Below, in pieces: positions 1 to 32,391 of a stretch of DNA of 32,391 nt. The stretch comes from an uncultured Pelagibacteraceae bacterium. GTDB lineage: Bacteria; Pseudomonadota; Alphaproteobacteria; Pelagibacterales; Pelagibacteraceae. The stretch covers positions 1-32,391 of the forward strand of contig CACJWS010000013.1 of assembly GCA_902596975.1 (NCBI GenBank). Reading direction: 5' to 3'. The notes below the pieces were generated by a model. It saw only the letters and a program-made list of their open reading frames with translations, was not told the DNA's origin and did not search any database. A program made the translations under genes and the position numbers. Numbering within the stretch: position 1 is the stretch's first letter; each line of letters opens with the position of its first letter.

Positions 1-1280
1 TAATAATAATTTTTAGTTTTTTTTGGTTAACAGCTCAATCGCTAGCTGTCACATTATATGAAGCATTAAATGAAACTTATAACAATAATAAACAATTAAA
101 TGCTGAGAGAGAAAATATAAAAGCATCAGAGGAAGATTTAAATATATCTAAAGCCGATTATATGCCTTCCTTGAGTTTAAGTGGGTCTAAGAGCCTTGAA
201 GAAACAAATAAACTTACAAATCAGAGCGGTGGCGATGCAACTATTAGTGATTCTGATCCATTCACAACATCTATAAAATTAGAGCAAACCTTATTGGATT
301 TTGGAAGAGACCTTAATTATGAAAAAAATTTAATAGGTTTAGAACTTTCAAAAGCAAGATTATTTAAAAAAGAACAGGATGTTCTTTACAGTGCTATAGA
401 AGCTTTTACATCTGTAATTTTATCAAGAGAAAAAGTTGCGATTAATAGACAAAATTTAAATTTGCTTATTAAACAACTTGAAAATGATAAAGTTAGATTA
501 GATAGAGGACAAATAAAAACCGCAGATTTATCACAAACCGAGTCTTCACTTGCTGGAGCAAGCGCTCAACTAACTCAAGCAAGAAGTGAATTAATGATTA
601 ACAAATTAAATTACGAAAATATTATTGGTAAACTTTTAAATACAAATGAATTAAAAAAAACAAACAGAGCAATTGTAGGAGTTCCAAGTGAACTTAGTAC
701 AGCAATCAATTTAGCAAGAGAGAACAATCCAGATATAATGATTGCTAAAATAGAATTAAATCAGTCCGAAATGGATATTGCTATTGCTGAAAGTGACCTA
801 AAACCTAGCGCATCTTTATCTTTAGAAAGATCATATGCTGAGGATTTTAGTTCAACTTATGACCAAAGAGAAAAGGATACACTTAAAGCAACAATTAGCT
901 GGCCATTTTATTCAGGTGGGAGTAAACGTGCAAAAATAAACAAGAATACAAATCTAAAAACTAGAAAAATTTTATTATTTGAAGATGCAGTAAAAACAAC
1001 TGAAAAAAATGTTGGAAGTGCATGGTCAAATCTTGAAGCATCTAAAAGTTTTTTAAATTCTGTAAGATCTCAAGTTAGAGCAGCAAAAATTGCCAACGAA
1101 GGAATAGCTGCAGAGTATGAAAGAGGTTCAAGAACAACGCTAGATGTTATTCAATCAAACTCTTTGTTGTTGGCTGCAAAAATTTCCCTTGCAGAATCTG
1201 AGAGAAATAATCTTATCGCTCAATATAATGTTCTAAAAGCCATTGGCTTACTGAATAGTGAATACCTAAAACTTAAGTAA
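1..1280 (+). CDS. tolC: TolC-family outer membrane efflux protein (5' end cut by window)
   Basis: Outer-membrane channel of the TolC/OEP family, used by type I secretion and RND-type efflux systems. The frame is open from base 3 and its first codons read as the end of a signal peptide (IIIFSFFWLTAQSLA) followed by VTLYEALNETYNNNKQL, the usual mature N-terminus of TolC proteins. The gene therefore starts just outside the window, and the first internal ATG (162) is not the true start. The body shows two OEP-type repeats: long amphipathic coiled-coil helices with LDFGRD in the first and WPFYSGGSKRA in the second, the beta-strand positions of each repeat. The protein ends ...LLNSEYLKLK. Partner pump genes are not in the window, so the substrate is unknown. 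The family call is firm; tolC as symbol denotes the family. Confidence 0.9.
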   Translation, partial: IIIFSFFWLTAQSLAVTLYEALNETYNNNKQLNAERENIKASEEDLNISKADYMPSLSLSGSKSLEETNKLTNQSGGDATISDSDPFTTSIKLEQTLLDFGRDLNYEKNLIGLELSKARLFKKEQDVLYSAIEAFTSVILSREKVAINRQNLNLLIKQLENDKVRLDRGQIKTADLSQTESSLAGASAQLTQARSELMINKLNYENIIGKLLNTNELKKTNRAIVGVPSELSTAINLARENNPDIMIAKIELNQSEMDIAIAESDLKPSASLSLERSYAEDFSSTYDQREKDTLKATISWPFYSGGSKRAKINKNTNLKTRKILLFEDAVKTTEKNVGSAWSNLEASKSFLNSVRSQVRAAKIANEGIAAEYERGSRTTLDVIQSNSLLLAAKISLAESERNNLIAQYNVLKAIGLLNSEYLKLK

Positions 1281-1312
1281 TTTAACGATTTTAAGCTATT
1301 TTGAGAAATATA

Positions 1313-1347
1313 TTGCCAATGAGAACAAAATGTGTACATTTAAGTTC
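1313..1347 (+). promoter_or_regulatory. Candidate recA promoter with overlapping palindromic operator (possible SOS box)
   Basis: A -35-like TTGCCA (1313-1318) and a -10-like TACATT (1335-1340) are 16 bp apart. Between and over them lies GAAC-N7-GTAC (1323-1337), one base off the alphaproteobacterial LexA direct-repeat consensus GAACN7GAAC. The same stretch contains a perfect dyad AAATGT-GT-ACATTT (1328-1341), flanked by GAAC (1323) and GTTC (1344), giving a near-palindrome of 25 bp. An operator between -35 and -10 fits repression of recA. The bound protein is not known from the sequence; LexA is an inference. Confidence 0.45.
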
Positions 1348-1387
1348 ATGATTCGAGTGTTAAAAAAAGCAAAAAAAGAGGCAAAAA

Positions 1388-2512
1388 ATGACTAAAAATA
1401 ACCTAAAAGTGGTGAAAACCGCAAAAGATAAAGAATTGGAAAACAAAGAAAAAAATAAAGCATTAGACGCAGCAATCAGCCAAATTACAGATAGCTTCGG
1501 AAAAGGCTCAGTAATGAAGCTTGGTGAGCAAAAAGCTATGGATGTTGAGTCTATCTCAACTGGATCTTTAAGCTTAGATCTTGCTTTAGGAATTGGTGGA
1601 TTGCCAAAAGGAAGAATTATTGAAATTTATGGACCTGAGTCTTCAGGAAAAACTACATTAGCATTACAAGTAGTTGCAGAGGCTCAGAAGGCAGGTGGAA
1701 TTTGTGGTTTCGTTGATGCAGAACACGCTTTAGATCCAGTGTATGCAAAGAAATTAGGTGTAAATACTGAAGAGTTACTAATTTCTCAACCAGACACAGG
1801 TGAACAAGCTTTAGAAATTACTGATACATTAATTAAATCTGGCTCAATGTCAGTTCTTGTAGTGGACTCTGTAGCTGCATTAACGCCAAGAGCTGAAATT
1901 GAAGGCGATATGGGTGATACTCATGTTGGTTTGCAAGCTAGATTGATGTCTCAAGCATTGAGAAAATTAACAGGCTCAATTTCACGAACTAATACAATGG
2001 TTATTTTCATTAACCAAATTAGAATGAAAATTGGTGTTATGTTTGGAAGTCCAGAAACAACATCAGGTGGAAACTCTTTGAAATTCTACTCATCAGTTAG
2101 AATGGACATTAGAAGAATTGGAGCAATCAAAGATAAAGATAATATTGTTGGTAACACAACAAGAGTTAAAGTTGTGAAAAACAAAGTTGCTCCACCATTT
2201 AAAGTTGTTGAGTTTGACTTAATGTATGGAAAAGGAATTAGTAAAGTAGGGGAACTAATAGACCTAGGTGCCAAAGCAGATATCGTAGAGAAATCTGGAG
2301 CTTGGTACGCTTACAAAGGTGAAAAAATTGGTCAAGGTAGAGAAAATGCGAAACTTTACCTTGAACAAAATCCTAAAGCCGCTGCTGAAATTGAAATGGC
2401 AATCAGAGAAAAGGCTGGTGTGATCTCAAAGAAAATTGAGGGAAATCCACTAAGCGAAGAAAAAGTAGAGGCTCAAAAAACAGAGGAAGAAGTTCCTACT
2501 AAAAAAAATTAG
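1388..2512 (+). CDS. recA: Recombinase A
   Basis: RecA forms ATP-dependent filaments on single-stranded DNA for homologous recombination and triggers LexA autocleavage. The 374-residue protein has the Walker A motif GPESSGKTT at residues 82-90, the DAEHALDP segment, [20 protein letters not shown] (Walker B and loop region), [19 protein letters not shown] (loop L2 area) and a charged C-terminal tail. Compared with E. coli RecA it has about 16 extra N-terminal residues, lysine-rich. These belong to the normal ATG start at 1388, which is preceded by the purine-rich AAAAAGAGGCAAAA. It stands alone as a transcription unit: candidate promoter/operator upstream, intrinsic terminator downstream. Confidence 0.98.
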
Positions 2513-2529
2513 CAGATAACTTTTAGTTA

Positions 2530-2560
2530 TTAAAAAGGCGCTCGAATGGGCGCCTTTTTT
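2530..2560 (+). terminator. Intrinsic terminator of recA
   Basis: Arms AAAAAGGCGC (2532-2541) and GCGCCTTTTT (2550-2559) pair perfectly. Two further pairs (T-G and C-G) close a GAAT loop, and a T run follows. The hairpin begins 19 bases after the recA stop. This is one of only two clear rho-independent terminators in the window. Confidence 0.9.
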
Positions 2561-2573
2561 CCCTTCAGAGGTG

Positions 2574-2601
2574 TAGACATCAATAGAAAAAGCTGTATTT
2601 T
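2574..2601 (+). promoter_or_regulatory. Candidate alaS promoter
   Basis: TAGACA (2574-2579; five of six matches to TTGACA) and TATTTT (2596-2601; four of six to TATAAT) are 16 bp apart, downstream of the recA terminator. Transcription would begin about at 2607-2609, only one to three bases before the alaS ATG, so the message may have almost no leader. Motif match only. Confidence 0.35.
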
Positions 2602-2609
2602 AACAAAAT

Positions 2610-5273
2610 ATGGCAAAAACATTAAACGAGATCAGATCAACTTTTTTAAATTATTTCGAAAAAAATGATCATAAGATAGTTGAGTCTAGCAATTTGGTTC
2701 CAAATAATGATCCAACATTAATGTTTGCAAATTCTGGTATGGTCCAGTTTAAAAATGTTTTTACCGGATTAGAAAAAAGAGATTATCAAAGAGCTACTAC
2801 TTCTCAAAAATGTGTAAGAGCAGGAGGTAAACACAACGATCTAGAAAATGTTGGTTACACCCCAAGACATCACACGTTTTTTGAAATGCTAGGAAATTTC
2901 TCTTTTGGAGATTATTTCAAAGAAAGGGGAATTGAACTTGCTTGGAATTTAATTACTAAAGATTTTGGATTAAATAAAGATAGATTATATGTAACGGTTT
3001 TTCATGAAGATGATGAAGCGTTCAATTTTTGGAAGAAAATAGCGGGTTTTAGCGACGATAGAATTATTAGGATAGCTACTTCAGATAACTTTTGGTCAAT
3101 GGGCGAGACGGGCCCTTGCGGACCTTGTTCAGAGATATTTTATGATCATGGAGATCATTTAAAAGGTGGTTTACCTGGAACAAAAGATGAAGATGGCGAT
3201 AGATATATTGAGATATGGAATTTGGTCTTTATGCAATTTGAGCAAGTCTCAAAAGATAAGAGAATTAATCTTCCAAAACCTTCAGTAGATACTGGAATGG
3301 GTTTAGAGAGAATTGCAGCATTACTTCAGGGTACACATGATAATTATGAAACAGACCATTTTAAAAAATTGATTAGTTCGATTTCTGAATTTACGAAAGT
3401 AAAACAAGATGAAAATAATTTATCAAGCTTTAGAGTTATTGCAGATCACTTAAGAGCTAGCTCATTTCTTCTTGCAGAAGGAGTATTACCTTCAAATGAA
3501 GGTAGAGGTTATGTCCTTAGAAGAATAATGAGAAGAGGAATGAGACATTCTCATTTGTTAGGCTCTAAAGAACCAGTCTTCAATAAAATATTTGATACAT
3601 TGAAAGATGAGATGAAAGGAAACTATCCTGAATTGGAAAGATCGGAAACTTTAATTAAAGAAACGTTAAAAATGGAAGAGGAAAAATTTTTAGTATTACT
3701 TGATAGAGGAATTAAAATTTTGAATGACGAAATTTCAAAAATAAAAAAAGTTTTACCAGGTGAAGTAGCGTTTAAATTATATGATACTTATGGTTTCCCG
3801 TTAGACTTAACTGAAGATATTTTAAAAAATAAATCTTTGACTGTTGATCAAAATAAATTTGATGAGCTAATGAAAAAGAGTAAAGAGCTTGCAAAACAAA
3901 ATTGGAAAGGTTCCGGAGATGCCTCTGAAGAAGAAATCTGGTTTGGTATAAAAGATAAAATAGGACCTACAGAGTTTCTTGGGTATGAGTTTAACCAATC
4001 AGAAGGAGTGGTGTTATCGATAATTAAAAATAATAAAGAAGCACAAAATATTTCAAATGGTGAGGAAGGGACAATTATTACTAATCAAACCCCTTTTTAT
4101 GGAGAGTCTGGTGGACAAGTTGGAGATCAAGGAACAATAGTATCTGGTAATTCAGTATTTGAGGTTACAGATACTCAAAAAAAACTTGGAGATCTGTTTA
4201 TACATCATGGAATTTTAAAATCAGGTGAGATTAAGATTAAAGACGTTGTAGAAATGAAAATAGATATTGAAAGACGTAACAATCTTAAGGCATATCATTC
4301 TGCAACTCATTTATTACATGAGTCTCTGAGAAGAACATTGGGAAAACACGTTATGCAAAAAGGATCTTTAGTTGCGCCTGATAGACTAAGATTTGATTTT
4401 AGTCATATGAAACCAATTACAGAGGATGAATTAAAAATTATCGATAAATTAGTTAATGAATACGTACAAAACAAAACTGATGTAACTACAAGAATTATGA
4501 CACCAAAAGCTGCCATTGAAAAAGGTGCTTTAGCTTTTTTTGGTGAAAAATATGGAGAAGAAGTGAGAGTAGTTTCTATGGGAGCGGAAAATAACTCTTA
4601 TTTTTCAACAGAATTATGTGGTGGAACACATGTAAAAAATACAGGTGATATTGGAAAATTTAAAACTATTAGCCAATCCTCAATAGCTGCTGGAGTTAGA
4701 AGGGTTGAAGCTTTAAGGGATAAACAACTCGAAATATTCTTAAAAAACAAGGAAAAAATGTCAAACCTTTCTGCACAAAAAGATGAAGACAGTATTAAAG
4801 AAGTGTCTGCTCAAATTATTAAATTAGGCGGAAAACCAAATCTAGAAAATAAAGATACGAAAGGATTAATTAAAGACCTTAATAAACAACTAGAACAATT
4901 AAATATTCAAACAGTTTTAGGTGATAAAACAAAAAACATAATTAAAGATGAAAATATAAATGGAACTCAAGTTAGATTACAAAAAGTTCAAGATTTATCT
5001 CCAAAAGACCTAAGAAAACTTGTTGATGCAGGTAAAAAAGAATTGGGTGAAGGAATAGTGGTAGTATTTGCAAATAAGGATGAGAAAGTTGGTCTTGCTG
5101 TAGGTGTAACAGAAAATTTAACAAATAAATACGATGCAGTTAAATTTGCAAAACTAGGATCTGAAATTATTGGCGGAAAGGGCGGTGGAGGTCGTAAAGA
5201 TTTTGCACAGGCTGGAGGCCAAGACTCAAATAAAATCGACGAAGCTTTAGAAAAATTAAAGATGTTAGTTTAA
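2610..5273 (+). CDS. alaS: Alanine--tRNA ligase
   Basis: Charges tRNA-Ala with alanine and edits mischarged Ser/Gly. All parts of an 887-residue AlaRS are present. The class II catalytic core begins [14 protein letters not shown] and includes [19 protein letters not shown] and [18 protein letters not shown]. The editing domain has zinc ligands H563 and H567 (HSATHLLHE) and C670 and H674 (CGGTH). A C-Ala domain ends with the glycine-rich [16 protein letters not shown]. There is no Shine-Dalgarno-like stretch before the ATG, in keeping with a possible very short leader. Its 3' end overlaps the convergent icd gene by 9 bp with no terminator between them. Confidence 0.98.
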
Positions 5274-6479
5274 TTTTTGTTTTAAACTTCCATCGATTGC
5301 ATCTAAAAACTGGTTAGTTGTTAAATATTTTGTAGAAGGACCAATAAGTATTGCCAAATCTTTGGTCATTGATCCTGATTCAACTGACTCAACACATACT
5401 TCTTCAAGTGTTTTGGCAAATTTTATTAATTCATCATTACTATCTAACTTTCCTCTGTGCGCCAAACCTCTTGTCCACGCAAATATAGATGCAATTGGAT
5501 TGGTTGATGTTTCTTTACCTTGCTGATGCATTCTAAAATGTCGAGTAACAGTACCATGAGCCGCTTCTGCTTCCATTGTTCTGCCATCAGGTGCTAATAA
5601 AACACTTGTCATTAAACCTAATGAGCCATAACCTTGAGCAACAGTATCTGACTGAACATCGCCATCGTAGTTTTTACAAGCCCATATATATTTACCATGC
5701 CACTTCATAGCACAAGCAACCATATCATCGATTAATCTATGTTCATAAGTTATGTTATTTTTTTCAAATTCTGATTTAAAATCTTTTTCAAAAATATTTT
5801 GAAATATATCTTTAAATCTACCGTCATATTTTTTTAGTATGGTATTCTTTGTTGATAAATATACAGGCCATTTTTTTATTAGGCCATAATTGAAACATGA
5901 TCTTGCAAAGTCCTCTATTGATTTATCTAAATTATACATTGAAAGAGCAATACCTGGTCCTGGGAAATTAAATACTTCATATTTCTTTTCATCATTTCCA
6001 TCTTCCGATGTCCACTTAACTTCTAATTTACCTTTTCCGGGAACTAAAAAATCTGTAGCTCTGTATTGATCACCAAAAGCATGCCTTCCAATAATTAATG
6101 GATCTGTCCAAGATGGGACAAGTTTAGGAATATTTTTACAAATTATTGGCTCTCTAAATACTGTTCCTCCAATAATATTTCTTATTGTTCCATTTGGCGA
6201 TCTCCACATTTTCTTTAATTTAAATTCTTCAACTCTCGCTTCATCAGGAGTAATAGTTGCGCATTTGATACCTACTCCATTTTTCTTGATTGCATTGGCA
6301 CAGTCGATTGTAATTTTGTCATCTGTATCATCTCTGCTTTTCATTCCTAGATCATAATACTCAATGCCTAAATCTAAATAAGGTAGAATTAATTTGTTTT
6401 TGATGAATTCCCAAATTACTCTTGTCATTTCATCGCCGTCTAGCTCAACAATGGGATTTTTTACCTTAATTTTGCTCAT
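5265..6479 (-). CDS. icd: NADP-dependent isocitrate dehydrogenase
   Basis: Converts isocitrate to 2-oxoglutarate and CO2 with NADP+ in the TCA cycle. The sequence follows the eukaryote/alphaproteobacterial homodimeric type (about 404 residues), not the E. coli type. Seen are [15 protein letters not shown] near the N-terminus, the substrate loop KSPNGT-like [72 protein letters not shown] and [12 protein letters not shown] chose the ATG at 6479 ([15 protein letters not shown]), where the family begins; the frame stays open 15 codons further upstream to another ATG at 6524, but those residues are not family-like. It is divergent from psd and convergent with alaS. Confidence 0.96.
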
Positions 6480-6553
6480 TTTTTGATGTATCTTAATAAT
6501 TGAATTTATACTTTTTATATACATATTAATCCAGAATTATCAATTGAACGATT

Positions 6554-7201
6554 ATGATAGACAAAATTTTTCCAAAGATTCATAACGAAGGCTATAAATT
6601 TATAGTAATTTTTGTAGTAGCAACGATCATTTTATATTTCATTCATGGTTTTTTAGGTTTCATAGGATTGGTTTTAAGTATTTGGTGTTATTATTTTTTT
6701 AGAGATCCAGAAAGAATTCCAATAAATGATGAGAACTATTTAACAAGTCCTGCTGACGGATTGGTTTTACAAGTTTTAGATACAAACGGACCAAAAGAAT
6801 TGGGACTTGAAAATAAAAAATTCAAGAAAGTAAGTATATTTATGAATGTATTTGACTGTCATGTGAATAGATCTCCATGTTCAGGAAAAATTGAAGAAAT
6901 TTTATACAAACCTGGAAAATTTATTAATGCATCTCTTGATAAAGCAAGCGAAGATAATGAAAGAAATTATTATAAAATTAAAAACTCTAAAGGAGAAGAC
7001 ATAATTGTAGTTCAAATAGCAGGACTGGTTGCCCGGAGAATAGTAACAGATACCTCAGTTGAAGAAAATGTTGATCAAGGATCTAGAATAGGAATGATTA
7101 GATTTGGTAGTAGAGCAGATTTATATTTTGAAAACTATGAACCATTAGTAAAAGTTAATCAAAGAGCAGTTGCTGGAGAAACATTGATAGCTAAAAGATA
7201 A
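6554..7201 (+). CDS. psd: Phosphatidylserine decarboxylase proenzyme
   Basis: Decarboxylates phosphatidylserine to phosphatidylethanolamine at the inner membrane. The 215-residue length is that of the short bacterial/archaeal Psd type. Two hydrophobic segments lie near residues 15-55. They are followed by SPADGLVLQV, the FMNVFDCHVNRSPCSGKI block and the self-cleavage site GMIRFGSR, where cleavage between G185 and S186 would make the pyruvoyl cofactor. The pssA ATG follows the stop directly, so the two consecutive steps of PE synthesis are co-transcribed, with the second enzyme encoded first. Confidence 0.95.
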   Translation: MIDKIFPKIHNEGYKFIVIFVVATIILYFIHGFLGFIGLVLSIWCYYFFRDPERIPINDENYLTSPADGLVLQVLDTNGPKELGLENKKFKKVSIFMNVFDCHVNRSPCSGKIEEILYKPGKFINASLDKASEDNERNYYKIKNSKGEDIIVVQIAGLVARRIVTDTSVEENVDQGSRIGMIRFGSRADLYFENYEPLVKVNQRAVAGETLIAKR

Positions 7202-7999
7202 ATGGAAAATCCAAAAAAGAATATAAGATTAGTATCAAATAAAAATTCAAGAGTTATTTTGCCGAATATTATGACATTGGTTGGAGTATGTATTGGCTTA
7301 ACTTCAATTAAATTTGCATTTGATGGAAGATTTGAATTATCAGTTATCGCAGTTTTAATTGCCGCAATCATTGATGGTTTAGATGGAAGAATTGCCAGAT
7401 TAATTAAAGCCACATCAAAAGTTGGAAAAGAATTAGACTCATTAACAGATGTAATTAGTTTTGGAGTTGCGCCAGCATTCATAATGTATTTCTGGGCGCT
7501 AGATAATATTGGCAGATTTGGTTGGTTAATATCTTTAATATATGTGGTTTGTGTTGCCTTAAGACTTGCAAGATTTAATGTTTCAACAGGAAGTGAACCT
7601 TCATGGAGAGATAATTTTTTTGAAGGTATTCCATCACCGGCAGGGGGAGTATTAGTATTAATGCCATTAATTTATAGTTTTAGTGAAGTTCAGTTTATAA
7701 CTATTAATAAAAATATTATTGTTCCATCTTTATTCATTGTTATTTCTGTACTTTTGATAAGCAAAATTCCTACATATTCTTTAAAAAGAATCGTTGTACC
7801 AAGAAGTACTTCTATATTTCTTTTATTTGGAATAATTTTATATTTTGGTTTGTTGCTAATATATACCTTTAATACAATTATAATTTCAGGAATTATTTAC
7901 TTATTAATCATTCCAGCAAGTTCTATTCATTACTTATTTTTAAAAAAACAAAATAAAGAAAAAGATGATGGCGTTGATCATCATGAAGATATTTTGTAA
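7202..7999 (+). CDS. pssA: CDP-diacylglycerol--serine O-phosphatidyltransferase
   Basis: Makes phosphatidylserine from CDP-diacylglycerol and serine, supplying Psd. It is an integral membrane protein of 265 residues, mostly hydrophobic after residue 20. The CDP-alcohol phosphotransferase signature DGxxAR-x8-GxxxDxxxD is complete: D61-G62, A65-R66, G75, D79, D83. The substrate-binding segments ALRLARFNVS and FFEGIPSPAGG are also present. The start abuts the psd stop and its stop shares one base with the next start (TAATG). The C-terminal tail is hydrophilic and acidic (EKDDGVDHHEDIL). Confidence 0.95.
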   Translation: MENPKKNIRLVSNKNSRVILPNIMTLVGVCIGLTSIKFAFDGRFELSVIAVLIAAIIDGLDGRIARLIKATSKVGKELDSLTDVISFGVAPAFIMYFWALDNIGRFGWLISLIYVVCVALRLARFNVSTGSEPSWRDNFFEGIPSPAGGVLVLMPLIYSFSEVQFITINKNIIVPSLFIVISVLLISKIPTYSLKRIVVPRSTSIFLLFGIILYFGLLLIYTFNTIIISGIIYLLIIPASSIHYLFLKKQNKEKDDGVDHHEDIL

Positions 8000-8913
8000 T
8001 GAAAGAGAATGTAATTATTTCTCTAGCAGATTCTAATTACTTTGAATTGCTAAATGAATTAATAGACTCTATTAAACAATTCAATCACAGTGAAAAGGTC
8101 GCTATTTGTATACTTGATGCGGGTTTAACAGAGGAGCAAACTGCTCTTCTAAAAAATAAAGTAGACGAGATCAAAAAAGCTGAATGGGATATTGAGGTTC
8201 CACAATCTAAAGTTAAAGGTAAAGAATGGCTAAAAAGTCAAGTATCAAGAGCATTTCTTCCAAAATATTTTCCTAACTATAAAAAATATCTGTGGATTGA
8301 TTGTGATGCTTGGGTTCAAGATTGGAGTTCAATAGACTTATATTTTAAGGCTTGTGATAACGGTAAACTAGGAATTACACAAACAATGACACCTGGATAT
8401 AGAATATTAAGTAACGTTAATTGGTTGTTCGGAAAACTGGCACTTATAAAATCTCAAAATTTTAAACATGCTATTAAATCTAAAATTGATATTAATAAAG
8501 CAAGAAAGTTAGCATTTGCCCCACATATTAATATTGGTGTTTTCTCATTAGAAAAAGACTCTAGCTGTTGGAATGTTTGGCAAAAAAATTTAAAAACTAC
8601 TCTTAGTCATGGCCAAATATTTGGTTCAGAGCAACTAGCAATAAATATATGTGTATATATAGATAATGTAGATGTTGAATTTCTTCCTCATAATTGCAAC
8701 TGGCTAGCTAGTAATTTACTTCCAAAGTTTGATGAAAAGAATAAAATTTTCGTGGAACCTTTTTTACCAAATCATAAAATTGGAATTATACATTTGGCTA
8801 GTGGGATTAAAGTAAATGATAAAGATATGAGAAATGAAAAAAATCTAGAGATAGAATTAAATACTTTAGATAATAATAAAATCTCAAAATCTTTAAGGTT
8901 TAAAACTAATTGA
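7999..8913 (+). CDS. Putative glycosyltransferase, GT8-like
   Basis: The 304-residue protein has the layout of a GT-A fold glycosyltransferase of family 8. It starts VIISLADSNYFELLNELIDS, has the helix KSQVSRAFLPKYFPNYKKYL, then the DxD metal/nucleotide-sugar motif D101-C-D103 in YLWIDCDAWVQDW, and later NIGVFSLEKDS and a GSEQLAIN segment typical of GT8. No signal peptide or membrane segment is visible, so it should act in the cytoplasm, perhaps on a lipid or cell-surface sugar. It sits between pssA (1-base overlap) and rlmE (4-base overlap). The acceptor and donor cannot be told from the sequence, and the linkage to phospholipid genes is only suggestive of a glycolipid role. Confidence 0.7.
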   Translation: MKENVIISLADSNYFELLNELIDSIKQFNHSEKVAICILDAGLTEEQTALLKNKVDEIKKAEWDIEVPQSKVKGKEWLKSQVSRAFLPKYFPNYKKYLWIDCDAWVQDWSSIDLYFKACDNGKLGITQTMTPGYRILSNVNWLFGKLALIKSQNFKHAIKSKIDINKARKLAFAPHINIGVFSLEKDSSCWNVWQKNLKTTLSHGQIFGSEQLAINICVYIDNVDVEFLPHNCNWLASNLLPKFDEKNKIFVEPFLPNHKIGIIHLASGIKVNDKDMRNEKNLEIELNTLDNNKISKSLRFKTN

Positions 8914-9521
8914 AAAAAAATAAAATCTCAAAAAATTGGATTAATAAGCAGAGAAGAGATATTTATGTTAGACAATCAAAAGTTGAAGGATATAGATCAA
9001 GAGCCGTTTATAAGTTGAAGGAAATTAACGAAAAATTTAAATTTTTAAAAAATAATATATCAGTAATAGATCTTGGAGCTGCTCCTGGAAGCTGGTCTCA
9101 ATATATATCAAGTAATTTAAAATGTAATAAGCATTTAGCAATAGATTTAAAAGAAATAGAAGAAATAAAGAATGTAAAAATTTTAAAAGGAGATTTTACA
9201 GATACTGAACAACAAAATAAAATTAATAATTATTTTGGTGGAAAAATTGACCTAATTATTTCAGATATGGCAGTCAATACAACTGGAAATAAAAATCTAG
9301 ACTCTATGGTAACTGGAGAATTAGTTTTAGAAGCTTTGGATTTTGCTACCAAAATGATGAAGCCAAATGGCTATTTTGTCTCAAAATTATTTATGGGAAC
9401 TTCTTTTAATGAAATAATAGCATTTTCAAAAAAAAATTTTGTAAAATTTAATGTTTATAAGCCTCCCGCAAGTAGAAAAGATTCTAAAGAAAGTTTTTTA
9501 ATTTGTAAAAATTTAAGATAG
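8910..9521 (+). CDS. rlmE: 23S rRNA (uridine-2'-O)-methyltransferase RlmE
   Basis: RlmE (FtsJ/RrmJ) methylates the 2'-O of U2552 in the 23S rRNA A-loop at a late step of 50S assembly. The 203 residues include the catalytic lysine in GYRSRAVYKL (K35), the SAM site VIDLGAAPGSWSQ, the catalytic aspartate in ISDMAVNTTGN, the lysine in FVSKLFMG and the glutamate in SKESFLICK, giving the K-D-K-E tetrad. The start is TTG at 8910, overlapping the upstream stop as TTGA. No ATG lies in a position that would keep the conserved N-terminus, so translational coupling to the upstream gene is likely. Confidence 0.93.
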   Translation: MKKNKISKNWINKQRRDIYVRQSKVEGYRSRAVYKLKEINEKFKFLKNNISVIDLGAAPGSWSQYISSNLKCNKHLAIDLKEIEEIKNVKILKGDFTDTEQQNKINNYFGGKIDLIISDMAVNTTGNKNLDSMVTGELVLEALDFATKMMKPNGYFVSKLFMGTSFNEIIAFSKKNFVKFNVYKPPASRKDSKESFLICKNLR

Positions 9522-9558
9522 ATACTTTCATTTTTTAAGGAATCGTTTATATAAGGAC

Positions 9559-10623
9559 ATGGATCCTATCAAAGAAGCACTTACTTTCGACGATGTAACT
9601 TTAGCACCAAATTATTCTGAAATTTTACCTTCAGAAGTAAAGACGGAAGTTAAATTATCAAAACACTTAAATATTTCTATACCCCTTCTAACTTCTGCAA
9701 TGGATACTGTAACAGAGTCTAATATGGCTATTTCAATCTGTAAAAGTGGCGGAATAGGTGTTATTCATAGAAATTTATCAATAAATGATCAGATAAAAGA
9801 AATAAGAAAAGTAAAATCAAAAAAAATGTTAGTTGGTGCAGCTGTTGGTGCAAGTTTAAATGAGCACATTAGAGCTCAAAAGGTTTTAAAAGAAAATATT
9901 GATTTAATTGTTGTTGATACAGCTCATGGTCACACAAAAAAAGTAGCCGAAATAATAAAAAAAATTAAAAAAATGAAACCGACTAAAACAGCTTTATGTG
10001 CAGGTAATATTGCTACAGCAGAAGCGGCTAAATTTCTGATTAAGCAAGGAGTAGATATTATAAAAGTTGGAATTGGACCGGGATCTATATGCACTACAAG
10101 ATTAGTTGCGGGAATAGGAGTTCCACAGTTAAGTGCAATTTTAGATGTAAAAAGAGGTATGGGCAAAAGTAAAACAACATTAATAGCTGATGGAGGTATC
10201 AAATTTTCTGGGGATATTGCAAAAGCACTTGCAGCAGGGGCAGATGCGGTGATGATTGGATCATTATTTGCAGGAACAGATCAGGCTCCAGGTAGAATTA
10301 TAAAAAGAGGTGGTAAATTATTTAAAAGCTTTAGGGGAATGGGATCTATTGGAGCAATGAATAAAGGATCAGCAGATAGATATTTTCAATCAAAACAAAA
10401 AGATACTTCAAAATATGTAGCAGAAGGTGTTGAAGGTTTTGTTAAATACAAAGGCACAGTTGAAAAAATAATCTACCAACTAGTAGGGGGTTTAAAATCA
10501 TCAATGGGATACTTAGGTGCAAAAAGAATTAAAGATCTTAGAAAAAAACCAAAATTTGTCAAAATTACTAAAGCAGGTTTTTATGAAAGTATGGTACATA
10601 ACATAGACGAAATAAAAAGATGA
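9559..10623 (+). CDS. guaB: IMP dehydrogenase lacking the CBS (Bateman) module
   Basis: Oxidises IMP to XMP with NAD+, the first committed step to GMP. The protein has 354 residues instead of about 485-490. Between GGIGVIHRNLSINDQIKEIR and MLVGAAVGASLN, where the two CBS domains normally sit, there is only a short KKVKSKK-type joint. The catalytic barrel is complete: VDTAHGH, GNIATAEAA, GIGPGSICTTR with the catalytic cysteine at C178, ADGGIKFSGDI, and GAMNKGSADRYFQ with the flap Arg-Tyr. The flap and the C-terminal GGLKSSMGYLGA separate it from GMP reductase, which has a similar length. AAGGA lies unusually close to the ATG. Its stop overlaps the TPR gene (ATGA), and guaA follows. Confidence 0.93.
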   Translation: MDPIKEALTFDDVTLAPNYSEILPSEVKTEVKLSKHLNISIPLLTSAMDTVTESNMAISICKSGGIGVIHRNLSINDQIKEIRKVKSKKMLVGAAVGASLNEHIRAQKVLKENIDLIVVDTAHGHTKKVAEIIKKIKKMKPTKTALCAGNIATAEAAKFLIKQGVDIIKVGIGPGSICTTRLVAGIGVPQLSAILDVKRGMGKSKTTLIADGGIKFSGDIAKALAAGADAVMIGSLFAGTDQAPGRIIKRGGKLFKSFRGMGSIGAMNKGSADRYFQSKQKDTSKYVAEGVEGFVKYKGTVEKIIYQLVGGLKSSMGYLGAKRIKDLRKKPKFVKITKAGFYESMVHNIDEIKR

Positions 10624-11054
10624 TAAAAAAAATTACCTTAGCAATAATTTTACTTTTTACTTTAGTTTTTAATGTTAACGCGGAGAAAGCTAATTTTTTT
10701 GATGAAGCAAAAAGTCTTTATGAAAATGAAAAATATGAAGATTCAAAATTTTTATTTCAAAGAAATATTGTATACAATCCCAAAGACTCAAAGTCATATC
10801 TATATTTAGCAAAAATATTTAAAAATGAAGAAAACAAAACAGAACTGGAAAAAAATATAAATACAGTCTTACTACTCGAGCCAAAGAACGAAGAGGCAAT
10901 GTATCTATTAATAGATATTGAGTTAGAAAGATCTAATTTTTCTAAAGCAGAGGAACTTAGAGAAGATTTTAAGAAAATATGCTCGAACCTTTGTGATAAA
11001 ATCGCATCTATAAACAAACGCCTAAAAGAGTTTGAAAAAAAAGATGCGTCTTGA
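10620..11054 (+). CDS. Secreted TPR-repeat protein between guaB and guaA
   Basis: Unassigned protein of 144 residues. A signal peptide ([21 protein letters not shown]) is followed by helical repeats: [38 protein letters not shown] and [20 protein letters not shown], which fit about three tetratricopeptide units. Two cysteines (CSNLC) lie near the C-terminus. It overlaps guaB by 4 bp at the start and guaA at the end, so it is surely translated with them, yet a periplasmic protein has no obvious job in purine synthesis. TPR class is likely; partner and function are unknown. Confidence 0.75.
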
Positions 11055-12603
11055 AAATAATCTAGATAAAATTTTAATAATTGATTTTGGGTCTCAGTTT
11101 ACACAATTAATTGCAAGAAAAGTAAGAGAATTAAATGTTTTTTGTGAAATTATAAGTCACAACAAACTTAAAAACTACAAAAATGAAAAAAATGTGAAAG
11201 GCATCATTTTATCAGGTGGTCCCTTAAATGTTTATCAAAATAAAAAAGTTAAATTCAATAGAAGTATATTAAGTTTAGATATTCCAATTTTAGGTATTTG
11301 TTTTGGCCACCAGATTATTTCTAAAGAATTAGGAGGTAAAGTAAAACGAGCAAAATCAAGAGAATTCGGGTTAGCAAAAGTTACAAAATTAAAAAAAAGC
11401 GCTTTAACCAAAAATTTCTTTTCAAAAAAATCCACCAATGTATGGATGAGCCATGGTGATGAGGTAATTAAATTACCTAAAGGTTTTAAAGTTATAGCAA
11501 AATCATCAAATTCAAAATTATGCATGATAGAAAATGTAAAAAAAAAAATATATGGCATACAGTTTCATCCAGAAGTTTCTCATACAGTTAAAGGCAAAGT
11601 AATATTAAAAAACTTTGTAATTAAAATTTGTAAAATTAAAAAAAATTGGACATCAAAAAATCAAAAATCCAAACTTATACAACAAATTAAACAACAAGTC
11701 GGAAATTCTAAAGTAATTTGTGCTTTATCTGGTGGAGTGGATAGTAGTGTAGTGGCAAAATTAATTAGTAATGCGATTGGAAAAAACTTAACTTGTATAT
11801 TCGTTAATACTGGTCTGCTCAGAAAAAACGAAGAAAAACAAGTAGTAAATACTTTTAGAAAAAAATTCAAATTGAATTTAATTTATGTAAATGCTGAACA
11901 ATTATTTATAAGTAAATTAAAAAATGTAACAGATCCAGAAAAAAAAAGAAAAATTATTGGAAATTTATTTATCAAACTTTTTGAAAAATACGCAAAAAAA
12001 ATAAAAAATGTAAAATTTTTAGCTCAAGGAACTCTATACCCTGATTTAATTGAAAGTAAGTCAGTTACAGGAAGTCAAACGTCAAAAATAAAGTCTCATC
12101 ATAATGTAGGTGGTCTGCCGAAAAGGATGAAATTAAAATTAGTTGAACCATTGAAGTATTTGTTTAAAGACGAAGTTAGAATGTTGGGTCTAGAATTAAA
12201 TTTAAGTAAAGAAATTATTTCTAGACATCCTTTTCCTGGCCCTGGTTTAGCAATTAGAATGCCAGGCATAATCACTAAAGAAAAAATAAAAATTTTAAAA
12301 GAAGCAGATAATTATTTTATTAATGCATTAAGAGGACACAATCTATATCATAAGATATGGCAGGCTTATGCTGCATTACTGCCTGTTAAAACTGTTGGTG
12401 TCATGGGAGACAATAGAACCTATGAATATTTATGCTTGCTTAGAGCAATAACATCCGAAGATGGAATGACAGCAGATTATTTTCAATTTAATAAATCATT
12501 TTTGCAAATGGTATCGAATAAAATAGTCAATAACATTCGAGGTATAAATAGAGTAGTTTATGATGTGACCTCTAAACCACCAAGCACTATTGAACTAGAA
12601 TAA
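11044..12603 (+). CDS. guaA: GMP synthase (glutamine-hydrolysing)
   Basis: Aminates XMP to GMP using glutamine and ATP, directly after GuaB. The N-terminal class I glutamine amidotransferase domain has [18 protein letters not shown], the nucleophile C86 in GICFGHQI, and the HPEVSHT histidine/glutamate pair. The ATP-pyrophosphatase domain has the P-loop [12 protein letters not shown] and [12 protein letters not shown]. The C-terminal dimerisation domain has [13 protein letters not shown] and ends [18 protein letters not shown] chose the ATG at 11044 (519 residues); a TTG four codons upstream (11032) is in frame but adds only MKKK. It overlaps the TPR gene by 11 bp. An A11 run at 11538-11548 lies inside the gene without breaking the frame. 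Confidence 0.96.
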
Positions 12604-12623
12604 AAATAAATTATAATTTTACT

Positions 12624-13043
12624 ATGAAATATTTACACACAATGATCAGAATTTCTAATATTCAGGAGTCGTTAAAATTTTTTTGTGATGGGCTGGGTTT
12701 AAAAGAGACAAAAAGAATGGAAAATGAAAAAGGCAGATACACATTAATTTTTTTAGCTGCACCAAACGACAATGATGCAGAAATTGAACTTACTTATAAC
12801 TGGGACGGCGATAATTTAGGAGAGGGATCTAGAAATTTTGGGCACTTAGCCTATAGAGTTAAAAATATATACGAAGTATGCCAAAGATTAATGGATATGG
12901 GTTACACAATTAATAGACCACCTAGAGATGGTCATATGGCATTTGTGAAATCACCAGATAAAATATCAATTGAAATACTTCAGGAGGGAAATCTTCCCCC
13001 TAAAGAGCCTTGGTCATCGATGGAAAATACTGGAACTTGGTAA
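12624..13043 (+). CDS. gloA: Lactoylglutathione lyase (glyoxalase I)
   Basis: Isomerises the methylglyoxal-glutathione hemithioacetal to S-lactoylglutathione. The 139-residue, two-module vicinal-oxygen-chelate protein shows the four expected metal ligands: H5 in LHTMIR, the glutamate in AEIELTYNW, the histidine in FGHLAYRV, and the glutamate in ISIEILQ. The DGHMAFVKSPD stretch is also typical. It lies 20 bp after guaA and ends 2 bp from the convergent TerC gene, so it may be the last gene of the guaB-guaA transcript. Confidence 0.93.
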   Translation: MKYLHTMIRISNIQESLKFFCDGLGLKETKRMENEKGRYTLIFLAAPNDNDAEIELTYNWDGDNLGEGSRNFGHLAYRVKNIYEVCQRLMDMGYTINRPPRDGHMAFVKSPDKISIEILQEGNLPPKEPWSSMENTGTW

Positions 13044-13045
13044 TA

Positions 13046-13657
13046 TTAGAAATACTTTATATATTTTTCATTAATATTTAAAATTTCTAAATCGACTAGT
13101 CCACCTATTACTAATTGAATAGCAACCAATAGTATAAAGCCTAAACCTATATAAGCTATCCATAAATGTTTTTGTATATAATTTGCTAAATAAGTAGCTA
13201 AAGCTCCAGTAAGAACTACTGATAACACTAAGCCAAAAATCATAAAACCAAAATTACCTTTGGCTGCGCCCACAACTCCAATAACGTTATCAAAACTAAT
13301 TGTGATATCTGCAAATAAAACCTTGTAAATACTTTTGATAAATGAAGGCTCCATAGATTTCTTTTTAGGAGACTTTATTTTTTGAATTTCAAATAAATCT
13401 TTTCTTAAGTCGTTAACAATCCAAATTAAAAGTAATCCTCCAAGAATTTTAATGAAGTAAAATTTAAATAAATATGTTGCAAATATTGCAAATATAACTT
13501 TGAAAACTAACGCTCCAACTACTCCCCAAAATATTATCTTTTTTCTATTTTTTGGGACGAAATTAGCTGCTATTAATCCTATTATTATTGCATTATCTGC
13601 CGCAAGAATAATATCTATAAATATAATTTGCAGTAAAATGAGTGATTGTTCTATCAA
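13046..13657 (-). CDS. TerC/YjbE-family integral membrane protein
   Basis: A 203-residue, highly hydrophobic protein with about six to seven membrane segments. It carries the two inverted TerC-family signatures: IDIILAADNAIIIGLIAA near the N-terminus and DITISFDNVIGVVGAAKG in the second half, each with an acidic DN pair in the membrane. Members are linked to metal ion (notably manganese) efflux or metalation of exported proteins; this member's ion is not shown by the sequence. The start is a TTG at 13657; a TATAAT box on the same strand (13669-13664) would place transcription start at or next to it, so a leaderless message is possible. It is divergent from dctP. Confidence 0.85.
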   Translation of the reverse strand: MIEQSLILLQIIFIDIILAADNAIIIGLIAANFVPKNRKKIIFWGVVGALVFKVIFAIFATYLFKFYFIKILGGLLLIWIVNDLRKDLFEIQKIKSPKKKSMEPSFIKSIYKVLFADITISFDNVIGVVGAAKGNFGFMIFGLVLSVVLTGALATYLANYIQKHLWIAYIGLGFILLVAIQLVIGGLVDLEILNINEKYIKYF

Positions 13658-13769
13658 GATGCTATTATAATAGTAATTATTTATTATTTTTCAATAAAAC
13701 ATCAAAAATTTTTATTGATTTAAGTTTTAATACATAATGAGATATGTTTTTTAAAAATATGGAGGATTT
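13658..13769. promoter_or_regulatory. Divergent promoter region terC-like / dctP
   Basis: A 112-bp AT-rich spacer. On the minus strand TATAAT sits at 13669-13664, six bases before the TTG start. On the plus strand CATAAT (13733-13738) is the best -10-like hexamer for dctP, without a convincing -35. A strong Shine-Dalgarno GGAGGA (13761-13766) precedes the dctP ATG, the best in the window and consistent with high expression of a binding protein. Confidence 0.4.
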
Positions 13770-14741
13770 ATGAAACTTTTCAAAATTTTGCTCTCTGTTT
13801 TATTTTCTATTCTTTTAACTGCTAATGCTTTTGCTGCAGAAAAATGGGATATGGCACTAGCATATGGTGCAAGCAACTTCCATTCTGCTAATGCAGCTGA
13901 ATTTGCTAAAAATGTTTCAGAAAAAAGTGGGGGAAAATTAACAATAGTAACTCACCCGGGTGGATCTCTATTTAAAGGTGGAGAAATATTTAGAGCTGTT
14001 AGAACTGGACAAGCTCAAATTGGTGAGAGATTTATGTCGGCTCTAGGTAAAGAGGACCCGTTATTAGAGATTGATTCACAACCATTTCTTGCGACATCTT
14101 ATGATGATGCTATGAAACTGTATCAAGCATCTAAGCCTGCAATAATTAAAGGTCTAGATCAAAAAGGTCTTGTATTTTTATACGCTGTACCATGGCCCGC
14201 GCAAGGTCTTTATAGTAAAAAGGAGATTAATAGTGTTGCTGATTTAAAAGGTTTAAAATTTAGAGCATATAATTCTGCAACTATTAGAATGGCCGAGTTG
14301 ACAGGTATGGCTCCTACAAAAATAGAAGCAGCTGAAATAAGCCAAGCATTCTCAACTGGTGCGGTTGAAAGTATGATTACTTCACCAACTACTGGTAAGA
14401 ACAGTAAAATTTGGGAAAATGGAGTAAAGTATTTTTATGATATTGCGGCTTGGTTTCCAAAAAATATGATTGTAGCTCACAGAGGTTCTTGGAATAAATT
14501 AGATAAAGCTACACAAGAAATGATTATGGAAGAGGCAGCAGTTGCTGAGAAAAAAGGTTGGGCACTTTCAAAAAAAGGAAATGTTGCTGATAAAAAAGCT
14601 TTAGCTGATGCTGGAATGAAAGTAGGCAAAGTAAATGCAGCCCTTGAAAGTCATTTCAAAAAAGTTGGTGCTACAATGGCAGAAGAATGGAAGAAAAAAG
14701 CTGGCGCTAGAGGTGCTAGTGTTCTTGCTGCTTATAATTAA
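13770..14741 (+). CDS. dctP: TRAP transporter solute-binding protein (DctP family)
   Basis: Periplasmic receptor that captures a small carboxylate for the DctQM permease. It has 323 residues with a signal peptide ending NAFAA before EKWDMALAYG. Family features are HPGGSLFKGGEIFRAVRTGQ, the DLKGLKFRAYNSA block containing the carboxylate-clamping arginine, EISQAFSTGAVESMITSP, and the long C-terminal helix EEWKKKAGARG. Ligand is not readable from sequence; the nearby pxpA/pxpBC genes make 5-oxoproline a reasonable candidate, and TRAP receptors binding pyroglutamate are known from Bordetella. It is followed by a terminator-like hairpin before dctQ. Confidence 0.93.
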   Translation: MKLFKILLSVLFSILLTANAFAAEKWDMALAYGASNFHSANAAEFAKNVSEKSGGKLTIVTHPGGSLFKGGEIFRAVRTGQAQIGERFMSALGKEDPLLEIDSQPFLATSYDDAMKLYQASKPAIIKGLDQKGLVFLYAVPWPAQGLYSKKEINSVADLKGLKFRAYNSATIRMAELTGMAPTKIEAAEISQAFSTGAVESMITSPTTGKNSKIWENGVKYFYDIAAWFPKNMIVAHRGSWNKLDKATQEMIMEEAAVAEKKGWALSKKGNVADKKALADAGMKVGKVNAALESHFKKVGATMAEEWKKKAGARGASVLAAYN

Positions 14742-14753
14742 ATCATTATAATT

Positions 14754-14780
14754 AAAAAGGCCGTATTAAACGGCCTTTTT
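14754..14780 (+). terminator. Terminator/attenuator hairpin between dctP and dctQ
   Basis: AAAAAGGCCG (14754-14763), loop TATTAAA, CGGCCTTTTT (14771-14780): a perfect 10-bp stem ending in five Ts. It starts 12 bases after the dctP stop and ends two bases before the dctQ ATG. It should terminate most transcripts after dctP and also occupies the space where a dctQ ribosome site would lie, giving far more receptor than permease. Confidence 0.88.
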
Positions 14781-14782
14781 AT

Positions 14783-15274
14783 ATGTTTACTAAAGTCAAT
14801 AAATTTTTAAATAATCTTTATAGTTACTCAGGCTATATCGCTGCATTCTTTCTTATTTTGGTAGCAGTTTTTATTTTAATTGGAATTTCATCAAGAATAT
14901 TTGGTTTTTATATAAGAGGCCTAGCCGAATATTCTGGATATTGTATGGCTGCCTCATCTTTTTTTGCTTTATCTTATACTTTCGTAGAAGGTGGTCACAT
15001 TAGAATTACTTTATTTTTAGAAAAAGCTACTGGGATTAAAAAGAGATTTTTGGAATTATGGAGTTTGATAGTTGCAACTATATTTTCTGGTTATCTAGCT
15101 TTTTATTTTTTAAAAATGCTAAAAATATCTTATGAATTTCAAGAGAGAAGTGAAGGAGCTGACGAAATTTTAATTTGGATACCTCAAACTAGTGTTGCTT
15201 TAGGATCACTAATATTTTTCATATGTGTATCTCATCAATTAGTTTTGAAAATACAAACAAAAAAAAATGACTGA
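14783..15274 (+). CDS. dctQ: TRAP transporter small permease subunit (DctQ family)
   Basis: Small membrane subunit that assembles with DctM. The 163 residues hold four predicted membrane helices: SGYIAAFFLILVAVFILIGI, a segment at EYSGYCMAASSFFALSY, one at LELWSLIVATIFSGYLAFYF, and one near the C-terminus. The motif AYTFVEGGHIRI-like (SYTFVEGGHIRITLFLE) is typical of DctQ. The ATG is two bases after the terminator-like hairpin and has no free Shine-Dalgarno sequence. The stop overlaps the dctM start by 8 bp. Confidence 0.9.
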   Translation: MFTKVNKFLNNLYSYSGYIAAFFLILVAVFILIGISSRIFGFYIRGLAEYSGYCMAASSFFALSYTFVEGGHIRITLFLEKATGIKKRFLELWSLIVATIFSGYLAFYFLKMLKISYEFQERSEGADEILIWIPQTSVALGSLIFFICVSHQLVLKIQTKKND

Positions 15275-16577
15275 AATTTTACTTACTATATTTTTCATAA
15301 GTGTTCTCTTGATATTTTTAGGCTCAGGAATTTGGGTTGCTATAAGCATGGTTGGTGTTTCATCTATAGGAATGATGCTGTTCACAACAAGGCCAGTTGG
15401 TGATGCAATGGCAACAACAATTTGGGGAGCCTCATCCTCATGGACTTTAACTGCACTTCCTTTATTTGTTTGGATGGGTGAAATTTTATTTCGTACGAAG
15501 TTATCTGAAAATTTATTTGAAGGATTATCCCCATGGATGCAGAAGCTACCCGGTGGCTTAGTGCATGTTAATGTAGTTGGATGTGCTTTATTTGCAGCTA
15601 TTTCAGGATCTTCTGCAGCAACTGTAGCCACAGTAGGAAAAATGTCTATCCCAGAGCTAAGAAAAAGAAAATATCCAGAGAGTATTCTACTTGGAAGTTT
15701 AGCTGGTTCAGGAACGTTGGGTCTTCTAATTCCACCTTCAATTATTTTAATTATTTATGGTGTGACTGTTCAAGAGTCGATAGCAAAACTATTTATTGCA
15801 GGAATTGTACCAGGAATAATGATTGCGTTGATCTTTATGACTTATGTAATGATTTGGTCGTTAATAAATAAAAAATCCATGCCTACTTTTAAACAAGACT
15901 TCTCAATTATGGAAAAGGTAAGGAAGTCAGGAAAACTGATACCTGTAATATTATTAATAGTTTCAGTTATTGGCTCAATTTATACTGGTATAGCAACTGC
16001 AACTGAAGCAGCCTCATTGGGTGTAGTTGGTGCATTAATTTTATCATACTTTCAAAAAAGTTTATCTTTAAAAACATTTAAAGAGTCATTGCTGGGTGCT
16101 ACTAAAACTTCTTGTATGATAGCTTTTATATTAGCAGGAGCTACTTTTTTATCTTTGGCAATGGGCTTTACAGGATTGCCAAGAAATCTAGCTCTATGGA
16201 TCGAAGGTATGGAACTTTCTCCATATGTTTTAATTTTTGTTTTAATGATTTTTTATATAATTCTTGGAATGTTTCTTGATGGTATATCTGCTGTAGTTTT
16301 AACAATGGCTATAATTGAACCAATGATTAGACAAGCAGGCTTTGATATGATTTGGTTTGGTGTCTTTCTAGTTATTGTTGTAGAAATGGCCCAGATCACA
16401 CCACCAGTTGGCTTTAATCTATTTGTTCTTCAGGGTATGGCTAATAAGGATATGGGGTATATAGCAAGAAGTGCGTTCCCACTCTTCTTGCTAATGATTT
16501 TTGCTGTTATTTTAGTTGTGATATTTCCAGAAATCGCTCTTTGGATGCCTGAGCAAATGATAAAAAATATAAATTAA
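15267..16577 (+). CDS. dctM: TRAP transporter large permease subunit (DctM family)
   Basis: The 436-residue ion-coupled permease of the TRAP system, with about 11-12 membrane helices. Family signatures seen are LTALPLFVWMGEILF, FAAISGSSAATVATVGKMSIPELRKR, GSLAGSGTLGLLIPPSIILI, GIATATEAASLG and ITPPVGFNLFVLQG. It starts inside the end of dctQ (ATGACTGA overlap), so the two subunits are translationally coupled. The 3' end overlaps the convergent TPR gene by 4 bp. Confidence 0.95.
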   Translation: MTEILLTIFFISVLLIFLGSGIWVAISMVGVSSIGMMLFTTRPVGDAMATTIWGASSSWTLTALPLFVWMGEILFRTKLSENLFEGLSPWMQKLPGGLVHVNVVGCALFAAISGSSAATVATVGKMSIPELRKRKYPESILLGSLAGSGTLGLLIPPSIILIIYGVTVQESIAKLFIAGIVPGIMIALIFMTYVMIWSLINKKSMPTFKQDFSIMEKVRKSGKLIPVILLIVSVIGSIYTGIATATEAASLGVVGALILSYFQKSLSLKTFKESLLGATKTSCMIAFILAGATFLSLAMGFTGLPRNLALWIEGMELSPYVLIFVLMIFYIILGMFLDGISAVVLTMAIIEPMIRQAGFDMIWFGVFLVIVVEMAQITPPVGFNLFVLQGMANKDMGYIARSAFPLFLLMIFAVILVVIFPEIALWMPEQMIKNIN

Positions 16578-17059
16578 TATTTTGATTTTTTAGACCCGTC
16601 TATCACACCCTTTAGCTGATTATATTCTTCACAATTACATCCCTCTAGAACACTCAATCTTTCTTTTGCTAAATTCATCCTATTGGTTGCAACATATAAT
16701 TCACCTAGATATTCATTAATTCCTATGTGATTTGGCTCAATTGCTAAACCTTGAAGATAATATTTCTCACCATTTTCAAAATCACCAATTTTTCTTGTTG
16801 CAAATCCTAGATAGTTTAAAGTATCTGCTTTATTTGGTTTCATCTTATTTGACTTTACCAAAAATTTAATTGCTCTTTCGTATCTTTTAATCGCTTTCTC
16901 AGTTTTACCTTTTTTTTCTAATTTTTTTGCTATTTTTATTTGTTGTACAGCTTTATCATATAAAGTTTCCTTTGAGCTCGAGTCACTTGAACCAGCAGCA
17001 AAAGATGTTCCAGCTAAAAAAATTAAAAAGAGCATTGAAAAAAATATTTTTTTTATCAT
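16574..17059 (-). CDS. Secreted TPR-repeat protein downstream of pxpA
   Basis: The 161-residue protein has a signal peptide (MIKKIFFSMLFLIFLAGTSFA), a serine-rich linker, and then TPR units: KAIKRYERAIKFLVKSNKMK, DTLNYLGFATRKIGDFENGE and HIGINEYLGELYVATNRMNL. A cysteine pair (CNC) lies near the C-terminus. The start shares one base with the pxpA stop (TAATG), so it is coupled to pxpA. It may be a periplasmic adaptor; no specific function can be assigned. It is distinct in sequence from the TPR protein between guaB and guaA, though both are short, secreted and end with a close cysteine pair. Confidence 0.8.
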   Translation of the reverse strand: MIKKIFFSMLFLIFLAGTSFAAGSSDSSSKETLYDKAVQQIKIAKKLEKKGKTEKAIKRYERAIKFLVKSNKMKPNKADTLNYLGFATRKIGDFENGEKYYLQGLAIEPNHIGINEYLGELYVATNRMNLAKERLSVLEGCNCEEYNQLKGVIDGSKKSKY

Positions 17060-17832
17060 TATTTAAATTTCCTTAAGTTAGTTAGTGTTTTTAGTTCTAA
17101 GCCATGATCTATTAAATTATTTTTTATAGATATAGCTGTAGACAGTGAACTTTTATTATCCCCATGTATGCACACAGAGTCTATTTCACAAGGTATTTGC
17201 TTTCCGCTGTGACAATTAATGGCCTGGTTCTGAACCATGCTTAAAACGTGACTTTTTGCTTTATCTGGATCTGTAATAAGTGCATGAGGCTCTTTTCTAG
17301 ATACTAAGTTTCCATTATCTTCATAATTTCTATCAGCAAAAATTTCACATGCTATCCTCATATCAAATTTCTTTGCAGCCTCTTCCATCTTTGAACCTGT
17401 CGGCACCAAATAGATTAAATCTTTGTTAAAATTGCAGATTGATTTTGCAATGATAGTTGCAAGTTCAATATCTTCGCAAGCCATATTATTTAATGCACCA
17501 TGTGGTTTAATATGTGTAACGATCTCACCATGTTTTTCAGCTATATTTTGTAAAATTTCATACTGATCAATTAATAATTTATTTATTTCATCTGACGATA
17601 AATTTAGTCTTTTACGTCCAAAGTTTTCTGGATCATTAAATGATGGATGCGCACCTATACTAACACCGTTTTTCTTACAAATTTTTACAACTTGGTTCAT
17701 GCTATCTTCATCACCAGCATGATAACCACAGGCAACATTTGCTGAATTGACAATTTCTAGTAATTTTGGATCATTTTCATCTGAATGATGCTTTGATTTT
17801 TCACCTAAATCACAATTGATATTAATTTCCAT
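17059..17832 (-). CDS. pxpA: 5-oxoprolinase subunit PxpA (LamB/YcsF family)
   Basis: Subunit A of the ATP-dependent prokaryotic 5-oxoprolinase, which opens L-pyroglutamate to glutamate together with PxpB and PxpC. The 257 residues show the family blocks NCDLGE at the N-terminus, SANVACGYHAGDEDSM, VSIGAHPSFNDPENFGRK, ITHIKPHGALNN, EIFADRNYEDNGNLVSR and VCIHGDN. The gene is on the opposite strand to pxpBC, 27 bp apart start to start, whereas pxpBCA are usually one operon. The TPR gene follows it. Confidence 0.94.
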   Translation of the reverse strand: MEININCDLGEKSKHHSDENDPKLLEIVNSANVACGYHAGDEDSMNQVVKICKKNGVSIGAHPSFNDPENFGRKRLNLSSDEINKLLIDQYEILQNIAEKHGEIVTHIKPHGALNNMACEDIELATIIAKSICNFNKDLIYLVPTGSKMEEAAKKFDMRIACEIFADRNYEDNGNLVSRKEPHALITDPDKAKSHVLSMVQNQAINCHSGKQIPCEIDSVCIHGDNKSSLSTAISIKNNLIDHGLELKTLTNLRKFK

Positions 17833-17859
17833 ACTAATAAATCATAAGTATAACATGGT

Positions 17860-18534
17860 ATGATAAAAAATATATTAAATCTTGGTGACGCAGCTTTGTA
17901 TTGCGACTTTGGAAATGATGTAAATCAAGAAATTAATTCAAATGTTATCAAATATTTTTACCATATAAAAAAATTAAATTTAAAAGGTATTACAAACTTA
18001 ACTCCATCTTATAATAAATTAGTAATTTCATATGATTTAAATATACATTCTTTTTTATCTTTAAAAAAAAAAATTGAAAATATAGAGATTAAAGAAGACA
18101 ATAAATTAGAAAAAAACTTAATCGAAATTCCTGTGTGTTGTGATAATAATTTTGCATTAGATATTAAAAGAGTTGAAAATAAACTAAAATTAAAATCAGA
18201 AATAATCTTAGAAAAATTTTTTAGCAAAAATTACTTTTGTTATATGACAGGATTTGTGGCTGGCATGCCTTTTCTTGGTGATCTTAACCAGGAAATGAGA
18301 TTAAAAAGATTAGAAACACCAAGAGTTAAAGTTCCAAAAGGTTCAGTTGGAATAACAGAACAATTTTGCAACATATACACTTTTGAAACACCTGGGGGAT
18401 GGAATATTTTGGGAAATACACCACAAAATATTTTCGACACATCTAATCAATCAAAACCTAATCTTGTTAATCCAGGCGATACAATAAAATTTTATAGAAT
18501 AACTTTAGATCAATATAATGAAATCAAAAGATAG
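17860..18534 (+). CDS. pxpB: 5-oxoprolinase subunit PxpB (KipI-like)
   Basis: Subunit B of 5-oxoprolinase, cyclophilin-like fold; formerly called allophanate hydrolase subunit 1 or KipI. The 224 residues contain IEIPVCCDNNFALDI, the signature FVAGMPFLGDL, RLETPRVKVPKGSVGI and ETPGGWNILGNTP. An A11 run at 18063-18073 sits within the frame (LKKKI) without interrupting it. It overlaps pxpC by 17 bp. Transcription would have to start within 27 bp of intergenic DNA or inside pxpA. Confidence 0.92.
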   Translation: MIKNILNLGDAALYCDFGNDVNQEINSNVIKYFYHIKKLNLKGITNLTPSYNKLVISYDLNIHSFLSLKKKIENIEIKEDNKLEKNLIEIPVCCDNNFALDIKRVENKLKLKSEIILEKFFSKNYFCYMTGFVAGMPFLGDLNQEMRLKRLETPRVKVPKGSVGITEQFCNIYTFETPGGWNILGNTPQNIFDTSNQSKPNLVNPGDTIKFYRITLDQYNEIKR

Positions 18535-19474
18535 AAACTACTTTAAAATTTTAAGAGCTGGTATCAACACCACATATCAAGACTTAGGAAGAAATAATTT
18601 ATACCATATTGGCATTCCTTTTAGTGGAGTGATGGATAAAAGAAATTTTCAATTGTTAAACTCACTTCTACAAAATGATTACAATTCACCTGTAATAGAA
18701 TTTGCTTATCAAGGCCCGCATTTGAAGTATTTTGGAAATGATATTTTTTTTTGTATTTCTGGAAATGTATCATTTAAAATTATAACGAAAGAGGGTGTTA
18801 TTGATGGTAATTCCTACCAATGTTACTTGTTAAAAAATGGTGATGAAGTCGATATACATTCAACCAACAAGTCTGTTTATGGATATTTTTCGATTAATGG
18901 AACTTTTAGTGTTGATTATTATTGGGGAAGCTGTTCAATAAATACACAAGCTCAAATTGGACCAAATAACGGGAATAAATTTTCTAAAGATTTAGAAATT
19001 GAAATAATTGATATTAATAATTCTTTTAACAAAAGAAAACTTGATTACTTAGGTAGCAGTATTGAAAATATAAGGGTCATTAAAGGCACAAACTATGATT
19101 ATTTTTCTAAGTCTTCACAAAACAAATTCTTTAAAGAAAGTTTTAAAATTACGAAACTTTCAGACAGGATGGGTATGAGATTAGAAGGTCCAAAAATTGA
19201 AAATATCGTTGATCCTAATATAAAATCTGAAGGTTTGGTAAAAGGTGTAATTCAAATAACATCTGCTGGAGATCCAATCATTATGTTATCAGATCATGGA
19301 ACTATTGGTGGATATCCGAAGATTGCAACTGTCATATCTGCTGACTATGATCGACTGGTACAATTAACACCAGGATCTAATATTAAATTTAAAGATGTAA
19401 GCTTAGAGGATGCTGAAACTTTATATAAACTCTATCAGATGGAGACTAACAATCTCATTTCTCAAATTAAATGA
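18518..19474 (+). CDS. pxpC: 5-oxoprolinase subunit PxpC (KipA-like)
   Basis: Subunit C of 5-oxoprolinase, biotin-dependent-carboxyltransferase-like fold (KipA, allophanate hydrolase subunit 2). Family blocks are NTTYQDLGRNNLYHIGIPFS, GVMDKRNFQLLNSLL, SPVIEFAYQGPHL, SDRMGMRLEGPKI and SEGLVKGVIQI with the closing GGYPKIATVISADYDRL. The length of 318 is normal. The start lies inside the end of pxpB and the stop overlaps the EamA gene (ATGA), so all three are coupled. Confidence 0.93.
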   Translation: MKSKDRNYFKILRAGINTTYQDLGRNNLYHIGIPFSGVMDKRNFQLLNSLLQNDYNSPVIEFAYQGPHLKYFGNDIFFCISGNVSFKIITKEGVIDGNSYQCYLLKNGDEVDIHSTNKSVYGYFSINGTFSVDYYWGSCSINTQAQIGPNNGNKFSKDLEIEIIDINNSFNKRKLDYLGSSIENIRVIKGTNYDYFSKSSQNKFFKESFKITKLSDRMGMRLEGPKIENIVDPNIKSEGLVKGVIQITSAGDPIIMLSDHGTIGGYPKIATVISADYDRLVQLTPGSNIKFKDVSLEDAETLYKLYQMETNNLISQIK

Positions 19475-20340
19475 ATTTAATTACAAAATTACCGGGACCA
19501 CTTTTGATTTTTTTTGGTGCTTTCAGTCTAAGTTTTGGAGGGTTGATAGTCAAATCTTTTGAAGGTTCTACCTTCTGGCAAATTCTATTTTGGAGATCAG
19601 TTTTTTTTATAATTGTAGTTCTGCTCTTTCTTATTATTAGTTATAAGCAAAATTTTATTTCAGCATTTTATAAATCTGGAATTCCTGGTCTTATTGGAGG
19701 CATTATACTTGCCTGTGGCTTTAGTGGTTATGTTTTTGCAATGTATAATACTACTGTAGCAAATACTAATTTTATAATTCAAACCCAAACATTATTTTTA
19801 GCAATCTTTGGATATATCTTTTTAAAAGAAAAAATAAACTTAATAACATTAACTTCTATAGTTCTAGCAATTTCAGGAATAATTTTGATGGTTGGAAGTT
19901 CTTTAACAGTTGGACAAATGAGTGGAAATATTGCTGCATTTATTATGCCAATATCATTTGCAACATTAATTTTAATAGTTAGAAAATTTCCAAGTGTAGA
20001 TATGGTTCCATTACAGTTTATTGCAGGCGTTATTGCATTGATTATCGGATATTTTATGTCTAAGACGATTTTTATATCTTTAAATGATATTTTTTTGGGA
20101 TTTTTAGCTGGTTTTTTCCAACTTGGTTTTGGATTTATATTTATCACAATAGGTGCAAGATCTACTCCCTCTGCTTTAGTTGGAATTATTATGTTATCAG
20201 AAGCGGTTCTAGGTCCTTTGTGGGCATGGATTTTTATCAATGAAAATCCACCATCAGCAGTAATACTTGGAGGAGCAATTCTTATTATTGCAGTTCTCGT
20301 TCAATTTTTATCTATTTATAAAACTAATAAGAAGTATTAG
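19471..20340 (+). CDS. EamA/DMT-family transporter
   Basis: An inner-membrane permease of 289 residues with ten predicted helices in two similar EamA halves, the drug/metabolite transporter layout. The first half begins GPLLIFFGAFSLSFGGLIVK and contains FWQILFWRSVFF; the second half contains PSALVGIIMLSEAVLGPLWA and WIFINENPPSAVILGGAILI, the usual C-terminal EamA signature. It is coupled to pxpC by an ATGA overlap, which suggests a role in import or export of an amino acid or its derivative. Substrate unknown. Confidence 0.88.
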   Translation: MNLITKLPGPLLIFFGAFSLSFGGLIVKSFEGSTFWQILFWRSVFFIIVVLLFLIISYKQNFISAFYKSGIPGLIGGIILACGFSGYVFAMYNTTVANTNFIIQTQTLFLAIFGYIFLKEKINLITLTSIVLAISGIILMVGSSLTVGQMSGNIAAFIMPISFATLILIVRKFPSVDMVPLQFIAGVIALIIGYFMSKTIFISLNDIFLGFLAGFFQLGFGFIFITIGARSTPSALVGIIMLSEAVLGPLWAWIFINENPPSAVILGGAILIIAVLVQFLSIYKTNKKY

Positions 20341-20352
20341 TTTATTCTTTTA

Positions 20353-21291
20353 ATGAAAAATAAAATTATTATATTATTTTTATTCATATTTGGTTTTAAT
20401 AATAATTCTTTTGCTACATTTAAATATAAAGTTGGAGATTTTGTTTCTGGTGGATTAAATATATCAAGCAAACATTCCATACCTTTAACCAAAGGAGATT
20501 GGCAAGTTATTTATTGGTATGGAGAGCATTTATTTAGAGGTATTCACGTTTATACTATAACTTTAGCACAAATTGAAAATAAGCAACCAACAAAAATTTT
20601 AGAAATTTCAAAAATAGATGGGTTGAGCGCTATCTATGGTTACATTAATCCAATAATAATAACTAGCACATTCAAATCAAAAAGACATGGTTGTGTTGAA
20701 AGATCTTATTACACCTTACTAAAATACTACAGGTCAAAAGGAGCAACTCATAATTGCCTATCTATAAAACACTATGATGTAAATTATGAACTTTATGAAA
20801 ATAACGATCCTAACCGTGACTTAGGCTATCTTATTAACTGGGCAAGAAAAAATAATTTAATTTTTCCAAAAACTTATTTAGGCTATGATCTCTCAGTTTA
20901 TATACCAAGAAAAAAAGACAGATGGTTAACTATTGATTACTTAGAAACACCCGAAAGTTTTGCAAACTATACCTCGTTATATGGATCTGAGACAAAAAGT
21001 GAATTTCATCCACAAAATATAAGAAATTATCCCAAAGCAAAAAAGGTAATGAATGATTGGGTAAATTATATTTCATCATACCATGAATCAATTGAGTTAG
21101 GCCTGAGAGTTGACGGTAAATATAAGTTGAAATTTGACAACATGTCACAAGTATCAAAAAATCTAAATAAGAATAATAAAAATAATAAAATGATATTAGA
21201 CTTAAAAAAACTTGATGATTTATATAAATCAGGAGTACTTTCAGATGAAGAGTTCAAAAAGCTGAAAAATAAAGTAATTAATTCAAACTAA
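20353..21291 (+). CDS. Unrecognised secreted protein with SHOCT-like C-terminus
   Basis: I do not recognise the 312-residue protein as a whole. A signal peptide (MKNKIIILFLFIFGFNNNSFA) precedes a compact, aromatic-rich domain (WQVIYWYGEHLFRGIHVYTI, RSYYTLLKYYRSKG) containing two cysteines about 20 residues apart (RHGCVERS and THNCLSIK), perhaps a disulphide in the periplasm. After a lysine/asparagine linker, the last 30 residues (LKKLDDLYKSGVLSDEEF) match the SHOCT oligomerisation motif. It is 12 bp after the EamA gene and immediately before the glycine riboswitch, with no terminator seen. Confidence 0.7.
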   Translation: MKNKIIILFLFIFGFNNNSFATFKYKVGDFVSGGLNISSKHSIPLTKGDWQVIYWYGEHLFRGIHVYTITLAQIENKQPTKILEISKIDGLSAIYGYINPIIITSTFKSKRHGCVERSYYTLLKYYRSKGATHNCLSIKHYDVNYELYENNDPNRDLGYLINWARKNNLIFPKTYLGYDLSVYIPRKKDRWLTIDYLETPESFANYTSLYGSETKSEFHPQNIRNYPKAKKVMNDWVNYISSYHESIELGLRVDGKYKLKFDNMSQVSKNLNKNNKNNKMILDLKKLDDLYKSGVLSDEEFKKLKNKVINSN

Positions 21292-21302
21292 TAAAAAAAC
21301 AG

Positions 21303-21331
21303 TAGATTAAAATTTATAAATAAACTATAGT
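21303..21331 (+). promoter_or_regulatory. Candidate promoter of the gcv riboswitch transcript
   Basis: Two -10-like hexamers lie just upstream of the aptamer: TATAAA (21315-21320) and TATAGT (21326-21331). The second lies in a perfect 12-bp palindrome AAACTATAGTTT (21322-21333) and has a weak -35-like TAGATT 17 bp upstream (21303-21308). Either would start RNA about 10 to 0 bases before riboswitch stem P1. Confidence 0.35.
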
Positions 21332-21335
21332 TTAG

Positions 21336-21476
21336 GTACGGGAGAATGGTTTGAAATAAAACCTGCCGAAGGAGCAACCACCCCGGAAACTCTCAGGCAC
21401 AAGGACCGTACATATTAACTCTGGAAAGAGAATTATTCTCGCCGAAGGAGCAAATCTCTCAGGCAAAAAGACAGAG
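21336..21476 (+). promoter_or_regulatory. Tandem glycine riboswitch
   Basis: Two glycine aptamers occur in series in the gcvT leader. Aptamer 1 is closed by GTACGG (21336-21341) with CCGTAC (21406-21411) and holds GCCGAAGGAGCAA (21365-21377) and CTCTCAGGCA. After a 7-base linker, aptamer 2 is closed by CTCTG (21419-21423) with CAGAG (21472-21476) and repeats GCCGAAGGAGCAAA and CTCTCAGGCAAAAAGAC. The 3' strand of the second P1 runs straight into GGGG before the gcvT start, so glycine binding could control ribosome access; no terminator hairpin is seen. In SAR11, glycine riboswitches are known ahead of the glycine cleavage operon. Confidence 0.97.
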
Positions 21477-21494
21477 GGGGCATAATGAGTTAAT

Positions 21495-22601
21495 ATGAGT
21501 ATAAAAAAAACATCGTTAAATAATCTCCACATCAAGTATGGCGCAAAGCTTGTAGAGTTTGCTGGATACCAAATGCCCATCCAATATAAAGATGGAATTA
21601 TACAAGAGCATAAATACACACGTTCACACTCTGGTATTTTTGATGTTTCTCATATGGGTCAATTATTTATATCGGGTGGTGATGATCTTACAAATGATCT
21701 TGAGAAGATTTTTCCTGCAGATTTGAAAAAATTGAAAACTAATCAAAGTAAGTATTCATTTTTAATGAATAACAAAGGAGGAATTCAGGACGATCTGATA
21801 ATTACCAAAACATCTGATGGATTTTTAATTATTTTGAATGCTGCATGCAAGTATAATGATTATGAAGTAATAAAATTTAAACTTGATAATCAATATAAAT
21901 TAAATCTTGACGAGTCATTGTCATTAATTGCATTACAGGGCCCCGAAGCAAAAAATGTTTTAAATAAAGTTATACCTGGTTGTGACAGTCTAAAATTTAT
22001 GAACGGAAACAACTATGTCTATAAAAATGAAAAAGTATATATAACTAGATCAGGATATACTGGTGAGGATGGATTTGAAATTTCTATAAAACATAGTAAA
22101 GCCGAAACTTTTGTAGAAAGTTTGATAGAAAATGGATCTAAATTGATTGGTTTAGGAGCAAGAGATACATTAAGAATGGAAGCTGGACTCTGCTTGTATG
22201 GAAATGATTTAGACAACGATACAAGTCCTATTGAAGCTAATCTAAAATGGGCAATACCTAAGAGCAGAATTGAGACTGAATTTGTTGGATCAGAAGTTTT
22301 AAAAAACCAATTTCAAAGCGGAGTAAAAAAATTGAGAGTTGGCATAAAACCAGACAGCAAAGTAATTGCTAGAGGAAATACCAAAATTTACAATGATAAA
22401 AATCAAGAAATTGGGAAAGTAACAAGTGGCACATTTGGACCAAGCGTTGAACATCCAATAGCAATGGGATATGTCGATAATAGTTATTCAACTGTAAATA
22501 CAAAAATATTTCTTGAAGTTAGAGGAAAAAAAATTCCCGCAAATATTTGTAACTTACCGTTTTATAAAAAAAATTACGTTAAAGGGGAAATTAATGTCTG
22601 A
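21495..22601 (+). CDS. gcvT: Glycine cleavage system T protein (aminomethyltransferase)
   Basis: Transfers the methylene group from aminomethyl-lipoyl GcvH to tetrahydrofolate, releasing ammonia. The 368 residues match the family throughout: [83 protein letters not shown] and the C-terminal [20 protein letters not shown] chose the ATG at 21495. An ATG at 21485, closer to the AGAGGGGG purine run, gives only a two-codon ORF (ATG AGT TAA). Controlled by the riboswitch immediately upstream; it overlaps gcvH by 8 bp. Confidence 0.96.
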
Positions 22602-22974
22602 AGTTAAATATTCAAAAGAACATGAGTGGATTAAACTAGATGGAGAAGAAGCTACAATTGGAATAACGAAGCATGCAACAGAAATGCTTGGAGATATAGT
22701 ATTTGCTGAACTCCCAGAGAAAGGTTCAAATGTTGATAAAGATGGAACTGCTGGAGTGGTTGAGTCAACGAAAGCTGCTAGTGACGTTTACACTCCTGTT
22801 AGTGGAGAAGTTATAGATACAAATCAAATGATAGTTGACGATCCATCAAAAATAAATGAAGACCCAGAAGAGTCTGCATGGTTTTTTAAACTTAAAATAA
22901 AAGACAAATCTGAAATGGATAGTCTTATGAGTAAAGAAGAATATGAAAAATTTGCAAAGGAGACATCAGCATAA
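22594..22974 (+). CDS. gcvH: Glycine cleavage system H protein
   Basis: Lipoylated carrier that shuttles the aminomethyl group between GcvP, GcvT and the L protein. It has 126 residues: [37 protein letters not shown], and the lipoyl lysine K60 in [19 protein letters not shown]. The true start is the ATG at 22594, preceded by the ribosome site AAAGGGGA; an open frame extends upstream to 22513 but that part merely overlaps gcvT in another frame and is not family-like. It shares one base with the gcvP start (TAATG). Confidence 0.97.
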
Positions 22975-25844
22975 TGTTACCAAATTCAGAAAAAGATTTT
23001 ATAAAAAGACACATTGGACCTTCTAAAGAAGACCAATCAAAAATGTTAAAAGAATTAAATTATCAATCAATAGATGATTTAATGAATAACACTGTTCCAG
23101 AAAAAATAATGTTTAAAGGTGAGCTTAATATCGGGGAGTCTAATTCAGAATATGAGGCGTTAAGAAAATTAAGAGCAATTTCAAAAAAAAATCACGTTTA
23201 CTCAAATTTTATTGGAATGGGTTATTATGGAACTTATACGCCATATGTAATTTTAAGAAATATTTTAGAAAATCCAGGTTGGTATACATCCTATACACCT
23301 TATCAGCCTGAAGTAGCTCAAGGAAGACTTGAGATGTTGTTAAACTTTCAACAAATGATTGTTGATTTTACTGGAATGGATATCGCTAATGCTTCTTTAT
23401 TGGATGAAGGTACAGCAGCAGCAGAAGCCATGGGTCTTAGTCATAGATTAAATAAAAAAGAAAGTGATTTAGTTTTTGTATCTGAGGATTGCCATCCTCA
23501 AACAATAAATGTAATTCAAACTAGAGCTGAACCTATGGGTTTAAAAGTTTTAGTTGGAAAAGAAGATGAAGTTTTAGACCAATTAAAAGAAGATCTGGTT
23601 TGTGGAATTTTACAATATCCTGGAACTTTAGGAGATATTAAAGACCCAAGTGAGGCAATTAGCAAAATTCATAAAAAAAACGGTAAGGCTGTATTAGCTT
23701 GTGATTTATTAGCTTTAGCAAAATTAAAAACACCAAGAGAACTTGGTGCTGATATAGCAGTAGGAAGCTCTCAGCGATTTGGAATACCGATGGGGTATGG
23801 AGGTCCACATGCAGCATTTTTTGCAACTAAAGACGAGTATAAAAGATCGATGCCTGGTAGAATTGTTGGTGTGTCAGTTGATAGACATGGTAACAAGGCA
23901 TACAGATTATCTTTACAAACTAGAGAGCAGCACATCAGAAGAGATAAGGCGACAAGCAATATTTGTACTGCACAAGCTTTATTAGCAATTGTTTCAGCAG
24001 CATATGCTATTTATCATGGTCCAGATGGAATTAAAAATATTTCTGAAAGAGTTTCTCAGTTAGCAAAAAGTTTTGCTGATAAAATAAAACAGTCAGGTTA
24101 TGAAATTTATTCTGATTATTTTTTTGATACTGTTACAATTATTACTAAAGAAAAGACTGATCAAATTTATAAAAATGCTCTAAATCAGAAAGTTAATATA
24201 CGAAAAGTAAATTCTGAAATGCTTGCTGTCTCTTTCGATGAAAGAAAAAACGTTTATAGAGTAAATCAATTATTAAAAATTTTTAATGCTGCAGAATCAA
24301 TAAAAAAAGAAGATCCTTCAGTTAAATTACCTAATTTACCAAAAAATTTATTAAGAACTTCAAAATATTTAGAGCATCCAATTTTTAACTTATATCATTC
24401 AGAAACTGAAATGCTTAGATATCTTAAAAAGCTAGAGGATAAGGATATAGCATTGAATAGAACTATGATAGCACTTGGTTCGTGCACAATGAAGTTAAAT
24501 GCTGCTGCTGAAATGATCCCGATTTCTTGGAAAGAATTTGCAGAACCTCATCCTTTTGTTCCAGTTGAACAAATGGAAGGTTTTAGAGATTTGTTTACTG
24601 ATTTAAAAAATTGGTTGAGATCAATAACAGGTTTTTCTGGTGTCTCTCTACAACCTAACGCAGGCGCTCAAGGAGAATATGCAGGTCTAATGGTTATAAG
24701 AAAGTACCACTTAGATAGAGATGAAGCTCATCGTAATATATGTTTAATCCCAAGTTCGGCACATGGTACAAATCCAGCAAGCGCACAAATGGTTGGAATG
24801 AAAGTCGTTGTTGTTAATTGTGATAAAGAGGGGAATGTAGATTTCGATGATTTAAAGAAAAAAGTAGAGCAACATTCAGAAAATCTTGCAGCTTTAATGG
24901 TAACTTACCCATCTACCCATGGAGTATTTGAGGAAAAAATAACTGATATTTGTGAGTTAGTTCATAAACATGGTGGACAGGTCTATATGGATGGAGCAAA
25001 TTTAAATGCCCTTGTTGGAGTTGCAAAGCCTGGAAATTTTGGTCCAGATGTTTGTCATATTAATCTGCATAAAACATTTTGTATTCCTCACGGTGGTGGT
25101 GGACCTGGAATGGGACCTATAGCTTGTAAAAAACATTTACAAGTTTACCTGCCTAATCATCCAGTAATAAAAGATTGCGGACCAACAAGTGGAATTGGAG
25201 CAGTATCAGCAGCTCCCTGGGGTAGTTCAAGCATTCTATCAATCTCTTGGATGTATATTAAAATGATGGGATCAGAAGGATTAAAGCTTGCTACTCAAGT
25301 TGCAATTTTAAATGCAAATTATATCGCTCATAGACTTAAAGATCACTTTCCTATTTTGTACAAAGGTGCAAATGGCAATGTTGCACACGAGTGCATAATT
25401 GATATTAGAAATATTAAATCTGAAACAGGGGTAACTGAAGAAGATATTGCTAAAAGAATGATAGATTTTGGATTTCACGCACCAACTATGTCATGGCCTG
25501 TAGCTGGCACTATGATGATAGAGCCAACTGAAAGCGAAGGGTTATCAGAAATAGACAGATTTTGTGACACTTTAATTAAGATTAAACAAGAAATTGAAAA
25601 AATTAAATCAGGTGAATTTGATAAAATTGATAATCCAATTAAAAACGCTCCTCACACTGATACTGAATTATCATCAGATGTATGGGAACATAAATATTCA
25701 AGACAAGAAGCAGCATATCCTGCAAGTTTTTTAAAACAAAACAAATTTTGGCCTCCAGTTGCTCGGGTAGACAATGTTTATGGAGATAAAAATATATTCT
25801 GCACATGTCCAAGTATGGATGAGTTTAAAGAAGACGCAGCATAG
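22974..25844 (+). CDS. gcvP: Glycine dehydrogenase (decarboxylating), P protein
   Basis: PLP enzyme that decarboxylates glycine and loads the aminomethyl group onto GcvH. At 956 residues it is the fused single-chain form. The N-terminal half begins FIKRHIGPSKEDQSKML and includes FIGMGYYGTYTPYVILRN and LDEGTAAAEAM. The C-terminal half includes SCTMKLNAAAEM, PSSAHGTNPASAQMVGMKVV and the PLP lysine K700 in CHINLHKTFCIPHGGGGPGMG-type sequence. The end, FWPPVARVDNVYGDKNIFCT, is also typical. The next gene starts 5 bp after its stop, without a terminator. Confidence 0.98.
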   Translation: MLPNSEKDFIKRHIGPSKEDQSKMLKELNYQSIDDLMNNTVPEKIMFKGELNIGESNSEYEALRKLRAISKKNHVYSNFIGMGYYGTYTPYVILRNILENPGWYTSYTPYQPEVAQGRLEMLLNFQQMIVDFTGMDIANASLLDEGTAAAEAMGLSHRLNKKESDLVFVSEDCHPQTINVIQTRAEPMGLKVLVGKEDEVLDQLKEDLVCGILQYPGTLGDIKDPSEAISKIHKKNGKAVLACDLLALAKLKTPRELGADIAVGSSQRFGIPMGYGGPHAAFFATKDEYKRSMPGRIVGVSVDRHGNKAYRLSLQTREQHIRRDKATSNICTAQALLAIVSAAYAIYHGPDGIKNISERVSQLAKSFADKIKQSGYEIYSDYFFDTVTIITKEKTDQIYKNALNQKVNIRKVNSEMLAVSFDERKNVYRVNQLLKIFNAAESIKKEDPSVKLPNLPKNLLRTSKYLEHPIFNLYHSETEMLRYLKKLEDKDIALNRTMIALGSCTMKLNAAAEMIPISWKEFAEPHPFVPVEQMEGFRDLFTDLKNWLRSITGFSGVSLQPNAGAQGEYAGLMVIRKYHLDRDEAHRNICLIPSSAHGTNPASAQMVGMKVVVVNCDKEGNVDFDDLKKKVEQHSENLAALMVTYPSTHGVFEEKITDICELVHKHGGQVYMDGANLNALVGVAKPGNFGPDVCHINLHKTFCIPHGGGGPGMGPIACKKHLQVYLPNHPVIKDCGPTSGIGAVSAAPWGSSSILSISWMYIKMMGSEGLKLATQVAILNANYIAHRLKDHFPILYKGANGNVAHECIIDIRNIKSETGVTEEDIAKRMIDFGFHAPTMSWPVAGTMMIEPTESEGLSEIDRFCDTLIKIKQEIEKIKSGEFDKIDNPIKNAPHTDTELSSDVWEHKYSRQEAAYPASFLKQNKFWPPVARVDNVYGDKNIFCTCPSMDEFKEDAA

Positions 25845-25849
25845 CCTTA

Positions 25850-27088
25850 ATGCGAATAGCAGTAATTGGATCAGGAATTTCTGGTTTATCAGCAGCACAA
25901 AAGCTTTCCAAAAAACATCACGTTGATTTATTCGAAAGTGAGGATCATTTTGGTGGTCATTCATATACTTTAGATACTTTAATTAATGGTAAAAAAATTC
26001 CTGTAGATATTGGCTTTATTGTTTTTAATCATGAAACTTATCCAAATCTCATAAATTTTTTTAAAGAATTAAAAATTGAAATTGAAAAAAGCGATATGTC
26101 ATTTTCTGTTTCTGTAAAAGATACAAATTATGAATATTGTGGCAGAGGTTTAAACGGAATTTTTGCAAATAAAGCTAATCTTTTTAATTTAAAATTTTTA
26201 AAAATGTTTTTTGATATTATAAATTTCTACAAAAAGTGTGATCAAATTAAAAGTTTAAATGAAGAGATTACTCTTGGTGAATTTCTTGAAAAAAATAAAT
26301 GGTCAAAAAATTTTATTAATTTTCATCTAATCCCAATGGTTTCTGCTATCTGGTCTATGCCCCCAGTAGAAGCAAATCAAATGCCAATTAAATTTTTTTT
26401 AAAATTTTTTCAAAATCATGGACTTTTTAAATTAAAAAATAGACCACAATGGTACACAGTCACCAATAGAAGTAGAACTTATGTAGAGAAAGTATTAACT
26501 CAAATAAGTGGAGAATATTTTAAAAATTATAAGATTAGTTCGATAAAAAGAAATAAAATTGGTGTTCAAGTATATTACGGTGCTAGTAACGAATTTTTTG
26601 ACTATGATAAAGTTGTCATCGCTACTCATGCAGACGATGCATTGAAAATTTTGAGTGAGCCGACTGAGGATGAAAAAAAAATACTTTCAAATTTTAAATA
26701 TAAATCCAATCTAGCAGTAATACATACTGACGATGTATGTATGCCAAACAATAAAAAAGTTTGGTCTTCATGGAATTCCTCAGTTGATAAATCAGATATT
26801 AGTAAGACATCATTAACTTATTGGTTGAACTTATTACAAAATCTGAAGACAGAAAAAAATATTTTCTTAACCTTAAATCCTTTTTTTGAAATAGATCAAA
26901 AAAAAATCCTACAAAAAGTTACTTTTACCCACCCTTATTTTGATCAAGATGCTTTGAATAATCAAAAATTATTAAAAGAAATACAAAATAAAAGAAATGT
27001 ATTGTTTTGTGGAAGTTATTTTGGTTACGGTTTTCATGAAGATGGAATAAAATCATCCATTAATATGATTGAAAACCTAAATGATTAA
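25850..27088 (+). CDS. FAD/NAD-binding oxidoreductase of the Cfa/DUF1365 cluster (COG2907 type)
   Basis: A 412-residue flavoprotein of the amine-oxidase-like superfamily. The N-terminal dinucleotide fold has the motif IGSGISGLSAAQKLSKKH, followed by FESEDHFGGHSYTLD and IPVDIGFIVFNHETYPNL, the predicted NAD/FAD-binding family found beside DUF1365 and Cfa genes. The C-terminus has FCGSYFGYGFHEDGIKSS, the FAD-contacting end. It probably oxidises or desaturates an acyl chain in the lipid modification pathway; the reaction is inferred from the neighbours only. It follows gcvP by 5 bp and overlaps the DUF1365 gene by 8 bp. Confidence 0.85.
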   Translation: MRIAVIGSGISGLSAAQKLSKKHHVDLFESEDHFGGHSYTLDTLINGKKIPVDIGFIVFNHETYPNLINFFKELKIEIEKSDMSFSVSVKDTNYEYCGRGLNGIFANKANLFNLKFLKMFFDIINFYKKCDQIKSLNEEITLGEFLEKNKWSKNFINFHLIPMVSAIWSMPPVEANQMPIKFFLKFFQNHGLFKLKNRPQWYTVTNRSRTYVEKVLTQISGEYFKNYKISSIKRNKIGVQVYYGASNEFFDYDKVVIATHADDALKILSEPTEDEKKILSNFKYKSNLAVIHTDDVCMPNNKKVWSSWNSSVDKSDISKTSLTYWLNLLQNLKTEKNIFLTLNPFFEIDQKKILQKVTFTHPYFDQDALNNQKLLKEIQNKRNVLFCGSYFGYGFHEDGIKSSINMIENLND

Positions 27089-27848
27089 AAATTCCAATAT
27101 TTACGAAGGTAAAGTAATTCATAAAAGATTTAAGCCAAAATATCATTTTTTTAAATACAACGTTTTCTCACTCTTTTTAGATCTTGATGAAATTAATTTG
27201 ATACAAAAAAAAATTAAAATTTTTTCTAACAATAGTTTTAATATTTTAAGTTTTTATGACAAAGATCACGGACCAAGAGATGGTAGTGATTTAAAAGCCT
27301 GGGTAATAGAAAATTTAAAATCAAACAACATTCAATTTGAAAACATAAAGGTAAAATTGCTTTGTTATCCTAGAATATTTGGTTACGTATTTAATCCATT
27401 AAGTATTTTTTTCGTTTATGATAATCATTCAAAAATTATAGCTATATTGTATGAAGTTAAAAATACATTTGGTGAGCAACATACTTATATATTTAAAGTC
27501 AACGACGAAAAAATAATTACAAATAGCTGTGAGAAGAAGTTTTTCGTTTCACCATTTATTGAAATGAAAAGTAAATACAATTTTAGAATCCTCAAACCTG
27601 AAAAAATGTTATCCGTAATAATTGATCAAAGTGATAAGGAGGGAAAATTGTTATATGCTTCACAAGATGGGGTTGCAAAAGAAATTAACAATAAAAATAT
27701 GCTTATATCTTATATTTCTCACCCTTTAATGACCTTTAAAGTTATTGCCGCAATTCATTTTGAAGCATTAAAATTATGGTTAAAGGGAGTTAAGTTAGTT
27801 AAAAAAAACATAAAAATAAAAAATAATATTACGTTTGAAAAAAAATGA
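27081..27848 (+). CDS. DUF1365 family protein
   Basis: The 255-residue protein matches DUF1365 (COG3496): IYEGKVIHKRFKPKYHFFKYNVFSL-type N-terminus, LDLDEI, DHGPRDGSDLKAWV, LLCYPRIFGYVFNPLSIFFV and VKNTFGEQHTYIF. The conserved histidine/asparagine residues suggest a binding or catalytic pocket, but the biochemical role is not established. The family nearly always sits between a COG2907 flavoprotein and a Cfa-like methyltransferase, as here. Overlaps both neighbours (8 bp and ATGA, 4 bp), so the stoichiometry is probably fixed by coupled translation. Confidence 0.88.
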   Translation: MIKNSNIYEGKVIHKRFKPKYHFFKYNVFSLFLDLDEINLIQKKIKIFSNNSFNILSFYDKDHGPRDGSDLKAWVIENLKSNNIQFENIKVKLLCYPRIFGYVFNPLSIFFVYDNHSKIIAILYEVKNTFGEQHTYIFKVNDEKIITNSCEKKFFVSPFIEMKSKYNFRILKPEKMLSVIIDQSDKEGKLLYASQDGVAKEINNKNMLISYISHPLMTFKVIAAIHFEALKLWLKGVKLVKKNIKIKNNITFEKK

Positions 27849-29026
27849 ATTTTAATCTTTTGTCAGATAAAATCGTATTTAATTCTCTAAAACTAATAAA
27901 GCATGGATTTCTTGAAATTCAAAATCATGACAGCAAAATATATAAGTTTGGTAATGTGAGTGAACAATTAAGAGCAAAGATTAAAATTAACAAACCTGGT
28001 TTAACACTTCAAATAATAAAATCGGGAAGTGTTGGACTTGCAGAAGCGTACATGCGAAATGAATTTGAAACAGATAATCTAACTAATCTAATAGAAATAA
28101 CAGCTAAAAATATAAAAATTGTCTATAAATTTTCAGGTATTTTTGATTTATCAATGATTAATAAATTAAAGAGTATTTTCATAAAAAATAATAAGAGTAG
28201 AAGTAAGAAAAATATTTCAAAACATTATGATTTAGGAAATGATTTCTTTTCATTATGGTTGGATCCTTCACTTACTTATTCAAGTGCAATTTTTGAAAAA
28301 CAAAAAGACGATTTATTTTCTGCTCAACTAAATAAATATAAAAAGCTTACAGAATTAATAAAGCCAAACGTAGGAAATAAAATTTTAGAAATTGGCTGTG
28401 GCTGGGGTGGCTTTGCTGAATATGTGGGTAAAAATTATGATGTAAAATTAGATTGTATAACAATTTCTAAAGAGCAATTTGAATTTTCAAAAAAAAGAAT
28501 ATTTGAAAATGGATTGAATGAAAAAGTGAATATATTTTTGAAAGATTATAGAGATGTAAAAGACAAATATGACTCTATCGCATCTATAGAAATGATAGAA
28601 GCGGTTGGGCAAAATTATTTAGTCAATTATTTTAAAAGTATTAAAAAAAATCTATCTGAGAATGGAAGGGCCGCGATACAAGCGATAACAATCGATGATA
28701 GTTTATTTGACAGATATAAAACCAAAGAAGACTTTATACAAAAATACATATTTCCTGGAGGTTTTTTGCCATCAAAAAGAAAATTATATGATTTATCTAG
28801 TAGCAACGGTTTAGAAATTAAAAAATATGAGTCATATGGCTCTCACTATTCCAATACTTTAAAAATATGGAGAGATGAATTCCTAAAAAAATGGGAAGAG
28901 ATTTCAAAACATGGATTTGATAATAAATTTAAACGTATGTGGCATTTTTATTTGTCATATTGTGAAGCTGGGTTTAAATCAAAGAATATAGATTTAATTC
29001 AATTTTCCATGCAAAATAAAATTTAA
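27845..29026 (+). CDS. Cfa-like SAM-dependent fatty acid methyltransferase
   Basis: A 393-residue member of the cyclopropane-fatty-acyl-phospholipid synthase family, which moves a methyl carbon from SAM to the double bond of an acyl chain in membrane phospholipid. The SAM motif is ILEIGCGWGGFAEYVG; KHYDLGNDFFSLWLDPSLTY and KYIFPGGFLPSKRKLYDLS are family blocks. By alignment from memory to E. coli Cfa, active-site C139 (YSCAYW) is serine here (YSSAIF) and bicarbonate-ligand H266 (LHTIG) is glutamine (IQAIT), while the glutamate of MFEHVG is kept (MIEAVG). These changes fit the branch that makes methylated rather than cyclopropane lipids, but I cannot prove that. Confidence 0.88.
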   Translation: MNFNLLSDKIVFNSLKLIKHGFLEIQNHDSKIYKFGNVSEQLRAKIKINKPGLTLQIIKSGSVGLAEAYMRNEFETDNLTNLIEITAKNIKIVYKFSGIFDLSMINKLKSIFIKNNKSRSKKNISKHYDLGNDFFSLWLDPSLTYSSAIFEKQKDDLFSAQLNKYKKLTELIKPNVGNKILEIGCGWGGFAEYVGKNYDVKLDCITISKEQFEFSKKRIFENGLNEKVNIFLKDYRDVKDKYDSIASIEMIEAVGQNYLVNYFKSIKKNLSENGRAAIQAITIDDSLFDRYKTKEDFIQKYIFPGGFLPSKRKLYDLSSSNGLEIKKYESYGSHYSNTLKIWRDEFLKKWEEISKHGFDNKFKRMWHFYLSYCEAGFKSKNIDLIQFSMQNKI

Positions 29027-29027
29027 T

Positions 29028-29576
29028 ATGATTAACAAAAAACTTTTTAAAGTATTTTTATTGATAATTTTCACAGGATTAATTACAAGCTGTATAAATA
29101 ATCAATCTATGAAACCAGAAGATTTTAAAGATCAAAAACCAAGACTAATAATTGAAGAATATTTAAGCGGAAACGTCAAAGCTTGGGGTATACTACAAAA
29201 CAGATCAGGTAAAGTTACAAGACAATTTTCAGCAGACCTAGACGGTAAGTGGGATGGCAAACAACTTATATTAGACGAAAAATTTATTTGGAATGATGGT
29301 GAAATACAAAATAGGCAATGGGTAATAGATAAAATTGATGAACATAATTACGAGGGAACTGCAGGCGATGTAGTTGGTAAGGCTAGGGGGTATTCATATG
29401 GCCCAGCATTTAAATTTGAGTATGTTTTGTTAGTTCCTGTGAAAGGAAAAAATATCAAAATTACTTTTGATGATTGGATATTTATGCAAGACGAAAGAGT
29501 AGCTATAAACAGAGCTAAGATGACAAAATTTGGAATTAAAGTTGCAGAGTTGACTGTGATGTTTGTTAAAGATTAA
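29028..29576 (+). CDS. DUF3833 family lipoprotein
   Basis: A 182-residue lipoprotein: signal MINKKLFKVFLLIIFTGLIT with lipobox ITSC and the lipidated cysteine at C22. The mature part matches DUF3833, with LSGNVKAWGILQNRSGKVTR, FIWNDGEIQNRQW and the strongly conserved DDWIFMQDERVAINRAKMTK near the C-terminus. A lipocalin-like beta-barrel that binds or moves a modified lipid is possible but unproven. One base after the Cfa-like gene; ends 2 bp before the convergent SDR gene. The family is commonly linked to the same FAD/DUF1365/Cfa set. Confidence 0.87.
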   Translation: MINKKLFKVFLLIIFTGLITSCINNQSMKPEDFKDQKPRLIIEEYLSGNVKAWGILQNRSGKVTRQFSADLDGKWDGKQLILDEKFIWNDGEIQNRQWVIDKIDEHNYEGTAGDVVGKARGYSYGPAFKFEYVLLVPVKGKNIKITFDDWIFMQDERVAINRAKMTKFGIKVAELTVMFVKD

Positions 29577-29578
29577 TT

Positions 29579-30337
29579 TTATTTTTTTTGTAATTTAGTT
29601 AATTTCCGTATTAAATAAAAATATAATCGATCAGGTATTATTTTTAAAAATTTAAGGATCAAAGTTAATTCTTTTGGGTAGTGTATTTCAAAATTTGAAC
29701 CATTAATAAGCCCATCATAAATTTTGTCTGCCGAGAATTCTGGAGTTTTTAGAAAAGGCATCTTAAAATCATTCTTATCAGTCATTGGTGTTTTGATAAA
29801 ACCTGGAGAAACTAAACAAACCCTCACGCCATATCTTCCAAAATCAAAATGTAAACTTTCAGCAAGATTACTTAAAGCAGCTTTGGATGGTCCATAGCCA
29901 CTTGAGTTAGGTAAGCCTTTGTATCCTGCAATCGAAGATACAATGGTAATAATACCTTTTCCTCTTTCTCGAAAATGAGTTTCAACTGCTTTTATACAAT
30001 TTAATGTTCCAAAAAAATTTACTTTAAATACATTTTCAATTTGCTCTACATCAATTTCTTTTTCTTTTTTTGGATCCCAAGTTCCCGTAGAAAAAAAACA
30101 AATTTCGATGTCACCAAGTTCCTTTTTTATATTTTCAAAAACAGACTTACACTTTTCCTTATCATTTACATCAAGTGGAAAAGATTTAATATTTTGATGC
30201 TTATCTTCGATTTCTTTTAATAAATTTTCTCTTCTTGCAGAAATAGCAACTGTCCATCCATTATTAGCAAATTTTAACGCAAGTGCTTTGCCAATTCCTG
30301 TACTTCCGCCGGTGATCCAAATTACTTTTTTATTCAT
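29579..30337 (-). CDS. Short-chain dehydrogenase/reductase
   Basis: NAD(P)-dependent oxidoreductase of 252 residues, classical SDR. The nucleotide-binding motif is TGGSTGIGKALA; the catalytic site is S (VSSIAG), Y and K in SSGYGPSKAAL; VSPGFIKTPMT follows. An arginine pair after the first strand (SARRENLL) suggests NADP. The C-terminus is hydrophobic and basic, perhaps membrane-associated, which would suit a lipid substrate. It faces the DUF3833 gene and is divergent from tspO (24 bp). An SDR is a standard member of the same gene set in other Proteobacteria. Confidence 0.9.
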   Translation of the reverse strand: MNKKVIWITGGSTGIGKALALKFANNGWTVAISARRENLLKEIEDKHQNIKSFPLDVNDKEKCKSVFENIKKELGDIEICFFSTGTWDPKKEKEIDVEQIENVFKVNFFGTLNCIKAVETHFRERGKGIITIVSSIAGYKGLPNSSGYGPSKAALSNLAESLHFDFGRYGVRVCLVSPGFIKTPMTDKNDFKMPFLKTPEFSADKIYDGLINGSNFEIHYPKELTLILKFLKIIPDRLYFYLIRKLTKLQKK

Positions 30338-30361
30338 ATTTAACTGCTGTATAGTACTTAA

Positions 30362-30829
30362 ATGCTAAAAAATAAAATTTTATCTTTTATTCTCTTTGCA
30401 ATTACTACGTTTTCAGCTTCATTTATTGGAGGTTTGGTTACTATAAATTTTAAAGAACCTTGGTATTCAAATTTATCTAAACCTCAATACAATCCACCAG
30501 ATTGGATATTTGGGCCAGTATGGACATTACTTTATTTATTTATGACAATAGCCATATGGAATGCGTGGCATAAAAACACAAAAAATTTAAATATTGTATT
30601 TTTATATTTCATTCATCTTTTTTTTAATACAACTTGGAGTGTTGTTTTCTTTGGTTTCCATAATATTTCTTTAGCAATTTTAAATCTTGTTGTGTTAATT
30701 ATATTTATTGTTTTATTGGTATTTAAATATAAGAATATAAGTCAATTAAGCATGTACTTGATGATTCCATATTTGTTATGGTGTTGTTTTGCATTGCTTT
30801 TAAATATAAACATTTTTTTGATAAACTAA
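30362..30829 (+). CDS. tspO: TspO/MBR-family membrane protein
   Basis: A 155-residue protein with five membrane helices and the TspO signatures: WYSNLSKPQYNPPDWIFGPVWTLLY-type sequence in helices 1-2 and NTTWSVVFFGFHNISLAI in helix 3-4. TspO binds porphyrins and other tetrapyrroles; in Rhodobacter it takes part in light and oxygen responses, so a role in photo-oxidative stress next to this lipid cluster is plausible. The start is the ATG at 30362. The next gene starts one base after its stop. Confidence 0.93.
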   Translation: MLKNKILSFILFAITTFSASFIGGLVTINFKEPWYSNLSKPQYNPPDWIFGPVWTLLYLFMTIAIWNAWHKNTKNLNIVFLYFIHLFFNTTWSVVFFGFHNISLAILNLVVLIIFIVLLVFKYKNISQLSMYLMIPYLLWCCFALLLNINIFLIN

Positions 30830-30830
30830 T

Positions 30831-31934
30831 ATGGATGATGTTGTAATAGTAGGTGGTGGTATAATTGGAGCTGCAACTGCATACTTTATGTCCAAAGAAG
30901 GCAGAAAAGTAAAAGTCATTGAAAGGGATCCAACTTATAAAACTGCATCATTCCCATTATCACTTGGTGGATTTAGACGACAATTTTTTCAAAAAGAAAA
31001 TATTCTTTTAGGAAAATTTGCAAGGGAATTTATATTTCAAATACCAGAATTATTGAAAACTGAAAAAAATCCAAATCCAACAGCTAGCATGGTGCCCAAT
31101 GGATACCTTCTAATGTTTGGACCAGATCATGCAGAAGAGCAATACAGAGCTTTAGAAAATCATAAAGAATGTGAAGCGGGTACAAAAAATATTAAAGGTT
31201 CAGAATTGAAAAACTATTTTCCTTACATTAATGAGGAAGGAATTGAAACTGCAACATTTACTGATAACAAGAGCGAAGGATGGATTGATCCATTTTTATT
31301 TCATAGCGCTTTAAAGCATAAAGCAATTGATCTTGGGGCAGAATTTATTAAGGGAGAGGTTAAGAGCCTTTCCGAAATAAATGCAAAGACAATTATTTCT
31401 GCAGCTGGGTGTTGGACTAAGGAACTACTTGAAGATATTCCTGTAGTACCTCAAAAACATACAGTCTTTAGAGTTAAATGTCCTAAACATATTCCAGAGA
31501 TGCCATTGTCCGGAGATCTAACAACAGGAGTATATTGGCGACCAGAAGGAAAAGAATATTTAGCAGGCTCTCCAATTTCAGTCTTTGATGCAGAAGATCT
31601 CGAACCTGCATGGAATGATTTTGAAGAATTAGTTTGGCCTGCTCTTGCAAAAAGAATACCAGCATTTGAAGAACTAAAGTTAACAGGTGGATGGGCTGGA
31701 TATTATGATTGTAACAAATTAGATAATAATGCTGTTGTTGGAAAACATCCAAAATATGAAAATGTTTACATGGCCTCAGGATTTACAGGCAGAGGTTTAA
31801 TGCAAGCACCAGGAATTGGTAGAGCTCTAACTGAATTAATAACTACAGGCAGTTATCAAACTATAGATATTAGTGTTTTCGCAGTAGAAAGAGTATTAAA
31901 TAGCTCTGCAAGACCCGAGCCCTACGTCTTATAA
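30831..31934 (+). CDS. FAD-dependent oxidoreductase, DAO superfamily
   Basis: A 367-residue DAO-superfamily flavoenzyme, resembling the sarcosine/dimethylglycine oxidase and FOXRED1-like branch. Visible are the FAD motif VVIVGGGIIGAATAYFMSKE, ERDPTYKTASFPLSLGG, GWIDPFLFHSALKHKA in the middle, and the C-terminal TGGWAGYYD and MASGFTGRGLMQAPGIGRAL. It would oxidise an N-methylated or other secondary amino acid; the substrate is not readable. The distance to the glycine cleavage genes makes an N-methylglycine attractive but is weak evidence. It follows tspO by one base and ends 6 bp inside the minus-strand small ORF. Confidence 0.87.
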   Translation: MDDVVIVGGGIIGAATAYFMSKEGRKVKVIERDPTYKTASFPLSLGGFRRQFFQKENILLGKFAREFIFQIPELLKTEKNPNPTASMVPNGYLLMFGPDHAEEQYRALENHKECEAGTKNIKGSELKNYFPYINEEGIETATFTDNKSEGWIDPFLFHSALKHKAIDLGAEFIKGEVKSLSEINAKTIISAAGCWTKELLEDIPVVPQKHTVFRVKCPKHIPEMPLSGDLTTGVYWRPEGKEYLAGSPISVFDAEDLEPAWNDFEELVWPALAKRIPAFEELKLTGGWAGYYDCNKLDNNAVVGKHPKYENVYMASGFTGRGLMQAPGIGRALTELITTGSYQTIDISVFAVERVLNSSARPEPYVL

Positions 31935-32099
31935 TTTTTTTACGTAAACTCCCATCATCCCATTAAAAAAAGATACAGCAATTATAAGAATTTGACCTTT
32001 TAGGGAGTAAAAATCAAATGATGGATAAAAACTGATAGCTATACTCAAAAAAATATAGGTTAATAAAAAGGGTCTATAAAACTTCTTTAAAAATTTCAT
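31929..32099 (-). CDS. Small membrane protein (56 residues)
   Basis: A short ORF from ATG (32097-32099) to TAA (31929-31931). It begins MKFLKKFYRPFLLTYIFLSI and ends GMMGVYVKKL; two hydrophobic segments (about residues 11-25 and 36-52) are flanked by lysines, as in small integral membrane proteins. It starts 11 bp after the stop of the minus-strand oxidoreductase gene and fills an otherwise empty gap, so it is probably the second gene of that unit. No family recognised. Confidence 0.6.
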   Translation of the reverse strand: MKFLKKFYRPFLLTYIFLSIAISFYPSFDFYSLKGQILIIAVSFFNGMMGVYVKKL

Positions 32100-32110
32100 A
32101 AAAATTCTAA

Positions 32111-32391
32111 TTAAATTTTTACAAGCATTTTTCCTATGTTTTTACCTTCTAATAAATCAATGAATGATTTTGGCGTATTTTCTATACCCTCATAAACAGT
32201 TTCTTTAAATTTAATTTTATCTTCTAATAGCCATTTAGTCATATCGGTTTCAAACTGTTCTCGATCATTTTCATGATCAAAAATTATAAAACCTTTAATA
32301 GTTAGTCTTTTTACAAGAACATGAGCCATATTTTTTAAACCTGAGCCAGGATTAGTTGCATTCATTTGGGATATCCTTCCACAAATTACAA
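32111..32391 (-). CDS. NADP-dependent oxidoreductase, MDR family (N-terminus outside window)
   Basis: C-terminal part, about 93 residues, of a medium-chain dehydrogenase/reductase of the leukotriene B4 dehydrogenase/CurA group (zinc-free quinone/enone reductases). The frame is open to the window end: it reads VICGRISQMNATNPGSGLKN, then LTIKGFIIFDHENDREQF and the family's closing IENTPKSFIDLLEGKNIGKM. The ATG at 32365 is internal, not the start. The members reduce alpha,beta-unsaturated carbonyls such as lipid peroxidation products, which would suit an oxidative stress setting. Confidence 0.9.
   Translation of the reverse strand, partial: VICGRISQMNATNPGSGLKNMAHVLVKRLTIKGFIIFDHENDREQFETDMTKWLLEDKIKFKETVYEGIENTPKSFIDLLEGKNIGKMLVKI

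Follow-up and report, generated by a model that had tools for sequence, protein, structure and literature searches.

A predicted furan-fatty-acid gene cassette adjoining the riboswitch-led glycine cleavage genes of a SAR11 bacterium

The closest described counterparts of the lipid genes considered here are the furan fatty acid genes of Rhodobacter sphaeroides (RSP1091, RSP1090 and RSP2144), which are part of the singlet-oxygen response, and RPA2571-2569 of Rhodopseudomonas palustris, which were cloned together with RPA2568 and hold the DUF1365 and SAM-methylase families and a ufaD gene (PMC7380195). For the genes in front of them, the nearest system is SAR11_0666 of Candidatus Pelagibacter ubique, where a glycine riboswitch likewise lies upstream of gcvT (PMC2704228). 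SAR11 metatranscriptome reads begin at the riboswitch P1 or at most 15 nt before it and link it to gcvT, and earlier literature cited in the same paper describes the switch as glycine-activated (PMC5069720). Neither of these two papers mentions a lipid cassette in the portions of text covered. Proteobacteria lean to translational riboswitch control, according to a source whose covered part makes no mention of SAR11 (PMC6944388).

The window, i.e. the whole 32,391-nt stretch of DNA that was analysed, is assigned to Pelagibacteraceae (SAR11) and carries the following features:

21329..21418, + strand: aptamer I of the glycine riboswitch (RF00504; 67.4 bits, gathering score 32)
21411..21484, + strand: aptamer II of the glycine riboswitch (RF00504; 53.5 bits, gathering score 32)
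21411..21422, + strand: 5' arm of the masking helix, pairing with 21486-21497; its last bases double as the 5' strand of aptamer II P1
21486..21497, + strand: 3' arm of the masking helix, containing the gcvT AUG (21495-21497); terminal pair mismatched in the window
21495..22601, + strand: gcvT, aminomethyltransferase (NF010093 equivalog, above cut-off)
22594..22974, + strand: gcvH (TIGR00527, above cut-off), with its own Shine-Dalgarno-like site
22974..25844, + strand: gcvP (TIGR00461, 1440 bits)
25850..27088, + strand: UfaD-like FAD-dependent oxidoreductase, predicted fatty-acyl desaturase (PF13450/PF01593); order as in R. palustris RPA2571-2569
27081..27848, + strand: UfaO-like DUF1365 protein, predicted furan-forming oxygenase (PF07103, 252 bits)
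27845..29026, + strand: UfaM-like CMAS methyltransferase (PF02353, 281 bits), with Gln at the E. coli Cfa His266 position
29028..29576, + strand: DUF3833 lipoprotein of the same cassette (PF12915, 203 bits)

The original prediction held that seven genes, from gcvT to DUF3833, form a string with overlaps or gaps of at most 5 bp behind a glycine riboswitch, and spacing, gene families and a tandem riboswitch were all verified, both aptamers scoring above the gathering score with gcvT next. Neighbours overlap by 8 nt (gcvT/gcvH), 1 nt (gcvH/gcvP), 8 nt (FAD/DUF1365) and 4 nt (DUF1365/CMAS), and are separated by 5 nt (gcvP/FAD) and 1 nt (CMAS/DUF3833). The stretch to which that prediction referred starts at 21336, a few bases within aptamer I. 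Aptamers I and II are the two RF00504 matches reported for the window genome (92% complete), whereas HTCC1062 has a second glycine riboswitch, at glcB, of which no counterpart was matched there.

The lipid genes had been described as a Cfa-like set. They combine an FAD oxidoreductase, a DUF1365 protein and a CMAS-type methylase in the RPA2571-2569 order, and on families and order they are predicted to correspond to ufaD-ufaO-ufaM. Judging from homology and gene order, UfaM would methylate an unsaturated phospholipid chain, UfaD would desaturate that chain and UfaO would close the furan ring with O2, accompanied by the DUF3833 lipoprotein, to which no role is assigned. An ordinary cyclopropane synthase in a cassette that modifies lipids in some other way would fit the Pfam CMAS match, a 35% identity with E. 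coli Cfa across 347 residues, and a published tally of strains carrying cyclopropanation genes that includes SAR11 HTCC1062 (PMC11813361). We nevertheless consider this very unlikely, with FAD and DUF1365 genes lying alongside in the R. palustris order and with the residues that the methylase carries. At the positions of Cys139, Glu239, His266, Ile268 and Tyr317 (E. coli numbers), which we take to form the Cfa active site, the window protein has Ser, Glu, Gln, Ile and Tyr, a departure from that signature. Gln replaces the cyclopropane-synthase His in all 76 distinct family copies and Ser is present in 65, both residues occur in 10/10 cassette methylases from other alphaproteobacterial families (11 stretches were taken, one of which, L166, held no methylase match), and the second CMAS protein of the window genome, a paralogue, retains Cys and His. 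Reading the methylase as a plain Cfa was rejected on these residues, and the chemistry appears to resemble the step that UfaM performs in making furan fatty acids rather than cyclopropane synthesis. This alternative concerns chemistry and those discussed below concern regulation, and the confidence placed in each is not mutually exclusive. A search by sequence for solved structures related to the DUF1365 protein returned one chance-level match and no credible relative. If the cassette assignment is true, it would make SAR11 a candidate source of furan lipids in the sea; the literature searched for furan fatty acids in SAR11 or Pelagibacter yielded one paper, on dinoflagellate volatiles, and the link may be unreported there, while a search for HTCC1062 locus tags 0668-0672 found nothing.

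The leader suggests how the switch acts. Across 48 of the 49 distinct leaders (L134 was dropped, its start pattern not being found), 565 of the 576 cells of the masking helix 21411-21422/21486-21497 hold standard pairs, against a mean of 546.9 and a maximum of 557 in 1000 row-shuffled controls; one pair is altered on both sides between genera, and the final pair is absent from nine of the 48, the window among them. The folds with and without a masked start are near equal (-41.3 and -41.4 kcal/mol, respectively), and the unconstrained leader fold is unexceptional (z -1.33). The covariation shows the pairing itself, and from the arrangement we infer its direction and translational action: without glycine, 21411-21422 would pair with the gcvT start region, and with glycine the same bases would help to build aptamer II P1, freeing the AUG and switching gcvT translation on. 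A G-rich stretch lies directly 3' of aptamer II P1, a Shine-Dalgarno-like 4-mer being present in 22 of 36 distinct gcvT leaders; if it serves gcvT, glycine could act in the opposite direction, contrary to the glycine activation described in the earlier literature. A minimal open frame before gcvT (ATG-AGT-TAA at 21485) was discarded, being present in only 7 of 49 distinct leaders. The riboswitch probably works at the level of translation, given a covarying helix that traps the gcvT AUG in competition with aptamer II, and because this expression platform masks the AUG its direct target would be gcvT translation and not the length of the message, which argues against the glycine-controlled message proposed originally. 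With the masking helix, the mechanism of the SAR11 gcv switch becomes open to experiment.

Conservation of the gcvP-FAD junction in relatives was confirmed within the family. The two genes are adjacent in 79 of the 97 Pelagibacteraceae genomes in which both were located, and the 109 family genomes with an FAD match divide into 79 adjacent, 18 separate and 12 without gcvP; this count leaves out six of 115 FAD-match genomes with weak matches only (G011, G029, G038, G046, G066, G106), as well as gcvP matches that were partial or weak in G027, G085, G112 and G125. Among the matches listed for other alphaproteobacterial families, adjacency occurs in 0 of the 95 genomes with a gcvP or GcvPB place, one place being taken per genome (124 of 133 FAD-match genomes were used, nine with weak, split or partial matches being dropped). 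The junction is carried, with a gap of 3-6 bp, by 77 of 80 named Pelagibacteraceae loci, and is therefore not an assembly artefact; of the other three, L053 begins at a contig edge, and L064 and L079 have no gcv at that place. Retained across eight genus groups, it is characteristic of a single large clade within SAR11. A changed order of genes among close relatives, which had been named as evidence against the prediction, was found in part alongside this conservation. The cassette occurs without gcv in front in L079, L105, L106/L064 and L123-L127, i.e. in at least four independent lineages (six by fewest changes, four of them forced, with near-copies, namely loci L003-L056 except three and rows more than 97% identical, left out), and gcv occurs without the cassette behind it in four genomes (L152, L153, L155, L157). 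Outside those four stands G126 (L154), in which gcvTHP is followed by 3.2 kb free of ufa matches, up to the end of the contig. These separations weaken the proposed metabolic logic of glycine cleavage feeding SAM methyl groups to lipids. EamA before gcvT and an SDR gene behind DUF3833 are also retained in most loci, and by this informal comparison the gcvP-ufaD junction does not stand out from its neighbours.

A scan of 20300-31000 gave five terminator-like sites (3.7 in shuffles), the two on the + strand both lying within gcvP and none between the genes, as had been claimed; a terminator separating gcvP from the lipid genes was also dismissed on the 5 bp available, which leave no room for one. 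Shine-Dalgarno-like 4-mers occur in distinct stretches upstream of gcvH (35/35) and gcvP (33/37), compared with 1/35 for ufaD, 0/11 for ufaM and 3/12 for DUF3833 (ufaO was omitted, its aligned starts being uncertain), and no promoter or ribosome sites belonging to the cassette itself were detectable in these scans. A promoter of its own within the gcvP end, placing the cassette under separate regulation, e.g. by light or oxidative stress, would account for its outliving changes of upstream neighbour and for its adjoining ChrR and a sigma factor elsewhere, and + strand promoter-like matches lie at 25372-25399 and 25488-25516, more than 330 bp upstream of ufaD. However, such matches are rarer than in shuffled sequence (38 vs 60), and the last 60 gcvP alignment columns have no raised synonymous conservation (z -1.3 to 0.8; 8-codon windows likewise). 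As controls, the gcvH end, containing the gcvP ribosome site, showed the expected rise (32 rows; z up to 2.5), and the gcvT end, containing the gcvH ribosome site, was uninformative, showing none (10 rows). The window genome, at 92% completeness, has two Sigma70_r2 matches (frames of 618 and 299 aa) and no ChrR match. A conserved internal promoter, which the original prediction had named as counter-evidence, was rejected on the missing conservation signal, while a poorly conserved one would escape these tests; separate regulation of this kind seems unlikely, although it deserves to be kept in mind.

The explanation we favour, with a probability of about 0.7, is that two modules follow one another within a single syntenic slot, in a SAR11 genome that is streamlined, gcvTHP with its tandem riboswitch acting as a translational gcvT switch and the furan-fatty-acid cassette riding along, with glycine control of lipids at most weak and indirect, through polarity or coupling. 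The cassette would most likely be carried at low level on whichever upstream transcript exists, with translation coupled from gene to gene, and where gcv is absent that transcript would come from an EamA-containing operon. Run-on transcription from gcv into the lipid genes is plausible, and glycine need not gate them, since no terminator-like site intervenes and gcvH and gcvP have ribosome sites of their own. As some relatives without one set keep the other in place, the lipid genes are probably linked to glycine only incidentally. Weak polarity coupling may exist between the two, and untranslated gcvT could trigger Rho-dependent termination, passing a glycine signal into ufa. Such a slot is a natural experiment in the way genes become joined to new operons when genomes are streamlined.

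Dedicated coupling, in which glycine would turn on gcv and, through a shared message, lipid methylation, glycine cleavage supplying one-carbon units for SAM, agrees with the conserved junction, with the lack of a terminator-like site between the genes and of a conserved-site signal at the gcvP end, and with the SAM that the UfaM step spends. It is harder to reconcile with modules that each occur without the other, with a start-codon instead of a transcription switch, with the separate gcvH and gcvP ribosome sites and with flanking junctions that are also kept, and we regard it as improbable; the evidence gives no support to a circuit dedicated to linking glycine and lipids. More speculative, and distinctly improbable, is a version in which SAR11, where no ChrR was found, places furan-lipid synthesis under glycine supply, the gcvT translation released by high glycine preventing polar termination along the gcv message, raising UfaDOM and tying a photo-protective membrane lipid to one-carbon status; were it true, lipids and one-carbon metabolism would be linked in a cell type that ranks among the most abundant in the ocean. 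Taken together, the gene string, the absence of a terminator-like site and the conserved junction stand, and the glycine-controlled message, its metabolic logic and the cyclopropane-type chemistry are not supported.

Beyond the family, Aminobacter niigataensis p2 and Azospirillum thermophilum have the FAD-DUF1365 pair and the opposite-strand SDR gene as in the window, and the A. thermophilum cassette also has DUF3833 and a methyltransferase. Both adjoin ChrR and a sigma factor, regulator genes that were not found at the window locus, and these ChrR-linked relatives match the window FAD and DUF1365 proteins at 41%. None of 14 family genomes had a ChrR match that passed the cut-off, and four had weak partial matches, and the ChrR anti-sigma and ECF sigma factor expected of a ChrR/sigma-E regulon member were not found together in the window genome. 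With RPA2571-2569 the window cassette has its gene order in common, and unlike the ufa genes of R. palustris and R. sphaeroides it sits behind gcvTHP.

The seven genes gcvT, gcvH, gcvP, FAD, DUF1365, CMAS and DUF3833 are present and tightly packed at the positions originally predicted, as gene calls and family matches confirm, and the riboswitch ahead of them belongs to the tandem glycine class (RF00504), with no further RF00504 match reported in the 1.25-Mb window genome (92% complete). Named records with FAD proteins up to 100% identical place the window in the Pelagibacteraceae (SAR11). The architecture is real and more widespread than could be known from the sequence alone. The slot, i.e. 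the place holding the gcv genes and the predicted furan-fatty-acid cassette (FAD, DUF1365 and CMAS as ufaD, ufaO and ufaM), is flanked as follows.

17059-20340, 5' of the slot: LamB/YcsF (minus strand), CT_C_D and CT_A_B (plus strand), a 5-oxoprolinase-type set, and an EamA transporter
20353-21291, between EamA and the riboswitch: 312-aa protein, its C-terminal SHOCT match just below cut-off
29579-31934, following the cassette and retained in most relatives: SDR (minus strand), then TspO and a DAO-family oxidase

Matches to the SHOCT-like protein came from 8 of the 80 named loci (54-92% identity).

The gcvP–FAD junction is conserved in many relatives. The FAD gene lies directly 3' of gcvP, across a gap of 3-6 bp, in 77 of the 80 named Pelagibacteraceae loci, the exceptions being L053, at a contig edge, and L064 and L079, without gcv here (L064 and L106 are one contig). 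A solid FAD match was obtained in 109 of 147 Pelagibacteraceae genomes; gcvP adjoins it in 79 of these (gap -1 to 15 bp; genus groups g1, g2, g3, g4, g6, g8, g10 and g14), lies elsewhere in 18 (16 in g5, g7, g9 and g12, plus genomes G096 and G098) and has no match in 12. Among the matches listed for 95 genomes outside the family with both genes, gcvP is close to FAD in none, the nearest pair being 20 kb apart, and all gcvP-adjacent rows fall within one clade of the FAD tree. Because EamA, 5' of gcvT, and SDR, 3' of DUF3833, are likewise kept in most loci, the gcvP–ufaD junction does not stand out from its neighbours on informal comparison. The pxp genes farther upstream are absent from several g4 and g1 stretches.

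Gene order in relatives holds only in part: the junction is kept in a large clade, but ufa without gcv and gcv without ufa both occur. In loci L079, L105, L106 and L123-L126 the FAD gene comes next after EamA, and riboswitch and gcvTHP are absent between the two. EamA and FAD overlap by 4 nt in L079, which is from Candidatus Pelagibacter ubique, and lie within about 100 bp of each other in the remaining loci, measured by match ends. In L127 about 2 kb separates EamA from ufaD, with gcvTHP on another contig (L128). A gcvT search of seven genomes, which left out G104 and G122, found the gene in G096 and G134 and only paralogues of ~30% identity in G083, G105, G073, G025 and G127. On the FAD tree (74 rows) the gcv-before-ufa state requires at least six changes, four of them forced by well supported branches. 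Conversely, gcvP is followed by SDR in L152 and by a DAO gene in L153, L155 and L157, stretches that span the whole slot, and no FAD match was found in their genomes (69-93% complete). Neither FAD nor gcvP was matched in G127 (97% complete), which would fit joint loss of both modules. In G001 the ufaD copy (L129, 8592-9614) holds several in-frame stops and looks broken, with an intact gcvP ahead of it. On balance, either module can persist without its partner. The metabolic logic originally proposed, whereby glycine cleavage supplies methyl groups for lipid methylation, is unneeded and weakened because each module is present independently; weak glycine–lipid coupling through polarity may still occur.

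The 12 nt opening aptamer II (21411-21422) are complementary to the 12 nt ending with the gcvT AUG (21486-21497), the terminal pair being mismatched in 9 of 48 leaders, the window among them. Standard pairs occupy 565 of 576 cells across these 48 distinct leaders; when the 3' arms were redistributed among the rows 1000 times, the count averaged 546.9 and never exceeded 557. Registers shifted by 1-2 paired only 28-44% of cells. One pair varies on both sides (T-A in 36 leaders, A-T in 11, G-T in 1) and five others switch to G-U in at least one leader; such two-sided and wobble changes are the better argument for a helix, since kinship alone can beat such shuffles without structure. The 5' arm doubles as part of aptamer II P1, so the masked state and the P1 state are mutually exclusive; their constrained folds reach -41.3 and -41.4 kcal/mol, and the whole leader folds only modestly better than shuffles (z -1.33). 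The arrangement fits a glycine-ON, translational gcv switch. PMC5069720 describes reads that begin at the SAR11 riboswitch and link to gcvT, and refers to previous studies of a SAR11 switch activated by glycine. A start-stop frame, ATG-AGT-TAA (21485-21493), lies just 5' of the gcvT start and is shared by 7 of the 49 distinct leaders.

On its own, a switch acting at the start codon does not determine the extent of transcription. Shine-Dalgarno-like sites precede gcvH (35/35) and gcvP (33/37) and are nearly absent at ufaD (1/35) and ufaM (0/11), with few at DUF3833 (3/12), and for this reason the lipid genes resemble passengers with low-level, coupled expression. Tests for an internal promoter at the gcvP end, which are weak in AT-rich DNA, gave no signal; two promoter-like matches lie >330 bp 5' of ufaD.

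The original prediction read the methylase as Cfa-like. Ser and Gln occupy the positions of E. coli Cfa Cys139 and His266, two active-site residues, in the window CMAS; Gln is found in 76 of 76 and Ser in 65 of 76 distinct Pelagibacteraceae cassette members, and both occur in 10 of 10 cassette methylases from other alphaproteobacterial families (11 stretches, one without a methylase match). A second, Cfa-type CMAS, encoded elsewhere in the window genome (L148, G000:C2:121521-122309), retains Cys and His. On this evidence, a plain cyclopropane synthase is an unlikely reading of the cassette methylase. Gene order points instead to the furan pathway: FAD-DUF1365-CMAS matches ufaD-ufaO-ufaM of R. 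palustris which, according to PMC7380195, is enough to give an R. sphaeroides mutant methylated and furan chains. The predicted pathway is thereby better identified than in the earlier reading, with a concrete candidate switch mechanism besides. Genus groups g5, g7, g9 and g12 (L108-L122) have a further, more divergent ufaD-ufaO-ufaM set at another place (about 40% identity for ufaD); the FAD proteins of this set group in a clade of their own, and the fetched stretches, some of them short, gave no DUF3833 match.

The FAD-DUF1365 pair of Aminobacter and Azospirillum has ChrR and a sigma factor as neighbours; SDR also accompanies the cassette there, and Azospirillum additionally carries a methyltransferase and DUF3833 beside it. 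As the window genome has two Sigma70_r2 proteins and no ChrR match, the regulator flanking the cassette in these other alphaproteobacteria is apparently missing here, and a cassette riding on a neighbouring operon would be a sensible outcome.
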